Positions 1-64,000 of a stretch of 64,000 bases of DNA are shown in pieces. The stretch comes from Cystobacter fuscus (GTDB lineage Bacteria; Myxococcota; Myxococcia; Myxococcales; Myxococcaceae). The DNA is taken from positions 3,534,001-3,598,000 of the forward strand of contig NZ_CP022098.1 of assembly GCF_002305875.1 (NCBI RefSeq). Direction: 5' to 3'. The first letter of the stretch is position 1. Each line of letters opens with the position of its first letter. The position numbers and the translations under genes are program-made. Under the pieces are notes generated by a model. It ran no database searches. It saw nothing but the letters and a program-made list of their open reading frames with translations, and was not told the DNA's origin.

Positions 1-858
1 CCTCCCGAGGAGGAGGATCCCGAGCGCACGATGCTGCCGCCTCCCGAGCCGGAGCCGGTGCGGCGTCGCACGGGCTCACAGCCCGCGGCCGTGGCCCCGG
101 CGGAGCCCTCCGTCCGCCGGCGCACGGGCATCCGCCCGGAGGTGGCCGAGCCGGCTCCCGTGCGTCGCCGCACGTCCTCCGTGCCCACGGCGCGCGCGGT
201 GGTGGACGACGAGGACAGCGTTCCGGAGGCCAAGGCCGAGGTGCCGGCTCCCGTGCGCTCGCGGAGCCTGCCCCTGCCGAAGCTGCTGGGTGGCGTCGTG
301 GTGGTGGCGCTGGTGGGCGCGGGGCTCGTCTTCCACAAACCGCTGCTGGAGATGCTCGGCAGCACGGCCATGGACGGCCAGGGCATCTACATCTCGCTGG
401 AGACGAACATCCCCGTCGAGGTCTCCGTGAGACACAACGCGCGCTGCGGCAGCTCGTCGCCCATCACGTCCCTGGGCAGCACGCCCCTGCGGGATGTGTC
501 GGGCGCCCACCTGCAGGACACGCTCATCCTGGAGAACAAGCAGCTTGGCATCTCCAAGCAGCTCGAGGTCCCCTTCGGCGAGCCCAACGAGCACAAGCAA
601 CTGCCTCCCGTGGAGTTCAAGACGGGCAAGGTCCGGCTCAAGCTCATGCCCGCGAAGGTCTCGGGGGTGGAGATCTTCCGGGATGGGCAGAAGCTCGGCC
701 TCTACAGCCCGGGCCTGGGGTTGGATCTGGTGGAGGGCGATCACCACCTCATCCTACAGGGGCCCTCGCTCAAGGAGCCGGTGCAGGTGGACGTGACGGT
801 GAGGGGCCACGAGACCGTGGATCAGCCGGTGGACGTGAGGGAGTACCTGCAGCAGTAG
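1..858 (+). CDS. C-terminal part of a membrane-anchored protein with a PEGA-like tail (5' end outside window)
   Basis: The frame is open from the first base, so the gene starts upstream of the window. The visible part begins with a disordered Pro/Glu/Arg-rich stretch holding repeated V-R-R-R-T motifs. A single membrane helix follows (about bases 283-345, LLGGVVVVALVGAG core), then a roughly 150-residue extracytoplasmic domain rich in beta-strand pattern ending in a PEGA-like segment (the value of a repeated dose of glycine, proline and charged turns). This layout is typical of the tail of myxobacterial Ser/Thr kinases, and a complete kinase of the same design lies at 40998-43328. The kinase domain itself is not visible, so that assignment is inference. 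Confidence 0.75.
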   Translation, partial: PPEEEDPERTMLPPPEPEPVRRRTGSQPAAVAPAEPSVRRRTGIRPEVAEPAPVRRRTSSVPTARAVVDDEDSVPEAKAEVPAPVRSRSLPLPKLLGGVVVVALVGAGLVFHKPLLEMLGSTAMDGQGIYISLETNIPVEVSVRHNARCGSSSPITSLGSTPLRDVSGAHLQDTLILENKQLGISKQLEVPFGEPNEHKQLPPVEFKTGKVRLKLMPAKVSGVEIFRDGQKLGLYSPGLGLDLVEGDHHLILQGPSLKEPVQVDVTVRGHETVDQPVDVREYLQQ

Positions 859-865
859 GGCCCCG

Positions 866-1198
866 TCAGTAGCGGGGCAGGCTCGGGTCCACCGTGCGCG
901 AGTAGAGATCGATTCCTCCGCGCAGGGACACGGCGTCCAGGCCGTGCGCCCTCAGGTAGGCGGTGCCATCCAGGCTGCGCACGCCGTGGTGGCAGTAGAC
1001 GACGATGGGCCGGCCGCGGAAGGCCTCCAACTCCTGGGCGCGCTCGTCCAGTTCCGGCAGCGGAATGAGCACCGAGCGGGGCAGCGCCACGTGGGCGTGC
1101 TCCTCGGGAAAGCGCACGTCGAGCAGCACGGGGTGGGACTCGGGGGGCCCCGCGAGCCGGGCGGCGAGGGTGGTGGGATCGATTTCCGGGATGGGCAT
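866..1198 (-). CDS. Single-domain rhodanese sulfurtransferase
   Basis: A 110-residue protein that would carry sulfane sulfur on an active-site cysteine. The rhodanese loop is seen as YCHHGVRS, preceded by the LLDVRFPEEH motif that marks the start of the domain's active-site half. The ATG at 1198 is chosen because GGAAGAG lies upstream and the protein then begins directly with the domain. A longer frame to 1276 runs back into the neighbouring gene. It starts 14 bases after the stop of the rhodanese-MoeB/ThiF gene, so the two are probably one operon and act in the same sulfur-transfer chain. The exact acceptor cannot be told from sequence. Confidence 0.9.
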   Translation of the reverse strand: MPIPEIDPTTLAARLAGPPESHPVLLDVRFPEEHAHVALPRSVLIPLPELDERAQELEAFRGRPIVVYCHHGVRSLDGTAYLRAHGLDAVSLRGGIDLYSRTVDPSLPRY

Positions 1199-1212
1199 GG
1201 GGACTCTTCCTG

Positions 1213-2373
1213 TCAGGCGGACGAGGCGCAGAAGCGTTCGTAGTCGATGAGCTCCACCTTGGCGCCGGGCGCGCACACGGGGCAGCGCGGATCCCTGCGC
1301 AGCTTGAGCTCCTGGAACCGGGTGCCGAGCGCGTCGAAGGTGAGCAGGCGCCCCACGAGTGGCTCTCCCACGCCGAGCAACAGCTTGAGGGCCTCGTTGG
1401 CCTGGAAGAGGCCGATGATGCCGGGCAGCACGCCGAGCACGCCGGCCTCGGCGCAGGAGGGGGCGAGCTCCGGAGGCGGCGGGGTGGGGTAGAGGCAGCG
1501 GTAGCAGGGGCCCTGGCCGGGGACGAAGGTGGTGACCTGGCCCTCGAAGCGGAAGATGGAGCCGTGGAGGTTGGGCAGGCCGAGCAGGACGCAGGCGTCG
1601 TTGAGCAGGTAGCGCGTGGGGAAGTTGTCCCCGCCGTCGAGCACCAGATCGAAGCCCTCGAGGATGCGCAGGGCGTTGTCGGAGGTGAGGCGCTCGCGGA
1701 AGGGCACCACCTTCACGTCGGGGTTGAGCGCCTCGAGGGCCACGCGGGCGCTCTCCACCTTGGGCTGGCCGGCGCGCTCGTGGGTGTGGAGCACCTGGCG
1801 CTGCAGGTTGCTCAGGTCCACCACGTCCGCGTCCACGAGCCCCAGCGTGCCCACGCCGGCGGCGGCCAGGTAGAGCGCGGCGGGCGAGCCCAGGCCGCCC
1901 GCGCCGAGCAGCAGCACCTTGGAGCCGAGCAGCTTCGCCTGACCCTCCTCACCCACCTCCGGGAGGATGAGGTGGCGGCGGTAGCGCTCCTTCTGGGCCG
2001 GGGTGAGCACGAGGGGCTTTTCCACCGGCAGGTGCGCGTCGCTCCAGCGGCTGAAGCCCCCGGCGAGCGAGGCCACGCGGGTGTAGCCCAGGTGTTGCAG
2101 CGTGGCGGCCGCCAGCGCCGAGCGGGTGCCTCCGGCGCAGTAGAGGATGAGCTCCTCGTCGCGCGCGGCCTTCTCCTCGATGCGCAGCTCCAGGAAGCCC
2201 CGGGGGATGTGGAGGGCGCCGGGAAGCCGTCCTCCCGCGTATTCGTCGCTCTCGCGCACGTCGATGAGCTTCACGGGCGCGCGCGAGTCCAACAGGCGCT
2301 TGACGTCCTCGATGGAGACCTCGCGGATCTCCTTCTTGGTGGCGGACAGCAGTTCACGGAAGGTGGGGGCCAT
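1213..2373 (-). CDS. Rhodanese-MoeB/ThiF fusion: E1-like adenylyltransferase for a sulfur-carrier protein
   Basis: A 386-residue protein. Residues about 15-115 form a rhodanese domain with active-site loop YCAGGTRS. Residues about 130-370 form a ThiF/MoeB domain with the nucleotide loop GAGGLGSPA, the LSNLQRQ motif, and two CxxC pairs (CYRC and CPVC) that would bind zinc. Proteins of this family adenylate the C-terminal glycine of ThiS/MoaD-type carriers; the rhodanese part would supply sulfur. In eukaryotic MOCS3/Uba4 the rhodanese is C-terminal, so the order here is reversed. ATG 2373 follows GGGGGTCC; an upstream in-frame start exists but adds unconserved sequence. No MoaD/ThiS gene is visible nearby, so molybdopterin versus thiamine or other use is undecided. 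Confidence 0.9.
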   Translation of the reverse strand: MAPTFRELLSATKKEIREVSIEDVKRLLDSRAPVKLIDVRESDEYAGGRLPGALHIPRGFLELRIEEKAARDEELILYCAGGTRSALAAATLQHLGYTRVASLAGGFSRWSDAHLPVEKPLVLTPAQKERYRRHLILPEVGEEGQAKLLGSKVLLLGAGGLGSPAALYLAAAGVGTLGLVDADVVDLSNLQRQVLHTHERAGQPKVESARVALEALNPDVKVVPFRERLTSDNALRILEGFDLVLDGGDNFPTRYLLNDACVLLGLPNLHGSIFRFEGQVTTFVPGQGPCYRCLYPTPPPPELAPSCAEAGVLGVLPGIIGLFQANEALKLLLGVGEPLVGRLLTFDALGTRFQELKLRRDPRCPVCAPGAKVELIDYERFCASSA

Positions 2374-2582
2374 CGGACCCCCATATAACCCGCGCCCACC
2401 GGGATTTTCCTTCCAGAAGCCGAGGGGATCGCGGGTATCCCACCTCACGTGGGGAGTGGGAATCGCCCGCCAGCGGACACGCGGCGAGTGTCGGGGCGGG
2501 GGCTCGGCCGCCTGAAAGCCGGGGGTTGGATGGCAATCCGGAGGACTGGCGTTATAAGGCGCCTGTAAGGAGACCGACCGAC

Positions 2583-2966
2583 ATGGACACCACGACGACC
2601 CCCACTCAAACGACCCCCTCCGCCCAGGGCGCGCCCGCTCCCGCGGTGCGGCTCACCGAGGCCGCCGTGGCCCAGGTGAAGAAGGTCATCCAGGACCAGG
2701 GCTTCCAGGGCTACCTCTTCTCCATCCGGGTGGTGCCGGCGGGCTGCAGCGGCCTGGGCTACGACCTGAACATGGTGCGCGAGGCCAAGCCCCACGACAT
2801 CCTCTGGGAGCAGGATGGCGTGAAGCTCACCACCGACGCGCTGAGCAGCCAGTACCTGGCGGGCACGGAGATCGACTTCGTCTCCTCCATCACCGGCGCG
2901 GGCTTCAAGTTCAACAACCCGAACGCGAAGTCCTCCTGCGGCTGCGGCACCTCGTTCTCCACCTGA
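2583..2966 (+). CDS. HesB/IscA/ErpA-type iron-sulfur cluster carrier
   Basis: A 127-residue A-type carrier that takes assembled Fe-S clusters to target enzymes. The three conserved cysteines are present: Cys55 in PAGCSGLGY and Cys119/Cys121 in the C-terminal SSCGCG tail. A Pro/Thr-rich 20-residue N-terminal extension precedes the domain. ATG 2583 is chosen because AAGGAGA lies at 2567-2573 with ideal spacing. The gene diverges from the sulfur-transfer pair, with about 210 bases between the starts. Two strong hairpins follow it before the convergent chitinase gene. Confidence 0.93.
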   Translation: MDTTTTPTQTTPSAQGAPAPAVRLTEAAVAQVKKVIQDQGFQGYLFSIRVVPAGCSGLGYDLNMVREAKPHDILWEQDGVKLTTDALSSQYLAGTEIDFVSSITGAGFKFNNPNAKSSCGCGTSFST

Positions 2967-3055
2967 GACGCCGTCCCACGAGGGGCCCTGCGCCGCTCGT
3001 CGTCACCGGGCACTCCCCCGGAAGGTCTTTCGACGGATGGGCCAGAAACGCGAAA

Positions 3056-3092
3056 GGGACGCGCCGGTGCCAGAGGCTGGCCGGTGCGTCCC
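3056..3092. terminator. Strong hairpin between convergent genes
   Basis: Arms at 3056-3067 and 3081-3092 pair over 12 bases (one G-T wobble) around a 13-base loop. It lies 90 bases past the IscA-like stop. No clear T-tract follows, so the terminator call rests on position and stem strength. Confidence 0.6.
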
Positions 3093-3106
3093 TCCCGGTG
3101 AGAACG

Positions 3107-3138
3107 GGAAGAGGGGCGCGAGGTCGCTCCCCTCTTCC
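3107..3138. terminator. Second hairpin, likely chitinase terminator
   Basis: Perfect 10-base arms at 3107-3116 (GGAAGAGGGG) and 3129-3138 with a 12-base loop. It lies just past the stop of the chitinase gene on the minus strand and can serve either direction. Confidence 0.6.
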
Positions 3139-3149
3139 TGCAGGCTGCT

Positions 3150-5150
<2,001 letters not shown>

Positions 5151-5174
5151 GTGAGTGACGCTCCCTTTCTGAAG

Positions 5175-5200
5175 CCACCTGAAGGACGATGCTCAGGTGG
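5175..5200. promoter_or_regulatory. Perfect 8-base inverted repeat ahead of the chitinase start
   Basis: CCACCTGA at 5175-5182 and TCAGGTGG at 5193-5200, separated by 10 bases, lie 25 bases upstream of the chitinase ATG. This could be an operator or a 5'-leader hairpin. No protein partner is identified. Confidence 0.45.
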
Positions 5201-5305
5201 TATTAGATTGGACTGCTCTCCTTGTACTCTCTAGCATCGGAATTTCGACGGAAAAGTTGCTGATTCTGGGAAATAACCGCCAGCAGGGTTTTCATCGCAA
5301 CCAAA

Positions 5306-5331
5306 AAACCCAGTTAAAACATGGGTTTAAC
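5306..5331. promoter_or_regulatory. Two overlapping inverted repeats in the AT-rich region
   Basis: AAACCCA (5306-5312) pairs with TGGGTTT (5322-5328), while GTTAAA (5313-5318) pairs with TTTAAC (5326-5331). The two structures share bases and exclude each other. It could be a regulator site for chitinase, or a weak terminator of nothing annotated. Function is unknown. Confidence 0.35.
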
Positions 5332-5661
5332 AGCTCTTTCCCTCGCTTCCCGCCCTGCCCGAATTCGAGCCCGCCCGTGGTATTCAACTGGTATCATGGC
5401 GAGCATACCACTCCCTCTCCTCACTCCTTGATTCCGTGGCCGTTGAATTATTGAAGTGAGTGGATAACGGTTCCCGGGTCGACGCAGCTCCGACCCCGAG
5501 AACTTCGACGATGACGCGGACCTGCTCCCCAAGGCGGTGCAAGCACGCCTGTGGGCTTGCCCCGGCGGATCGCGATTCGCGGACTTGCTGCGAGGCTCCA
5601 GGGCTTTTGCTGTTCCTGCGCTATCTTCCCTCGTCACCCGCTGGCGCAAACCAGCCGCGAG

Positions 5662-6864
5662 CTACCCCTCGACGCGATCGAAGAGCTTCGCCAGGACGGA
5701 CTCGTAGAGCCGCAGTTGCCCGGTGACGATCTCGCCTCGCACCTTGTAGCCCGGGCGGAGCTCGAACGGGTGGGGCGCGGGCAGGTCCACGATGGCGAAG
5801 AATTCATTGGCATCGTTCGGTGGGGACACGTAGCGGACGCGTCCCTTGAGCACCCCGTACCGATGGAAATGATACGCGTCCACCTTGAGGTGGGCCCGCT
5901 GGCCCGTCAGCACTTGCTTCACCTCGTCTTGCGTCAGTTTGAACTTCGCATACAGCGCGCTCCCGTCCTCCAGTACGGGCGCCACCTCGACCAGGATTTC
6001 TCCCGCGAGGAGCCGGTCGCTGCTCGCCTTCGTATTGTGGACATAGCGGATGGTGCCGCGGATGTCCGCCCGCACCTCCTGCCTGGCCGCGAGTCGGCCG
6101 CGCAGCTCCTTCTCCTCGCGCTGCTTCTCCAACTCCCTGCGCAGCTTGTTGGCCCGCTCGAGGAGCGAGAGCCGCGCCGCCTCCGCGTCGAGGAGTTCCA
6201 GCTCGACGCGTGTGAGCTCATCGCGGTAGGTGCTCCCCAGCTTGAGCCCCGCCGCCTCCTGCTCCCGACGAAGCCTCAGCAGCTCGGCGGCGGCGCTCCT
6301 CGCCTCCAGGACGCCGCGGTAGTCCGCCTCGTGCTCCTCCTTCGAGAGCATCCCTCGCTCGTGCAGCCCGCGGCTGCGCTCCGCCTTCACCTCCGCCAAC
6401 GCCTGCTTCTCCCGGGCGAGCTCCAGTTGGCGGGAGAACGCGCCCAGGCTCTCGTGGGATTGGGCCTCCTCCACCCCGTGTCTCTGTCGCAGGATGGCGA
6501 GCTGGCGGCGGTGGCGCACGGCCCGCTCGCCCGCATTGTCGATCTGCTCCACCACCGTCCGCAGCTCTTCCTCCAGGGACAGGGAGTCCGCCTCCGCCTT
6601 TCGCGCGGCGGCGTCGACCTCCTCGTTGTCCAGGAGCATCAGGAGCTGGCCCTCCCGCACCTCGTCCCCCTCGCTGACGTACTGGGCCACCACCCGCACC
6701 TCGTACGGCGCCTTGTGGACGGAGCGGGGCCGGGAGGAGAGCACCTCCCCCTCGCGCACGCGCACGACGGCATTCACCTCCACCGTCGCGAAGAGCACCG
6801 CCCCGAGGCCGAAGCTCCCCACGAGCAGGGCGAACATTTCCCTTATGTAGCCGAGGCCGCCCAT
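5662..6864 (-). CDS. HlyD-family membrane fusion protein of a peptide exporter
   Basis: A 400-residue periplasmic adaptor. It has one membrane helix (about 9-30), a lipoyl-like half (VSEGDEVREGQLLMLLD, about 65-80), a long alpha-helical coiled-coil hairpin rich in Leu/Glu/Arg (about 85-260), then the second lipoyl half and beta-barrel (RADIRGTIRYV onward). Such proteins couple an inner-membrane ABC exporter to the outer membrane. ATG 6864 is supported by GGGAGGTG just upstream, and the start overlaps the end of the C39-ABC gene by 22 bases, so translation is probably coupled. It is the last gene of the RiPP-like operon. The outer-membrane TolC partner is not in the window. Confidence 0.92.
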   Translation of the reverse strand: MGGLGYIREMFALLVGSFGLGAVLFATVEVNAVVRVREGEVLSSRPRSVHKAPYEVRVVAQYVSEGDEVREGQLLMLLDNEEVDAAARKAEADSLSLEEELRTVVEQIDNAGERAVRHRRQLAILRQRHGVEEAQSHESLGAFSRQLELAREKQALAEVKAERSRGLHERGMLSKEEHEADYRGVLEARSAAAELLRLRREQEAAGLKLGSTYRDELTRVELELLDAEAARLSLLERANKLRRELEKQREEKELRGRLAARQEVRADIRGTIRYVHNTKASSDRLLAGEILVEVAPVLEDGSALYAKFKLTQDEVKQVLTGQRAHLKVDAYHFHRYGVLKGRVRYVSPPNDANEFFAIVDLPAPHPFELRPGYKVRGEIVTGQLRLYESVLAKLFDRVEG

Positions 6865-9332
6865 GACACCTCCCGGACCGGCGTGCCGTCCGCTGCCTCC
6901 TCTCCGCCCGCCTCCTGGATGCGCCCGCCGCGCAGCAGGACCTTGCGGCTCAGGTGCAGCCCCTCCACGGTCTCGTGCGAGATGAAGAGCATCGCCTGCT
7001 CGTCAATCTCCCCCAGCAGTCTGGCGATGGCGGCCTTCGACTCCTGGTCAATCCCCCGGAAGATCTCGTCGAAGATCAGCACGTCCGCCTCCGAGAGCAG
7101 GGCGCGCAGCACCAGCACCTTGCGCCGCTGGCCGGTGGAGAGGTTTCGCCCCCCTTCCTCGATGAGCCGCTCCAGGTAGTCCGGGTGCTGGACGATGCAG
7201 TCGTAGAAGCCGATTCGTTTGGCCAGCTCCACGATGCGCCGCGTGCTGTGGCGCCGGCCGAAGGTGATGTTGAAGCGCAGCGTCTCGTTGAAGAGCGAGT
7301 CCTCCGCCGAGACCAGCACCACCCGTCGCCGCAGCGCCCGCTCGCCGAGGAGTTCACGGGGGACGTCGTTGACCAGCACCGTCCCTCCGGAGGGTTGCTG
7401 GAGCCCGGCCAGCATGCGCACCAGGGTGGACTTCCCGCTCCCGTTGACCCCCATCAGGAGCACCTTGTCCCCCCTGCGCAGCGTCAGGTCCACCCCTTCC
7501 AGGACGCTCAGGCCCGAGGGGTAGCGGTAGGTGAGCCCCCGCGCCTCCAGCACCTCCACCCGCACGTCCTCCTCCGGCGCGCGCGAGGCACGGCTGGCTG
7601 CGCCCTCGCCGAAGTCGAAGTAGCGCCTCAGGATCACGAGGTTCTCCTGCAACGAGAGGTTCTCCTCGAGCAGCGTGGTGAAGGAGGAGAAGATCCTCGC
7701 CGACAGGGCGATGAAGGTGAGGAGCTGTCCGAGCGTGACGGCCTGGTTCGCGATCAGCCCCCGGGCGCACAGCAGGATGAGCAGCAGCGAGGCGGCCGTG
7801 GTGACGAGGGAGACGGCCGCGGTGCTGGCGAGGTCGAGCAGCTTCCCCTTGCGTTGCGTCTCCAGGTAGCGCCCCGTCTGGGTCCCCAACTGCGCGTTGA
7901 AGTGCGCCTCCAGGTTGAAGGCCCGGATGGGCTGCACTCCCTCCATGCCTTCCACCATGCAGGAGAGCAGGTCGGCCTTGTTCCGGAAGCGCTGGTTCTC
8001 CAGCCGCCGCAGCGCCGGCGTCACCGCCACGAGGAGGGCGCCCAGCAGCAGCAGGGTCACCAGCACGAGCGCGGCGGCCTGCCAGTTGAGCACGAACAGC
8101 ACGACGAGCGCGTTGAGCGAGACCCAGGCGTTGACGACGATGCGTGAGAAGTAGCGGGTGAAGAATCCCTTGAGCTTGAGGCTGTCGCTGATGCGCTCGA
8201 TCAGGTCTCCCCGCGTGAAGGAGCGCAGGTACTGGATGCTCCCCGTGAGCGTCCGCTCCCCGAAGCGCAGCAGGAAGTAGCGGTCCAGCTCCAGTCCCAG
8301 GTGCACCGCCACGTACCGGGTGTACACCCCCATGAGAATGTCAAACAGCTTGAAGAGTCCCAGGCCCAGGGTGAAGGTGGCCAGCACTTCGAAGTCGAAC
8401 TGGGGGATGACCTCGTCGACGAGCAACTGGTTGACGAAGACGGCGGTGTGCGTCGTCGCGGACGAGAGCACGGCGGCCAGGAGGAAGAGGTTCAAGATAC
8501 CGCGCAGCTCGCCGAGTTCCTTCAACAGCCGCCAGAGCGGATGGGCCGGCGTTTCGTCAGGCACCTGCCGCTCCGCCCTCGAGGCCGGCGGCCGCACCGC
8601 GAGCACCACGGGCACCGTGAGCACCCGCCTCGCTTCACTGCCTTCCACCGTGCGGAAGCGCTGGGGAACGGACGAGTGCTGCGGCTGGTGGATCAGATCG
8701 GCGAGGAAGGCCCGCTCGGCGGCCTCGTCCTTCAACCCGAAGTTCTGCTTCACGTGGCCGAAGTAGAGCAGCTTGTTGTACAGCGTCGCCACCTCGGCCT
8801 CGCTGGGAGGGGCTTCCAGTTGGAGTCCGTACCTCCCCAACTCCTCCATCACCTGGCCCCGGATGCGGCTGCGCCACAGTTCTTCCGTCAGGGGCACCTG
8901 GACGGTGTGCGCGCGCTGGACGAAGTCGGCCACCCTCCAGCGCTCCACCTGCCCGTGGGTGGGGTTGAGGATGCGCAGCCGCCCCCGCTCCACCCCGTCG
9001 ACCACCACGTAGTGCAGCAGTCCGGTGGCCTGCACGCGCACCGTGGCCAGACACGGGGCGAACTCGCTCAGCTTCCTCTCCAGCCCCGCGGCATCGTTGA
9101 CGTCCAGGGGTTGCGTGCGCACCCCGAAGCCGTGCTCCTGGAGAAACGCCTTGAGGTTGTCGAGGCGCAGCCCCTCGGCCTCCAGGGGCAGGGCGGCGGC
9201 GATGGCCTCGCGACTCATGGGGACCCCGAGCCGCTCGCAGAGCGTCTTCACCGCGCTGATTCCGCAGTCGTTGCTCCTCAGTTGCGGATCCACCTTCAGA
9301 CGGGCCTGGCGCATCCATCTCCCGAGGCTCAT
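6843..9332 (-). CDS. Peptidase C39-containing ABC exporter (leader-cleaving peptide transporter)
   Basis: An 829-residue protein. The N-terminal C39 peptidase carries Gln17, catalytic Cys23 (NDCGIS) and His107 (LLHYVVVDG). The third triad position, normally Asp before Pro, is Asn123 (ILNPTHG). A linker of about 150 residues precedes six membrane helices. The ATPase domain has Walker A GVNGSGKST, signature LSTGQ and Walker B LIFDEIFRGID. C39 exporters cut after a Gly-Gly motif and export the core peptide; the 51-residue precursor gene of this operon has such a motif. Start ATG 9332 forms an ATGA overlap with the stop of the kinase gene. An in-frame start 14 codons upstream lies inside the kinase gene and is less likely. 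Confidence 0.94.
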   Translation of the reverse strand: MSLGRWMRQARLKVDPQLRSNDCGISAVKTLCERLGVPMSREAIAAALPLEAEGLRLDNLKAFLQEHGFGVRTQPLDVNDAAGLERKLSEFAPCLATVRVQATGLLHYVVVDGVERGRLRILNPTHGQVERWRVADFVQRAHTVQVPLTEELWRSRIRGQVMEELGRYGLQLEAPPSEAEVATLYNKLLYFGHVKQNFGLKDEAAERAFLADLIHQPQHSSVPQRFRTVEGSEARRVLTVPVVLAVRPPASRAERQVPDETPAHPLWRLLKELGELRGILNLFLLAAVLSSATTHTAVFVNQLLVDEVIPQFDFEVLATFTLGLGLFKLFDILMGVYTRYVAVHLGLELDRYFLLRFGERTLTGSIQYLRSFTRGDLIERISDSLKLKGFFTRYFSRIVVNAWVSLNALVVLFVLNWQAAALVLVTLLLLGALLVAVTPALRRLENQRFRNKADLLSCMVEGMEGVQPIRAFNLEAHFNAQLGTQTGRYLETQRKGKLLDLASTAAVSLVTTAASLLLILLCARGLIANQAVTLGQLLTFIALSARIFSSFTTLLEENLSLQENLVILRRYFDFGEGAASRASRAPEEDVRVEVLEARGLTYRYPSGLSVLEGVDLTLRRGDKVLLMGVNGSGKSTLVRMLAGLQQPSGGTVLVNDVPRELLGERALRRRVVLVSAEDSLFNETLRFNITFGRRHSTRRIVELAKRIGFYDCIVQHPDYLERLIEEGGRNLSTGQRRKVLVLRALLSEADVLIFDEIFRGIDQESKAAIARLLGEIDEQAMLFISHETVEGLHLSRKVLLRGGRIQEAGGEEAADGTPVREVSWAASAT

Positions 9333-10579
9333 GGGCGGACGCGCTCCCTGGCCCGGACGGGCTGAGCGCCGCATTGCTGGGCCGCACGCCAGCCCTCCAG
9401 CATCTCCACGGCGTGAGGGAAGCGCTCCTCCGGGGCTTTGGCGAGGGCGCGCTCGATGACGTCTGCGAGGGCCGCTGGAATGCGCTCGCCCTCGGGAGTC
9501 CGCACCGCGCGGGAGGCGGGCTGGCTGCGAATGGCTTGCGCCAGACGCCTCCAGAGCACTCCCTTCGAGAAGGGCTCGTGGCCCGTGAGGATTTCGTGGA
9601 GCAACACCCCCAGCTGGAACACCTCCGAGCGCATGTCGCCCGGGCGGCTGCTGATGCTGAGCGAGCCAGGCTCGATGCGCTCGGGAGGCATGAAGGTGGG
9701 AAGGCCACCGTGGGGGACGGAGGCCTCCTCCGCCGCGTCGCCGCTGCGCCGCGAGAGGCCGAAGTCGATGAGCTTCACCCGGTGCTCGTCCGTCAGCATG
9801 AAGTTGCGCGAATGGACATCGCCGTGCAGGAAGCCGTGGCGGTGCAGGTGGGTGATCGCGGCGAGCGCCTCGGCGCCGATGCGCACTCGCTCCGGCAGGG
9901 ACAGGACGGTCTCCGCCATGGCCTGATGAATGGGAGTGCTGCCGGCGTGCTCCAGCGCGGCGTAGCAGGGCTCCCCGGGGTGGAAGGCCAGCAGGCGGCA
10001 GACGTTCTCATGGGGGGCCAGCCCGGCCATGAAGGAGAACTCCCGCTCGAAGAGCTTGCGCGCGCGACTTGCCCGGGGCCCCTGCGGGATGAAGACCTTG
10101 AGCACCACGGGCATCCCGGTGCCCACCTGCCGCGCGTGATGGAGCGCCACGTCTGGTTTCTCTACGATCAGCTCTCCGACGCGGTACTCACCGAGCACCT
10201 GCCCGGGGATGAACACCCAGGTGGACTCCTCCTGGAAGTCCGCCCCCGCGGAGCGCAGCAGGCCGGCGCGCCGCATGCGCTGGAAGAAGGTTCGTACCGT
10301 GGCGGCGATGGCCTCCGGGGGACACCCCGCCCGGCGCGCCAGTTCCTCCAGCGCCTCCGCCTCCGCCCGCGGAGTTCTGAACAGCTCCAGGTAGCTCTTG
10401 ATGACCCGGTTGACCAGGTAGCAGGACTGGTGAGCGCGCGTGTCCACCACCAGGAAGCGCTCGTCGACGTTTGCGCTGGTGCTCGCGTCCGAGCCACCGG
10501 GGAGACTCAAGCCTTCGTCTTCGCTCGAGGGGTAGAGTTCCAGATACTCCGGAAACACATAGAGAGGTTGCTGTTCCAT
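9329..10579 (-). CDS. Ser/Thr protein kinase with PqqD/RRE-like N-terminal domain (RiPP-modifying candidate)
   Basis: A 416-residue protein. Residues about 38-110 look like a PqqD-type winged helix, the fold RiPP enzymes use to bind leader peptides (strand FLVVDT, helix with LEELARRAG, helix FFQRMRRAGLL). Residues about 128-400 are a Hanks-type kinase with Lys161 (PVVLKVF), catalytic loop LHGDVHSRN (Asp254, Asn259) and DFG Asp272, so it should be active. The glycine-rich loop is degenerate and HRD is HGD. There is no membrane helix. It lies between the precursor gene (53-base gap containing a stem-loop) and the C39 exporter (ATGA overlap). I infer that it phosphorylates the Ser-rich core. A regulatory kinase is the alternative. 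Confidence 0.85.
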   Translation of the reverse strand: MEQQPLYVFPEYLELYPSSEDEGLSLPGGSDASTSANVDERFLVVDTRAHQSCYLVNRVIKSYLELFRTPRAEAEALEELARRAGCPPEAIAATVRTFFQRMRRAGLLRSAGADFQEESTWVFIPGQVLGEYRVGELIVEKPDVALHHARQVGTGMPVVLKVFIPQGPRASRARKLFEREFSFMAGLAPHENVCRLLAFHPGEPCYAALEHAGSTPIHQAMAETVLSLPERVRIGAEALAAITHLHRHGFLHGDVHSRNFMLTDEHRVKLIDFGLSRRSGDAAEEASVPHGGLPTFMPPERIEPGSLSISSRPGDMRSEVFQLGVLLHEILTGHEPFSKGVLWRRLAQAIRSQPASRAVRTPEGERIPAALADVIERALAKAPEERFPHAVEMLEGWRAAQQCGAQPVRARERVRP

Positions 10580-10605
10580 GACCGGGACAGGAGCGGGGTG
10601 CGCCG

Positions 10606-10629
10606 GGGCTGAGGCCTGTTCTTCAGCCC
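10606..10629 (-). terminator. Stem-loop between precursor and kinase genes, probable attenuator
   Basis: Arms 10606-10612 and 10623-10629 (GGGCTGA/TCAGCCC) pair perfectly around a 10-base loop, 4 bases after the precursor stop. There is no T-tract. Such hairpins after RiPP precursor genes often keep precursor mRNA in excess over enzyme mRNA. Confidence 0.55.
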
Positions 10630-10632
10630 GCT

Positions 10633-10788
10633 CTACTTATGGCCAGACGTCCAGGAGCAGCTCTTGCTTTTGCTCTTACTCTTGCTGGTCCCGCAGGAGT
10701 CGTGCGACTTTCCTCCCGCCTTGAACTCGAGGACGCGGTCCATCTGCTCTTCGGTCAGCTCATTGATGATGGTCGAAAGGTTCAGCAT
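10633..10788 (-). CDS. RiPP-like precursor peptide: Gly-Gly leader and Cys-(Ser-Lys) repeat core
   Basis: A 51-residue peptide beginning MLNLSTIINELTEEQMDR. The leader is acidic and helical and ends in Ala-Gly-Gly (24-26), the cleavage signal of C39 exporters. The predicted core (27-51) has 25 residues, with Cys32 and Cys44 flanking Gly-Thr and four Ser-Lys pairs; it holds nine Ser, two Thr and one Trp and ends in Gly-His-Lys. ATG 10788 is preceded by GGAGAG with a 6-base spacer; a longer open frame to 11046 lacks such a signal. It is the first gene of an operon with a kinase, C39-ABC exporter and HlyD protein. I recognise no named family. The product could be a phosphopeptide, a disulfide loop, or both. 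Confidence 0.8.
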   Translation of the reverse strand: MLNLSTIINELTEEQMDRVLEFKAGGKSHDSCGTSKSKSKSKSCSWTSGHK

Positions 10789-11166
10789 TGGAGTCTCTCC
10801 AGGAAAGAGATTGATGGTGAATGTTGCAGATGCTGATGCCGTAGCGCACCGCCCCCGATGCGACCCGCTCCGAATCGCATCGTGAAAGGACGCTAGCAGC
10901 AACCCACTCGAGGCAGAACTGCCCTCGCGGCTGGCCTTGACGGCGCATAGCATACAGAGGTTGTTCATCCACCTCGTGCCGCGTCGCGCCGTCGAAGGGG
11001 GCCTCGCGGTGACGAATGGGCAGCGCAACACTCCAAATCCATACACATCTACCGCTGTGCGCCAGGCCGGTGGAGAGGCCGTGCCGCCCCAGGGGGTACA
11101 TGCCCAGCCCGGGCGGCCCCTCCAGGATGAGGGCCGCGGGGGCGTGCGCTCCTGGAGCCGCGCTGG
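10789..11166. other. 378-base region upstream of the precursor gene
   Basis: It lies between the 3' end of the TPR gene and the precursor start, both on the minus strand, so it should hold the TPR terminator (listed) and the operon promoter. I found no convincing -35/-10 pair. The ribosome site GGAGAG of the precursor could fold into a tiny hairpin with CTCC. Open frames here overlap one another without start signals. Confidence 0.6.
11113..11137 (-). terminator. Hairpin after the TPR gene
   Basis: Perfect 7-base arms GCGGCCC (11113-11119) and GGGCCGC (11131-11137) with an 11-base loop, 30 bases past the TPR stop on the minus strand. It probably ends that transcript before the RiPP operon. 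Confidence 0.45.
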
Positions 11167-12357
11167 CTACTTGCTCTTGGAGCTCTTCACCTTCCAGAGG
11201 GAGGGGCGCGGCGCGCCGTTCCCCAGCAGCGCCTGCGCCGCGGGCAGGAAGGGGTGCTGCGCGGGAAGGTTGTCGACGAGCCGCCGTGCCAGCTCCTGTG
11301 CCTTCTCCTTCTGCTTGTCCTTGGCGTAGGAGATGGCCAGGTTCAACACGGGCTCGGGCTCCTGGGGCGCGCAGTCGTGCGCCTGCTCCAGCGCCTTGAT
11401 GGCACGAGACAACGCGTCCGGGCCTTTCTGGCGCAAGAGGAACAGGGCCATATTGTTGTGGGCCACCCAGTCCTTGGGGTCCAGCGCCAGGGCCTCCTCA
11501 TAGGCGCGCAGGGCCCCGGCGAAGTCCGGCGACTTCTGTCGCTCGCACGCCTCGGCCTCCAGCAGCTTGAGCCACACGGTGGCGCGCATGCCCCGCTTGT
11601 ACGCCGCGTTCATCAACTCGAGCGCCTCGCGCGTACGCAGACCCTTCACCATCTCGGAGGCCTGCTCGAAGACGGCCCGCTGCTCTCGCGCCTCCGGCGT
11701 GTCCTTCGCGGACGGCGCCGAGGTGAGGGACTGGAGCGCGTCACGCAGCAGCTTGGAGCCGGGCACCTGCTTCAGACCCAGCTCCAGCACGCGCCGGGCC
11801 GAGCGCCGCTTGCCCCGTCCCGATGCCAGGTAGGCCACGGCATGGTAGCCCCGCTCGTCCTTGGGGTTGAGCCGCAGGCCCCGGATGAAGTGGTACCCCG
11901 CCTCCACCTGGTTGCCGTACAACATGTAGGCCCGTCCCAGCTCGTAGCGGATGTCGGGGTGCGTGGGGGCGAGCTGCATGGCGTCATCGAGCGCGGCGCA
12001 CGCCTTGAGCGGCTCGCCCAGGGCGCACAGCGCGATGCCCAGGCCATACAACGCCTCGACCCGGGGCGTGGGCGTCTCGACGAGCGGGCGGTAGAACTCC
12101 CACGCCTTGTTCCATTGCTGGCGCCGCATGGCCAGGGTCGCTCGCGCCAGGAGCACTTCCGGATCGTTGCTCTTGCCGGAGGGGTCCGCGCGCGTCAGCC
12201 ATTGCTCGGCCTTCTCGTTCTCTCCAGAAGACACGGCCACCCGGGCGAGCGCGATGAGGGCTTCGGTATCTCCTGGCTTCTGGGCCAGACGCTTCGTGGC
12301 CTGCTCCGAGGCCTCCTTGAAACGGCCCGCCGCCAGCAATTGATTGAGGGACTCCAT
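11167..12357 (-). CDS. Tetratricopeptide-repeat protein (larger of two paralogues)
   Basis: A 396-residue, signal-less protein made of helical TPR units throughout. Recognisable repeats begin near residues 10, 45, 85 (YGLGIALCALGEPLKA), 120 (YELGRAYMLYGNQVEA), 155, 245, 290 (AHNNMALFLLRQ) and 330. TPRs bind other proteins; the partner is unknown. ATG 12357 follows GGAGAAG. Its first 220 residues match the TPR protein at 35604-36260 in order and phrasing (LLAAG, EALYGLG, ELGRxxM, LELGL), so they are paralogues. It follows the DUF3626-like gene by 128 bases on the same strand and may act with it. Confidence 0.88.
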   Translation of the reverse strand: MESLNQLLAAGRFKEASEQATKRLAQKPGDTEALIALARVAVSSGENEKAEQWLTRADPSGKSNDPEVLLARATLAMRRQQWNKAWEFYRPLVETPTPRVEALYGLGIALCALGEPLKACAALDDAMQLAPTHPDIRYELGRAYMLYGNQVEAGYHFIRGLRLNPKDERGYHAVAYLASGRGKRRSARRVLELGLKQVPGSKLLRDALQSLTSAPSAKDTPEAREQRAVFEQASEMVKGLRTREALELMNAAYKRGMRATVWLKLLEAEACERQKSPDFAGALRAYEEALALDPKDWVAHNNMALFLLRQKGPDALSRAIKALEQAHDCAPQEPEPVLNLAISYAKDKQKEKAQELARRLVDNLPAQHPFLPAAQALLGNGAPRPSLWKVKSSKSK

Positions 12358-12485
12358 GATTTGTCTTCTCCTCGCGGATCAATCGACCGGCGCCAGGCAC
12401 CGGGATCCAAACCCATACTTGAGAAACTCGAGAACAGAGGACTTCGCGGGGGAGCCGAGGGGGCCAGCCCCCACGAAGTGCTTCC

Positions 12486-13385
12486 TCAGCGGTAATAACC
12501 CTCGTGGCGGTCGTAACCTCCGTCACCCCCGTAGGAGCGGCGCCTCTCTCCACTATCGTCAACCCAGTAGAGCTTCGTGTCGTGGTTGTCGCGGAAGCGG
12601 CGTGCCTGTGTCCCGACGTCGGTGTCGCGGTGCCTGCTGTGGACGTTCAGGCTGTCGACGTCCTCGTCGTAGCGTACCCTTCCGTGGTACTGCACCTCGA
12701 CGTAATCGCCATGCGGATCCGCGGGGCTGGAGGGGCGCCTGCCCATCACATTGTCGAAGGTGTGATTGGTGGTCCTGTAGAGCACGTGGTCGTTGTGGTT
12801 GCGCGTCCCCAGGTCATCTCTCCGGTTGGCACGCGCCGAGTCGAAATAGCTATACGTGGCCCGGTCGTGGGTTTCCGGCCTGACTCTCAGGTGGGCGTCG
12901 CCGGCGAAGGGCGCCACGCCATGGGGACTGTCGGTCATGTTGAGCGCGCCGTACGAGGGGTGGGCGTAGGCCGGAACCCCGCGGTAGTGGTTGTCGTACA
13001 GCGAGTTCTCGACGGTCTGGCGTTGGGCCTGGCCAAGCTGCGCCCCGCTGAGATTGGTCTCGAACATGTTGCGGTGGTAGTCGTCATCGGCCATCGCCTC
13101 CATCACCGAGGTGCCGTCGTCCAGCCGCATCGCGGGGTTGAAGTTGATGGTGCTATGCGTCTCGGCCATCCGCCTCCGTCCCGCATCCACCTCCGCCCTG
13201 GAATACCCGCGACTTTCCCCCCGCGCGTACAGCGCCTCGGTGTGTCGGTCTGACTGGTACGCGGCATTCTCCTCGGCCTCGTTGAGGAACTGCCGCTGGT
13301 GCGTACTCGTCGGCCTGCCCATGGAGTAGTGATGATCTCGCTGGGTGAACATGTTGGGGCGTGGATATCGGTCAATGGGCGGCAT
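12486..13385 (-). CDS. DUF3626-like protein, possibly ADP-ribosyltransferase-related
   Basis: A 299-residue His/Arg/Asp-rich soluble protein. The centre and C-terminal half resemble DUF3626 by memory of the family: PAYAHPSYGALN, then SPHGVAPFAGDAHLRVRPE, then a YVEVQYHGRV segment about 55 residues later. An Arg-containing strand followed by an E-x-Q motif before a short strand recalls ADP-ribosyltransferase folds, but this is inference. The N-terminal 140 residues are unfamiliar. The C-terminus ends in a Gly/Tyr/Arg tail. ATG 13385 follows GGGAG at good spacing. There is no signal peptide. It may be an effector or toxin paired with the adjacent TPR protein; neither role is proven. Confidence 0.7.
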   Translation of the reverse strand: MPPIDRYPRPNMFTQRDHHYSMGRPTSTHQRQFLNEAEENAAYQSDRHTEALYARGESRGYSRAEVDAGRRRMAETHSTINFNPAMRLDDGTSVMEAMADDDYHRNMFETNLSGAQLGQAQRQTVENSLYDNHYRGVPAYAHPSYGALNMTDSPHGVAPFAGDAHLRVRPETHDRATYSYFDSARANRRDDLGTRNHNDHVLYRTTNHTFDNVMGRRPSSPADPHGDYVEVQYHGRVRYDEDVDSLNVHSRHRDTDVGTQARRFRDNHDTKLYWVDDSGERRRSYGGDGGYDRHEGYYR

Positions 13386-13470
13386 GGTCAGGACTCCCGC
13401 GCGACGTTGATGACTCGATTCAATTTATCCCCGGAGCCACCTCATTCCAAGCCGTCCTGACGAGAAAATT

Positions 13471-13499
13471 ATTTTTTCCAGGAATTGGGAGTTTCTCAA
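13471..13499 (-). promoter_or_regulatory. Candidate sigma-70-like promoter for the DUF3626-like gene
   Basis: Read on the minus strand, TTGAGA (13494-13499) and AAAAAT (13471-13476) are spaced by 17 bases inside an A/T-rich pocket, 86 bases upstream of the start. The match to consensus is 5/6 and 4/6. Confidence 0.35.
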
Positions 13500-13592
13500 G
13501 AAATGGGATGGCAGGAGGCCGTGGGTCTCTGGCCCGCGTGACGTAGGGTGGTGACGAGGCTGGCGATGCCGGCCCCTTCTCCGGTGGCGCCA

Positions 13593-14495
13593 TTACGGCA
13601 GGGCTGAGGGAACGTCTGGTGTACAGACGGTGGGGCCACCCGGAGGGCCCGTGCACTTGAATCCCTCGTCACACTCCGCGCGGCCATCGGGTGAACATCG
13701 CGCGAGGCATCGGTTGTCTTCACAGACACTTCCCTCGGGGCACGGAGGCGTTGCCTTGAGGCCACAGGTCTGGGTGCACTGCATCCACACCTCCCGCGCG
13801 GGTTGGGGGTAGGCACTCACCGAGCAGTGCTGGCCGGGACCACAGGGCTCGGATCGACAGTTCCTTCCGTGGACCTTCGCGCAGATGGAGCGCTTTCCTC
13901 CCACGCCAATACACCTCTGCCCCTCGGGGCAGGCACGTCCCTCGCAAGTGGGCTGGCACGCCGCGCCCTCGCGGGCCTCTTCACAAAAGAAGCCCTCGGG
14001 GCAGGTGGAGGGGTTGTCTGGCTCGCAAGGACGGCCACACCGGGTATGGCAGAGCAGCCCCCGCTCACAGCCCAGTTCCGGATCTCGCGACCAGGAAGAG
14101 CACAGCTCTCCTTCCTGCCTTCGGCCTACCACCGAGCAGACCCGGATTCCCTCCTGCCGGTCGCGCACGGGGTATGTCTGGCAGGAGGAGCCCTCCGGAC
14201 AGTGGTTGTCCGTGACGCAGCGGCTGTCCACGCAGTAGCTGGACTCCAGCGTCGGGGTGGAGAAGCAGCGCAGTCGGGGATCGCAATCGCCGTGGGTGCG
14301 GCACTCGCGGCCATAGGTCAGGGTACTTTCCCGCTCCGCGGGCGGGAGCATGGGAACGAGCGCGAGCGTGGATGTTCTCGATGCGCGCGAGGAATAGCTT
14401 CCGGGCAGCGAAGAGAAAAGCCACAGCAGAGGCAGTGGCAGGAGCATGCCACCGAGGACCGCGAGCCAGGTCCGGATACCTCCGTCTCCCAACAT
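13593..14495 (-). CDS. Membrane-anchored cysteine-rich protein
   Basis: A 300-residue protein. One N-terminal membrane helix (about 10-28, LAVLGGMLLPLPLLWL) anchors a long extracytoplasmic part with more than 30 cysteines. The cysteines occur in recurring patterns such as C-P-E-G-x-x-C, D-P-R-L-R-C and D-x-R-C, resembling the Dickkopf/EGF-like repeats common in myxobacterial surface proteins. All cysteines would be in disulfides outside the cytoplasm. ATG 14495 lies one base after the stop of the small lipoprotein gene upstream, so the two are translated together. The function is unknown; binding or structural roles are likely. Confidence 0.8.
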   Translation of the reverse strand: MLGDGGIRTWLAVLGGMLLPLPLLWLFSSLPGSYSSRASRTSTLALVPMLPPAERESTLTYGRECRTHGDCDPRLRCFSTPTLESSYCVDSRCVTDNHCPEGSSCQTYPVRDRQEGIRVCSVVGRRQEGELCSSWSRDPELGCERGLLCHTRCGRPCEPDNPSTCPEGFFCEEAREGAACQPTCEGRACPEGQRCIGVGGKRSICAKVHGRNCRSEPCGPGQHCSVSAYPQPAREVWMQCTQTCGLKATPPCPEGSVCEDNRCLARCSPDGRAECDEGFKCTGPPGGPTVCTPDVPSALP

Positions 14496-14496
14496 G

Positions 14497-14736
14497 CTAG
14501 GGCCCACACTCGGGATGGCAGGCGTCTGGCTTGTCCCAATCCTCGTCGTCACTGCATTCCTTCACCCATTCGTTCTGGGAGAAAATGCAATAGGGAGGGC
14601 GTTGCCGCCCCCTCCACGCGGCCTCGACGTCTTTTGCCAACGCCCTGTCGATACGGCTACCCTTCCGCCACGTTTCCGGACAGGCCGTGCATAGGGCGAG
14701 CAGCAGTAACAGAGACATCAGCGGCCGACGTATCAT
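14497..14736 (-). CDS. Small lipoprotein, partner of the Cys-rich protein
   Basis: A 79-residue protein with a classic lipoprotein signal: MIRRP start, hydrophobic run of leucines and lipobox ALCTAC, giving a lipidated cysteine at about residue 19. The mature part of 60 residues is charged and carries three further cysteines (PPYCIF, KECSD, DACHPEC). Its stop is one base from the start of the Cys-rich membrane protein, which points to a common complex or pathway. No family is recognised. Confidence 0.7.
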   Translation of the reverse strand: MIRRPLMSLLLLLALCTACPETWRKGSRIDRALAKDVEAAWRGRQRPPYCIFSQNEWVKECSDDEDWDKPDACHPECGP

Positions 14737-14820
14737 CGCGAACCCCCCCTCGGGACTATGACTCTAGGCGGAGTGGGGGCCCTATGTAAGGGGGAGGGCT
14801 GGTGCAAAGGGATGGAGAAG

Positions 14821-15024
14821 TGAGCCTGCCCCGGTTTTGTGGACACACCTCATGAGTCGGCTACACGGGAGGTAGTGTTCATGGAGCGAAGGAAGAGGCG
14901 GAGTTTCACCCCGGAGTTCAGGGCCGATGCGGTCCGGCTGGTGCGCGAGGGCAGCAAGAGCCTGCCCCAGGTGGCCAAGGACCTGGACCTCACCGAGGCG
15001 GACCAGCGGGGCTGGGTGCGGTCC
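14821..15024 (+). mobile_element. Remnant of an IS3-family insertion sequence (left end and start of orfA)
   Basis: From about 14821 the sequence looks like an IS3-family left end (TGAGCCTGCCCCGG followed by TTTTGTGGACACACC). It leads into an OrfA start at 14881 with GGGAGGT ahead. The first roughly 48 codons encode an InsE-type helix-turn-helix (RRSFTPEFRADAVRLVREG, then LPQVAKDLDLT). Similarity stops after GWVR; no OrfB or right end is visible. The borders are estimates. Confidence 0.7.
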
Positions 15025-16083
15025 AGGACTCTCCTCGCGTCCTCGAAGGGCCTCGCTGATTCGGGGGCGGCGAGTTCCCCCGAGTCGTTGTACGCGCGCA
15101 TCTGCCCCGACACGGACGACTGCTTGACCCTGGTAGGAGGGACGGGATTGTCGTTCGGGCGGAAGGATCGGACGCTGATGGCCCTGTCGTTCGCGCTCGA
15201 TACCGTCTGGGAGAGCGTCGAGGTGGAGGTCGGCAAGATGTTGAATCCGGTAGCGCTCAAGGCGATGTTGACCTCGGCCGCGTTGACCGTGCTGCTCACG
15301 ATGACGCTGCCCGAGCCCGTCACCAAGGCCATCGCGGTGGCGTTGACGGCGGCGCTGGTGGCCTACCTCGGTGTGATTCCGGTCTGGGAGATGGGCCAAG
15401 GGTTCGTCCGGCTGTGGGAAGAGTCCGGGAAGGCGACGAGCGTCATCGAGTTGCAGGACATCGGGCAGCGGTTCGGACGGGTGTTGGGAACGAACGGCAC
15501 GCGCGTCCTGGTGTTGCTCGTCACGGCGGGGCTTGGTGGCAAGAGCGCGATGGCGGCCCAGGGCCCCAGGCTTCCCGGCTTCTCCCAGGCGGCCATCCGC
15601 GCGCGGGCCGAGGGGGGATTCCAGCTCGAGGCGGCACTGAATGGCGGGGTGGGCTCAATCTCGTTGCCTGCCGCTGGTGTGCTCGACGTCGCGCTCGCTC
15701 CTGGAGCGACCGCCGCCGTCGCGATGTACTCGAACGGTATGCCGGGTGACGCCGAGGGCCCGGTCCACCATATCTGCGCCAACAAGAACCTGGTTTCGGC
15801 TACTACGGGTGGGCCTTGGACGCCACGGTGCGAGAAGGTTTTCAAGAAGGCCGGGATGACGCTCGAAGATGTCGCGAACAAGGTGCGGCTCAAGGGGCAC
15901 GAGGGGCCTCACCCCGAGCGCTACCACAAGGAAGTGGTGGAGCGGCTAGAGCGATCCGTCGAGCGATGCCGGACGACCGAAACCTGTCGGGCCAGTTTGA
16001 TGGAGGAGCTTGCGAAGGTCGCCGATGAGCTGCTGATGGCGGACTCTCCGTTGCGGCGCCTCATTGTGAAGGGGGAGTGGTGA
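14881..16083 (+). CDS. SitA-like polymorphic toxin with AHH-type nuclease end, N-terminus replaced by IS3 OrfA fragment
   Basis: A 400-residue fused protein. Residues 1-48 are an IS3 OrfA N-terminus. From about residue 65 the sequence follows myxobacterial SitA5-type toxins: DTDDCL, two hydrophobic helices around LLTMTLPEPVTK (about 120-165), an Ala/Gly-rich spacer, and a C-terminal domain with His296-His297 (VHHICANKN), GGPWTPR, KGHEGPHPERYH (His340, His344, His349). SitA proteins are lipoproteins passed to neighbouring cells by outer-membrane exchange. Here the signal peptide and about 150 N-terminal residues are gone, so delivery is probably lost. The immunity gene follows one base later. 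Alternative start 14839 lacks a ribosome site. Confidence 0.85.
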   Translation: MERRKRRSFTPEFRADAVRLVREGSKSLPQVAKDLDLTEADQRGWVRSRTLLASSKGLADSGAASSPESLYARICPDTDDCLTLVGGTGLSFGRKDRTLMALSFALDTVWESVEVEVGKMLNPVALKAMLTSAALTVLLTMTLPEPVTKAIAVALTAALVAYLGVIPVWEMGQGFVRLWEESGKATSVIELQDIGQRFGRVLGTNGTRVLVLLVTAGLGGKSAMAAQGPRLPGFSQAAIRARAEGGFQLEAALNGGVGSISLPAAGVLDVALAPGATAAVAMYSNGMPGDAEGPVHHICANKNLVSATTGGPWTPRCEKVFKKAGMTLEDVANKVRLKGHEGPHPERYHKEVVERLERSVERCRTTETCRASLMEELAKVADELLMADSPLRRLIVKGEW

Positions 16084-16084
16084 G

Positions 16085-16669
16085 GTGGAGCATCATTTCT
16101 ACTGGGTGAGACTTGGTGATGTGCCGCAATGGCTGCTCGAGACGCCGACACGGGATTCGGGTGAGGCGTTTGATGAGCCTTGGATGTTCGCTGATGGTCG
16201 TGTGCTTGAAGAACCGGGGCGGATGAAGGCCCAGATTTCTACCCCAGGCGAGAAGCGCGCGTTCGTGTTCTCTGTAATAGAAAAGGCCCCCATTGCCAGC
16301 CAAGCCATCGCGAATGTCTTCAAAACACTGGCTCCCGATGAGGTCCAGCTTCTTCCGGTGTCGATAGAGGGGGAGTCCGAACGGTACTTCGTCGTGAACG
16401 CAACCAAGGTGGTTGATTGCATAGATGAGGCAGGGTGCCGGGAGGTGCAGCACTACCCCGAGGGCTCCTTCACTGAGTACGCGGGTGAGTACCGTTGGAT
16501 CTACGGCTTGCGGATTGACCCCGCGAGGACGGAGGGCGAGCAGGTCTTCCGGCTGAAGAAGTTCAAGACAGCGTTCATCGTGTCGGAGGACATCAAGAAC
16601 GCACTCGAACGCGTTGGGAATCTGGGAGTGTCGTTCGAGCGCGTGACGGGACCTCACGAGCCGAGGTAG
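16085..16669 (+). CDS. imm11 (DUF1629)-like SitI immunity protein
   Basis: A 194-residue acidic cytoplasmic protein starting with GTG at 16085, one base after the toxin stop, with GGGGGAG ten bases upstream. It has the imm11 pattern: ERYFVVNATKVVDCID in the middle, then YGLRIDP, VFRLKKFKTAFIVSEDIKNAL and a closing GVSFERV strand. Proteins of this family neutralise the toxin encoded just before them. Retention of an intact immunity gene next to a broken toxin suggests protection against sister cells that still deliver the full toxin. Confidence 0.85.
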   Translation: MEHHFYWVRLGDVPQWLLETPTRDSGEAFDEPWMFADGRVLEEPGRMKAQISTPGEKRAFVFSVIEKAPIASQAIANVFKTLAPDEVQLLPVSIEGESERYFVVNATKVVDCIDEAGCREVQHYPEGSFTEYAGEYRWIYGLRIDPARTEGEQVFRLKKFKTAFIVSEDIKNALERVGNLGVSFERVTGPHEPR

Positions 16670-16735
16670 TCGCTGGGACGTGACCTATACCGATCCTCCG
16701 TTCGCGTCGTTGCTACCCCGGGCTGCTTGCTGAAG

Positions 16736-16757
16736 GGGGGCGGGGCGCCATGCCCCC
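16736..16757 (+). terminator. GC hairpin after the immunity gene
   Basis: GGGGGC (16736-16741) and GCCCCC (16752-16757) pair around a 10-base loop, 66 bases past the immunity gene stop. It is a plausible end for the toxin-immunity transcript and for the convergent beta-propeller gene. Confidence 0.4.
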
Positions 16758-16863
16758 ACGCGAGGAGCACGGCTCCACGGGCAAGCGTGTCACCGGAACG
16801 CATGGTCGAGGGGCATCCCGGGTGGACACGGGACACCCCGAGTCTTGAGGGCGTGCCGCCCCG

Positions 16864-18504
16864 TCAGGGCGCGGGCACGAACCGGTAGAGGGCGCTCTCG
16901 ATATCGGACGTCAGGTAGATGGTCCCCGAGCGGCCCACGGCGACCCCCGTGGGGAGGTAGCCTGGCGGCAGGCCCTCGCTCTCGGGCAGACCGATGCGCA
17001 GGCCTCTCGCGATCACGGTGGAGCGCCCCGTGGCTGGATCGATGCGCACCAGCTGCTTGCGGCCCACCTCGGCGACGATCAGCCAACCGTCCGGATGCCG
17101 GGCGATGCCCTCGGGAGCCTTGAGGCCCTTGGCCACCGTGCGCCTGGCGCCGTCCGACAGGCGCACCCGGGTCACCTTCCCCGAGCGCACCTCGGTGACG
17201 TACACCCCCGGCTCCTCCGCCTCCGTGTCGGCCGCGAGGCCCACCGGCCCCTCCAGGCCCTCGGCGAGCACCGTGGTCCCCGCGGGCTCGGCGGCATCCA
17301 CCCGCACGAGCCGGCCCGTGGAGGCCTCGGCGACGAGCAGCGTGCCATCGGGCAGCTCGAGCGCGCCCTGGACGCCATTGGTGTTGGGAATCGTCCGCAG
17401 GATGTCTCCCGTGGCCCGATCCAGCACCTGCACGCTGGCGAGATAGGCACTGCTGAGCACCACGTGCTTGGCGCCCAGGCTCACGTTCATCGGGAAGGTC
17501 ATCCGGGTGGAGAGGGCCCGGGTCGTCTGGGTAATCCTTCCATCACGCCCACCCACCCGGCGAAGGGCATACACATCCGCCACGTAGAGCTGCTCCTCCT
17601 CGTCATCCGGCGCGACGGCGAGGCCGGAGGGCACGCTCAAGCGCGCCTCGACCACGGGCCGGATGGAGCCATCGGCGGGATTCACCACGTGGATGTCATT
17701 GTCCACCATGTTGGACACGTACACCTGGTCATCGGGGCCCACCACCAGGTTGTCGAGCCCGGTGGGCAGCTTCGCGACGACCTGCTTGTCTCCCGTGGCC
17801 ACCCGGACGCGGACCAGCTCGCCCCGCGCCGAGTCGACCACGTAGAGGTTCTCGCGGCTGGAGTCGAAGTTGGCGGCGACCGGCATCGCGAAGCCCTCCG
17901 CCACGGTCTCGATGCTGCCCGTGTCCACGTCCACCCGGGCAATCTGCCCCTTGAGCAAGAGCGGGCCGTAGAGCTTGTCGTCCGGGCCGAACTCGAAGCC
18001 ATTGAGGAAGCCGGGCTGGGAGATGACCTGGCGAGGTGGCTTCTTCCCGCTCGGGTCCATCTCCCACAGCGCATCGGCCCGGCCGAGCTGGGTGACGTAG
18101 AACCTGCCATCACGGCGGAAGGCCAGCGAGTTGAGGCCCGGTAGATCCTTGGCGATGGCGCGTGTCGTTCCATCCGGGGTGCGCTTCATCAACTTGCCGG
18201 AGAAATAGCCGGTCCAGTAGATGGAGCCATCGGGCCCCAGGGTCACGTCATCCGCGCCGCCCAGCGGCGGTCCCACCAGGGTGGACACCGCGCCACTGCT
18301 CAAGTCGATGGAGTGGACCGTCTGGCCAAGCAGATTGCTGGCCAGCAGGTGTCCCTTGCCATCGAGGGCCATTCCATGGACGCCCTGGAAGGGAGAGCCG
18401 GCCACCACCACCTCCTGTCGATAGGCGGGAGGTGGCGCGGCCAGGGACGGGCTGCTCCCCAGCAACAGGGAGGCGAGCAGGGACTTGGAGGCGAAGCGAT
18501 GCAT
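16864..18504 (-). CDS. Secreted NHL/SMP-30-like beta-propeller protein
   Basis: A 546-residue protein with a Sec signal ([22 protein letters not shown]). About ten repeats of roughly 45 residues follow, with patterns such as [39 protein letters not shown] and [10 protein letters not shown], each starting a propeller blade of the NHL/gluconolactonase (SGL) kind. The conserved metal residues of gluconolactonase are not obvious, so binding rather than catalysis is as likely. ATG 18504 is chosen for AAGGAGA 7 bases upstream and the signal peptide; the open frame runs further back without support. The neighbour is a truncated TetR gene on the same strand. Confidence 0.85.
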
Positions 18505-18634
18505 GGGGGGTCTCCTTGTGGGGCTCAAACGCGTACGCGGAAGGGAAGGATTTGACTGGCTTATGTCCTGGCGGGGCGGTGGCGTGAAGCGGGAGCGTGC
18601 CGTCTCGTCTCGGTGGCTGGTGGTGCTCCTGCTT

Positions 18635-18892
18635 TCACGAGGCGAAGCAGCACCTCGAGGCGAAGAATGCCTCCCCGGTCTGGAGCGCGTCCTCGATCGC
18701 CGCGGCGAACAGCGACTCCTTGTGAGGAAAATAGTGGTAGACGAGCCCATAGCTGATGCCCATCTCGGCGGCGATCTCGCCAATCTTGGCGGCCGCCAAT
18801 CCCTTACGCGCGAACACACGGCGAGCCACGCCCAGCAGTGCCTGCCGACGCTCTCCCTTGAGCTGCTCGAACTGCTCCGCCGTACGAGGCAT
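18635..18892 (-). pseudogene. TetR-family regulator, truncated after the DNA-binding domain
   Basis: An 85-residue frame that contains the whole TetR helix-turn-helix ([17 protein letters not shown], then [19 protein letters not shown]) and stops shortly after helix 4. Usual family length is about 190-210, and only 130 bases remain before the next gene, so the ligand-binding and dimerisation domain is missing rather than frame-shifted. It is either a decayed gene or a stand-alone HTH. A 28-base imperfect inverted repeat (18911-18938, outer arms TTTTG/CAAAA) sits 20 bases upstream and might have been its operator. It faces the propeller gene start, its probable former target. Confidence 0.7.
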
Positions 18893-19017
18893 GGGCCGCT
18901 TCTCCGTGTTTTTTGACTGACATGTTTATCGACCAAAAGACCCCGGAGCAAGGGTCGAGTGCGCACGTGAGGGGGGTGGCGCACCCAGGACGTGTTCGTT
19001 GGCGGGGGAGGCGGGCG

Positions 19018-19536
19018 TTACACCGCGCTGAATTCCGGCCGGTAGCGGACGATGCCGGGCCGCCTTCCCAGGAAGCCCTCGCGAAGCTCCAGGGCCATGA
19101 AGGCCTCGTCGGGACACTCCACTTCCCACCGCAGCCCGAAGTGACTCGCGCGTGAGAAGCCGAAGCGCGGGTAGTAGTCGGGGTGCCCGAGCACCACGAC
19201 GGCTCCGTGCCCGGCCTCGCGCAGCCGGTCGAGTCCGGCGCGGATGAGCCGCGAGCCGACGCCGTGCCGTTGGTGGTCCGGGAGCACGGCCATGGGGGCC
19301 AGGCCCACGGCGACGTCCTGGTTGCCGCCCCTGTCGATCTCGACGGGAGAGAACAGGATGTGCCCGACGAGCTGCTCGCCCACCCGCGCGACGAGCGACA
19401 GCGTGACTCCCCCCGCGCCGCGAAGCGCATCGACGAGCGCGGCCTCCGCGTCGCGCCCGAAGGCGCGGGCGTTCACCTGCCGTATGGCTTCGGCTTCATG
19501 GGGCTGCTCCGGTCTCACCAGGATTTCGCTTCGCAT
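19018..19536 (-). CDS. GNAT-family N-acetyltransferase (YhbS-like)
   Basis: A 172-residue enzyme that would move an acetyl group from acetyl-CoA to an amine. Typical GNAT strands are seen: IRQVNARAFGRD, VGHILFSPVEI, and the acetyl-CoA loop LPDHQRHGVGSRLI (Q/R-x-x-G-x-G/A). Then comes VVLGHPDYYPRFGF, which is characteristic of the YhbS subgroup. ATG 19536 gives the family's usual length, although its ribosome site is weak. It follows the glycosyltransferase gene by 19 bases on the same strand and may be part of that operon. The substrate is unknown. Confidence 0.88.
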   Translation of the reverse strand: MRSEILVRPEQPHEAEAIRQVNARAFGRDAEAALVDALRGAGGVTLSLVARVGEQLVGHILFSPVEIDRGGNQDVAVGLAPMAVLPDHQRHGVGSRLIRAGLDRLREAGHGAVVVLGHPDYYPRFGFSRASHFGLRWEVECPDEAFMALELREGFLGRRPGIVRYRPEFSAV

Positions 19537-19555
19537 GGCGCTGTTTGGATGGCGG

Positions 19556-20734
19556 CTAGGAAGCCATGCGCCGGGCGTCCTGGCGTTGGCCTTGCGTCTC
19601 GAGCAGGACGGTCTCCAGGTCGTTGGCGACGTCCTGCCAGGAACGGCCGTGCTGACGCGCGAGTTCAGCCGCATCCCAGGGAGTGGACAGCGTCTCGTCG
19701 ATCCCGGCGGCGAGCGCGGCGGCATCGTGTGTCGGGATGAGACGGCCGCTGGAGTTGTCCATCAGCTCCGGGATGCCACCGACATACGTGGCCACCACGG
19801 GGCGTCCCGACGCGAGCGCCTCGATGACGACGTTGGGACAGCCTTCCTTGTAGCTCGGCAGCGTGACGAGATCGGCCGCGGCCATCCAGAGGGCGACCCG
19901 GTCGGTGGGGCAGGGCGGGATGAAGTGGACGAAGTCCCCGGCCTGGTGCTTCGCGACGAGCTCGAGGAGGGCGGGTTTGTCGGAGCCATCGCCGACGAGA
20001 TAGCAGTGCAACTGGGAGCGCTTCGCGCGCAGCCGCGCGGTGGCTTCGATGAGCTCGGCGAGGCCCTTGCGCAGGTCGAAGCGGCCCACGTAGACGACGG
20101 CCTGGGTTTCAGGCGCGAGTTGCAGGACGGCACGTGCCTGCCGCCGGTCGCGTGGATGGAAGACGGTGGTGTCGCAGCCGTTGAGGATGGCGGTGGAGCG
20201 AGCGGGAGCCGCGCCGAGGCGCCGGGCGGTGACCAGCAGGTCCGCGCTGACGGTGGTGGTGTGGGTGGCCTCGCGCAACGCCTGGCGCGTGTGGTGCGCG
20301 ACGAGGCGGCCGCTGATGCGGTTGAGATCCGAGCCGATGGCGGTGGTGACGACGGGCACGCCGAGCTCCTGGCCGATGCGGACGGCGGCGTAGCCATCGG
20401 GATAGATGACGTAGCTCAGGAGGAGGTCGGGACGGAAGGCGCGCACGTGCGGAAGCAGCTCGCGGGCAATGCTGGAGCCGTTGAACGCGCGGGAGATGAG
20501 CGGGAGCGCGGTGTAGGGAATGTAGTGGGTGCGCACGTCGGCGGGTTGCCAGGAGGGATCCAGTGCGCCGTGGGTCCGCGTCCTGGGCGTGAGGCGTCGG
20601 GGATAGCGCGACTCGGGATAGAAGACCTCGAGGTCGTGCTTCCTCGCGAGCAGCCGGAGGGTCTGGTAGGCGGAGTGGCCGGCCCAGGGTTGCGCGGAGG
20701 TGGGGAAGTACTGCGTGACGACGGCGATCCTCAT
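19556..20734 (-). CDS. GT4-family glycosyltransferase
   Basis: A 392-residue GT-B enzyme. The N-terminal Rossmann half begins MRIAVVTQYFPTSAQPWAG. The C-terminal donor half has VYVGRFDLRKGLAELIEA, VGDGSDKPAL, and the E-x7-E signature in YKEGCPNVVIEALASGRPVVAT. It would use a nucleotide sugar to extend a surface or storage glycan. The start overlaps the preceding glycosyltransferase stop by ATGA at 20731-20734. Together with the partner gene and the divergent third glycosyltransferase it forms a small glycan cluster without visible polymerase or flippase. Confidence 0.92.
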   Translation of the reverse strand: MRIAVVTQYFPTSAQPWAGHSAYQTLRLLARKHDLEVFYPESRYPRRLTPRTRTHGALDPSWQPADVRTHYIPYTALPLISRAFNGSSIARELLPHVRAFRPDLLLSYVIYPDGYAAVRIGQELGVPVVTTAIGSDLNRISGRLVAHHTRQALREATHTTTVSADLLVTARRLGAAPARSTAILNGCDTTVFHPRDRRQARAVLQLAPETQAVVYVGRFDLRKGLAELIEATARLRAKRSQLHCYLVGDGSDKPALLELVAKHQAGDFVHFIPPCPTDRVALWMAAADLVTLPSYKEGCPNVVIEALASGRPVVATYVGGIPELMDNSSGRLIPTHDAAALAAGIDETLSTPWDAAELARQHGRSWQDVANDLETVLLETQGQRQDARRMAS

Positions 20735-22050
20735 GCGCGCTCCTGCGAGAAGGATTGGAGGAGGGAGGCGTAGCGGCGGGTGAGCGGCTTGCGGTGGTAG
20801 GCGGCCACGGCCTCGGGACTCGGCCGATAGGGGACGCTGCCCTCTGGAGTGACGCGGTTCACGGCCTCGACGAGGAGCTGACGGAGGGCGGCGGGATCGT
20901 TGATGCTGGCCCATTCGCCGGCGCCGGTCTCGTCGAGCAGGCGGCGCACTTCGCCCTCCGGGTGGACGGCGGCGAGGATGGGCTTGCCCGCGCCGAGGTA
21001 GTCGTAGAACTTGGCCGAGACGTTGATGGGATCCCGCGTGATGAGCAGGGCGTAGTGGGAGGCGGCGAGCTGCCGGTGTGCCTCGGACATGGACAGGAAG
21101 CCGACGAGCTCGACGGTGGGCGCGAGAGCCGCGAGGGCCTGTCGGTAGGCGGGCGTCTCGACGTGGCCGATGAAGCGGATGCGCAGCCTGTCTCGCACGT
21201 CGGCGGGGAGCCCGGCGACGGCCTCGAGGAGCGTGCGCGGATCCGTGGTGCCGTAGACGGAGCCCATATAGGTGAGGGTGACCTTGTCGACCCGCTTTGG
21301 CTCGGTGTGGAGCCGCGGCGACGGGGTGTCGTCGTAGCCGTTGGGCACGGTGAGGAACTTGGTCGCGGGTTGATGCGGGTAGCGCTTGCGCAGCTCGTCG
21401 GCGGCGTTGCGGGTGACGGCGACGACGGCGGTGGCGGCGTCGACGGCCTCGGACTCGGTCTGCCGCGCGATGCGACGGGCGCGCTCGTTGCTGTTGAAGG
21501 AGACGAGCTCCAGGGTGGTGGTGAGCCATTCATCGCGGAAGTCGAGGACGATGGGCAGCGCCGGGAAGGCCTTGCGCAGGCGGGCGGCGAGCTTGACGCT
21601 GGAGAAGGGCGGCACGGTGATGATGACGGCGTCGATCTTCCGCGAGCGGATGATGCGCCGGGCGGCGGGATAGGCGAAGGGCAGCCAGCCAATCTGTGGA
21701 TCCGGAAGGAGGAGGTTGGCGATGAGGCCCTGGAGCCGATTCATCAGCCCGGGTCTGCCCGCGGGAGCCAGGGCGGAGGAGGACCTGGGCGCCTTGCCAC
21801 GGGTGAGCAGCTTCTTGATGCCCTTGCGCAGGGTGAAGGGAAGATCGAGCGTCCAGGTGCGATGGATGGTCACGTCGGCGGGGACCTGCTGGAGCAGGGC
21901 CTGATCGCGGCCCACGGCGGGCGCGTTGCGAGCGGTGAGGACGTCGACGCGGATGCCTTCGGAGGGGAGGTACTTGGCGAGGGAAAGGGCTCGCAGGACG
22001 CCGACTCCACCGACGGGCGGGAAGGAAAATGTGATGAGGAGGACGTTCAC
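20731..22050 (-). CDS. GT4-like glycosyltransferase
   Basis: A 439-residue GT-B protein beginning MNVLLITFSFPPVGGVG, the N-terminal loop of WbuB-type glycosyltransferases. It has an LDFRDEWL motif after the acceptor half, a hinge at NGYDD, then YMGSVYGTTDPRTLLEA and a C-terminal segment with YDYLGAGKPILAAV, the degenerate donor signature. The middle (about 90-130) is a basic amphipathic region that may touch the membrane. It is first gene of the pair and overlaps the next by four bases. About 100 bases separate it from the divergent third glycosyltransferase, where both promoters must lie. Confidence 0.9.
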   Translation of the reverse strand: MNVLLITFSFPPVGGVGVLRALSLAKYLPSEGIRVDVLTARNAPAVGRDQALLQQVPADVTIHRTWTLDLPFTLRKGIKKLLTRGKAPRSSSALAPAGRPGLMNRLQGLIANLLLPDPQIGWLPFAYPAARRIIRSRKIDAVIITVPPFSSVKLAARLRKAFPALPIVLDFRDEWLTTTLELVSFNSNERARRIARQTESEAVDAATAVVAVTRNAADELRKRYPHQPATKFLTVPNGYDDTPSPRLHTEPKRVDKVTLTYMGSVYGTTDPRTLLEAVAGLPADVRDRLRIRFIGHVETPAYRQALAALAPTVELVGFLSMSEAHRQLAASHYALLITRDPINVSAKFYDYLGAGKPILAAVHPEGEVRRLLDETGAGEWASINDPAALRQLLVEAVNRVTPEGSVPYRPSPEAVAAYHRKPLTRRYASLLQSFSQERA

Positions 22051-22154
22051 GCCAGAGATCCTTTGGATGTGAGCTCGAGGTGTGGTGACGGGCGCTGTCG
22101 GCGAGGTCAGGGGCCGAGTGTGGGTTCGGCGTGGCCGGCAGGGTGGAGAGCGCG

Positions 22155-23330
22155 ATGAAGATTGTGCACGTGGTCTACAACATGGAGATGGGCGGCGCGG
22201 AGATGCTGGTGGCGCAGCTGTGCCGGATGCAGCGCGGCAACGGGCACCAGGTCGAGGTGTGCGCGTACGACAAGCTGGGCGCGCTGGGGAAGGTGCTGCG
22301 CGAGGAGGGCTTCACGGTCCACGTGATGGGTGAGGCGCCCGTTCCCAAGACGATGCTGCGCTACTTGAAGCTGTTCCGCCGACTGCGGCCCGATGTGGTG
22401 CATTGCCACAATCCCGCGCCGACGCTGCAGGCGGCGATGGGCGCGCGGCTCGCCGGGGTGGACTGTGTGCTGGCGACGCGTCACAGCCTGGTGTCTCCGC
22501 CGTATGACCGCGCGGGCGAGGTCAAGTTCAGCGCGTGGTCCTGGTTGTGGCTGGACTGGGTGGCGGGCATCTGCGAGGTGACGTGCGAGAATCTGCGCTC
22601 CGCTCCATTGGCGCGGCGCGAGAAGGTTGTCCGTGTTTACAACGGTACGTCCGCGATCGAGCGGATTCCAGTGGAGCGCGTGGCGGACGAGTTCCGTCTG
22701 TTGTTTGTGGGACGTCTGGCGAAGATCAAGGATCTGGGCACGCTCATCCGCGCGGTGGCCCTGGCGGCGGAGCGGGTTCCGCGGCTTCGGCTCGATGTGG
22801 TGGGCGACGGTCCGGTGCGCGGCGAACTCGAGGCGCTGGCGCGAGAACTCGGGGCAACGGAGCGGATACGTTTTCACGGACAACAGTTGGAGACAGCGCG
22901 ATTTTTCAGTGGGGCGGATGTGTTTGCGATGTCGTCGGTGTCGGAGGGGCTGCCCATGTCGCTGTTGCAGGCGATGAGCCTGGGCCTGCCCGCCGTGCTG
23001 ACGGATGTGGGTGGGATGCGCGAGGTGATGGACCTCTCCAAGAGTGGGTTGCTGGCCCCGGTGGGCGATTCCGCCGCGATGGCCGAGGCCATCGTGCGGC
23101 TGGCGAACGATGAGCCGCTGCGAGCGGAGTTCAGCCGGCGCGCGGTGGCGACGTACCAGGCCGAGTTCACGCTGGAGCGGATGGACGCTGAATATATGCG
23201 GCTGTACCGGACGGCCGGCCACCGCGGCTACGGACCCGCGTGCACCGCCTTCATCCGGCCGTCTGGGGGGCGTGTCCCTGGTCCGCATCCCTCTGGGACG
23301 ACCAGGAGAGGAGTGGCAGGGAGAAGGTGA
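22155..23330 (+). CDS. GT4-family glycosyltransferase
   Basis: A 391-residue enzyme, starting MKIVHVVYNMEMGGAEM, a classic GT4 glycine loop. The donor half has LFVGRLAKIKDLGTLI, VGDGPVRGEL and the SSVSEGLPMSLLQAMSLGLPAVLT signature with E-x7-E-like spacing. ATG 22155 is preceded by GGTGGAGAG; an earlier ATG at 22131 is in frame but lacks a site. The last 27 codons overlap the 3' end of the convergent histidine kinase gene (23251-23330). It probably works with the two divergent glycosyltransferases on the same glycan. Confidence 0.92.
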   Translation: MKIVHVVYNMEMGGAEMLVAQLCRMQRGNGHQVEVCAYDKLGALGKVLREEGFTVHVMGEAPVPKTMLRYLKLFRRLRPDVVHCHNPAPTLQAAMGARLAGVDCVLATRHSLVSPPYDRAGEVKFSAWSWLWLDWVAGICEVTCENLRSAPLARREKVVRVYNGTSAIERIPVERVADEFRLLFVGRLAKIKDLGTLIRAVALAAERVPRLRLDVVGDGPVRGELEALARELGATERIRFHGQQLETARFFSGADVFAMSSVSEGLPMSLLQAMSLGLPAVLTDVGGMREVMDLSKSGLLAPVGDSAAMAEAIVRLANDEPLRAEFSRRAVATYQAEFTLERMDAEYMRLYRTAGHRGYGPACTAFIRPSGGRVPGPHPSGTTRRGVAGRR

Positions 23331-24501
23331 AGGTCGTGCCCCTGCCATGGGGTGGTGCCAGCTCCAACTTCCCTCCCTGGAGCTCGGCGAGCTGGCGGGA
23401 AATATAGAGACCCAGGCCAAGCCCCGGTGAATCCTGCCCCACTTCCCTCAGGCGTCCGAAAGGCGTGAAGAGCTGGGCGCGTCGTTCCTCGGGGATTCCG
23501 GGTCCCTGGTCGCTGACCCACACGCGCGCGGTTCCCTCCATCAATTCGAGATGGACCTCGACGGGTGCTCCCTCGAGTGAGTACTTGACGGCGTTCTCCA
23601 GGAGATTCGAGAGCACCTGCACGACACGGGTGGTGTCCGCCTCGACATAGGCAGGCTCTGGAGGCAGCCGAACACTGATATGCCGGGTGGGTGCACGGGC
23701 ACGGAAGTCCGCCACCACATCGGCCACGATCGTCCTCAGATCGATGTGCGTGGGCCTCATGACGATCTGATCGTGCTCGAGGCGGGAGACCTCGAGCAGG
23801 TCCTCGACCAGGACGGCGAGCCGGCGGGCCAGGCGGAGCATCCGGTTGATCAGCTCGCCTCCGCACACCTCCTGTCCGGTCCTCCGGGCCCCTTGCTGAA
23901 GCAGCAGCATCAGGGAGGTGAGGGGGGTGCGAAGCTCATGGGACGCGATGCCGAGGAACTGCGCCTTCGCTCGCGCCGCCGCCTCCGCCTCCTCCTTCGC
24001 CGCGAGGAGTGCTTGCTCGATCCTCATCCGCTCCGTGATGTCGCGAGCGATGATGACCAGATACTGGCGCTGGCCGAACGTATCCTGACGAATGGAGAGC
24101 TCGAGCACCCGTTCCTCGCCCTCCCGTCGGAGCGACAGCAACCCCGGGCCCTGCCTGGGCTCACGCTCGCCCGGGTGGACGCACGCCTCGAGGATGCGCC
24201 ACTCGTTCGGGGCGAAATAGGATTCGAGCGGCCGGCAGAGCTGCGCGGTATTGGAGGCACCGAGCACCCACAGCCCCTTCCGGTTGGCATCCAGGACGCG
24301 GAGGCCGGGCAGCTCCGTGACGATGATGGCCTCTTGGATCTCATCGAGCAGGGTCCGGAAGCGGGCAAGCTCGGTGAGGCGTTCCTGTAGCGCGCCGTAG
24401 TAGCTCTTGCGAATCGAGTGCTCGCCGAGCCCGACGATGGAGTCTCTCAGGGCCTCCCAGGTCATGGGCCCTTCAGGCGCTTCGTCAAAAGGCTTGCTCA
24501 T
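23251..24501 (-). CDS. PAS-domain sensor histidine kinase, soluble
   Basis: A 416-residue kinase without membrane helices. A PAS domain lies at about 45-155 (IVTELPGLRVLDANRKGLWVLG, ending in ARDITERMR). HisKA has phospho-acceptor His188 (IASHELRTPLTSL). The ATPase domain follows with N box LSNLLENAVKYS, G1 DQGPGIP and G2 GLGLGLYIS. It would sense a cytoplasmic ligand or redox state and phosphorylate a response regulator, which is not adjacent. Its start overlaps the end of the iron alcohol dehydrogenase gene by 17 bases, so the pair is co-expressed. The 3' end overlaps the convergent glycosyltransferase by 80 bases. Confidence 0.94.
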   Translation of the reverse strand: MSKPFDEAPEGPMTWEALRDSIVGLGEHSIRKSYYGALQERLTELARFRTLLDEIQEAIIVTELPGLRVLDANRKGLWVLGASNTAQLCRPLESYFAPNEWRILEACVHPGEREPRQGPGLLSLRREGEERVLELSIRQDTFGQRQYLVIIARDITERMRIEQALLAAKEEAEAAARAKAQFLGIASHELRTPLTSLMLLLQQGARRTGQEVCGGELINRMLRLARRLAVLVEDLLEVSRLEHDQIVMRPTHIDLRTIVADVVADFRARAPTRHISVRLPPEPAYVEADTTRVVQVLSNLLENAVKYSLEGAPVEVHLELMEGTARVWVSDQGPGIPEERRAQLFTPFGRLREVGQDSPGLGLGLYISRQLAELQGGKLELAPPHGRGTTFTFSLPLLSWSSQRDADQGHAPQTAG

Positions 24502-25648
24502 ACATCACCTCCACGTCGCGGAGCGTCAAGCGACGTGGGTTCGTTGCCATGCAGGGGTCCGAGAGGGCATGCCGGGCGAGCAAGGGAATATCTGAGCGTG
24601 AGATGCCTCTGTCCCGCAGCTTCAGCTCGAGGCCCGCGTCGTGCTTGAGCTGCCGGAGCGCGGAGAGAAGGGCCTCCTTGCGCTTGCCCGCCGCGAGCCG
24701 GGCGGGTTCGAGCCCCAGCTTCTCCGCGATCAGGTCGAAGCGCTCGGGTGCCGCCTCGTAGTTGAAGGCCACCACGTGGTCGACGAGGAGGGTGTTCGCC
24801 TCGCCGTGAGGATTGTCGATGAGCCCTCCCAGGGCATGGGCCATGGCGTGAATGGCGCCGAGGGAGGTATTCGAGAAGGCGAGCCCGGCCTCGAGGCTGC
24901 CGTCCATCAACTGACAGCGAGCGACCTCGTCGAGGGGGTTCTTCATGGCCGCCGGCAGGTTGTTCCAGATGAGCGAGATCGCCGCGAGCGCATACACATC
25001 CGTGAGGAGCGAATGGGCATTCGAGACAAAAGCCTCGATCCCGTGCACGAAGGCATCCATGCCGCAGCAGGCGATGAGCGTGGGGGTGAGTGTCTTCGTG
25101 GTGTCGTAGTCAACGAGCGAGATGTCGGGGACGATCGCCTTGCTGATGATGGACACCTTCAGACGGCGCTCGGTGTCCGTGATGATCGCGAACTGGGAGA
25201 CATCCGCCGAGCTTCCCGCGGTCGTCGGGACGCAGATGAGGGGAGGAATCGGTCTGACGATCCGATCCACGCCCTCGAACGTGAGGATGTGCTCCTTGTT
25301 GGCCAGGACGATGCCAATTCCCTTGGCGCAATCCATGGGGCTGCCGCCCCCGACCGCCACGATGGCGTCGCAGTGCTCCTGCTGGTAGACCTGGACTCCC
25401 TGATGGACCTCTTCGGCCCGAGGGTTGGAGCTCACGCCCACGAAGAGGTGGTAGCGCACCCCCTCGCTCTCCAGAGACGCGAGGATCTCCCGAAGCCAGC
25501 CAGCCAGGACCACGCCGGGGTCGGACACGATGAGGACCCGGGTCGCTCCGAGGTTGCGCGCATAGCGGCCCACCAGACACCGCGAGCCCGAGCCGTAGAC
25601 GATCTCGGGCGCTACGAACTTCCGGAGTTCTGTCTTCGTTGTCATCAT
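24485..25648 (-). CDS. Iron-containing alcohol dehydrogenase (group III)
   Basis: A 387-residue NAD(P)-dependent enzyme. The nucleotide motif GGGSPMDCAKG and the PTTAGSSADVSQFA segment are family hallmarks, and metal ligands are visible in FVHGIEAFVS, AIHAMAHALGG and DNPHGEANT. It would oxidise an alcohol or reduce an aldehyde; the substrate cannot be told from sequence. ATG 25648 (or the next codon) gives the usual N-terminus TELRKFVAPEIVYGSG. Its stop lies inside the start of the histidine kinase gene, an unusual pairing that suggests the kinase controls or senses the dehydrogenase's metabolism. Confidence 0.94.
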   Translation of the reverse strand: MMTTKTELRKFVAPEIVYGSGSRCLVGRYARNLGATRVLIVSDPGVVLAGWLREILASLESEGVRYHLFVGVSSNPRAEEVHQGVQVYQQEHCDAIVAVGGGSPMDCAKGIGIVLANKEHILTFEGVDRIVRPIPPLICVPTTAGSSADVSQFAIITDTERRLKVSIISKAIVPDISLVDYDTTKTLTPTLIACCGMDAFVHGIEAFVSNAHSLLTDVYALAAISLIWNNLPAAMKNPLDEVARCQLMDGSLEAGLAFSNTSLGAIHAMAHALGGLIDNPHGEANTLLVDHVVAFNYEAAPERFDLIAEKLGLEPARLAAGKRKEALLSALRQLKHDAGLELKLRDRGISRSDIPLLARHALSDPCMATNPRRLTLRDVEVMYEQAF

Positions 25649-25795
25649 GAGAGCACCGACTGGGCGCCCGGCTTTCGGGCAGGCGACCTTCTTCAATAAA
25701 GGTAGAGTCGGTGATTGTCCCTGGGTAGGACCTGTCAGGGGGGCGAGTGGACCCAAGAAAGAGCGATGCGCAAGGCCTCGTGCTCGGTCGGCGCG

Positions 25796-26410
25796 TCAAC
25801 CCGGCCCGCGCGCCATGACGACGTAGTACACGCACACGCCGCGCCCCGCGTTGACGAAGGCGTGGGGCACGTCCGCCTCGAAGTAGAAGGCCTCCTGGGC
25901 TTCCACCGTGACGCTCCCGTCAGGGAAGTCGATGCGCAGCGTGCCCTTCTCCACCGCCAGGTGCTTGCCCACCGGCACACCCTTGGACGGCAATTCCCCC
26001 GTCGAGGCGTGCACCGGCAGGGTGAAGCGGACGAACTCCACGCCCCGCGTCTCGAACGCGGGGGACAGGAGCTGCCGCACCACGCCGCTCTCCGCGTCAC
26101 GGAACGTGGGCTGCTGCGCCGGCGACAGCAGCACCCGCGCCTGCTTCGGCCTGGGCGGCGACAGCAGCTCCGACAACCCCACCCCGAGCCCCTGCGCGAT
26201 GCGCACCGCCACCACCAGCGTGGGGTTGTTCGTTCCCCGCTCCACCTTGGAAATCATCGCCCGGCTCACCCCGGAGCGCTCCGCCAGCACCTCCAGCGTG
26301 AGCCCCCGTGCCTGCCGCAGCTCCCGGATGCGTGCCCCCAACCGCGAGGCCTCCGCCGCCTCCAACTCCGCCGCTTCCTCTTCTCCTGCGTTCGACTTGA
26401 CATTTCTCAT
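25796..26410 (-). CDS. XRE-family regulator with C-terminal cupin
   Basis: A 204-residue repressor-type protein. A helix-turn-helix spans about 25-80 (RIRELRQARGLTLEVLAERSGVS, then MISKVERGTNNPT). A cupin barrel spans about 115-200 with VPVGKHLAVEKGTLRI and DVPHAFVNAG, which would bind a small ligand. ATG 26410 sits inside the palindrome TTCTCA-N4-TGAGAA, suggesting autoregulation. Longer frames upstream have no ribosome site. The gene diverges from the aldo/keto reductase, its likely target. Confidence 0.92.
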   Translation of the reverse strand: MRNVKSNAGEEEAAELEAAEASRLGARIRELRQARGLTLEVLAERSGVSRAMISKVERGTNNPTLVVAVRIAQGLGVGLSELLSPPRPKQARVLLSPAQQPTFRDAESGVVRQLLSPAFETRGVEFVRFTLPVHASTGELPSKGVPVGKHLAVEKGTLRIDFPDGSVTVEAQEAFYFEADVPHAFVNAGRGVCVYYVVMARGPG

Positions 26411-26419
26411 ATGTGAGAA
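26404..26419. promoter_or_regulatory. Operator-like palindrome over the XRE-cupin start codon
   Basis: TTCTCA (26404-26409) and TGAGAA (26414-26419) are perfect arms around TATG. The site covers the regulator's own ATG and lies in the divergent region shared with the aldo/keto reductase. It is a natural binding site for a dimeric XRE protein. Confidence 0.55.
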
Positions 26420-26584
26420 CAGTAAAGGACCCACCCGAGCGGCCGTGCCCTGGGTCCGGCCGCCGGACTCCAACGGGCCGGTGGGTGGACGCCAGGGATG
26501 GAATCCGGTGGGGGAGGCTTCCCGCCCGGATGGGAGTCTGCCCGCCTCCTGGAAGAAGTGCACACGTTGTAGGGAGCGTGAAGT

Positions 26585-26596
26585 CACCTCGAGGTG
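26585..26596 (+). promoter_or_regulatory. 12-base palindrome overlapping the aldo/keto reductase ribosome site
   Basis: CACCTCGAGGTG is a perfect palindrome whose right half is part of the ribosome-binding sequence GAGGTGGAG, 7 bases before the ATG. It could hide the ribosome site in a hairpin or bind a repressor. Confidence 0.35.
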
Positions 26597-26602
26597 GAGA
26601 TC

Positions 26603-27622
26603 ATGGAAACTCGAAAGCTGGGGAAGCAGGGGCTGACCGTGTCGGCCATGGGCCTGGGCTGCATGGGCATGTCCGATTTCTACGCCGGGCGGGATGATGC
26701 GGAGTCGGAGGCCACGCTGCTGCACGCGCTGGAGCGGGGCATCACCTTCTTCGACACCGCCGATGCCTATGGCCCGGGGCGCAACGAGGAGCTGGTGGGC
26801 CGGGTGCTGCGCCCGCACCGCGCGAAGGTGGTGCTGGCCACGAAGTTCGGCATCGTCCGGGATCCGAACAACCCGAACGCGCGCGACATCAACGGCCGCC
26901 CCGAGTACGTGAAGCAGGCATGCGAGGCCAGCCTGCGGCGGTTGGGCATGGAGGTCATCGACCTGTACTACCTGCACCGCGTCGATCCGAAGACGCCCAT
27001 CGAGGAGACCGTGGGCGCCATGGCGGAGCTGGTGAAGCAGGGCAAGGTGCGCTACCTCGGGCTGTCCGAGGTGAACGCGGACGCGCTGCGCCGCGCGTGC
27101 GCCGTGCACCCCATCACCGCGCTGCAGAGTGAATACTCGCTGTGGAGCCGTGAGCCGGAGGACGGCGTGCTCCAGGCCTGCCGCGAGCTGGGCGTGGGCT
27201 TCGTGCCCTACAGCCCGCTGGGCCGAGGCTTCCTCACCGGGCAGATCAAGCGCTTCGAGGACCTGGAGCCGGACGACTACCGCCGCAACTCGCCGCGCTT
27301 CCAGGGGGAGAACTTCCAGCGCAACCTGAAGCTGGTGGAGCACATCGATCAGCTCGCCCAGCGCAAGAAGTGCTCGGCGGCGCAGCTCGCACTCGCCTGG
27401 GTCCTCGCCCAGGGCAAGGATCTCGTTCCCATTCCGGGCACCAAGCGGCGCAAGTACCTGGACGACAATCTGGGGGCTCTGGACGTCACGCTCACCCAGC
27501 AGGACCTCGCCGACATCGAGGCCATCGCGCCCCGGAACGTCGCCGCGGGGGATCGCTACCCGGCCGCCATGCAACAACTGCTGCAGTCTTCTGGTGGACC
27601 CCCGGCGCCCCAGGCCCGCTGA
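26603..27622 (+). CDS. Aldo/keto reductase (AKR13-like)
   Basis: A 339-residue NADPH-dependent reductase of aldehydes and ketones. Family signatures are clear: [20 protein letters not shown] start, [16 protein letters not shown] (catalytic Asp and Tyr), VLATKFG (Lys), DLYYLHRVD (His), [11 protein letters not shown] and the C-terminal [16 protein letters not shown] cofactor loop. ATG 26603 lies behind GAGGTGGAG. It is transcribed away from the XRE-cupin regulator, 192 bases between the starts. The substrate is unknown. Confidence 0.95.
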
Positions 27623-27740
27623 TCTGGCACGATGGCGGTACAGTCACTCCGCGGGATGCCGCGGCGGGTGCTGGCGTACGAGCACCCGCCGTGGTCCGGC
27701 CCGCCGCGAGAAGGACTCGTGAAACGAGAGGAGATGGAAC

Positions 27741-28628
27741 ATGGCCCCCAGCAGTCCCGCGAAAATCGTGGTGATCGGTAGTGGCCTCATGGGAAGCGCA
27801 CTGGCGCGAGCCTTCGCCGCGGCGGGTCACGACGTCGCGGTCTGGAACAGGACCGCGAGCAAGGCAAGAGCCGTGGGGGGTGGCACGACCGCAGTGGAGG
27901 ATCTGCGCGAGGCCGTATCGGGCCGAGAGCTGGTCGTCGTCTCCCTGTCCAACTACGCCGCCTGCTTCGAGCTGTTCTCCGCGAAGGGTGTCGCATCGGC
28001 ACTTGCCGGAACGACCCTCGTTCAGCTCACCAGCGGCTCACCCGCGGACGCTCGCGAGGGGCTGGAGTGGGCGAAGGCGAATGGCGTGGACTACCTGGAC
28101 GCCGCGATCCTCGCCTACCCGGGTTTCGTCGCCACCGATTACGCGACGGTTTTCTACGCCGGGTCGCGGTCGGTCTTCGACCGGCATCTCGACACCCTCC
28201 GGGCGATAGCCAGCAAGTCGATCTACGTCGACGAGAAGATCGGTTCCGCCGCGACGCTCGACTGCGCGATTCTCGAGGCCTACTACGGGAGTTCCCTGGC
28301 GTTCCTCCACGCCGCGGCCATGTGCAAGGCCGAAGGTCTCGATCCAAAGACCTTTTTCTCCCACAAGGACTCCTTCCTCGGTTTGATTTCCGTCACCGCC
28401 GACGCCGCGCGAGGAATGATCGAAAGCAACGACTTTTCCGGTGACCAGTGCAGTCTGGATACCCACGTCGCGGCAATCGAGCACATCGTCCGGTTGAGCA
28501 AGGATGCCCGCATCAGCGCGCGCTTCCCGAAGGAGTTGCTCGACAACTACAAGCGGGCAATCAGCGCGGGATTGGGCAACAAGGAGTTGCCAGCCGTGTT
28601 CCTGACCCTCGCGCGGGATGACTCATAG
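27741..28628 (+). CDS. Imine-reductase-like NAD(P)-dependent oxidoreductase
   Basis: A 295-residue protein of the 3-hydroxyisobutyrate dehydrogenase/imine reductase superfamily. The Rossmann loop is VIGSGLMGSALARAF, with WNRTASKA after strand 2, which favours NADPH and is typical of imine reductases. The all-helical C-terminal half (from about 165) holds EAYYGSSLAFLHAAAMCKAEG, corresponding to the dimer helix and catalytic region. The lysine of beta-hydroxyacid dehydrogenases (GxxK) is not seen, which supports the imine-reductase reading. ATG 27741 follows GAGGAGATGG. It lies 118 bases after the aldo/keto reductase on the same strand and converges with the hydroxyphenylglycine operon. Confidence 0.85.
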   Translation: MAPSSPAKIVVIGSGLMGSALARAFAAAGHDVAVWNRTASKARAVGGGTTAVEDLREAVSGRELVVVSLSNYAACFELFSAKGVASALAGTTLVQLTSGSPADAREGLEWAKANGVDYLDAAILAYPGFVATDYATVFYAGSRSVFDRHLDTLRAIASKSIYVDEKIGSAATLDCAILEAYYGSSLAFLHAAAMCKAEGLDPKTFFSHKDSFLGLISVTADAARGMIESNDFSGDQCSLDTHVAAIEHIVRLSKDARISARFPKELLDNYKRAISAGLGNKELPAVFLTLARDDS

Positions 28629-28712
28629 GCGAGTGGGGGGCCCTCAATCGCCAGTGCTGACCTCTTTGAACCGGGACTCGTCCCGGTAGACGCTGAATCG
28701 AGAGGCCGCTGC

Positions 28713-29627
28713 TCAGGGCTGCGGCGCTCTGCTCGGGCGCAACAGCTTCCCCAGCCTCTCCGGCTTGGTGAGTACGATGGCGTTGCCCACCAGGGCCAGC
28801 AGCACGCCCATGAGCGCCCGTGGCGTCCAGACGAAGCCCTCGAACACCGTGGACAACCCGAGCGCGATCATGGGGAAGAGCACGGTGGCGTAGGCGGCGC
28901 GCTCCGCTCCGATGCGCCCCAGCAGGGTGAGGTAGCTGCCGAAGGCCACCACCGAGCCGAACAGGGCGAGGTAGAGGAGCGAGCCCATGTAGCGCGGGGA
29001 GAAGTCGAAGCGCAGGTCGACGCCCTGGACGAGGGCGAAGACCGTCAGCAACAGCGCCCCGTAGGCCATGCTGTAGGCGGTGCTGGACTGGGTGGGCAGC
29101 CCCGCCGCGCTGTTGCGGGCCGAGGCCATGTTGCCGAGCGAGAACAGCAGGGTCCCCATCAGCGAGAGGGCGATTCCCCGGCCGGAGTTGCTGTCCAGGT
29201 TGAAGCGGGCCAGCTCGGGCCAGAACACCAGGAGAATGCCCACCAGCCCGCATGCCGCGCCCACCAGCACCGTCGGGGCGACCTTGCGGCGGAAGAACAA
29301 CCACCCGTTGGCGATGTTCAGCAGCAGGGACATGGAGAAGATGACGGCGACCAGCCCCGAGGTGAGGTAGGCCGATGCCATGTAGAAGCACAGGAAGTTG
29401 GTGGAGAACATCAGCGCCCCTACCAGGGCCATGAAGAAGTGATCCCTGGGCTTGAAGCGCAGCGGCAGGCCCCGGGACAACACCCAGGCGAACATCAGCA
29501 CCGCCGCCAGCGAGAAGCGGTAGATGATCGATGCCGCCGGATGCACCAGCCCGAGCTGCATCTTGATGGCCAGCCAGGTGGATCCCCAGATGAGCACTGT
29601 CACCGCGTACAGCAGGGCATTCGTCAT
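28713..29627 (-). CDS. EamA/DMT-family exporter
   Basis: A 304-residue membrane protein with about ten helices in two EamA repeats (WGSTWLAIKMQ at the start of the first, then around residue 150 GIALSLMGTLLFSLGNM). Members commonly export amino acids and related metabolites. Its start overlaps the stop of the aminotransferase gene by ATGA (29624-29627), so it is the last gene of the hydroxyphenylglycine operon. I infer export of 4-hydroxyphenylglycine or a derivative. Confidence 0.9.
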   Translation of the reverse strand: MTNALLYAVTVLIWGSTWLAIKMQLGLVHPAASIIYRFSLAAVLMFAWVLSRGLPLRFKPRDHFFMALVGALMFSTNFLCFYMASAYLTSGLVAVIFSMSLLLNIANGWLFFRRKVAPTVLVGAACGLVGILLVFWPELARFNLDSNSGRGIALSLMGTLLFSLGNMASARNSAAGLPTQSSTAYSMAYGALLLTVFALVQGVDLRFDFSPRYMGSLLYLALFGSVVAFGSYLTLLGRIGAERAAYATVLFPMIALGLSTVFEGFVWTPRALMGVLLALVGNAIVLTKPERLGKLLRPSRAPQP

Positions 29628-30928
29628 GGAAGCCGTCCCTCGATGCGATCTTGAATGAGCCGGGCCAGACGTTGGATGCCCTCTTCGATCCGCGCCGGTG
29701 CGAGATAGCTGCAGGACAGCCGCATGGCTCGCTCGCCGCCGCCATCGATATAGAAGTAGCGCATGGGTGTCCAGAGAACACCGTAGCGCCTGGCGGAGCG
29801 CTCCAGCAGGGCGTCATCCACCTCGAAGGGAAGCTGGACGACGAGGAAGAAGCCGCCCTGGGGGTGGTTCCAGCTCACCCCCCGCGTCCAGGCCGCGTCG
29901 CGGGGAAAGGCCCGCTCCAGTGCCCGCAGCGCGGTCTCCATGTTCTCGCGGTAGAAGCGGATGGCCTGCTGGTTGGCCGCGAGCAGGGTGCAGTCATTCT
30001 CCAGCAGCAATCCCCCGACGAGCGCCTGGGAGATGGGTGAAGTGTTCACCGTGACCATGCTCTTCACCTTGGACAGCTCGTCGGCGAGGAGCGTCTGCTG
30101 GCCGGCCCCATCGATGACGGGCTGATCCGCGAGGGTGTAGCCCACGCGGGCTCCAGGGAAGCCGGACTTGGCGAAGGAGCCGAAGTAGATGACCCGCTTC
30201 CGCTTGTCCAACGCCTTGAGGGTGGGCTGCCGCTCGCGCTCACGGGAGAAGAGCCCGTAGGGGTTGTCCTCGAGCAACAGGAAGTCCTCACGCTCAGCGG
30301 CCTCCAGCAGCCGGTGGCGCAAGTCCAGGGAGAGGCTGTTGCCCGAGGGGTTGGAGAAGTCAGGGATGACGTAGAGGGCGCGGGGCCGCTTGCCCTCGGC
30401 CCGCGCCGCCCGCACCTTGCGCTCCAGGTCTTCCAGGTCCAGCCCCTCCGGTCCCTCCTCCACGGGGATGAGCTCGATGTCCAGCAGCCGCGCGGCCCCG
30501 ACGATGCCGATGTAGCAGGGCGAGCTCACCAGCAGTACGTCGCGCGGGGTGGCGCAGAGGGCTCGCAGGGTGATGAACATCCCCTCCTGGCAGCCCACGG
30601 TGACCACCACCGATTGGGGATCCACCTGCATCCCCTCGTCCTTCTCCAGCATCCGGACAATCAGCTCCTGGATGTGGCCGTTGGTTCGCCCGTACTGGAA
30701 CAGGCGCGTGCGAACCTGGGCCTCGGTGAAGCCCTGCTGATTCTCGAGGTAGCGGACGTAGCTCTGGAGCTGGGTCGCCAGGCGTCCGCTCTCGTAGAAG
30801 CCCTCATAGGTCCTCCCCGGGGCGAAGGAGATGGCCTCCGGGAAGCGGAGCGTCACCTCGTTGAGGAAGTTCATCACTTCCAGGGAGGAATGAGAGAGGG
30901 CCGGGTGCAGTGAGTCTTTGCGGAGCAT
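29624..30928 (-). CDS. hpgT: PLP aminotransferase, hydroxyphenylglycine transaminase candidate
   Basis: A 434-residue fold-type I aminotransferase of the MocR/AAA-like class. It has the N-terminal SFAPGRTYEGFY loop, FQYGRTNGHIQELI, VTVGCQEGMFITLRAL, VIPDFSNPSGNSL, DNPYG and the PLP-lysine loop FGSFAKSGFPGARVGY. Related enzymes with hydroxymandelate synthase and oxidase convert 4-hydroxybenzoylformate to L-4-hydroxyphenylglycine using tyrosine as donor. That function is assigned here from context: the other two pathway genes are in the same operon. The start is 33 bases after the PhyH gene. The ribosome site is weak. Confidence 0.82.
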   Translation of the reverse strand: MLRKDSLHPALSHSSLEVMNFLNEVTLRFPEAISFAPGRTYEGFYESGRLATQLQSYVRYLENQQGFTEAQVRTRLFQYGRTNGHIQELIVRMLEKDEGMQVDPQSVVVTVGCQEGMFITLRALCATPRDVLLVSSPCYIGIVGAARLLDIELIPVEEGPEGLDLEDLERKVRAARAEGKRPRALYVIPDFSNPSGNSLSLDLRHRLLEAAEREDFLLLEDNPYGLFSRERERQPTLKALDKRKRVIYFGSFAKSGFPGARVGYTLADQPVIDGAGQQTLLADELSKVKSMVTVNTSPISQALVGGLLLENDCTLLAANQQAIRFYRENMETALRALERAFPRDAAWTRGVSWNHPQGGFFLVVQLPFEVDDALLERSARRYGVLWTPMRYFYIDGGGERAMRLSCSYLAPARIEEGIQRLARLIQDRIEGRLP

Positions 30929-30961
30929 GGGGATGCGAGCCTGGGTGCTGGAGATGCGAGC

Positions 30962-31861
30962 CTAGATACGGCCTTCCCACAAGACGGGGCAGATCTCGGG
31001 GTCCGAATAGTCCGGGTGACCCTCGGGCGTCTTGCGGCACAGGACGTCGTGGTTGTAGGCGAGCAGCTCTCCCGTGGAGAGGTGATAGGGACGGTACTGG
31101 TTCTTGCGGTCCTGGTAGTGCAGGGAGAAGGCACGCCGGGGCCTGGTGCTCAGGTTGGAGCCGCTGCCATGGTACGTCAGGCAGTGGTGGAAGCTGACCT
31201 GCCCCTTCTTGAAACGCATGGGCACCTTGCGCACCGTGGCGCCGTTGAACCGGGCGTTCTCCTCCAGCACCTGCTCCAGTTCATTCTTGTTCCGGTGCAG
31301 GAAGTGCTTGGTGGTGGTGTCGTTGTCGCCCACTTCCTTCCAGGTGTGGCTGCCGTCCACCATGACGATGGTGCCCATCTCCTCGTCACAGTCGTGGAGG
31401 GGGAGGAAGGCGGTGAGCATGTCGTTCGAGGTGCAGGTCTTCCAGTAGTGCCGGTCGAAGTGCCAGGGCACCACGGTCGCGTCCCCCTTCAGGTTCGGGG
31501 GCTTGTACATCAGGGCGCTGTTGAAGAGGCGGAGCTGATCCGTGCCGCTCAGTCGCGCGGCGATGGCTCCGAGCACGGGCTTGGCGAGAATCCTCGCCAT
31601 CACGGTGCTCTCGTAGAAGACGTAGTCGTTGTTGCGCGTGGTGTCCCCGTGGGCGGGCTCCCAGTAGGCGATGCGGGGAGGACGGGTCGGCAGCTTCCGG
31701 TCGCGATGGCCCGCGTAGTAGCGATCCTGCTCGGCCGCCAGGGTGTCGATCTCCTCGTCGGAGAAGATCTGGCGAGACAGGTACCAGCCGTGCTCGCGGT
31801 AGAAGGCTACTTCCTCGTCGGTGGGCAGGAGGGCTTTGTCGGCGTCGCTCAGTGAGTACAT
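30962..31861 (-). CDS. PhyH-family Fe(II)/2-oxoglutarate dioxygenase
   Basis: A 299-residue oxygenase. The metal triad is His134 and Asp136 (PWHFDRHYW) plus His231 (TYHGSGSNLS), with the oxoglutarate-binding Arg a few residues on in STRPRRAF. The N-terminal helix FYREHGWYLSRQIFSDEEID is typical of phytanoyl-CoA dioxygenase-like enzymes. ATG 31861 is the first in-frame ATG that gives a normal length; no strong ribosome site is visible, and the gap to the oxidase gene is 85 bases. It is the one member of the operon that the known hydroxyphenylglycine route does not need, so it probably tailors the product by hydroxylation. Confidence 0.85.
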   Translation of the reverse strand: MYSLSDADKALLPTDEEVAFYREHGWYLSRQIFSDEEIDTLAAEQDRYYAGHRDRKLPTRPPRIAYWEPAHGDTTRNNDYVFYESTVMARILAKPVLGAIAARLSGTDQLRLFNSALMYKPPNLKGDATVVPWHFDRHYWKTCTSNDMLTAFLPLHDCDEEMGTIVMVDGSHTWKEVGDNDTTTKHFLHRNKNELEQVLEENARFNGATVRKVPMRFKKGQVSFHHCLTYHGSGSNLSTRPRRAFSLHYQDRKNQYRPYHLSTGELLAYNHDVLCRKTPEGHPDYSDPEICPVLWEGRI

Positions 31862-31946
31862 GGTGGAGTCGATGGGGGAGACAGGGCACTGACGCTTCTC
31901 GAGCGCCGGTGCCCCTGGGAGGGGTTGCAGGTGTCCGTCCGGCCGC

Positions 31947-33026
31947 TCAGCGAGCGTGGACGAGGGAAGAGTCGATGTGCTCGAGGGAGGGACGTCCGGC
32001 CAGGGCCATGGCCAGCTCGAGCTCGTCGCGCAGCATGGAGAGGACGTGCTCGACGCCCTCGGGACCGGCCGCCGCCAGCCCCCAGAGAACGGGCCGCCCC
32101 ACCAGGACGGCGCGCGCCCCCAGTGCCAGGGCCTTGAGCACGTCCGTGCCACGGCGCACGCCTCCGTCCATCAGCACCTCGCAGCGGCCGGCGACCGCGC
32201 GGACGATCTCGGGCAGGGCCTCGAGCGCGGGGAGCACCCCGTCGAGCTGTCGGCCCCCATGGTTGGAGACGATGATTCCCTCGATGCCCAGGGAGGCGGC
32301 GCGGGCCGCGTCCTCGCCGGTCATCACGCCCTTGAGCACCAGGGGGAGCCGGGTGAGTGAGCGCAGCCAGGCGAGCGACTCCCAGGTGAGGCTCGGATCA
32401 ATGGTTTCCCGGGCATGGGTGGCCACGGCGGAGGCCCCTGGCTGGTGCGCATGGAGGGCGGCGACGAGCTCCTCGCCGAAGTTCTCCGCCCGCACGTGCG
32501 CCGGCAGGCTGAAGCCGTTGCGCACGTCTCGCTCGCGCCGGCCCAACCGGGGCGTATCCACCGTCAGCACCAGCGCCCGGTACCCGGCGGCCTCGGCGCG
32601 GCGAACCAGGGCCTCGGTGACCTCACGGCGGCGGAAGCAGTACACCTGGAGCCACAACGGGCCCTGCGCCTCCTGCGCGACTTCTTCCAGCTTCCGGCTG
32701 GCGAAGGTGCTCACCACCGTCAACGCCCCCACCGCCCCGGCCGCGCGCGCGGTGGCCACCTCGCCCTCGGGATGCGCCAGTCGATGGTAGGCCATGGGCG
32801 CCACGCCCACCGGAAAGGAGACGGGAGTACCCAGCAGCCGGGTGGACAGGTCGCACTTCGACACATCCACCAGCACCCGCGGCCGGAAGAAGACGCGCTC
32901 GAAAGCCTCCCGGTTGGCGCGCAGTGTCTGTTCCTCGCCACTGCCTCCCTGGAAGTACTCCCAGTTCGCGGGCTCCATCCGCTCCCGGGCCAGGGCCTCG
33001 TAATCTCCTACGCAAACAGGTCGCAT
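31947..33026 (-). CDS. hmo: FMN-dependent alpha-hydroxy acid oxidase, 4-hydroxymandelate oxidase
   Basis: A 359-residue flavoenzyme of the glycolate oxidase family. It has PVGVAPMAYHRLAHPEGE, QVYCFRRR (Tyr129), VLTVDTPRLGRRERDVRNGF, LVLKGVMTGEDA (Lys232) and the catalytic SNHGGRQLDG (His256, Arg259), then MDGGVRRGTDVLKALALGA for FMN phosphate. It would oxidise 4-hydroxymandelate to 4-hydroxybenzoylformate. ATG 33026 follows GAGG and lies two bases past the synthase stop; a TTG at 33032 overlapping that stop is the alternative. The role in hydroxyphenylglycine synthesis rests on the adjacent synthase. Confidence 0.88.
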   Translation of the reverse strand: MRPVCVGDYEALARERMEPANWEYFQGGSGEEQTLRANREAFERVFFRPRVLVDVSKCDLSTRLLGTPVSFPVGVAPMAYHRLAHPEGEVATARAAGAVGALTVVSTFASRKLEEVAQEAQGPLWLQVYCFRRREVTEALVRRAEAAGYRALVLTVDTPRLGRRERDVRNGFSLPAHVRAENFGEELVAALHAHQPGASAVATHARETIDPSLTWESLAWLRSLTRLPLVLKGVMTGEDAARAASLGIEGIIVSNHGGRQLDGVLPALEALPEIVRAVAGRCEVLMDGGVRRGTDVLKALALGARAVLVGRPVLWGLAAAGPEGVEHVLSMLRDELELAMALAGRPSLEHIDSSLVHAR

Positions 33027-33028
33027 GC

Positions 33029-34096
33029 TCAAGACCTCGCCTGCTCGCGCTCCACCGCCTCGTACAGCGCGCGGATGTTGGCCCCGCCGAAGCCCCGCGC
33101 CTGCTTGCGTTGGATGAGCTCGAAGAAGAGCGTCTTCCGGCTCACGTTGGGCCGGGTGAAGGTCTGCAACAGATAGCCCCAGGGGTCCCGATCCGCGAGG
33201 ATGCGGAGCGAGCGCAGAACGGAGGGATCCTCGTCCAGCTTGCCCACCCGCTGCTCCAACACGTCGTAGTAGGCATCCGGCGTCTCCAGGAACTCGACCT
33301 GCTGGGCCCGCAGCCGCCTGATGGACGCGGCCATGTCCTCGGTGAGGAAGGCCACGTGCTGGACGCCCGGACCTCGATGGAGCGCGAGGAACTCGGAGAT
33401 CTGCCCGGTGTCATTGCGGTGTCTCGGTTCCATCATGACGAAGCAGATGTTCCCCGAGCGATCCTGCACCACCTTGGAGTTCATCCCGCTCCGCTCGGTC
33501 TCCACGTCCTCGTGGTGCGAGTTGTGCAACCCGAACACCCGCTCGTAGAAGCCGATGGTCTGATTCAACGTGTCCGGCTCCAGGCAGATGGCCACGTGGT
33601 CCACCCGCACGAAGGCATCGGCCGCCGACGATGAGGAGGACTCGACCTTCTGGTACAGCCCGGGGATGAAGTCTTCCTCCGGCAGCTCGCGCTGCACGAA
33701 GGAGTGGACGACGTCCCCCATGCCAGCGGCGACGGTGGCGCGGATGAGCCGGCCATTGGGGCCTTCGATGCTCACCGGCTCCATCACCGGGCGCGCGCCG
33801 CGGGCGACCGCCTCCCGGAAGGCGCCCACCGCGTCGGGCGTGCGCAGGGCAATGTCCTTGAGTCCATCCCCGTGGAGCTTGACGTATTCCGCCACCGCAT
33901 CGTCCGGCGTCAGCGCCGAGGTGAGCAGCAGCCGCGTCTTTCCCTGTACGAGCAGCAGCGAGCGCCGGTCCTGCATTCCCGTCTCGGGTCCTGCCTGGGC
34001 CACCAGTCGGAAGCCAAAGGCTGTGCAGTAGAAGTATGCCGCCAGCCGGGCATCTCCCACATACATCTCAAGGTAGTCGAAGCCGTCCCAGAACAT
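33029..34096 (-). CDS. hmaS: 4-Hydroxymandelate synthase (HPPD family)
   Basis: A 355-residue Fe(II) dioxygenase that would turn 4-hydroxyphenylpyruvate into 4-hydroxymandelate. The ferrous ligands are His167 (RVDHVAICL), His247 (GVQHVAFL) and Glu326 (FFELIQR). The C-terminal helix reads RGFGGANIRALYEAVE where true HPPDs have GNFKALFEAIE. GMNSKVVQ carries the Asn typical of hydroxymandelate synthase, and the N-terminal half is the shorter form of the actinomycete enzymes. These points and the oxidase and aminotransferase next door favour HmaS over tyrosine-degrading HPPD. AAGGA lies upstream of ATG 34096. First gene of the operon. Confidence 0.88.
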   Translation of the reverse strand: MFWDGFDYLEMYVGDARLAAYFYCTAFGFRLVAQAGPETGMQDRRSLLLVQGKTRLLLTSALTPDDAVAEYVKLHGDGLKDIALRTPDAVGAFREAVARGARPVMEPVSIEGPNGRLIRATVAAGMGDVVHSFVQRELPEEDFIPGLYQKVESSSSSAADAFVRVDHVAICLEPDTLNQTIGFYERVFGLHNSHHEDVETERSGMNSKVVQDRSGNICFVMMEPRHRNDTGQISEFLALHRGPGVQHVAFLTEDMAASIRRLRAQQVEFLETPDAYYDVLEQRVGKLDEDPSVLRSLRILADRDPWGYLLQTFTRPNVSRKTLFFELIQRKQARGFGGANIRALYEAVEREQARS

Positions 34097-34746
34097 CTTT
34101 CAATCCTTGTTCTCAACCAGGAAGATTTGGTTTCGCTCTTTAAACAAAAGGCACTGGAAGCGCCAGGAAAACGTTTTACGATTCAGCAAAGATTTCGTTT
34201 CGATGATGAAGTTCTTGAACTCAGAAGAAAAGCTGCTTAAGCTGGTGTGTGCCATTGGGTGCATGTGCTTCAGCTTCTCCTGTGTCAGTGCGTCCAGAGC
34301 AAAATGTTCCGGTGACAGGGTGTACATCCCAGCGGAAGGTTGGTTGTCCTGTCTTCAGCCGGTGGGTGGTGGTTTCGCGGTCTTCCACTTCCACGTAGGC
34401 CAGGCTCATCGCGGCGCTTCCTCCGGGTTGGCGCTGGCAGCGAGTGGGTGCCACCGCGCATTCTTTCTCTAGGGAAGAATCAGCCCGGTGGATTTGTGAC
34501 GCATCGACGCATCTTTTGATGGACGGTCAGGAGCCCAGCCGAGCAGCCTCGGGTGGCCGCTCGTGACCGCTGAGGTAGCACCCGGTGGGGGTGGCTCAGG
34601 ATGAGCGCACGGGTTCGGGCAGACGGGGCGTCGTTCATCCGGATGTCCACTCACGCGTTCCGGGGGCGGCCAACTCGTCTTCGCGCTACCGGCGTGTGGC
34701 GCCGCCTCGTACATTGGCGCGCGTCACTTCACCGGGAGGACGGACG
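34097..34746. other. 650-base divergent region between the hydroxyphenylglycine operon and the pentapeptide gene
   Basis: The first 230 bases are unusually A/T-rich for this genome and should hold the hmaS promoter. A perfect palindrome AAAACGTTTT lies at 34168-34177, about 70 bases before hmaS. A 75-codon minus-strand frame (34100-34327) ends three bases before the hmaS start, but its codon use is unlike real genes here and I do not call it. The right half is ordinary GC-rich DNA with nothing recognised. Confidence 0.6.
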
Positions 34747-35535
34747 ATGAGGACGCGGATCCACGACAAGGCAGGGGCGGAGCTCTTCAGTCATGACGGC
34801 GATCTGCGCGAGGCCCTGGAGGCGGCGGTCGAGGCGGGGGTCGAACTCGCCCACGCCATGCTCGATGGGGCGGACCTCTCCGGGGCGGACCTGGGGGAGC
34901 TGAACCTCCGGCAGGCGAGCCTGCGCGGTGCCAACCTGCGCAACGCCAATCTGGCGGACATCGACCTGGACGGTGCCAACCTCCACGAGGCCAACCTGCG
35001 CGGCGCGAACCTGGAGCACGCCGAGATGCACGAGGTCGTCCTGGCCGGCGCCAACCTCGAGGGCTGCAACCTGGAGGACGCCCGGCTCATCGGCGCCAAC
35101 CTCGTGGGCATCAACGCCCAGGGAGCGAACCTCGAGGGCGTGGACTTCTCGCGTGCCAACCTGGAGGGCGCCAACCTGGAGGGGGCCAACCTGGAGGACG
35201 CCCGGCTGAGCGAGGCCAACCTGTCCCGTGTGAATCTCCAGCGCGCCAACCTGGAGGGCGTCGACCTCGATGGCGCGAACCTGACGCACGCCGACCTCCG
35301 CTCCGCCAACGTCGAGAGGGCCGACCTGCGCGACGCCATCCTCGAGGACGCCAACCTGCGGGGTGCCAATCTCGAGCGCGTCCAGTTCGACCGGGCGAAC
35401 CTGACGAATGCCTGCTTCGACAGGGCCAACCTCGAGCGCTCGAGCTTCGCGGCCGCGACGCTCACCGGCGCCACCTTCCACCGCGCGAACCTCGAGCGGG
35501 TGAAGGGCCTGACGATGCCGCCTCCTTCCGAGTAG
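34747..35535 (+). CDS. Pentapeptide-repeat protein
   Basis: A 262-residue protein. After a 40-residue N-terminal part (MRTRIHDKAGAELFSHDG) it is built of about 40 tandem A-(N/D)-L-x-x units, e.g. GANLHEANLRGANLEHAE. These coil into a square beta-helix about ten turns long that is often a DNA mimic or protein-binding rod. There is no signal or membrane helix. ATG 34747 has GGGAGGA at 34734-34740. The repeats create long antisense open frames, which are artefacts. It stands between the divergent hydroxyphenylglycine operon and a convergent TPR gene; role unknown. Confidence 0.93.
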   Translation: MRTRIHDKAGAELFSHDGDLREALEAAVEAGVELAHAMLDGADLSGADLGELNLRQASLRGANLRNANLADIDLDGANLHEANLRGANLEHAEMHEVVLAGANLEGCNLEDARLIGANLVGINAQGANLEGVDFSRANLEGANLEGANLEDARLSEANLSRVNLQRANLEGVDLDGANLTHADLRSANVERADLRDAILEDANLRGANLERVQFDRANLTNACFDRANLERSSFAAATLTGATFHRANLERVKGLTMPPPSE

Positions 35536-35603
35536 GCCCGGACAGGCGCCCTGGGCTCGCCATTGAGTGTCCATCGACTCGAGCAGTTGCCGGGCATGCC
35601 CGA

Positions 35604-36260
35604 TCAGGGCGGCGTTGGGCGCCCCTCGTCCGTGGGCGGCATCAGCTCGAGGAGCACCTCGGCATCGGGCACCAGCTCCAAGCCCAGCTCCAGGAGCCGG
35701 TCCGCCGAGCGGGTCTTGCCGCGCCGCGACAGCAGCTCCACCAGGAAGCGCCACGCGCGCGCGTCCCGCTTGTCCAGACGCAAGCAGGAGACGAACTGGC
35801 GCGCCGCCGGCCGGGCCCGGCCCAAGGCCATCCACGTGCGACCCAGCTCGAAGTGGTAGGCGAGCACCAGCGGGTCGAGCGCCACGGCGCGCTCCAGCGG
35901 CTCGCGGGCCGCTTCGCTCTCGTTCAACCGGTTGAGCGTGCATCCCAGACCATAGAGGGCCTCGGACCGGGTGGGGGACTGGGTGGCGAGGAACTGGTAG
36001 ATGACCCGGGCTCGTTCCCACTCCTGGCGTTGCAGCGCCAGGGCGGCGCGCACCAGCGCCACTTCTTCCCGTGCACCCCGGGCGGAGGCGAGCTGGAGCA
36101 TCGACTCGGCCCGGACCTGGTCGCCCGCCAGCAACGCCACCTTGGCCAGGGTGAGGAGCGCCTGCGCGTCGTTGATGTCCTTGCCCAGACGTTGTTTCGC
36201 CAGCTCTTCTGCTTGTTTCACCTGACCTGCTGCCAACAACTCATCGAGGGATGACGTCAC
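35604..36260 (-). CDS. Tetratricopeptide-repeat protein (shorter paralogue)
   Basis: A 218-residue TPR protein starting with GTG at 36260, where AGGAAA lies 4 bases upstream and the first residues (TSSLDELLAAG) match the start of the TPR protein at 11167-12357. An ATG at 36305 would add 15 unmatched residues. Repeats show ALLTLAKVALLAGDQ, ALYGLGCTLNRLNES, YHFELGRTWMALGRA and LELGLELVPD, in the same order as the larger paralogue, which has about 170 extra residues at the C-terminus. It diverges from the repeat protein at 36450; a shared job is possible. Confidence 0.85.
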   Translation of the reverse strand: MTSSLDELLAAGQVKQAEELAKQRLGKDINDAQALLTLAKVALLAGDQVRAESMLQLASARGAREEVALVRAALALQRQEWERARVIYQFLATQSPTRSEALYGLGCTLNRLNESEAAREPLERAVALDPLVLAYHFELGRTWMALGRARPAARQFVSCLRLDKRDARAWRFLVELLSRRGKTRSADRLLELGLELVPDAEVLLELMPPTDEGRPTPP

Positions 36261-36317
36261 GTTTCCTGTACTCACGCGCTCATGATGGGAATGGGGCAAA
36301 ATCAAACATAGTGCATT

Positions 36318-36338
36318 CCGCGCCTCCGAGAGGCGCGG
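36318..36338. repeat. Perfect 9-base hairpin in a divergent promoter region
   Basis: CCGCGCCTC (36318-36326) and GAGGCGCGG (36330-36338) pair around the three bases CGA. It lies between two divergent starts (36260 and 36450), so it is not a normal terminator position. It may be an operator or a leader structure of the 36450 gene. Confidence 0.5.
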
Positions 36339-36449
36339 TCCTGGGGGCCGATCGACACTGTTTTGTGTCGCGTTTCAATGATGGCACGAGGAGTTCACTC
36401 TCACGCTCGCGGCTGATGGCTGTGATGGCAGCTATCAAGGAAAACGCCC

Positions 36450-37628
36450 ATGGCCACCATCAAGCATCGAGCCCCCCGTCCCATGGCTCAGATCCTGCCG
36501 CACGGTCAGTCCTCCAAGACTTCCGCGGCTTCCCATCCACAGTCTCCCCCCGCCCCCGCGGGGCACGCGCTGCGTCGTGCGAAGGACCTGGCGTCACCGG
36601 AGCTCGCCAAACCCCCTCCCGAGCCCCCGGGCCCCGGGCAGCTCAAGCGTGCCGCGGCGCTGGAGGGGCCGCCCCCGCCCAGGGTCCGGCCTCCGGACAA
36701 GGCGAGCGCCGCCGTGCTGGGCACCCTCGCTCCGCAGCCGCTGCACGTGGGCCAGGGGCACGCCGACGTGGGGACCGTCGGGGACTTCCGGCTGGACAAG
36801 CTGGAGGATCGTCCCGCGGCCGACAAGAAGGACAAGCTCCTTGGCACCAAGGTCGAGAACAAGCGCGAGCACGCGTACAAGAAGCTGGAGTTCAAGAACG
36901 TCAACGGCACGGCCAGCAACAACCTGATGACGGTGGGCCAGTCCAAGATGAAAGGCGCCTACTTCAAGGACCGCGAGAAGGGCCACTTCGAGGCCCAGGG
37001 CAAGGCGGAGCTCGGGGTGACCGCGGCCACGGTGAAATACGAGAACACGCACAAGGGCCGCCTGGGCACCACCCAGACCAAGGCGTCCGTCGAGGTGGGG
37101 GCCACCCTGACGGGCGAGGGCGCGCTGAAAGCGTCCCGGAAGGAGCCCGGGGTGGCGTTGCACGCCAAGGGCGAGGCGCTCGTGGGCACGAAGGCCGAGG
37201 CCAAGGTCGAGCACGCGTTCAACAAGCACGCCAGCGTGGGGGCCGAGGGCAGCGTCACGGCGGGCACCTACGCCAGCGGAACGGCGACGGCCGTCTTCGA
37301 CAAGGGCAGCCGCACGGCCATGGTGAAGGTCGCGGGCCTCGGGTTGGCGGGCGCGCAGGAGGTCGGCCACGGAGAGGTGAAGATGGGGCCGGTGCGCATG
37401 TCCGGCGGCGCCGGAGCCATCCAGGGCCTCTACGGGGGCGCCTCCTTCGCGGGCGGTATGAACAATGGGCGCCTCGGGTTCACCGTGGACGTGGGGGCGT
37501 CCCTGGGGGTGGGCATGCGCGCCCGGGTGGGCGCCAACGTGAACATGAACCCCATCTTCGATGCCGCCCATGGCTTCGGTGACAAGATGAAGCGGAGCCC
37601 GCGCCTGTCGTCCCACCCGTCTCTCTAA
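36450..37628 (+). CDS. Gly/Ala/Lys-rich repeat protein of unknown function
   Basis: A 392-residue protein. Residues 1-110 are Pro/Ala/Lys-rich and probably disordered. From about 125 to 385 runs a low-complexity region of alternating short strands and glycines, with recurring phrases such as GKAELGVTAATVKYE, TKASVEVGATLTGEGA, KGEALVGTKAEAKVEHA and VGAEGSVTAGTYASG. The last 100 residues hold glycine-zipper-like stretches (GGAGAIQGLYGGASFAGGM, VGASLGVGMRARVGA) that could enter membranes. There is no classic signal peptide. ATG 36450 follows AAGGAAAA. It looks like the trafficking half of a secreted or polymorphic effector, but no toxin domain is recognised. Confidence 0.75.
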   Translation: MATIKHRAPRPMAQILPHGQSSKTSAASHPQSPPAPAGHALRRAKDLASPELAKPPPEPPGPGQLKRAAALEGPPPPRVRPPDKASAAVLGTLAPQPLHVGQGHADVGTVGDFRLDKLEDRPAADKKDKLLGTKVENKREHAYKKLEFKNVNGTASNNLMTVGQSKMKGAYFKDREKGHFEAQGKAELGVTAATVKYENTHKGRLGTTQTKASVEVGATLTGEGALKASRKEPGVALHAKGEALVGTKAEAKVEHAFNKHASVGAEGSVTAGTYASGTATAVFDKGSRTAMVKVAGLGLAGAQEVGHGEVKMGPVRMSGGAGAIQGLYGGASFAGGMNNGRLGFTVDVGASLGVGMRARVGANVNMNPIFDAAHGFGDKMKRSPRLSSHPSL

Positions 37629-37634
37629 GTGATC

Positions 37635-37899
37635 ATGAAACCACTCCACATTTCAGAGGACATCCTGCCCATCGCCGATTTCAAGGCTCGTGCCTCCGAA
37701 GTGGTGCGCCGGTTGAAAGAGCATCGCCGTCCGGTGGTCATCACCCAAAGTGGCAAGCCCGCCGCCGTGCTCCTCTCTCCCGAGGAGTTCGATAGGCTCA
37801 CCCATCGTGCCCGATTCCTCGAAGCGGTCGGTGAAGGACTTGCCGATGCGGAGGCGGGCCGCACGGTTTCCGATGAGGCGCTTGGCCCCGCGAAGGTCC
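37635..37899 (+). pseudogene. Phd/YefM-type antitoxin fragment, C-terminus disrupted
   Basis: The first 80 codons encode a Phd-fold antitoxin (ILPIADFKARASEVVRRLKEH, VVITQSGKPAAVLLSPEEFDRL, then FLEAVGEGLADAEAGRTVSDEAL). Normal proteins end a few residues later. Here the frame instead runs into an inverted-repeat element at 37900-37992 and then stays open as antisense of the phosphatase gene, with no RelE/ParE toxin following. A GTG at 37629 directly abuts the previous stop; ATG 37635 is the more usual N-terminus. It is best viewed as an orphaned, damaged antitoxin. Confidence 0.7.
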
Positions 37900-37992
37900 C
37901 GCGAAGGTGTCAAAGGATTCGAGTCGGCGCTCATCACTCCGCTGCGATGCGCGGTACGAATTCCCGGTACGAATTCCCTGACACCTTCCGCG
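37900..37992. repeat. MITE-like inverted-repeat element with a 13-base tandem repeat
   Basis: GAAGGTGTCA (37903-37912) and TGACACCTTC (37979-37988) are perfect terminal inverted repeats; the similarity extends inward about 10 more bases imperfectly and outward with CGCG. Next to the right arm, GGTACGAATTCCC occurs twice in tandem (37953-37965, 37966-37978). It interrupts the antitoxin gene. Confidence 0.6.
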
Positions 37993-38050
37993 CTCCTTCC
38001 AAAAGGCGCCATTCCGGAAGAGGGCGAGGACTGACTCTTCCGCGGTCGGT

Positions 38051-38620
38051 TCAGGCCCTCAGTTCCGTCGCGGTGAGGCGCCAGCCTCCATTGCCCGAGG
38101 GCGGCTCCACCCAGAGCGGCAGGGCGTTGGGGGTGCGGATGTTCGCCTCCAGCCCCGCCGCCTGGCGCACGGCGCGCCAGAGGGCTCCATGCGCCACGAC
38201 CAGCACCGGGCCGGGATGGGCGGTGGCTCGGTTGATGGCCTTCACGGCGCGCTCGCGCAGCGCGGCGAAGGTTTCGGCCCCCTTGGGGGTCGCGATGCCG
38301 GTGATCCAGTCGTCGAACCAGCCGGACATCTTCTGCCCTTCCCTCACGCCAAAGGCGCATTCCTGGAGTTCGGAATCGAAGTTCACCGGCAGCTCCAGCC
38401 GCGCCGCCACGATCTCCGCCGTCACCCGCGCGCGGCCGAGGGTACTGGAATGGATGGAGCGGATGCCTTGCCCCACCAGCGCCTGCGCCGCCCGCTTCGC
38501 CTGGGCGAGGCCTACCTCGTTCAACGGGACGTCCACCTGTCCCTGGGAGAGCAGGCGGGCGTTCCAGTCCGTCTCTCCGTGGCGGAGAAACCAGAAGGGG
38601 ATGGGGTTCAGGTCGGTCAT
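38051..38620 (-). CDS. Histidine phosphatase (phosphoglycerate mutase-like)
   Basis: A 189-residue enzyme of the branch-1 histidine phosphatase superfamily. It has the phospho-His motif FLRHGETDWN at residues 10-19, IHSSTLGRARVTAEI, ELQECAFGVREG and the second histidine in LVVAHGALWRAV. Members dephosphorylate small metabolites or act as mutases; the substrate is not evident. ATG 38620 puts the motif at its usual distance from the N-terminus. It is on the same strand as the thioesterase, dNK and GDPD genes, 90 bases after the thioesterase stop. Confidence 0.92.
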   Translation of the reverse strand: MTDLNPIPFWFLRHGETDWNARLLSQGQVDVPLNEVGLAQAKRAAQALVGQGIRSIHSSTLGRARVTAEIVAARLELPVNFDSELQECAFGVREGQKMSGWFDDWITGIATPKGAETFAALRERAVKAINRATAHPGPVLVVAHGALWRAVRQAAGLEANIRTPNALPLWVEPPSGNGGWRLTATELRA

Positions 38621-38710
38621 GTCGGTGGCAGGGGGAAAGAGAAGGGATACCACGTCGGCGCGGCGGAGGAGCCGCTCCTTGAGTCGGCCGCACGGGCTAC
38701 CGGGGGCGTG

Positions 38711-39229
38711 TCAGCCCGCGATGCCGGGCTTGATGACCTTCTGCCAGGCGAAGCTCGTGGGCTTGCGCGCGAGCCGCTCCTGACGCCGCTGCTCGGCCTC
38801 GCGCAGCGCGGCGTGCTCCTCTTCCGTCTCCAGCTTCAGCGCGGGCACCGGCACGCGCTTGCCTTCCGGGGTGATGGCCACGAAGGTGAGCAGGGCGCTC
38901 GTGGTCAGGTGCTTGTCGCCCGTGAGCGGGTTTTCCGCCGTCACCGTGACGCCCACCTCCATGGAGGTGCGGAAGGTGGCGATGACTCGCGCGTGCAGCG
39001 TCACCGTCCAGCCGACCTTGATGGAGGCGTGGAAGTGCAGGTCATCCATGGAGGCGGTGACCACCATCTGCCGGCAGTGGCGCTGGGCGGAGATGGCGCC
39101 GCAGATGTCGATCCACTCCATCACCCGGCCTCCGAACGCGGCGTTGGCCGGGTTGGCGTCCGAGGGGAGGATCATCTGCGTCATCACCACTTCGGACTCA
39201 CGGGGGCTCTTGGGGGACAACTCGGGCAC
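38711..39229 (-). CDS. Acyl-CoA thioesterase, hotdog fold (YciA/BACH type)
   Basis: A 172-residue protein that hydrolyses acyl-CoA. Hallmarks are SESEVV-like start, MTQMILPSDANPANAAFGGRVMEW with the catalytic Asp in WIDICGA, and a C-terminal charged tail. GTG 39229 is preferred because GAGAGG of its ribosome site overlaps the stop of the kinase gene and because family members begin 15 residues before VVMTQ. The first ATG would be at 39184. It is translated right behind the deoxynucleoside kinase. Confidence 0.9.
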   Translation of the reverse strand: MPELSPKSPRESEVVMTQMILPSDANPANAAFGGRVMEWIDICGAISAQRHCRQMVVTASMDDLHFHASIKVGWTVTLHARVIATFRTSMEVGVTVTAENPLTGDKHLTTSALLTFVAITPEGKRVPVPALKLETEEEHAALREAEQRRQERLARKPTSFAWQKVIKPGIAG

Positions 39230-39243
39230 GGGCGTGCTACCTC

Positions 39244-40014
39244 TCAGGCGAGGAAGGTGGAGATCCGGTCGAGGAACTCCTCGCGTCCCCGGCCGGTGCG
39301 GATGTCCTGCGTGGTCACGTCGAGCACCAGGCAGTCCATGCCATACTTCGTCTTCAGCACCTCGGGGAAGGTGGCGTAGTAGCCGTTGAGCCCGCGCAGG
39401 AAGGTCTTCTGGATGCCCTTCTCCTCCTCGCGGCCCCGCTCGCGGATGCGCTCGAGCAGCACCTCCACCGCGGCCACGTCGAAGCAGATGACCCGGTCGG
39501 GCTGCACGATGCCGCGCGTGAGGCGCTGGAAGTACTCGAAGTAGAGATCCAGCTCCGCGTTCGTCAGGTGCCCGAGCCCATGCAGGTACTTGGCGAAGAT
39601 CTCCGGATCCTCGTAGAGCGTGCGGTCCTGCACGCAGCTCTTCTTCACCGAGTGGATGAGCTCGTGGTGCTCGACGCGCCGGATGAGGAACTCGAGCTGG
39701 AGGGTGAAGGACCACCGCCCCATGTTGGCGTAGTAGTCCTTGAGGAAGCGGTTGTCGATGACGGGCTCGTCGAACAGCTCGAAGCCGAAGGACTGGCTGA
39801 TGAGCTTGGCGGCCGTCGTCTTTCCCGCGCCGATGTTGCCCGCCAGGGCCACGAAGCGGCGGGCCCGGGGGATGCGCACGCGGCGCACGGTGTTGCGCGC
39901 GGGCGTCTCGGGAGCGGGCGGCGGGGGAGGGCCGGCGGCCAGGGTGGACCGCGGGACCAGGCTGGGCTCGGCCGGATCCTGGGAGACGCGCTTGCGGGAA
40001 GGAGGGCGGGGCAT
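39244..40014 (-). CDS. Deoxynucleoside kinase (dNK family)
   Basis: A 256-residue enzyme that phosphorylates deoxynucleosides for salvage. It has P-loop ALAGNIGAGKTTAAKLI (about 60), substrate loop FDEPVIDNRFLKDYY, the DR(S/T) motif VQDRTLYEDPEIFA and a basic lid LLERIRERGREEEKG. The first 50 residues are a Pro/Ala-rich extension not found in most family members. ATG 40014 follows GGAG. It starts 14 bases after the GDPD gene and precedes the thioesterase, so the three are one operon. Confidence 0.92.
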   Translation of the reverse strand: MPRPPSRKRVSQDPAEPSLVPRSTLAAGPPPPPAPETPARNTVRRVRIPRARRFVALAGNIGAGKTTAAKLISQSFGFELFDEPVIDNRFLKDYYANMGRWSFTLQLEFLIRRVEHHELIHSVKKSCVQDRTLYEDPEIFAKYLHGLGHLTNAELDLYFEYFQRLTRGIVQPDRVICFDVAAVEVLLERIRERGREEEKGIQKTFLRGLNGYYATFPEVLKTKYGMDCLVLDVTTQDIRTGRGREEFLDRISTFLA

Positions 40015-40028
40015 GGACGCTCCAGGGC

Positions 40029-40850
40029 TTAACGCGGCTTGGGGGACTCGTCCAAGACTCGGCGGAGCAGATCCGGTCGGTCCGTCATGATGCCGCCCAC
40101 GCCCTCGGCGACGAGCTGGCGCATCTCCCCGGGGTCGTCCACCGTCCACACGTTGATCCACTTGCCGTGGGCCCTCGCCGCGCTCAGCAGCAGGTCGTCC
40201 ACCAGGCGCACCTCGCCGAAGTACAGGGGCATGTCGAGCACGCCGTAGCGGGGATCCTCCGGGATGGGCTCGCCCATGCGCACCGCGAGGACGAAGGCGG
40301 TCAGCGCGTCGCGGGGGTAGAAGTGGCAGGCCTCCGGCAGCACCCGCGCGAGGCGCTCGCCCACCGGATCCAGCTCGCTGCCCACGCACACGCGCCCGAG
40401 CGCCCGCTCCTCGCGCAGCAGGGAAGCGAAGGCCTCCTCGACGCCCGGCACGTCCGGTTTCATCTCGATGTTCAGGCGCAGGTCTGGAAAGGCGCGCAGC
40501 ACCTCGCGCAGGGACGGCAGGCGCACGCCCTGGTCCCGGAAGGGGTGGGTGAGCCCCCCGTCCGGGCTGAAGTGGAAGCCGGCGTCCAGGCGCTGGAGCT
40601 CGGCCAGGGTATGGGTGGCCACCTCCCCGGCGCCGTCGGTGCACCGCTCCAGGGTGGCGTCATGGGCCACCACCAGCTCTCCATCCCGCGTCAGGTGGAC
40701 GTCCGTCTCCAGCATCTGGGTGCGGTGGCGTTCCACGGCCAGGCGGAAGGCGGGGAGGGTGTTCTCCGGCGCGAGCCGGGAACCCCCCCGGTGGGAGATG
40801 TGCAGGGTGGGTGACAGACCCTGGAAGAAGGCATGGAGGGCGGGGGGCAT
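40029..40850 (-). CDS. Glycerophosphodiester phosphodiesterase
   Basis: A 273-residue TIM-barrel enzyme that splits glycerophosphodiesters into glycerol-3-phosphate and an alcohol. Catalytic residues are seen in ISHRGGSRLAPENTL, ETDVHLTRDGELVVAHD (Glu, Asp, His) and LNIEMKP. The C-terminal VNVWTVDDPGEM (as INVWTVDD) and GIMTDRP strands complete the barrel. There is no signal peptide, so it is the cytoplasmic UgpQ-like kind. First gene of the GDPD-dNK-thioesterase operon. Confidence 0.94.
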   Translation of the reverse strand: MPPALHAFFQGLSPTLHISHRGGSRLAPENTLPAFRLAVERHRTQMLETDVHLTRDGELVVAHDATLERCTDGAGEVATHTLAELQRLDAGFHFSPDGGLTHPFRDQGVRLPSLREVLRAFPDLRLNIEMKPDVPGVEEAFASLLREERALGRVCVGSELDPVGERLARVLPEACHFYPRDALTAFVLAVRMGEPIPEDPRYGVLDMPLYFGEVRLVDDLLLSAARAHGKWINVWTVDDPGEMRQLVAEGVGGIMTDRPDLLRRVLDESPKPR

Positions 40851-40997
40851 GGCCCCCCATGTTAGAGGCCCCGGGGCTGGCTCGCGCGTTTCATGATGGG
40901 TCCGCCAGGGGGGTAGTGGAGAAGTAGCCGGACGGGCGTCGGGTCTGGTATCCCCGCTCCCGTTCGCGTGACCCCCCCTCCAAGGGGAGGGTTGATT

Positions 40998-43328
40998 TTG
41001 GATAAGCTCGGCGCGAGTTCGCGCTCCTCACTCCGGTCCGCCTTGGGGGCTGCCATTCCCGAGAATTCTCCCCAGACTGCCACCCCCTTCGGCAAGTACC
41101 TCCTGGTCAAGCGGCTCGCGACGGGCGGCATGGCGGAGCTCTTCCTCGCCCAGGAACCTCCCAGCCCGGAGCTGCTGGTCATCAAGCGCATCCTCCCGTA
41201 CCTCACGGAGGAGCCGGAGTTCGTCCAGATGTTCCTGGACGAGGCGCGCATCGCCGCCCAGCTCCACCACCCGAACATCGTCCAGGTGTTCGGGCTGGGC
41301 CGCATCAACGAGAGCATCTTCATCGCGATGGAGTACGTGGAGGGCGTGGACCTGCGGCGCATCCTCGCCGAGGAGACGCGCTTCTCCGCCTCGGTGCCCT
41401 ACGCCGTGGCCGCCCGCATCTGCGCCCAGGTGGCCGCGGGCCTGGATCACGCCCACAACTCCAAGGGCGTGGATGGTCGTCCCCTGGGCCTCATCCACCG
41501 GGACGTCAGCCCCCAGAACGTGATGGTGGCCTACAACGGCCAGGTGAAGCTCGTGGACTTCGGCATCGCCAAGGCCGAGGCCTTCGCCGAGCGCAGCAAG
41601 CCGGGCGTCATCAAGGGCAAGTTCCTCTACCTGTCGCCCGAGCAGGTCATGCAGGAGAAGTTGGATCACCGCTCGGACATCTTCGCGCTGGGGGTGATGC
41701 TCTATGAGATCACCACCGGGCGCTCTCCCTTCTCCCGGGCCAACACCGAGGGCATCCTCTTCGCCATCCGCTCGGAGCACCCGTCCCCGCCCCACCTGCT
41801 GCGCGACGGCTACCCCCAGGAGTTGTCGCGCATCGTCATGAAGTGCCTCATGAAGGACCGCACCCAGCGCTACCAGCGCGCGGCCCACGTGCAGGCGGAC
41901 CTCGAGGCCTTGCTCGCCTCGGGGACGATGAAGCAGAGCCAGGACGTGGCGGCCTACGTCGCTCGCCTGCTCGGCGCGGAGGAGGAGCGCACGCAGTTGC
42001 ACGTGCCCATCACCGGCAGCCGCAAGGCCGTGTCCTCCCTGCCTCCGGTGGTTCCCGTGCTGCCGCCTCCTCCCTCGGGGCTCGTCGCCCGGCCCAGCCT
42101 GCGCACCAACGTGCACGGCCAGCCGCCCGCGGTGGACCCCGAGGGCGAGGAGCCCCGCACGGAGATGGCCCGCCCGCAGGAGATGCTCGCCGCCGCGGCC
42201 CTGGGCGCGGACGAAGCCGAGCCCACCGCCGTGGGCCCCCAGCCTGGTGGTCGCGCCGAGCAGACGAGTCCCCTGGGCCGTGCCCTGCGTCGCTTCAACG
42301 AGAAGGTCGAGGAGGAGGATCGGGACGATGAGTCCACGACCCATGAGCGGCTGGGTCGCCTCGCCTCGGGCCGGCGCTCCGCCGTTCTGACGCGCAAGCC
42401 CACGCCCTCCGTGGCCTCGTTGGATCGCCGCCGGGGGCCTCCGGTGCGAGAGGCGGAGGACGAGGACTTCGGCGAGGAAGATCCCTCCGTCGCGTCAGCC
42501 CTCTCCGTGGCCACGCTGAACGAGCGAGGCCCCTCGCGCGCCGTGTCCGCCGTCGGGTATGGCGAGTCCACGTCCGAGAGCACCTCCGAGGTGTCGGGCA
42601 CGCACAGCCTGCCGCTGCGCCAGGTGGAGCCGGACGACGATCCGGACGACGACGTTTCCACCACGGCTGGCGGAGGCATGGGCTCCTACACCCAGCCGCT
42701 GCCCGCGCCCTCGACGGGGGGGCGTCGGCGTCAGATGATCCTGGCGGTGTTGCTCATGGTGGTGTTGGGGGTGGGGGTCGCGGTGGCGGCCTGGTGGATC
42801 ACCTCCACCATGGCCACCTCGCGCCAGGAGGCCTCGAGCGAAGCGGAGGAGACGCCCCCACCGGAGACGCCGGCGGATCCTTCCGTGGCTCCGGAGTCCG
42901 GCACGGGTCGCGCCGCGGCGGACGCCCCGGTTCCGGAGCAGGGAAGCTCGCCCGCTCCCTCCCCGGGGGCACAGCCCAACGTGGCGGGTAGCTCGGAGAG
43001 CGGCCAGACAGGCATGGGAGCGCCCGGCTCCCCCGGCTCCTCCCCGAACGCCCTGGAGGGGGAGAAGAACCTTCAGGATCCCACCTTGGCGGTGGGGGTG
43101 CGCGTGCAGTTCAAGGCCCCGGCCCGGACGCAGTTGTGGGTGGGGACCGCCAGCGTGAAACCCAATGGTTTCCTCTCGGTGTTGCCGGGGACGCTCCTGG
43201 TGGAGTTCCGTTGCCCGAACCAGGCTGGAACCCCGAAAACCAAGACTTTCGAGGTTCCGGCGGAGCCCACGAAGCCGGTCGTCTTCAAGCTGGACAAGCA
43301 GGACTGCGCCCCGCGGAGCCGCCGCTAG
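40998..43328 (+). CDS. Hanks-type Ser/Thr protein kinase, membrane-anchored, PEGA-like sensor
   Basis: A 776-residue kinase. The catalytic domain spans about 20-300: YLLVKRLATGGMAELFLA, VIKRILP (Lys), LIHRDVSPQNVM, VDFGIAKAEA and YLSPEQ. A 280-residue Ala/Pro/Glu-rich linker follows, then one membrane helix (RRRQMILAVLLMVVLGVGVAV, about 580), a disordered Pro/Ser stretch and a terminal PEGA-like domain outside the cytoplasm. TTG 40998 is chosen as start because the near-perfect ribosome site AAGGGGAGG lies at 40982-40990; GTG 40968 is in frame but has none. The substrate is unknown. Confidence 0.93.
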   Translation: MDKLGASSRSSLRSALGAAIPENSPQTATPFGKYLLVKRLATGGMAELFLAQEPPSPELLVIKRILPYLTEEPEFVQMFLDEARIAAQLHHPNIVQVFGLGRINESIFIAMEYVEGVDLRRILAEETRFSASVPYAVAARICAQVAAGLDHAHNSKGVDGRPLGLIHRDVSPQNVMVAYNGQVKLVDFGIAKAEAFAERSKPGVIKGKFLYLSPEQVMQEKLDHRSDIFALGVMLYEITTGRSPFSRANTEGILFAIRSEHPSPPHLLRDGYPQELSRIVMKCLMKDRTQRYQRAAHVQADLEALLASGTMKQSQDVAAYVARLLGAEEERTQLHVPITGSRKAVSSLPPVVPVLPPPPSGLVARPSLRTNVHGQPPAVDPEGEEPRTEMARPQEMLAAAALGADEAEPTAVGPQPGGRAEQTSPLGRALRRFNEKVEEEDRDDESTTHERLGRLASGRRSAVLTRKPTPSVASLDRRRGPPVREAEDEDFGEEDPSVASALSVATLNERGPSRAVSAVGYGESTSESTSEVSGTHSLPLRQVEPDDDPDDDVSTTAGGGMGSYTQPLPAPSTGGRRRQMILAVLLMVVLGVGVAVAAWWITSTMATSRQEASSEAEETPPPETPADPSVAPESGTGRAAADAPVPEQGSSPAPSPGAQPNVAGSSESGQTGMGAPGSPGSSPNALEGEKNLQDPTLAVGVRVQFKAPARTQLWVGTASVKPNGFLSVLPGTLLVEFRCPNQAGTPKTKTFEVPAEPTKPVVFKLDKQDCAPRSRR

Positions 43329-43339
43329 GGGTGGGAACA

Positions 43340-43358
43340 GGGGGCCATATGCGCCCCC
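43340..43358 (+). terminator. GC hairpin after the Ser/Thr kinase
   Basis: GGGGGC (43340-43345) and GCCCCC (43353-43358) with a 7-base loop, 12 bases past the kinase stop. It lacks a T-tract. Confidence 0.45.
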
Positions 43359-43484
43359 CACCCCGTCCTGCGGACAAGTGGGCGAGGGTACGCGGGAGTG
43401 GCTATAAGCCGTTGGAATTCCAGGGGTTTTGCCTTCCTCATCGCGTTTACACATGTCAGCCGGGTCCCTAGAATCGGCCGGTCT

Positions 43485-44285
43485 ATGGCGCGTGCGAAGA
43501 AGAAGAATCTGGCGAAGAAGCGAAGCTCGCCGGCGGGGCGTATCGCCCGCGAGCACTCCGTCGCCCCCGAGCCCAATCGGTTGGTGAAGGTGTGGCGGCG
43601 CGTGCTCGAGCGTCGGCTGCGCACCCGGCTCAAGGCCCCGGTGGCGGTGGAAGTTCACGACAACACGCACACGATGCTCACGTTCCAGCGCGACCGGGCG
43701 TTGTGGCGCGTGCGGCTGCACCACATGTTCCTGGCGGCGCCGGATGAGATCATCCAGGCGCTCGCCGACTACGTGCGTCACGGGGATGCGGAGGCGAGCG
43801 CGGGGTTGGACAAGTTCATCGAGCGCAACAAGGCGTACATCCGCCGGGTCTCTCCCGCGCAGATGCGCAAGCGGCTGCGGCTGGATCCCATCGGTCAGCA
43901 TCACGATCTGGCGCGCATCTTCGAGCGGCTCAACGAGCGCTACTTCCGTGGCCGCATCGACGCGGCCATCACCTACGGACCGGCGCCGCGTGTCACCCGG
44001 CCGCGCAAGAGCATCAAGATGGGCTCCTACTCGGCGGACTCGCGCGTCATCCGCATCCACCCGGCGTTGGATCAGCCCGTGGTGCCGCGCTACTTCGTGG
44101 AGTGGATCGTCTTCCACGAGATGCTCCACCACGTGTACCGCACCCGCCGGGGCGAGGACGGCCGGCGCTGCATCCACCCGCCCGAGTTCCTCGAGCACGA
44201 GCGGCGCTTCCACGACTTCGCGCGGGCGCAGGCCTGGGAGCTGGAGAACCTGGATCTGCTGCTGCACGCGCGGGTGTCGGCCTGA
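43485..44285 (+). CDS. SprT-like zinc metalloprotease domain protein
   Basis: A 266-residue protein. The N-terminal tail is Lys/Arg-rich (ARAKKKNLAKKRSS) and may bind nucleic acid. The SprT-like part holds FERLNERYFRGRIDAAITYG, SADSRVIRIHPALDQP and the zinc motif FHEMLHHVY (His211, Glu212, His215), with a third ligand likely in the PPEFLEHERRFHDF helix. SprT/Spartan-type enzymes degrade DNA-bound proteins in eukaryotes; the bacterial role is unclear. ATG 43485 is used because the frame before it is unconserved; the ribosome site is weak. Confidence 0.88.
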   Translation: MARAKKKNLAKKRSSPAGRIAREHSVAPEPNRLVKVWRRVLERRLRTRLKAPVAVEVHDNTHTMLTFQRDRALWRVRLHHMFLAAPDEIIQALADYVRHGDAEASAGLDKFIERNKAYIRRVSPAQMRKRLRLDPIGQHHDLARIFERLNERYFRGRIDAAITYGPAPRVTRPRKSIKMGSYSADSRVIRIHPALDQPVVPRYFVEWIVFHEMLHHVYRTRRGEDGRRCIHPPEFLEHERRFHDFARAQAWELENLDLLLHARVSA

Positions 44286-44296
44286 GAGAGCGGGGT

Positions 44297-44317
44297 CTCC
44301 CCTGGCGCTCGGGGGAG
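44297..44317. terminator. Hairpin between convergent genes
   Basis: CTCCCC (44297-44302) and GGGGAG (44312-44317) pair around a 9-base loop between the SprT-like gene and the convergent membrane-protein gene. Confidence 0.4.
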
Positions 44318-44370
44318 GATGATGCCGCCGGGGCCGCGCCGCTCTCCGGGCGGCGTGCCGGGCGGGGCAC

Positions 44371-46035
44371 TCAGCGGCGGCGCACCAGCCAGCTCTCTCC
44401 GGCGTGGGCGGCCACGCTCAGCTCGTTCTGGAGGCGGGCGCCGAAGATGCGCGAGGGGGGCGCGCCCCGGACGAGGAAGTGGTCGTACGCGGTGCCCTGC
44501 GTGGCGTAGTCGAAGTCCTGGGGCCGCCACTCCGAGGGGAAGGTGGGCGGGGGCGTGCCGCGGTAGCGCAGCGGGGAGTGGGGGGTGAGGGCGAAGCTGA
44601 AGTTGGTGCCCCCGCCGCGGGCTTCGGCGAGCGTGGCGGCGCCGTGGAGGAAGACGGGGTGGCGCACCACGCGCGAGCTGGCGTCGAAGATGAGGCCCAT
44701 GACGCGGGGCCTGGGCGCGGTGGCCTCCACGAGCACGTCCCACTCGGAGGCCTCGCGGGAGAAGGCGCGAAAGCCCTGGCCGAACACGAGGGCGAGGGGC
44801 AGGGCGCACGCGGCGCTGGCCAGGCGCAGCACGCGTTGGAGCGGGGGCGGGGTGACGGGCAGGCTCGCGAGGGCGAGCAGGGCGGCGAGCTGCGCGTAGC
44901 GGGTGTTGAGGTAGTAGGTGTAGCCGCGGATGTCGAAGGGCAGCAGGAAGTAGAGGCCGAGCGCGAGCAGGACGAGCCCGGGCATGCGCAGGCGGGCCAC
45001 GGGGCCCTCGGGGCTGGGGGCGGGACGCACGAGGCCCAACACCAGGGCGCACGCGGCCACCGCGCCCACCGCGTACAGGGGCCAGCGGTCCGAGCCGTCG
45101 CGCAAGAGGTTGGCGAGCACCTCGAGGAACTCGGCGCGGTTGTGCGCGAAGCTCTTCCAGGCGAGGTTCTGGGGCGAGAGCATGGGGCCCCAGGCCTTCC
45201 AGGGCGCGCCGGTCTCCACCTCGGAGGGCTGGCCCAGCCGCAGCACCACCCAGGACAGGAAGAGCGCCACGCCCGGCACGACGCCCAGGAGCGCGGGCAC
45301 GCGGGGGCGCAGCCGCGCGGACACGCCGCGGGCGCCCACGTCCTCGGGGATGGGGGTGGTGAGGAGCAACCAGGGCAGGGCCAGCGCGAGGAAGGCGAAG
45401 ACCTGCACGTGGAAGAGCAGCACGGTGGCGAGGCAGAGCGCGAGTCCGGCGGCCCAGGCGCGGCGCTGGTGCGTCCGGGTGAGGGTGCGCACGAAGAGGC
45501 CGCAGCACACGAGGGCGAGGGGAAGGGCGGCCAGGTAGTTGATGAAGCCCCAGCCGAAGTTGTCGCCATAGGCCAGCGGCAGGGCCAGCAGCGCGGGCCA
45601 GGTGGGCCGGCCGAGGCCGCGCAGCAGGAAGGCCAGCGACAGGGGCAGTCCCACGACGTACGCGGAGAGGAAGAGCCGGTTGGCCGTGTCCAGCGGCACC
45701 AGCCAGTGCAGCAGGCTCACGGCGTGGTAGTAGCCCAGGTAGGGCGTCAGCTCGTGCCGCGCGGCGAAGAGCTGGGGGTAGAGCGTGGTGGGATCCTCCA
45801 GCCGGTGCAGGGCGGAGATGAGGTGCAGGTGCTGGGGAAGATCCACCATGGGCAGGTGGGTGGACACCCAGAGGGGCAGCGCCCCCAGCACGAGGGCGGC
45901 GGCGGAGACGAGGCGAGCGGTTCGCGCGGACACGGAGGAGCGGGACTGTACGTGGCGCCCTCCCTCGCGGCGAGCACTCGTGCGTCCTTGCCGTGGCCGG
46001 AGGGGCGCCGTGCGAAGGCCGCGCCGCCGCTCCAT
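44371..46035 (-). CDS. Polytopic membrane protein, possible GT-C-type glycosyltransferase
   Basis: A 554-residue protein with about 11-12 membrane helices. The first periplasmic loop has THLPMVDLPQHLHLISALHRL, whose acidic residue and His cluster are in the place of the catalytic Asp of GT-C enzymes (GT39/GT83). A soluble C-terminal part of about 130 residues follows (from FREASEWDVLVEA-like FSREASEWDVLVEA). Function is therefore a guess. ATG 46035 is the only ATG, followed by 34 Arg-rich residues; GTG 45933 directly before the first helix is an equally possible start, neither with a good ribosome site. Confidence 0.7.
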   Translation of the reverse strand: MERRRGLRTAPLRPRQGRTSARREGGRHVQSRSSVSARTARLVSAAALVLGALPLWVSTHLPMVDLPQHLHLISALHRLEDPTTLYPQLFAARHELTPYLGYYHAVSLLHWLVPLDTANRLFLSAYVVGLPLSLAFLLRGLGRPTWPALLALPLAYGDNFGWGFINYLAALPLALVCCGLFVRTLTRTHQRRAWAAGLALCLATVLLFHVQVFAFLALALPWLLLTTPIPEDVGARGVSARLRPRVPALLGVVPGVALFLSWVVLRLGQPSEVETGAPWKAWGPMLSPQNLAWKSFAHNRAEFLEVLANLLRDGSDRWPLYAVGAVAACALVLGLVRPAPSPEGPVARLRMPGLVLLALGLYFLLPFDIRGYTYYLNTRYAQLAALLALASLPVTPPPLQRVLRLASAACALPLALVFGQGFRAFSREASEWDVLVEATAPRPRVMGLIFDASSRVVRHPVFLHGAATLAEARGGGTNFSFALTPHSPLRYRGTPPPTFPSEWRPQDFDYATQGTAYDHFLVRGAPPSRIFGARLQNELSVAAHAGESWLVRRR

Positions 46036-46113
46036 CGGTTTGGACAGGGGTGGAGCCGCTGGGCTATAGCCTGGAGGGTAGGGACGCGCGGCTACCCCGG
46101 GAGGTCTGAGGAC

Positions 46114-46458
46114 ATGATGCGCATCGCGTTGGTGGTGGTGTGGGGGGGAGTGATGTTCGCGGCGGGTGAGGCGGGGGCGTGCGAGGCACACGCCGCCAAG
46201 GCCCGAGCCACGGCGCCCGTGAGTCCGGATTCACGGCGGGAGGACGCCGCTCCGGACACGGCCGCCGGGAAGAAGGACGGCGAAGGCGAGCCACACGCCG
46301 CGAAGTGTCAATGCAGCAGCGCGGCGGACTGCACCTGCAAGAAGGGCTCGTGCGAGTGCTCCCGGTGCAAGCCCCGCCGCCAGGCGGTCCCCGCGGAGGC
46401 CGAGGCGGCCGCGATGCGCGAGGCGCGCCGGGACGCCGGGGCGGGAGCCGGGGTCTGA
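46114..46458 (+). CDS. Secreted metallothionein-like Cys-rich small protein
   Basis: A 114-residue protein with a signal sequence (MMRIALVVVWGGVMFAAGEAGA). A charged, Ala-rich spacer follows. Then comes a 21-residue cluster of seven cysteines (65, 67, 73, 75, 80, 82, 85) in C-x-C, C-x-C, C-x-C-x2-C order, spaced by Lys and Ser, like metallothioneins that bind Cu(I) or Zn(II) in thiolate clusters. The tail is Ala/Arg-rich. ATG 46114 has GGGAGG upstream. Bacterial metallothioneins are normally cytoplasmic, so export is unusual. Metal binding is inference. Confidence 0.75.
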   Translation: MMRIALVVVWGGVMFAAGEAGACEAHAAKARATAPVSPDSRREDAAPDTAAGKKDGEGEPHAAKCQCSSAADCTCKKGSCECSRCKPRRQAVPAEAEAAAMREARRDAGAGAGV

Positions 46459-46495
46459 CCCCGAGCGGGTTCCACCCCGGCGAGACGTGCTCCGC

Positions 46496-47077
46496 TCAGG
46501 AGCCGCTGTCCTCGGTGGACACGAGCACGGGCCAGCCGCGGGCCATGGCCTCGCGGAAGAAGCTGGCCAGCGCGTAGCGGGCGCTGTTCACCGTGCCGAG
46601 GAACGGATCGATGAGCGACTCCTCGCCCACGCTGCGCGCGGGGTTGAGCTCCACCGGGCCGCCGCAGCGCTCGCAGCGGATGGACACGGAGCGCGCCAGC
46701 GCGAGGGGCACCGCGTAGCGCGCGCCGCACTCGCCACAGTTCCACACGAGCGCCCGTTCTCCGGCCTCGCGCCTGGCCAGCGACTCCAGCTCGTCCGCCA
46801 GCCGCAGCATCGCGGGAAGGTCCTGCGGCGGCTGGGCGAACACCGCCGAGGGGCCCTGGCCGGGTCCGGGACTGCCCAGGGTGGGCTGCCGGTCCCCTTG
46901 CAGCAGGGAGCGCAGCCGATCCTTGGCTTTCACGTCACGGAACTCGGCGCTCGCCAGCGCCCGCTCCACCGCTTCCTGAAGCGGGGGCAGTTCCGGCTCG
47001 AGCCGTTCGTCCGAGGGAAGGGATTGAGGATGAGCCACCATCCGGTGGCCAGGGATTGCGACGAATCGAAAACCCAT
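46496..47077 (-). CDS. Zinc-ribbon protein of unknown function
   Basis: A 193-residue soluble protein. The N-terminal half is helical and acidic, with RLEPELPPLQEAVERALASAEF-like amphipathic stretches. Residues about 133-160 hold a zinc ribbon (NCGECGARY, then IRCERCGGPVEL). The C-terminus has YALASFFREAMARGWPVLVS. ATG 47077 is preceded by TTGGAG; ATG 47041 is another choice. No family is recognised. It is separated from nadA by about 100 bases on the same strand. Confidence 0.7.
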   Translation of the reverse strand: MGFRFVAIPGHRMVAHPQSLPSDERLEPELPPLQEAVERALASAEFRDVKAKDRLRSLLQGDRQPTLGSPGPGQGPSAVFAQPPQDLPAMLRLADELESLARREAGERALVWNCGECGARYAVPLALARSVSIRCERCGGPVELNPARSVGEESLIDPFLGTVNSARYALASFFREAMARGWPVLVSTEDSGS

Positions 47078-47179
47078 GATGGCTCCAAGTCGCACCATGT
47101 CGCCTCCGGTGCAAGGCACGAATACGGCACCTTGACGGATTTGCCTCCCCCTTGACGGACGGCGCGGCGCGTCAATGGC

Positions 47180-48112
47180 TCACAGTGACCATTCCAGCAT
47201 CCGCCGCAGGGGCGTGAGCGCGGCGGCTTGTAGCTCCGCGGGCAGTGTCAGCTCCGGCGTCCCATCGCGCATGCACTGGTAGAGCTTCTCCAGCGTGTTG
47301 AGCCGCATGTAGGGACATTCATTGCAGGAACAATCATTGTCCGGTGGGGCGGGGATGAAGAGCTTGTCCGGGGCACCGCGCTTCATCTGGTGGAGGATGC
47401 CGGCCTCGGTCACGACGATGAACTCGCGCTTGGGGCTCTTGAGGACGTAGTCCAGCAGCCCCTTGGTGGAGCCGATGAAGTCGGCGTGCCGCAGCACGGC
47501 CTCCTCGCATTCCGGGTGGGCCACCACCTCGGCGTCCGGGTGCTGGACCTTGAGCTGCACCAGGCGCTTCTCGCTGAAGATTTCGTGGACGATGCAGCTG
47601 CCCGGCCAGAGCACCATGTCGCGACCGGTCTGTTTCATGACGTAGCGGCCCAGGTGTTGATCCGGCGCGAAGAGGATCTGCCGGTCGCGCGGCACCTGGT
47701 TGACGATCTTCACGGCGTTGGAGGACGTACAGATGACGTCGCTCATCGCCTTGACCGCGGCGGAGCTGTTCACGTAGCTCACCACGAAGTGCTCCGGGTG
47801 CTTCTCCTTGAAGGCCCGGAAGGCCGCCGGCGGGCAGCGGTCCGACAGCGAACAGCCCGCCTTGAGGTCGGGCAGGAGCACCCGACGTGTCGGGTTGAGA
47901 ATCTTCGCCGTCTCCGCCATGAAGTGCACACCGCAGAAGACGATGACGTCCGCCTGCGTCTTGGCCGCGGCCTGGGCGAGCGCCAGGCTGTCCCCGACGA
48001 AGTCGGCCACGTCCTGGATTTCGCTCTCCTGATAGTAGTGCGCGAGGATGACGGCGTTGTGCCGTCGCTTCAGTTCCTGGATTTCCCGCTCGAGGTCCAC
48101 GTCGGCGCCCAT
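47180..48112 (-). CDS. nadA: Quinolinate synthase A
   Basis: A 310-residue [4Fe-4S] enzyme that condenses iminoaspartate with dihydroxyacetone phosphate to quinolinate in NAD synthesis. Recognised by [21 protein letters not shown] at the start, [21 protein letters not shown] (Cys87), [10 protein letters not shown] (Cys173) and CSCNECPYM (Cys266), the three cluster cysteines. Length and spacing match the single-domain bacterial form. ATG 48112 follows AGGAGA. nadB and nadC are not in the window. Confidence 0.96.
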
Positions 48113-48490
48113 CTGGTCTCCTGGCCGTTCATTTAACCGGAGCGCTCGCGGCGCACCAGGAGCGAGCACCCCCAGTGAAACCGGGCGAACGTCCCGGCGT
48201 CCTCCTGGTGGGGAGGCACCCGGCCGAGCGCTCCCGGGAAGCAGGGGATTCACCGGCGAGGACACTTGACGCCAACCCTTCCAGGAACCGCTAAGATATT
48301 CCCGAACCCGCGCCGAGGCTGGTGAGCCGACGCCCGGGGTGTCCTTCACCCTGCATCCTGACGTTGGAAGAGGCCTTCGCGTGTCGCGAGCAATTGGGGG
48401 ACGAGTGGCACGGGGCTGTGAGCCGCGCCTGGAAGAGCAACCGACCCGTACCTGGGCTGGTTGAACGGCGTGCGTGCCGCGGAGGGGTCC
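48113..48490. other. 378-base divergent region between nadA and the PilZ operon
   Basis: Both promoters must lie here. A TTGACG and a TAAGAT are seen at about 48266 and 48292 facing the PilZ gene, but with a 20-base spacer, too long for a confident call. No NAD-responsive or other riboswitch was recognised and no open frame has a start signal. Confidence 0.5.
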
Positions 48491-50911
48491 ATGAGTGTCC
48501 CGATTCGAGACGTGCTGGTGGTCCACCCCAATGCGGGCAGGCGGGCGGCGCTCGCCTCGGCGCTCCCCTGGCACCGGGTGGTCACGGTGGAGTCGAAGTT
48601 GGAGGCGGCCGACCAGATGGCGAACGCGGCCCCCTCGCTCATCATCGCCCCTCCGGATGACGCGCGGTTGTTCCTGCGCCAGGTGGCCCACGCGGCCCCC
48701 AATGCCCTGCGCGTCTTCGTCTGCTCCAAGTCGGACCCGGTGGGACTGGCGGAGTTGATGCGCAGCGCCGCCGAGGGCCATGTCTTCAGCGTCCTGGACG
48801 AGGGGCTGTCGGGGCCGGAGCTGGGCCGGACGCTCTCGCACCTGCTGCAGCACTACGGCTCGGCCAACCTCGCCCTTCCTTCCGCCTCCTACACCGTGCA
48901 CTTCCTCATGGATGAGCGGCCGTTCGTGGCGCGGTGTCTGCAGATCGGCAACTTCGGCGCGAGCCTGTTGCTGTCCGGCGACCACACCCCCTCCGCGTTT
49001 CCCCCCAACGCGGCGCTCGAGGTGCTGCGCATCGAGCGCGCGGGGCACCTGGTCTTCCAGACGCCGTGGGCGCACGTGCAGCGGGCGCAGCAGATCCAGG
49101 ATCCCTTCGGCTCCCAGTTACAGCTGGACCTGTCCTGGGCGACGGCCACGTACCCACCGCCCCCCGTGCCCGGCGTCACCATGGAGGAGCCGGCCGAGGT
49201 GGCGGCCACGCTGCGCAAGGCCCTGCGGCGCGAGGCCGTCATGTGGTTGCAGCGCGCCAACGACTCCTCGCTCCAGCTCTGCCTGGAGTCGCCCTCCATG
49301 AAGGCGGTGGAGGGTGGGGGCGTGCTCGAGGGCCAGTCCTCCGGACTGCTGGAGGCCCTGATCGGCGACGAGCTGGATCTGTTCTTCGAGATGGGGGGAC
49401 AGAGCTACTCGGGGGTGTGCGTCCTGCTGGCGCGCTCGGCGGACGGGGTGATGGCGGTGGGCATGCCGCGCTCGCTCGTCATCCGCAACTGGCGCAGCCT
49501 GCCGCGCTTCAAGCCCGTGCCCGGCCAGCGCTTCCTGCTCTCCTTCGCGGCCCCCGTCACCGGCCAGCTCACCACCCGCCCCGTGGAGGACCTGAGCGTG
49601 GGCGGGCTGTCCTTCTCCTTCGATGCCTCCAGCGAGATCATCCCCGCGGGCTCGAGGATCGACGCCTCCCTGTTGCTGCCCGATGGGCACTCCACCGACT
49701 GCCAGCTCGAGGTGCGCTCCATCCAGGCCCTGGCCACGGATGGCCGCGAGGGCTCGACCCCGCGGCCCTTTCGCGCCGGGGCGCGCCTGTCCGGGCTGAC
49801 CCAGGACGTCCGCGACATCATCCTCCAGGCCTTCATGGCCGCGCGCTGCCAGTACATCTCCGAGGGCGCGGACGTCCCCTTCGACAAGCTGTGGCACCTC
49901 ATGGAGGAGGCCCGCTACCGCTTCCACCCGGACTACCCCTTCAGCGCCGGGCCCCCTCCCGCCGTGCTCGGAGAGACCCACCACAAGGTGTACTCCACGG
50001 GGGACCTGGGCCGCAGCCTCGTCTACTCCAGCGACAAGGGCCTGCAGGGGCAGATCGCCGCCCTGCGCATCCACTCGCGCACCTGGCTCGTGCAGCACCT
50101 GGCCGTGCGGCCCGGGGTGCGGCGCAACGAACAGGTCTCCTACGAGCTGAGCAACCTCGCCGTGGAGCTGGGCGAGGTGCAGCAGGACATCGAGTTCGTC
50201 CGCTACTCCTGGCGCAAGGACAACCGCTGGCCGAGCCGCCGCATCGGCTGGCTCGCGCGAGCCCTGGAGACCCCGGGCCTGAGCTTCCTGCGCCACTTCG
50301 CCTACATGCGCATGCCGCTCGCCGTGGAGCCGCCCACGCTCGGCCGGGCGCTGCCCCGGGTGCGCGACGGGGTGCGCACCGACTTCGTGTGGATCGAGCT
50401 GCACCTGCGCGATCGCGGACACCTGGTGCGCGTGCTGAGCGAGGATCTGCTCACGGACGAGGTGGATCTGCGCGCGCTGCGCGAGCGCTACAAGGCGCAC
50501 GGCCTGCACCGCAACCGCCGCGTCTTCGTCGTGGATGGGGAATTCGGTCCCCTGGCCGTGGCCCTGTGCGAGGAGAGCACCCCGGGACTCAACCTCCTGG
50601 AGAAGACCAACGCCTTCTGGCTGCTGGTGCCCCGCCGCGACCACCCCCGGGCGCGCGATGCCGTCCTGGCGCTCGTGCAGCGCTGCGTGGAACATGCCCG
50701 CGAGCGTGGCCGGCCCTCCGCCATCGGGCTGGTGGACGAGGAGGACATCGAGCTCCTCACCGAGGCGGGCTTCGAGAACCTGGGGCGTTTTTCCGAGTGG
50801 ATCTTCCACCGGTCCATGATCCGCCGGGTGTGCGAGCTGTGGCGCTCCGTGTTCGAGCGCTTGAGTGGAGCTCCCGCCCCCGACTGGTCGGGAGAGGAGT
50901 CCGGCGAGTGA
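48491..50911 (+). CDS. Large PilZ-domain protein with receiver-like and GNAT-like parts
   Basis: An 806-residue cytoplasmic protein. Residues 1-115 look like a response-regulator receiver ([35 protein letters not shown]). A PilZ module that would bind cyclic di-GMP sits around 330-440 ([14 protein letters not shown], then [13 protein letters not shown]). The C-terminal 350 residues resemble an acyltransferase-like GNAT fold ([13 protein letters not shown], then [29 protein letters not shown]). ATG 48491 is behind GGAGGGG. Its stop overlaps the methyltransferase start, and a sensor kinase follows, so it is the output arm of a signalling operon, possibly for motility or surface behaviour. Confidence 0.85.
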
Positions 50912-51699
50912 GCTACATCCTGGAGTCCAATGACGAGACGCGTCGGCTGCTCGTGCAGGAGCGCACGGGCAACGCGCGCGAGGCGCTGCTGCTGTCGGGG
51001 CTCCGGCAGGGAGATCGCGTGCTCGACGCGGGCTGCGGCCCGGGGGGCATCACGGAGATCATCGCCGAGCTGGTGGGGCCCTCGGGCCAGGTCACCGGCA
51101 TCGACCTGAGCGAGGAGCGGCTGGCGCGGGCGCGGCAGCTCAACCAGCACCACGCGCACCTGCGCTTCCTGGCGGCGGACGTGTGCCGCACCGGCCTGCC
51201 GGACCACGCGTTCGACTACACGTGGAGCCAGTTCGTGCTGCAGCACGTGCCCGAGCGCTGGCAGGCCCTCGGGGAGCTCATCCGGGTGACGCGCCCGGGG
51301 GGCAAGGTGGTCATCTCCGAGTTCGATGGCTTCGGCCTGGGCAACTGGCCCTTTCCCGAGGACCTGCGGGAGTGGTGCCTGCGCTTCACCGACGCGCTCA
51401 TGCGCGTGGCCCAGCTCGACATCCACGTGGGCCGCAAGGTCTTCCACGAGATGCGCCGCCAGGGGCTCACCCAGGTGCGCGTCCACGTCTTGCCGCAGTT
51501 CGTCATCGCCGGCGCGGCCGACGCCTCCCACCAAAAGGATTGGGAAACCCGGTTTTCCTCGATGGAACCGGCGTTGGCTCCCCTGCTTGGCGGTCTGGAG
51601 GACTTCCGGAGGATGAGCCAGCGCTACCTGGAGTTACTGGCGGACCCCGACGCATTAAAGTACTCGATCCTATTGGTCACAGAAGGAACGAGGCCTTGA
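50908..51699 (+). CDS. SAM-dependent class I methyltransferase
   Basis: A 263-residue enzyme starting with GTG at 50908 in a GTGA overlap with the PilZ gene stop; GGGAGAGGAG lies upstream. It has SAM motif I VLDAGCGPGGITEII, the acidic GIDLSEERLARARQ strand, FLAADVCRTGLPD, SQFVLQHVPERWQAL and RPGGKVVISEFDGFG, the ubiE/COQ5-like arrangement. The methyl acceptor is unknown. Its own stop overlaps the TTG start of the histidine kinase, so the three proteins are made together. Confidence 0.92.
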   Translation: MSYILESNDETRRLLVQERTGNAREALLLSGLRQGDRVLDAGCGPGGITEIIAELVGPSGQVTGIDLSEERLARARQLNQHHAHLRFLAADVCRTGLPDHAFDYTWSQFVLQHVPERWQALGELIRVTRPGGKVVISEFDGFGLGNWPFPEDLREWCLRFTDALMRVAQLDIHVGRKVFHEMRRQGLTQVRVHVLPQFVIAGAADASHQKDWETRFSSMEPALAPLLGGLEDFRRMSQRYLELLADPDALKYSILLVTEGTRP

Positions 51700-54620
51700 A
51701 CGAGAGTGAAGTGGTGCGCGGGGACAGGGCTCATCCGGACAACGCTCCGGAGGTGAGCGTACGGACCACGTCCACGCTGTTGCTCTATTTCGAGCGGCGC
51801 TATGGCGCCGCCCGGCTCGCCGATGTCTTCCGTCGACATCCGTTCAGCTTGTCGCTGGACTACCTGCGCACGGCCACCAACTTCATCTCGCTGCCGTTCC
51901 TCGAGAAGTTGGCCGACGTGCTGGTGGCGGAGTCGGGTGACGCGCAGTTCATGCGCAAGGCGGGCCTGTTCATGGCCGGCCCCGAGACGCTCGGGTTCGC
52001 CTACTACATGGTCCGCGCCTTCGGCTCGCTGGAGATCTGCTTCCGCAAGACGGTGGAGCTCAGCTCGAGCTTCAACCGGGTGGGGCAGTTCGAGATCGAG
52101 GAGCTGGCGCGCGAGCGGCTGGTGCTCAGCTACCGCAGCAGCACGCGCGAGCGGCACCGGCACATCTGCGAGCTGCGCATGGGCCAGTTCGCCTCCTTCC
52201 CCACCATCTGGGGCCTGCCGCCCGCGGAGGTCACCGAGAGCCAGTGCCATGTGCTGGGCGCGGACGCGTGCCGCTACCACCTGCGCTGGACGGATCCGCT
52301 GCCCATGTGGGGCCGCTACATCGGCCTGCTGCTCGGCTCGGTGAGTGGGGTGGGCGCGAGCATCCTCGGGCTGGGGCATCCGGCCTTCTCCGTGACGGCG
52401 CTGTCGCTGGCGGGCGTGTCGTTGGGAAGCTGGTTGGACCTGCGGCGGGAGATGCGCCGCAAGGATGAGGCGCTCAACGAGCAGACCCACGGCATGATGG
52501 GGTCGCTCGAGGAGCTGCAGCAGCGCTACGACGAGATGTTCCGCATCAACGTCGCCCTCGAGGACCGGGTGGCTGCGCGCACGCGCGAGCTGACCGAGTC
52601 CAACGCGCGGCTGGAGGCGGCGCTCGCCAAGCAGAAGGAGCTGGACCGGCTCAAGAGCGAGTTCTTCGACAACGTGAGCCATGAGCTGAGGACTCCCCTC
52701 ACGCTCATCCTCCTCACGCTCGACTCCCTGCTGCAGCGCGGCCCCGAGGTGTTCGCGCCGCCCGTGCGCCAGCACCTGGAGACGATGAACCGCAGCGCCT
52801 CGCGCCTGTTGCGGCTCATCAACAACCTGTTGGATCTGACCAAGCTGGAGGCGGGCAAGACGAAGCTGCGCCACGAGCCGCTGGAGATCGAGAACTTCCT
52901 GTCCTCGCTGCTGGTGCCCTTCGAGGTGCTGGCGGACAAGAAGGGCGTGGCGCTGGAGCTGGAGGGCCACGCGCCCACGCCGGTGCAGGTGGACGTGGCT
53001 CGCCTGGAGAGCGTCTTCCAGAACCTCATCTCCAACGCCCTCAAGTTCACCCTGCAGGGCCGGGTGACGGTGCGCCTGCACGAGGACGACACGTGGGTGC
53101 ACGTGGAGGTCATCGACACGGGCGTGGGCATCGCCGCGCAGGACCTGGCGGTCATCTTCGATCGCTTCGCCCAGGCGGACTCCTCGGGCACGCGGCGCTT
53201 TGGCGGCACGGGCATCGGGCTGGCGCTGGTGAAGGAGACGCTGGAGCTGCACAAGGGCGGCATCGACGTGTCGAGCGAGCTGGGCAAGGGGTCCAACTTC
53301 CACGTGCGGCTGCGCAAGGGCCCGGCGCCCGTGCGCGAGACCGAGCCCGAGCCGCCCATCGAGCCGGTGCTCCTGCGTCCCCTGGGCCGCTCGCTGGACG
53401 CGGCCTCCCTGCTCGAGCCCGAGGGCACCCCCGTGGTGACGGCCGTGGAGGCCCTGCCCGTGCTCCCGCCGGAGGTCGAGGCCGGCCCGGACGCGCCGCG
53501 CGTGCTGCTGGTGGAGGACGAGCCGGAGATCCGCGCCTTCCTGCGCCAGGTGCTCAAGCCCTACTACCGGCTGCTGGAGGCGAGCAACGGCGAGGAGGGC
53601 CTGAGCCTGGCCCAGAAGGAGCGGCCGGATCTCATCGTCTCGGACGTGATGATGCCGGTGATGTCGGGCCTGCAGATGCTGGCGGCCCTGCGCGCCTCGC
53701 CGGAGACGGTGGACACGCCCCTCATCCTGCTCACCGCGCGCCAGGAGGTGGAGGCCAAGGTCGAGGGCCTCACCATGGGCGCCAACGACTACCTGGCCAA
53801 GCCCTTCTCGCCCCGGGAGATGCTCGCGCGCATCGAGGCGCAGCTGCGCCTGCGCGACGCGGCGGTGCGCGCGGCGGAGAACGAGCGCCTGGCGGCCACG
53901 GGCCTGCTCACCTCGGGCTTCGCCCACGAGGTGCGCAACCCCCTCAACGGCCTGATGAACGCGCTGCTGCCCCTGCGCGAGAGCCTCACCAGCGGCACGC
54001 CGGACATCGGCATGGCCGTGGCCATGTTGGAGCTCATCGAGGAGTGCGGCCAGCGCATCCGCCACCTCGCCGAGGGGCTGCTGTCCTTCGTGCGCACCGG
54101 CACCAAGGCCATGGCGGTGGACCTGGGCGCCTCGCTGGACGCCAGCGTGCAGGCGCTCTCCTGGCGGCTGTCGCCGGATCTCAAGGTGGAGCGCGACTAC
54201 CAGTGCGCCGAGCCGGTGTGGAGCGATCCGGGCTCGCTCAACCAGGTGTGGGTGAACCTGCTGGACAACGCGGTGCGCGCCGTGGCCAAGGAAGGCGGCT
54301 GCGTGCGGGTGGCCACCTCGCGCGAGGGCAGTGACGCCGTGGTGTCCATCATCGACAACGGGGTGGGCATCAAGCCGGAGAACCTGGATCGCGTCTTCCA
54401 GCCCTTCTTCTCCACCCGCGACGCGGGCGAGGGCACGGGCCTGGGCCTGGCGCTCTGCCAGCGCATCGTCCTGCAGCAGGGCGGGCGCATCCGCATCTTC
54501 AGCGAGTACGGCAAGGGCACGCGCGTGGAGGTGCGGCTGCCGCTGGAAGCCGATCCGGATCGGCTCCTGCCGCCGTTGCTGTCCGATGGCCGGGTGCGTC
54601 AGCACCACTGGAACACGTAG
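51696..54620 (+). CDS. Double histidine kinase with central receiver (HK-REC-HK) and V4R-like sensor
   Basis: A 974-residue hybrid kinase. Residues about 25-210 resemble a 4-vinyl-reductase/heme-NO-like sensor ending in SQCHVLGADACRYHLRW. Two membrane helices (about 215-255) and a coiled coil follow. HisKA 1 has His329 (VSHELRTPLTL) with its ATPase (IDTGVGIAAQD, GGTGIGLALV). A receiver has Asp650 (VSDVMMP). A second HisKA has His744 (GFAHEVRNPLNGLM) and a second ATPase (NLLDNAVRAV, GTGLGLALCQ). TTG 51696 overlaps the methyltransferase stop and follows AAGGA. The second module resembles PAS-free NtrB-type kinases. Two kinase cores around one receiver suggest an internal relay. Confidence 0.93.
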   Translation: MNESEVVRGDRAHPDNAPEVSVRTTSTLLLYFERRYGAARLADVFRRHPFSLSLDYLRTATNFISLPFLEKLADVLVAESGDAQFMRKAGLFMAGPETLGFAYYMVRAFGSLEICFRKTVELSSSFNRVGQFEIEELARERLVLSYRSSTRERHRHICELRMGQFASFPTIWGLPPAEVTESQCHVLGADACRYHLRWTDPLPMWGRYIGLLLGSVSGVGASILGLGHPAFSVTALSLAGVSLGSWLDLRREMRRKDEALNEQTHGMMGSLEELQQRYDEMFRINVALEDRVAARTRELTESNARLEAALAKQKELDRLKSEFFDNVSHELRTPLTLILLTLDSLLQRGPEVFAPPVRQHLETMNRSASRLLRLINNLLDLTKLEAGKTKLRHEPLEIENFLSSLLVPFEVLADKKGVALELEGHAPTPVQVDVARLESVFQNLISNALKFTLQGRVTVRLHEDDTWVHVEVIDTGVGIAAQDLAVIFDRFAQADSSGTRRFGGTGIGLALVKETLELHKGGIDVSSELGKGSNFHVRLRKGPAPVRETEPEPPIEPVLLRPLGRSLDAASLLEPEGTPVVTAVEALPVLPPEVEAGPDAPRVLLVEDEPEIRAFLRQVLKPYYRLLEASNGEEGLSLAQKERPDLIVSDVMMPVMSGLQMLAALRASPETVDTPLILLTARQEVEAKVEGLTMGANDYLAKPFSPREMLARIEAQLRLRDAAVRAAENERLAATGLLTSGFAHEVRNPLNGLMNALLPLRESLTSGTPDIGMAVAMLELIEECGQRIRHLAEGLLSFVRTGTKAMAVDLGASLDASVQALSWRLSPDLKVERDYQCAEPVWSDPGSLNQVWVNLLDNAVRAVAKEGGCVRVATSREGSDAVVSIIDNGVGIKPENLDRVFQPFFSTRDAGEGTGLGLALCQRIVLQQGGRIRIFSEYGKGTRVEVRLPLEADPDRLLPPLLSDGRVRQHHWNT

Positions 54621-54718
54621 AGCGGCCGGCCGGGGGCGGGTGGTCTGACAGGGGGAAGCGCTTCTGGTAGAAGCAGGGGCCTTTTCCCCCTTCCCCCTAC
54701 CCGCGAGGACATCCGCGC

Positions 54719-56113
54719 ATGGCACACAGTCCGGCCCCCACCACCGGCCGAGGTCACCCCAAGGGCCTCTACCTGCTGTTCACCACCGAGATGTGGGAGC
54801 GCATGAGCTATTACGGCATGCGCGCCCTGCTGGTGCTCTACATGGTGGGCGCCACCAGCAAGGGCGGCTTCGGCTGGAGTCAGGCCAAGGCGCTGGAGAT
54901 CTTCGGCCTGTACACTGGCCTGGTGTACGCCACGCCGGTGCTCGGCGGCTTCCTCGCGGACCGCTACCTGGGCCAGCGGCTGTCGGTGACGCTCGGTGGC
55001 ATCCTGATGATGTGCGGCCAGTTCGTCCTGGCGATGCCCGGCAACAACGAGGCCCTCTTCTACTCGGGCCTGGGCCTGCTGGTGGTGGGCAACGGCTTCT
55101 TCAAGCCCAACATCTCCACCATGGTGGGCGGCCTGTACGCGCCGGGTGACTCGCGCCGGGATGGCGCCTTCACCATCTTCTACATCGGCATCAACGTGGG
55201 CGCGTTCCTGGCCTCGGCGGTGTGCGGCACGCTGGGCGAGAAGTACGGCTGGCCCTGGGGCTTCGGCTCGGCGGGTGTGGGCATGGGGCTCGGCGTGCTC
55301 GTCTTCCTGCTGCTGGGCAACCGCTTCCTGGGTGACGTGGGCAAGAGCCCCTCCAAGGTGGTGCGCCAGGAGGGCAAGCCCGCGGCGCCCGCGGCGGCCC
55401 TCACGCGCGCCGAGGTGGATCGCATCGTGGTCATCCTCGTGCTCGCGCTCTTCGTCGTCTTCTTCTGGACGGCGTTCGAGCAGGCCGGCGGCCTGATGAA
55501 CCTCTACACGGACGCCAAGGTGGACCGGCACCTGTTCGGCTGGGAGGTGCCCACCACCTGGTTCCAGGCCATCAACCCCATCTTCATCATCGGGCTCGGT
55601 CCGATCTTCGCCGAGGCGTGGACGAACCTGGGCCGGCGCGGCAGGGATCCCTCCATCCCCGCGAAGATGGCCCTGGGCCTGCTGCTGGTGTCCTTCGGCT
55701 TCGTCTTCATGCTCGGGGCCTCCCGGCAGAGCGGGGCCGAGGGCAAGGCGGCGATGTTCTGGGTGGTGGCGGCCTACTTCTTCCACACCGCGGGCGAGCT
55801 GTGCCTGTCCCCGGTGGGGCTCTCCATGGTGACGAAGCTGGCGCCCGCCCGCTTCGCCTCGGCGCTCATGGGCGTGTGGTTCATCGCCAACGCGGTGGCC
55901 AACTACCTGGCGGGGCTCATCGGCGGCTACGCGGAGAAGCTGGGCGAGTTCGATCTCTTCCTGGCCATCACCGCCTTCACCGCCGTGGCCGGCGTGGTGC
56001 TGCTCGTCGTGTCGCCCGTGCTCAAGCGGATGATGCACGGCGCGGACGAGATCCGCCCGACCGCGCCGGCGGGCTCGGCGCAGGGGGGCGCGCACTCCGC
56101 CCCCGCGGCCTGA
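54719..56113 (+). CDS. POT-family proton-dependent oligopeptide transporter
   Basis: A 464-residue inner-membrane symporter for di- and tripeptides. It has about 14 helices, the family's E-x-x-E-R motif in FTTEMWERMSYYGMRALL, the GGFLADRYLGQR loop, the FKPNISTMVGGLY signature and the later FWTAFEQAGGLMNLY. The helical bundle typical of the family is complete. ATG 54719 has GAGGAC upstream. It converges with a second POT gene, with only 7 bases between stops. Confidence 0.95.
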   Translation: MAHSPAPTTGRGHPKGLYLLFTTEMWERMSYYGMRALLVLYMVGATSKGGFGWSQAKALEIFGLYTGLVYATPVLGGFLADRYLGQRLSVTLGGILMMCGQFVLAMPGNNEALFYSGLGLLVVGNGFFKPNISTMVGGLYAPGDSRRDGAFTIFYIGINVGAFLASAVCGTLGEKYGWPWGFGSAGVGMGLGVLVFLLLGNRFLGDVGKSPSKVVRQEGKPAAPAAALTRAEVDRIVVILVLALFVVFFWTAFEQAGGLMNLYTDAKVDRHLFGWEVPTTWFQAINPIFIIGLGPIFAEAWTNLGRRGRDPSIPAKMALGLLLVSFGFVFMLGASRQSGAEGKAAMFWVVAAYFFHTAGELCLSPVGLSMVTKLAPARFASALMGVWFIANAVANYLAGLIGGYAEKLGEFDLFLAITAFTAVAGVVLLVVSPVLKRMMHGADEIRPTAPAGSAQGGAHSAPAA

Positions 56114-56120
56114 GCGGGCG

Positions 56121-57581
56121 CTACAGCGCCTTCGAGCCGTCCACGAGGGAGGGAGGGGGCTGCGCGCGATCCGGCACGCTGCCCCCCACGTCCTGCTGGT
56201 AGTAGTCGCGCACCTGGTAGTGGCGGGCCATGAAGGCCATGGCCCCGGAGGCCAGGAGCGCGAGCCCTCCATAGAAGAAGAACTGGCCCGCGCCGCTGAA
56301 GACGTTGAGCGCGGAGGCGATGGCCACCGCCACGTTGGCCAGCGTGGTGGTGAGCAGCCACAGGCTCTGGATGATGCCCTTCATCTCGCGCGGCGCCTGG
56401 GTGTAGGCGAACTCGAGGCCCGTGGTGGACACGAGGATCTCCGACAGCGTGAGGACGATGTAGGGCAGGAGCTGCCAGGAGATGTTGAGCACGGTGCCCC
56501 GCTCCATCACCACCTGGAAGTAGCCCGCGATGGCGTAGGAGAACGCCCCCACCGCGAGCCCGAGCGGCATGCGGCGCAAGGGGGTGAGCTCCCAGCCCGC
56601 CTTCTGGAAGGCGGGGTACACGACGCCCACCAGCAGGGGGATGAGGATCATCACCAGGGCGGGGTTGATGAACTGCATCTGGCTGGGCTGGAAGGTGATG
56701 GGGCCCACGTGGGGATCCATGGCGCGCGCCTGGATGACCCAGGTGGACGCCTTCTGATCGAAGAGCATCCAGAAGAAGGGGATGGTGGGCAGCAGCAGTC
56801 CGCTGATGCGCAGCACGGCCTTGGCGCCCTCCACGGCCTCGGCGGGGTGTTCGCGCGTGGCGCCATCGAGCCAATGGGCGCCCTGGCCCCGGTGGCGCAG
56901 CGCGGAGCCGACGACCTTGAGGAAGGAGTGGGGGTTGGGCCCGGTGGGGGGCACCACCACGTAGTGCTTGCGGCCGCCCCAGAAGATGAGCGTGGCCACG
57001 AACATCAACACGCCCGGGATGCCGAACGCCACCGCGGGCCCCAGGTGCTTGAGCGTCAGGGGGATGGTCAGCGAGGCGAAGAAGGAGCCGAAGTTGATGG
57101 TCCAGTAGAAGATGGCGAAGACCTTCTTCACCAGGTGCTTGTTGTCCGCGGTGAACTGATCTCCCACCATGGCGCTCACGCACGGCTTGATGCCGCCGCT
57201 GCCCAGGGAGATGAGCACCAGGCCCGTATAGAAGCCCGTGGCGTTGTTCTCGAAGATCGCCAGGCACGCGTGGCCCAGGCAGTACACGAGGCTCAGCCAG
57301 AGGATGACCTTGTACTTGCCGAACCAGCGATCCGCGAGGTAGCCGCCCAGCAGCGGGCAGAAGTACACGCCCGCCATGAACAGGTGCATCAGGCTCTTGG
57401 CTTGAGCCGAGCGCGCGCCCTCGTCGGGCACGGCGTTGCGCAGCAGGTAGTCGATGAGGAACACCGTGAGGATGTTCCGCATCCCGTAGAAGCTGAAGCG
57501 CTCACAGGCCTCGTTGCCGATGATGTAGGGAATCTGTGGCGGGAATCGGTCCGAGGATGGAGCGCTGGGCGTGCGGGCCAT
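56121..57581 (-). CDS. POT-family transporter, second member
   Basis: A 486-residue peptide transporter with the E-x-x-E-R motif as IGNEACERFSFYGMRNIL, GGYLADRWFGKYK, a SGGIKPCVSAMVGDQF signature and NFGSFFASL helix. Sequence differs strongly from the neighbouring POT protein, so they are not a recent duplication. The late helices contain FDQKASTWVIQARAM, typical of the vertebrate-PepT-like subgroup. ATG 57581 is used since the earlier TTG gives no good site. Predation on other bacteria would supply peptides for both. Confidence 0.94.
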   Translation of the reverse strand: MARTPSAPSSDRFPPQIPYIIGNEACERFSFYGMRNILTVFLIDYLLRNAVPDEGARSAQAKSLMHLFMAGVYFCPLLGGYLADRWFGKYKVILWLSLVYCLGHACLAIFENNATGFYTGLVLISLGSGGIKPCVSAMVGDQFTADNKHLVKKVFAIFYWTINFGSFFASLTIPLTLKHLGPAVAFGIPGVLMFVATLIFWGGRKHYVVVPPTGPNPHSFLKVVGSALRHRGQGAHWLDGATREHPAEAVEGAKAVLRISGLLLPTIPFFWMLFDQKASTWVIQARAMDPHVGPITFQPSQMQFINPALVMILIPLLVGVVYPAFQKAGWELTPLRRMPLGLAVGAFSYAIAGYFQVVMERGTVLNISWQLLPYIVLTLSEILVSTTGLEFAYTQAPREMKGIIQSLWLLTTTLANVAVAIASALNVFSGAGQFFFYGGLALLASGAMAFMARHYQVRDYYQQDVGGSVPDRAQPPPSLVDGSKAL

Positions 57582-57656
57582 GGGCGGGGAGTGCCTTGCC
57601 GGTAGGGGGTCCAACCTCCCTGCCTACTCCACCGCCCACCCCGGCACAACCCGTGC

Positions 57657-58544
57657 TCAGGGTGCCAACGACAGACCGACGAAGGGCCCCGCGAACAGGT
57701 CGCGGTTGACGATGCCGTCCACCAGTCCCTGATCGCTCAGGTAGGTGGCGCGATAGCCCGCCCGCAGCCGCAAGAGGCTTCCCAGGTCCACCCCCACTCC
57801 GGCATCCCCGCTGAGCTGCACGTACGGCAGCGGCGTCCAGTGGGCGGAGGCCTCCAGCTTGAGGGGTCCCGCGACCTTCAGGCGGGCGCTCGTTCCCAGG
57901 CCTGGTCCAATCATGGTGACGTCCGGCGCGAACGCCGCGTCCAGGCCTCCGGTCAACCGCCACTTCACCCGGTCGTTGTTGACCAGCAGGACGCTCGGCC
58001 CGAGCGAGAACAGGGAGATGGCGTCACGGCCCATGCCGCCGCCCTCCGCGGCCAGGTTGAACAGGTCCAACCTCGTCCCGAAGCCGAACCGCTGCCCGTC
58101 CACATTCAACCCCAGCCCCACCGAGTAGCCCTCCCTCACGACGCCCGTGTCCACCCTCAGGTCCAGCGCGGCGGGCGGGGTGGTCACGTCCTGCGCGCTC
58201 GGAGGAGGCGGCGGCGGACGCAGGCGACGCCACGTCAGGTCATACCCATAGTACCGGCCGTAGCTCGGTACGCCGGCGCCCAGGAAGGGCCACGCCCAGG
58301 CGGGATCGAAGTAGTAATAGCTGCCCCATGGATAGCCGTAATACCCGTAATACCCGCGCGGGTAGTAGCCATAGTTGGGCCTTCCTCCCCAGTGATTCCC
58401 TCCACCGCCAGGCCGGGAGGGACCTCCTCCCCCGGGAGATGACGACGGCGGAGGGGTCGAGCGCTTGCCGAAGCGCGCCTCGGCCTCACCCGTGCCGAGT
58501 CCGATGGTCGCCACGGTTAGAACCAGTCCTACTTGTTTCCACAT
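57657..58544 (-). CDS. Secreted protein with predicted outer-membrane beta-barrel domain
   Basis: A 295-residue protein with a signal peptide (MWKQVGLVLTVATIGLGTGEAEA). A Gly/Pro/Tyr-rich linker follows (YYPRGYYGYYGYPWG). From about residue 125 alternating hydrophobic strands (LDLRVDTGVV, YSVGLGLNVDG, FGFGTRLDLF, AISLFSLGPSVLLV, RLTGGLDAAF, GTSARLKVAGPLKL, GDAGVGVDLGS) end in aromatic FVGLSLAP, as in outer-membrane barrels. ATG 58544 gives the signal peptide. No specific transport motif is seen. Confidence 0.8.
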   Translation of the reverse strand: MWKQVGLVLTVATIGLGTGEAEARFGKRSTPPPSSSPGGGGPSRPGGGGNHWGGRPNYGYYPRGYYGYYGYPWGSYYYFDPAWAWPFLGAGVPSYGRYYGYDLTWRRLRPPPPPPSAQDVTTPPAALDLRVDTGVVREGYSVGLGLNVDGQRFGFGTRLDLFNLAAEGGGMGRDAISLFSLGPSVLLVNNDRVKWRLTGGLDAAFAPDVTMIGPGLGTSARLKVAGPLKLEASAHWTPLPYVQLSGDAGVGVDLGSLLRLRAGYRATYLSDQGLVDGIVNRDLFAGPFVGLSLAP

Positions 58545-59229
58545 GGTCCCACTCCGATAACGAAGGGCCCGTGTCGTGCGGCCCCTCTCTTGACATGAAG
58601 ATAATAAGCGCGCCGCTGGCACGCTCGGACCGAGCCCCTCTCGGGGAGCGGACAGAAGACCCGCTGGGGGCCCGACGTTTCGCCCCGGAATTTATTCACG
58701 GATTTTTTCGTGGGGCCACCTGGTGGGGGCTCGGACCCGGCGTCACCCGCGCATCCACGGACCGACCCTGGCGCGGCGGGGGCGGGGCACCCGGGGGCCG
58801 GGCCGAGGCGGCCTCACGGTGCGCGTGTGGATGGGTTTGCTCCGTCATCCCAATCCCACTGTTTCCGGGCGGCCGGGCCGCGGCGTATGTGTTTCCGGAC
58901 ATCTCTGCTGCGTGGGTGCTCGGATTGGATGCCAATCCACGACTGTCAGGGATGAAGGGGGTCCACATCCACGAAGGGATGAGAGGTTTCAATCCTGGTG
59001 AAGAGCGACGCGGGGACGGTGGTCCCTCGCGAAAGCCTTCTCGGAAGTTGTGATGTTGAATGCCGAGCAGCAGCGCCACATGCCCGGAAACTCCGCGGCT
59101 GCTCGCCTTGACCCACGAGAGATCGTGCGCCACAGTCATCCCCGGCGATACGGCTGTTCCCGCACGAGCGTCCATGGGGCTCGCGCGTTCCTCTCGCGAT
59201 TCAATTGAGCGCGTTTTTCCATCATCGAT
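58545..59229. other. 685-base intergenic region without a recognised gene
   Basis: It lies between the divergent outer-membrane-protein gene and the AMP-ligase operon. Several overlapping open frames exist on both strands, but none has a ribosome site or family features. Promoters of both neighbours should be here. The A/T-rich pocket near 58685-58715 is the most promoter-like part. I see no conserved RNA structure. Confidence 0.6.
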
Positions 59230-60582
59230 ATGTCTAACTTGAAGGCACGACTCGAGCAATTCGGGTCCAGGCCCGCACTCGTCTTTCGCGGATCAACGAT
59301 AAGCTATGCCGAGCTGTGTGAACGCGCCAACGCGTTCGCGACGTTGCTGACGTCGGAAGGGATCGCTCCGGGCGAGTGCGTGGCACTTCGCGGAGATTTT
59401 TCCCCCAACACGGTGGCTCTCCTGCTCGCGCTCGCTGACCACCGCTGCATCGCCGTTCCCCTCGGCAGATCGGCACGCGCGCAGCACGCCTCGTGGTTCG
59501 AGATCGCCCAGGTCACCCGCCTCTTCGACTTCAACGAAGACGACACCTGGCGCCCGAGCCGGGTGCCATGGCGGGGCGAGGCGAATCCCCTCCTGGCGCA
59601 ACTGCGCTCCGACGGGCGCGCGGGCATCGTCTTCTTCTCCTCCGGGACGAGCGGGGCGCCCAAGGCCATGTTGCACGCGGTCGACCGGATCCTCGAGAAA
59701 TTCGCGCGGCCACGAGCGCCTCGCCGCACGCTGAGCTTCCTGTTGCTCGATCACGCCGGTGGCATCAACACGTTGTTCGGCATCCTCACCGGCGGCGGAA
59801 CACTGGTCGCTCCCGAGGGCCGCACTCCGGATGCGATCTGCGCGCTGATTCAAGAATACCGCGTCGAGCTCCTGCCAACGACGCCCACGTTCCTGAACGT
59901 CATGCTGCTCGCCGAGGCGCACCAGCGCTACGATCTCTCGTCGCTCGAGCTGATCACCTACGGCACCGAGCCCATGCCCGAGTCGACGCTCAAGGCGGTG
60001 CACCGCGCCCTGCCAGGCGTGCGCATCAAGCAGACCTACGGCCTCAGCGAGCTCGGCGCGCTCGCCACGCGCTCCGAAGCCGATGACTCGCTTTGGATCC
60101 AGATCGGCGGCGAGGGGTACGAGGCGAAGGTCGAAGGGGGCACGCTGCGCATCCGCACGAAGATGGCGATGCTCGGCTACCTCAACGCGCCCTCGCCGTT
60201 CGACGCCGAGGGGTGGATGGATACGGGCGACGCGGTCGAGGTGCGCGGCGACTACGTGCGCGTCCTCGGCCGGCAGTCCGAGCTCATCAACGTCGGCGGC
60301 CAGAAAGTCTTTCCCCAGGAGGTGGAGAACGTCATCCTCGGCGTGCCCAACGTCAAGGACGTGCTCGTGCAGGGCAGGGCGAGCCCCGTCGTCGGACAGC
60401 TCGTCGTGGCGACGGTGCAGCTCGCCCGGCCCGAGCCCGCCGACGAGATCCGCAAGCGGGTGCGCGAGTTCTGCAAGGACAAACTGGATGCTTTCAAGAT
60501 CCCCGCGGTCGTGACGGTCACGGAGAGTGAGCTCTCCAATGAGCGCATGAAGAAGGCGCGCACCAGGACGGCGTATGTCTGA
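59230..60582 (+). CDS. AMP-forming acyl/aryl-CoA-ligase-type adenylation enzyme
   Basis: A 450-residue member of the ANL superfamily. It has the phosphate loop IVFFSSGTSGAPKAM, the LLPTTPTFLNVM region, YGLSELGALATRSE (A5), GWMDTGDAV (A7), LGRQSELINVGGQKV (A8) and the C-terminal catalytic Lys in SNERMKKAR. It lacks a carrier domain. It would activate a carboxylic acid as acyl-AMP and could load the carrier of the third gene in the operon. The specificity pocket is not readable by eye. The ribosome site is weak. Its end overlaps the SDR start by 8 bases. Confidence 0.9.
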   Translation: MSNLKARLEQFGSRPALVFRGSTISYAELCERANAFATLLTSEGIAPGECVALRGDFSPNTVALLLALADHRCIAVPLGRSARAQHASWFEIAQVTRLFDFNEDDTWRPSRVPWRGEANPLLAQLRSDGRAGIVFFSSGTSGAPKAMLHAVDRILEKFARPRAPRRTLSFLLLDHAGGINTLFGILTGGGTLVAPEGRTPDAICALIQEYRVELLPTTPTFLNVMLLAEAHQRYDLSSLELITYGTEPMPESTLKAVHRALPGVRIKQTYGLSELGALATRSEADDSLWIQIGGEGYEAKVEGGTLRIRTKMAMLGYLNAPSPFDAEGWMDTGDAVEVRGDYVRVLGRQSELINVGGQKVFPQEVENVILGVPNVKDVLVQGRASPVVGQLVVATVQLARPEPADEIRKRVREFCKDKLDAFKIPAVVTVTESELSNERMKKARTRTAYV

Positions 60583-61309
60583 GAAAACCCTCGTCATCGT
60601 GAGTGGTGGGAGCCGTGGTCTGGGCGAGCACCTGGTGCGCGCCCTGCTCGCGGACGGCCACCCGGTCGCGACCTTCAGCCGTGGCAGGACTCCCTTCATC
60701 GACGGCTGCATGGCCGAACATCCGGAGCGCTTCTACTGGGAGGAGTGTGACATCACCGACGCGCCGAGGCTGGATCGCTTCGTCGCCGAGTGCACGCGCC
60801 GGTTCGGCCCGGTCGGCACGCTGATCAACAACGCGGCGTTCGCCACCGATGGGTTGTTTCTCTTCGCGCGACGAAACGACATGCACAAGGCGCTCGCCGT
60901 GAACGTGGAAGCGGTCATGAACCTGACGCAGACGTGTCTGGCCGGCATGATTCGCGCGCGCAAGGGTATCATCATCAACGTCTCGTCCGTCTCCGCCGTG
61001 CGCGGCATCAAGGGCGTCGCGGCGTATGGGGCGACCAAGGCCGCCGTGGATGGCTTCACGCGCGGGCTCGCGCGAGAGATCGGCTCGCAAGGCATTCGCG
61101 TCAACTCGGTCGCGCTTGGCTATTTCGAGAGCGCGATGAGCACGGCGCTGCTCGATTCGGATCAGGTCAAGAAAATCGTTGAACGCACGCCGCTCAAGCG
61201 CGTCGGCCACATCGAGGAGATGGTCGGCGTGATTCGTTTCCTGATGTCCCCGGCGGCCGGGTTCATCACCGGGCAAACGCTCCTGGTCGATGGAGGACTG
61301 ACATGCTGA
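60575..61309 (+). CDS. Short-chain dehydrogenase/reductase (FabG-like)
   Basis: A 244-residue NAD(P)H enzyme with VSGGSRGLGEHLV, NNAAF, the catalytic Ser in INVSSVSAV and YGATKAAVDGF (Tyr-x-x-x-Lys). The C-terminus has PLKRVGHIEEMVGVIRFLMS and GQTLLVDGG, as in FabG. It overlaps the AMP ligase by 8 bases and the carrier-reductase gene by 7 bases. It could reduce a keto group on a carrier-bound acyl chain or the aldehyde that the terminal reductase releases. Confidence 0.92.
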   Translation: MSEKTLVIVSGGSRGLGEHLVRALLADGHPVATFSRGRTPFIDGCMAEHPERFYWEECDITDAPRLDRFVAECTRRFGPVGTLINNAAFATDGLFLFARRNDMHKALAVNVEAVMNLTQTCLAGMIRARKGIIINVSSVSAVRGIKGVAAYGATKAAVDGFTRGLAREIGSQGIRVNSVALGYFESAMSTALLDSDQVKKIVERTPLKRVGHIEEMVGVIRFLMSPAAGFITGQTLLVDGGLTC

Positions 61310-62751
61310 AGATCAAAGACGCGGTATGCAAGGCCATCAATGACGTGCTCTCGGAGGACGGACGGACGCTCGAATCGACCGCCGACGAGACGAAGCTGTC
61401 CTCGCTCGGACTCGATTCCCTGTCCATGGCGCGGGTGATCGTCACCCTGGATGACGAATGCAAGGTGGCCCCATTCACCCAGGGCGGGGTCGACGTGACG
61501 AGCATCCGGACGCTCGGCGATCTCTACCGGGCCTACTCCCTCTCCCCGGCGGAGGGAGCGAAGGAGTCGCTTCCCGTGGAGGCGGACGTGGCGCTCGCCG
61601 CGGACGTCGTCCCGTCCGCCGTCCGGACCATTGATTCGAAGGAGATCCTCCTCACGGGCGCCACGGGCTTCCTGGGCAGTCATCTGCTCGATGAACTTCT
61701 CGACCAGACAGACGCGGTGATCCATTGCCTCGTTCGTGCCGACGACGCCAACGCGGCCCTCACGCGCGTGGCGAAGAGCATGGAGCGCCGCGGTCTGCCT
61801 CTGGGGGACCGCTTGCGCCGCGTCCGCGCCATCGTGGGGGACGTCTCGCAGCCGCGCTTCGGGCTCTCCGAGAAGGAGTACGAGGAGCTCGCGTCACGGG
61901 TCGGGGTCGTCCACCACTGCGCGGCGTGGATCAACTTCCTCTTCCCCTACACGACCCTCAAGCCGTCGAACGTCGTCGGCACCGAAGAGGCGCTCCGCTT
62001 CGCATGCACGGGCCGCACCAAGCAGTTCCACTACATCTCGACGCTCGGCGTCTTCTGCGGGCTGCAACACGCGAGGAACACGGTGAGCGAGTCGACGCCG
62101 GTGGGCCCCTGCGGACCGATGGCGCTCGGCTACGAGGAGAGCAAGTGGGTCGCGGAGCAGCTCGTCGTCGAGGCGCGGGGCCGCGGCCTGCCCGTCACCA
62201 TCTACCGCACGCCCTTTCTCACGGGACACTCCGTCACCGGTGCGTGGGAAGCCACGGATCTGTACCGCTTGCTGCTCGAGGGGTGCATCCAGATGGGCGC
62301 CGCGCCGGACTGGGACCATGAGATGGCCGCCGTCCCCGTCGACTGCGTGAGCCGCGGCATCATCCGCCTGTCGCTCCAGGAGTCGTCCCTCGGGAAGATC
62401 TTCCACATGAGTCACCCCGCGCCCATCACCTGGGGCTACTTCGTGAAGCAGCTCGACTCCCACGGCTATCCCGTGCGCCTCGTTCCCGTCGCGGAGTGGC
62501 TGCGGATGCTGCTCGGCGCGATCGACCGGCGGGAGCCCAATGCGCTCGCCCCGGTCCGTCCGCTCTTCACGCCCAACGCCGAGGACGGAAGGACGATCCT
62601 CGACCGCCTGGCGCGCGACCGCGTGGCGATCCTCGGCTGCGAGCAGACCCAGACGGTCCTGAAGGACAACGGCGTGGGCTGTCCCGCCTTCACGCCGGAG
62701 CTGCTGGTCCGGTACGCGGCGCGGGCGGTGGGTGGGTCGGCGCGCCGCTGA
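61303..62751 (+). CDS. Carrier protein fused to NAD(P)-dependent thioester reductase
   Basis: A 482-residue protein. Residues 1-80 are an acyl/peptidyl carrier with phosphopantetheine Ser39 in SSLGLDSLSMAR. From about 108 runs a thioester-reductase domain of the CAR/NRPS R-domain class: ILLTGATGFLGSHLLDELL, VHHCAAWINFLFPYTTLKPSNVVGTEEALR-like region, YISTLGV, and the catalytic GYEESKWVAEQL (Tyr-x-x-x-Lys). Such domains reduce the carrier-bound acid to an aldehyde. The adenylation part sits in a separate gene two positions upstream, so the operon is a split carboxylic acid reductase with an added SDR. Its stop is 6 bases from the convergent uvrA. Confidence 0.92.
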   Translation: MLKIKDAVCKAINDVLSEDGRTLESTADETKLSSLGLDSLSMARVIVTLDDECKVAPFTQGGVDVTSIRTLGDLYRAYSLSPAEGAKESLPVEADVALAADVVPSAVRTIDSKEILLTGATGFLGSHLLDELLDQTDAVIHCLVRADDANAALTRVAKSMERRGLPLGDRLRRVRAIVGDVSQPRFGLSEKEYEELASRVGVVHHCAAWINFLFPYTTLKPSNVVGTEEALRFACTGRTKQFHYISTLGVFCGLQHARNTVSESTPVGPCGPMALGYEESKWVAEQLVVEARGRGLPVTIYRTPFLTGHSVTGAWEATDLYRLLLEGCIQMGAAPDWDHEMAAVPVDCVSRGIIRLSLQESSLGKIFHMSHPAPITWGYFVKQLDSHGYPVRLVPVAEWLRMLLGAIDRREPNALAPVRPLFTPNAEDGRTILDRLARDRVAILGCEQTQTVLKDNGVGCPAFTPELLVRYAARAVGGSARR

Positions 62752-62757
62752 CGCGTG

Positions 62758-64000
62758 CTAGGCGGCGGGAGACGCCACCTCGGGGGGCCGCTGGCCCACG
62801 CGGTGGCGTCGCTTCTTCGTCAGCACGTACTTCAGGTAGCGCCCGGTGTGGCTCTCCTTCACCTCGGCCACCTGCTCCGGCGTCCCCGTGGCGAGCAGCT
62901 GTCCTCCGGCCGCTCCCCCCTCGGGGCCCATGTCGATCACCCAGTCCGCGCTCTTGATGACGTCCAGGCAGTGCTCGATGACGAGCACCGTGTTGCCCGC
63001 CTCCACCAGCCGGTTGAGCACCTGCAAGAGCTTGCGGATGTCCTCGAAGTGCAGGCCGGTGGTGGGCTCGTCGAGGATGTAGAGCGTGCGGCCGGTGGCC
63101 ACGCGCGCCAGCTCCCGCGCCAGCTTGATGCGCTGCGCCTCGCCGCCCGACAGCGTGGGCGAGCTCTGCCCCAGCCGGATGTAGCCCAGGCCCACGTCCT
63201 CCAGCGTCTGGAGCACGCGCATGATGTCCTTGTGCGCGGCGAACAGTTGCATCGCCTCGCGCACGCTCATGTCGAGCACCTCGGCGATGTTCTTGCCCTT
63301 GTAGCGCACCCGGAGCGTGGCCTCGTTGAAGCGCTTGCCGCCGCACACCTCGCACGGCACGTACACGTCCGCGAGGAAGTGCATCTCCACGAGCTTCACG
63401 CCATCTCCCTCGCACGCCTCGCAGCGCCCGCCCTTGATGTTGAAGGAGAAGCGCCCGGCGGTGTAGCCGAACGCGCGCGCCTCCGGTGTCAGGGCGAACA
63501 CCTCGCGGATGCTGTCGAAGAGCTTCGTGTACGTCGCCGGGTTGCTGCGCGGCGTGCGCCCGATGGGCCGCTGGTCGATGTCGATGACCTTGTCCAGGTT
63601 CTCCAGCCCGAGCACCGCCTTGTGCTTGCCCGGCACCTCCCGGCTCTCGTAGAGCGCGCGCGCCGCGGCGGGGTAGAGGATCTCGTTGATGAGCGTGGAC
63701 TTGCCCGCGCCGGACACGCCTGTGACGGCCACGAACAGGCCCAGGGGGATGTCCACCGTCACGTCCTTGAGGTTGTTCTCCCGGGCGCCCTGGATGGTCA
63801 CCTTGTTCTTGCCCGGAGCCCGGCGCTGGGACGGTATTTCGATCTCCTTGCGGCCGGAGAGGTACGCGCCGGTGAGGCTCTTCTCGTTGTCCATCACCTC
63901 GGCCGGCGTGCCCGCGGCCACCACCTGGCCCCCCAGCTCGCCCGCGCCGGGGCCGAAGTCCACCAGGTAGTCCGCCTCCTCCATCGTCTCCTCGTCGTGC
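62758..64000 (-). CDS. uvrA: UvrA excinuclease ABC subunit A, C-terminal part (5' end outside window)
   Basis: The frame stays open to the end of the window, so the N-terminal two-thirds are missing. The visible 413 residues contain the second ATPase: Walker [13 protein letters not shown], the zinc module [10 protein letters not shown] with CEVCGGKRF, signature LSGGEAQR, and Walker [11 protein letters not shown]. UvrA dimers load UvrB onto damaged DNA for nucleotide excision repair. Sequence and length are normal for the family. Confidence 0.97.

Follow-up and report, generated by a model that had tools for sequence, protein, structure and literature searches.

A candidate RiPP cassette of Cystobacter fuscus with a Hanks-type kinase carrying an RRE-like domain

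Described systems and the present locus

Linear phosphorylated RiPPs made with other kinase types have already been published. The Linear Polyphosphorylated Peptides, or LPP (PMC13381572), are linear RiPPs in which multiple phosphorylation is primary and RRE-dependent. They occur in Bacillota and employ an HprK-like kinase, a discrete RRE, an SpI-type leader peptidase and an MsbA-like exporter; their leader carries a WxxP/YxxP motif and their phosphates are placed on one Ser, S3. In the case of phospeptin (PMC9259500), a single maturase delivers a poly-phosphorylated linear peptide as end product, this maturase being a dehydration domain of the lanthipeptide type whose elimination residues are mutated, yielding pThr and described from a single marine species. 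The class III/IV lanthipeptide synthetases (PMC10604976) also use a Ser/Thr-kinase-like domain that phosphorylates a leader-bound precursor, but they combine it with a lyase and a cyclase in the same enzyme, form thioether rings and bind the leader in helical form at the kinase lobe, and they reportedly have no identifiable RRE. Diatom silaffins (PMC4557024) are secreted, zwitterionic peptides with phosphoserines and lysines, and their dedicated kinase tpSTK1 favours basic substrates; being eukaryotic, with heavily modified lysines and a signal-peptide route, they resemble the present locus just in composition. SR protein kinases dock and then act on Ser-basic dipeptide repeats, but they serve eukaryotic splicing factors and are not known to involve an RRE or export.

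The locus analysed here lies in a 64,000-nucleotide stretch (the window) of the genome of the soil-type bacterium Cystobacter fuscus. It appears to add a third enzyme design, independent of the others, for linear phosphorylated RiPPs, with a repeat core that recalls the silaffins. The preliminary description had considered the product to be of a kind not yet described; phospeptin and LPP contradict this for linear phosphorylated RiPPs as such, whereas the difference in kinase type stands. Unlike in LPP, the kinase is Hanks-type with the RRE-like domain fused to it, and the WxxP/YxxP motif is absent, as the seven myxobacterial leaders and that of a Bacteroidetes MAG (L012) contain no Pro, Trp or Tyr. 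The kinase has 12 Pfam and 23 NCBIfam matches with E up to 1, and none of them is a LanM-type lanthipeptide dehydration domain.

Organisation of the cassette

The unit consists of four coupled genes, all on the minus strand (Table 1), in the order precursor, kinase with an N-terminal RRE/PqqD-like domain, C39-ABC exporter and HlyD. The arrangement first described is confirmed, with small corrections.

Table 1. Positions of the cassette features in the window
Feature	Position	Strand	Evidence
Precursor gene, 51 aa	10633..10788	-	ORF; leader conserved in 7/7 myxobacterial loci and the Bacteroidetes MAG
Precursor leader, residues 1-25	10788-10714	-	
Precursor core, residues 26-51	10713-10636	-	
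Kinase, 416 aa	9329..10579	-	Pfam Pkinase; fold comparison of residues 1-127; invariant residues; PknB alignment
C39 peptidase-ABC exporter	6843..9332	-	Pfam Peptidase_C39, ABC_membrane, ABC_tran; longer ORF from 9374
HlyD-type membrane fusion protein, 400 aa	5662..6864	-	Pfam HlyD_3, E 9.7e-9
Dyad GATGCGA-N11-TCGCATC, 5' of precursor	10857..10881	.	Aligned in 7/7 myxobacterial loci

The precursor ATG is preceded by GGAG, and a gap of 53 nt separates this gene from that of the kinase. The kinase stop and an exporter ATG overlap in the ATGA at 9332-9329; since this context is kept in 7/7 myxobacterial loci, 9332 is a more probable start of the exporter than 9374. The exporter ORF runs 22 nt into that of HlyD. 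The upstream dyad, whose spacing is 10 in one of the seven aligned loci (G022), is a single site genome-wide (control 0) and is possibly an operator or a 5' hairpin.

The leader ends with Ala-Gly or Gly-Gly in all eight precursors, seven myxobacterial and one from Bacteroidetes. As the cut-site region of the homologues is Ala-Gly-Gly, Ala-Gly-Trp or Gly-Gly-Trp, the C39 site is predicted after residue 25, leaving a core of 26 residues and not the 25 first proposed. Counted from Ala-Gly, the C. fuscus core contains nine Ser, two Thr, two Cys and four Ser-Lys pairs, in agreement with the original count of Ser, Cys and pairs. The (Ser-Lys)4 run is the sole run of at least three in the six frames of the window. 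Separately, a Ser-Cys-Ser-Trp stretch close to the C-terminus is common to 5/7 myxobacterial cores and may matter.

The kinase comprises an RRE/PqqD-like domain at about residues 1-110, matched by Pfam PqqD below the cut-off (E 0.0012), and a Hanks-type kinase domain at about 125-400 (Pkinase, E 1.4e-26), nearest to PknB. Lys161, Glu180, Asp254, Asn259 and Asp272 are invariant in 8/8 homologues, and Lys161, Asp254 and Asp272, already reported as intact, align with their PknB counterparts. The preliminary description had also proposed an RRE-like N-terminus, to be checked by structure prediction. The full-length model was poor (pLDDT 51, pTM 0.36) and was left out. The fold comparison used residues 1-127, and its outcome supports an RRE fold. 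Structural Z-scores were 10.2 for TbiB1, 9.0 for lasso B1 and 8.6 for PqqD, with non-RRE structures reaching 8.1 and 7.8, and Foldseek returned a probability of 1.00 for TbiB1 and PqqD, yet with E-values above 0.001. A search of PDB sequences with the RRE profile retrieved no RRE; the hits were nanobodies and designed proteins, the best at E 0.032. Within the kinase gene, constraint is not strongest in the RRE part (dN/dS 0.35-0.64 versus 0.32-0.49 for the whole gene). Speaking for the RiPP-type reading, kinase dN was 0.077-0.127 versus 0.066-0.152 for alaS in the same six pairs.

In the exporter, residues 27-143, numbered on the long ORF, match Peptidase_C39. Of the Gln, Cys, His and Asp positions that we take to be the catalytic set, the first three are retained and the Asp is replaced by Asn in 7/7 myxobacterial exporters, L012 having Asp. 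The HlyD protein matches TIGR01843 below the cut-off (E 7.3e-23) and is present in 7/7 myxobacterial loci and partial in L012.

Proposed pathway and alternative readings

A short precursor gene with a conserved leader and a variable core beside enzyme genes, a general trait of RiPPs, is found in 8/8 loci. Besides an N-terminus unlike an RRE, the preliminary description had named two observations that would speak against a RiPP. The first, homologous loci lacking the precursor, turned out in favour of this reading, the precursor being present in 8/8. The second, a core that is not conserved while the kinase is, has a divided outcome: letters and length vary, but the Ser/Thr-basic character persists even across phyla. 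Ser/Thr and basic residues abound in all eight cores, which together contain a single acidic residue; what is conserved in the core is the kind of residues (Ser/Thr beside Lys/His/Arg) and not their letters or number.

The reading that we regard as likely is a self-contained RiPP-type pathway giving a linear, multiply phosphorylated, exported peptide. The RRE at the kinase N-terminus would dock the leader and keep the flexible core by the active site, where the Hanks-type kinase would phosphorylate several core Ser, or Thr in the Bacteroidetes version. Judging from the protein families, the C39 domain would then cleave behind residue 25, where the leader ends with Ala-Gly or Gly-Gly, and the core would leave the cell through the exporter, HlyD and an outer-membrane channel encoded outside the cassette. 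The product would be a linear, extracellular zwitterionic polyampholyte of alternating phosphoserine and lysine or histidine; a role on metals, mineral surfaces, or in matrix or coat assembly is our guess. Tentatively, the cassette could even define a new, silaffin-like RiPP class in at least two phyla: the dipeptide-repeat core would receive many phosphates from an RRE-docked Hanks kinase, and the exported (phosphoSer-Lys/His)n polyampholyte would act as a material (metal/mineral binding, adhesion, coat assembly) and not as an antibiotic. If the proposed pathway holds true, it would be a third, independent bacterial way to linear phosphorylated RiPPs, and one of very simple design, as leader recognition and core modification would reside in a single protein that needs no helper RRE. 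It would also offer a small model in which to study docking-driven multisite phosphorylation and a means of phosphorylating repeat peptides, and its product might be a bacterial equivalent of the Ser/Lys phosphopeptides found in biomineralising eukaryotes.

Hanks-type kinases are mostly regulators, and a GG peptide with a C39 exporter and HlyD alone is the usual set for unmodified export. Both points favour an alternative, unlikely in our estimation, in which a cationic GG peptide (bacteriocin or signal) is unmodified or transiently phosphorylated: the RRE would sense the leader while the kinase targets the exporter or some other protein; alternatively, the phosphate would just neutralise charge inside the producer. 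Against it, Ser/Thr beside a basic residue is the constant of a fast-changing core, in the second phylum as well, which fits a kinase substrate, and the RREs of known systems are reported to carry the peptide to the enzyme (PMC7470986).

Still less probable is a lanthipeptide-like route, where the kinase would just activate Ser/Thr and a lyase, perhaps with a cyclase, encoded elsewhere would make dehydro residues and rings. The genome offers six LanC-like places, none inside the window, and one full-length match to a class IV-like synthetase about 3.7 Mb away (496.5 bits over profile 4-847, under the cut-off of 650); the kinase domain itself bears a weak resemblance to the kinase part of LanL (70.6 bits of 650). 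PASTA-kinase models nevertheless score higher (85.7 bits). With Pfam and NCBIfam models taken up to E 1, the kinase protein shows no lyase or cyclase domain, and no such family appeared in the cassette and six scanned neighbouring proteins among the matches listed, as had been noted before. Class II-V lanthipeptide enzymes are moreover reported to be without identifiable RRE (PMC10604976). The thioether rings of class III/IV need core Cys, and the eight cores contain 2, 2, 1, 2, 4, 3, 1 and 0 (at least two in five, one in two, none in L012), so that a ring pair is impossible in 3/8 and any such ring in L012. Because of this range from 0 to 4, the disulfide loop of the preliminary description was dropped as a general feature.

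The leader is invariant at 16/25 positions across the seven myxobacterial loci. Among 96 genomes, its profile detects the 7 with the kinase and no others (E 2.7e-18 to 5.8e-18), the next best value anywhere being 0.27; leader and kinase co-occur strictly in this set. The density of Ser/Thr-[Lys/Arg/His] pairs was rejected as stand-alone evidence, as the C. fuscus core has 5 and others among the 643 window ORFs reach 5 or 6 per 26 residues (for L012, the count covered just residues 1-60 of any longer ORF). This commonness would suit a precursor ORF that is a chance repeat-rich frame, the three large genes exporting something else, but the conserved leader, the frame held while core length varies among loci, the strict co-occurrence and the counterpart ORF of the distant Bacteroidetes locus make such an explanation very improbable.

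Distribution and history

The kinase is carried by 7/96 genomes of the family, with the precursor in all seven loci, and the cassette is rare at the level of Myxococcota (7/195 genomes). The cross-phylum case is one MAG contig from Bacteroidetes, which displays the same gene order (27% identity for the kinase, 34% for the exporter) and its own Gly-Gly precursor with a Thr-Lys/His core, ranking 1st of 468 starts upon comparison with the myxobacterial leaders. A plasmid search with the kinase matched 466 records, all below 60% identity; a Methylocystis plasmid relative adjoins nitrate-assimilation genes, with no C39 exporter annotated close by. The Bacteroidetes C39 part gave hits on 13 Staphylococcus plasmids, which cover half of the query at about 30-32%. 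Viral contigs gave 367 pattern matches and zero relatives.

The four genes are kept together in 7/7 myxobacterial loci, whose flanks are otherwise unrelated (about 4-13 kb compared per side). Cassette dS (kinase 0.17-0.32, exporter 0.13-0.24) is lower than that of alaS (0.19-0.41) and gyrB (0.34-0.44) in 6/6 pairs, the margin being minimal in one of them (0.188 versus 0.190). Flanks and dS may point to a mobile cassette; but the identity ranking roughly tracks kinship, and decayed exporter and HlyD remnants are present at the same site in a sister genome, which may point to old inheritance.

Layout and extent of the cassette

The gene order proposed in the preliminary description, namely precursor, kinase, C39 exporter and HlyD, was borne out at the position listed in the table. 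The precursor and the kinase comprise 51 and 416 residues, respectively. An ATGA motif is common to the kinase stop codon and the exporter start and, since the same context is found in 7/7 myxobacterial loci, the start retained in the table is the most likely one. The window originates from a genome of 12.35 Mb assembled as one contig. When compared to each of the six other loci, it displays DNA similarity over 5.3-5.4 kb at 86-91%, covering the cassette and 93-258 bases before the precursor and stopping at the HlyD stop codon. The dyad upstream of the precursor is a possible operator or 5' hairpin.

Features of the cassette and other located elements (window coordinates unless stated)
Feature	Position	Strand or location	Remark
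Four-gene cassette	10788-5662	-	Tight order: precursor, kinase, C39 peptidase-ABC exporter, HlyD
Exporter start (most likely)	9332		
C39 domain	residues 27-143 of the long exporter ORF	-	Pfam
C39 Asp/Asn position	about 8950-9000		
Exporter segment	8541-8855	between C39 and membrane parts	Conserved across phyla, no Pfam match reported
Dyad GATGCGA-N11-TCGCATC	10857-10881	upstream of precursor	7/7 myxobacterial loci (N10 in family genome G022); once in genome
Family-18 glycosyl hydrolase (chitinase-like)	3150-5150	downstream of cassette	CBM5/12 and fibronectin type III domains
Class IV lanthipeptide synthetase-like, full-length	G000:C1:7234365-7236839 (window's own genome)	about 3.7 Mb from cassette	496.5 bits, model cut-off 650

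Distribution and precursor peptides

The kinase is present in 7 of the 96 family genomes, including that of the window, at 78-100% identity, and a short ORF beginning with MLNL lies directly upstream of it in all seven. Across these loci 16 of the 25 leader positions are invariant. A leader profile compared to the 96 genomes retrieved exactly the seven kinase-bearing ones (E 2.7e-18 to 5.8e-18), the next best match having an E value of 0.27. The exporter N-terminal profile was found in 7/195 Myxococcota genomes and the RRE profile in 7/193, the same seven in both cases. A contig scan using the kinase of the window as query confirmed 5 loci from 35 candidate stretches. The named organisms carrying the locus are Archangium lansinium, A. 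violaceum, Hyalangium versicolor and Pyxidicoccus fallax; the fifth confirmed locus, L012, belongs to a record titled Bacteroidetes MAG.

In L012 the kinase (27%) is followed by the C39-ABC exporter (34%) and by the first part of HlyD (26% over 186 aa, E 2.6e-13), where the contig ends. An upstream ORF of 45 aa (leader MLTLEKIMSELKVSSVNEVVGG, core RHGKTTKTKKTRTHKHKSHVNYY) obtained the best score (26.0) when 468 possible starts of at least 20 aa on both strands of the locus were compared with the initial 12 residues of the seven leaders from myxobacteria; the runner-up (19.6) lies inside the kinase gene. The same ORF has the highest density of Ser/Thr-basic pairs among the 334 short ORFs of the locus. 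The precursor, to be sought in homologous loci according to the preliminary description, was thus found in 7/7 myxobacterial loci, with this ORF in addition.

The character of the core is kept across the eight sequences and its letters drift. The cores are 23 to 39 residues long and contain 6-14 Ser/Thr, 6-13 Lys/Arg, 0-8 His and 0-4 Cys, with one acidic residue in total, located in the core of the window. The reading frame survives the changes in length, and Ser is encoded from either codon family and Lys by either codon. The (Ser-Lys)4 run is the sole run of at least three in the six frames of the window; Ser/Thr-basic density by itself is nothing unusual among these frames.

Kinase, N-terminal domain and exporter

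The kinase matches Pfam Pkinase (E 1.4e-26) and its best solved relatives are PknB, with a catalytic loop reading HGDxH versus HRDxK in PknB. Lys161, Glu180, Asp254, Asn259 and Asp272 are invariant in 8/8 kinases, in agreement with the preliminary description of the first, third and fifth as intact. Six pairwise comparisons with the gene of the window gave dN values of 0.077-0.127, versus 0.066-0.152 for alaS in the same pairs, and dN/dS ratios of 0.32-0.49; the kinase gene is therefore under purifying selection. The first 120 codons (dN/dS 0.35-0.64) therefore display no special constraint on the RRE part.

Pfam PqqD matches residues 53-108 with an E value of 0.0012 and 19.6 bits, below the cut-off of 23.4, and a PDB sequence search using the RRE profile found no RRE. 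An AlphaFold2 model of residues 1-127, built from 8 sequences (mean pLDDT 67.9, pTM 0.56; residues 41-110 in blocks of 74-87), consists of strands followed by three helices. Foldseek returned nothing at E <= 0.001 with this model; its top row was TbiB1 (E 6.2e-3, above that limit; probability 1.00, TM by target 0.72) and its fourth PqqD 5sxy (E 4.2e-2, probability 1.00, TM by target 0.70), followed by ThcOx, MccB and MibB. VIA-align gave TbiB1 (Z 10.2, rmsd 2.9 over 87), TigE (Z 9.2), lasso B1 (Z 9.0, rmsd 2.9 over 85) and PqqD (Z 8.6, rmsd 2.4 over 86). The top rows are taken to be RRE proteins, in part from their titles; 8hkr (Z 8.1), PKMT2 (Z 7.8) and GdmN (Z 7.7) are not known to be such proteins. 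We consider the RRE suggested for the kinase N-terminus in the preliminary description to be likely.

Five aligned exporter proteins all retain the Gln, Cys and His of the C39 set. Where the solved PCAT exporter has Asp, 7/7 myxobacterial exporters have Asn and the Bacteroidetes one has Asp. We presume the usual roles for these four residues; Asn is able to replace Asp in related proteases. The conserved exporter segment following C39 is a possible contact site for the kinase or the peptide.

Proposed product and history of the site

Gene order, conservation, catalytic residues and fold similarity are directly observed for the cassette. The leader would dock on the RRE, the kinase would phosphorylate several Ser/Thr of the core, and the precursor would be cut after residue 25 and its core exported. 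A chain in which phosphoserine alternates with lysine would be zwitterionic. In line with the preliminary description of the cassette, Pfam and NCBIfam gave no lyase or cyclase family for the kinase or HlyD, and none for six flanking proteins (TPR, DUF3626, one without assignment, family-18 glycosyl hydrolase, MoeB-like and iron-sulphur); for the MoeB-like protein, and likewise for the exporter, the NCBIfam result refers to the 25 matches listed. An enzyme of this type acting from elsewhere is possible because the genome holds six LanC-like places, all outside the window, and one class IV-like synthetase match below cut-off.

In the preliminary description the suggested product was of a kind not recognized as described. 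Linear phosphorylated RiPPs are already known: phospeptin is the product of a lanthipeptide dehydration domain whose elimination residues are mutated (PMC9259500), and LPP production uses a discrete RRE and an HprK-like kinase (PMC13381572). Listings and passages retrieved from open-access PMC contained no description of the combination itself, a Hanks-type kinase carrying a fused RRE and accompanied by a C39 exporter. Class II-V lanthipeptide enzymes reportedly have no identifiable RRE (PMC10604976), and the RRE-Finder paper (PMC7470986) does not use the word kinase in its main text. All serines of the diatom silaffin-1A are reported to be phosphorylated and native silaffins to self-assemble (PMC4557024); the likeness to the core peptide would be one of composition, not descent.

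Within the genus of the window, the kinase was not found in 3/4 genomes at E 1e-30. In the sister genome G032, about 3.9 kb of different sequence separates the matches to window positions 2985 and 11165. In the sister G033, short, decayed remnants of HlyD and of the end of the exporter (locus L047, about 3308-3666; contig of 4.7 kb) adjoin the TPR gene, at a site matching the upstream flank of the window. We read this as the loss of an older cassette in these genomes. Elsewhere the flanking regions are different in every case, no gene being common to the loci at the corresponding place; the matches outside the cassette are weak and link kinase-like proteins, or single ORFs of the window with those of family genome G063. 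Three sister genomes contain only 44-48% relatives of the C-terminal part of the glycosyl hydrolase, and the downstream side of the site is therefore variable too.
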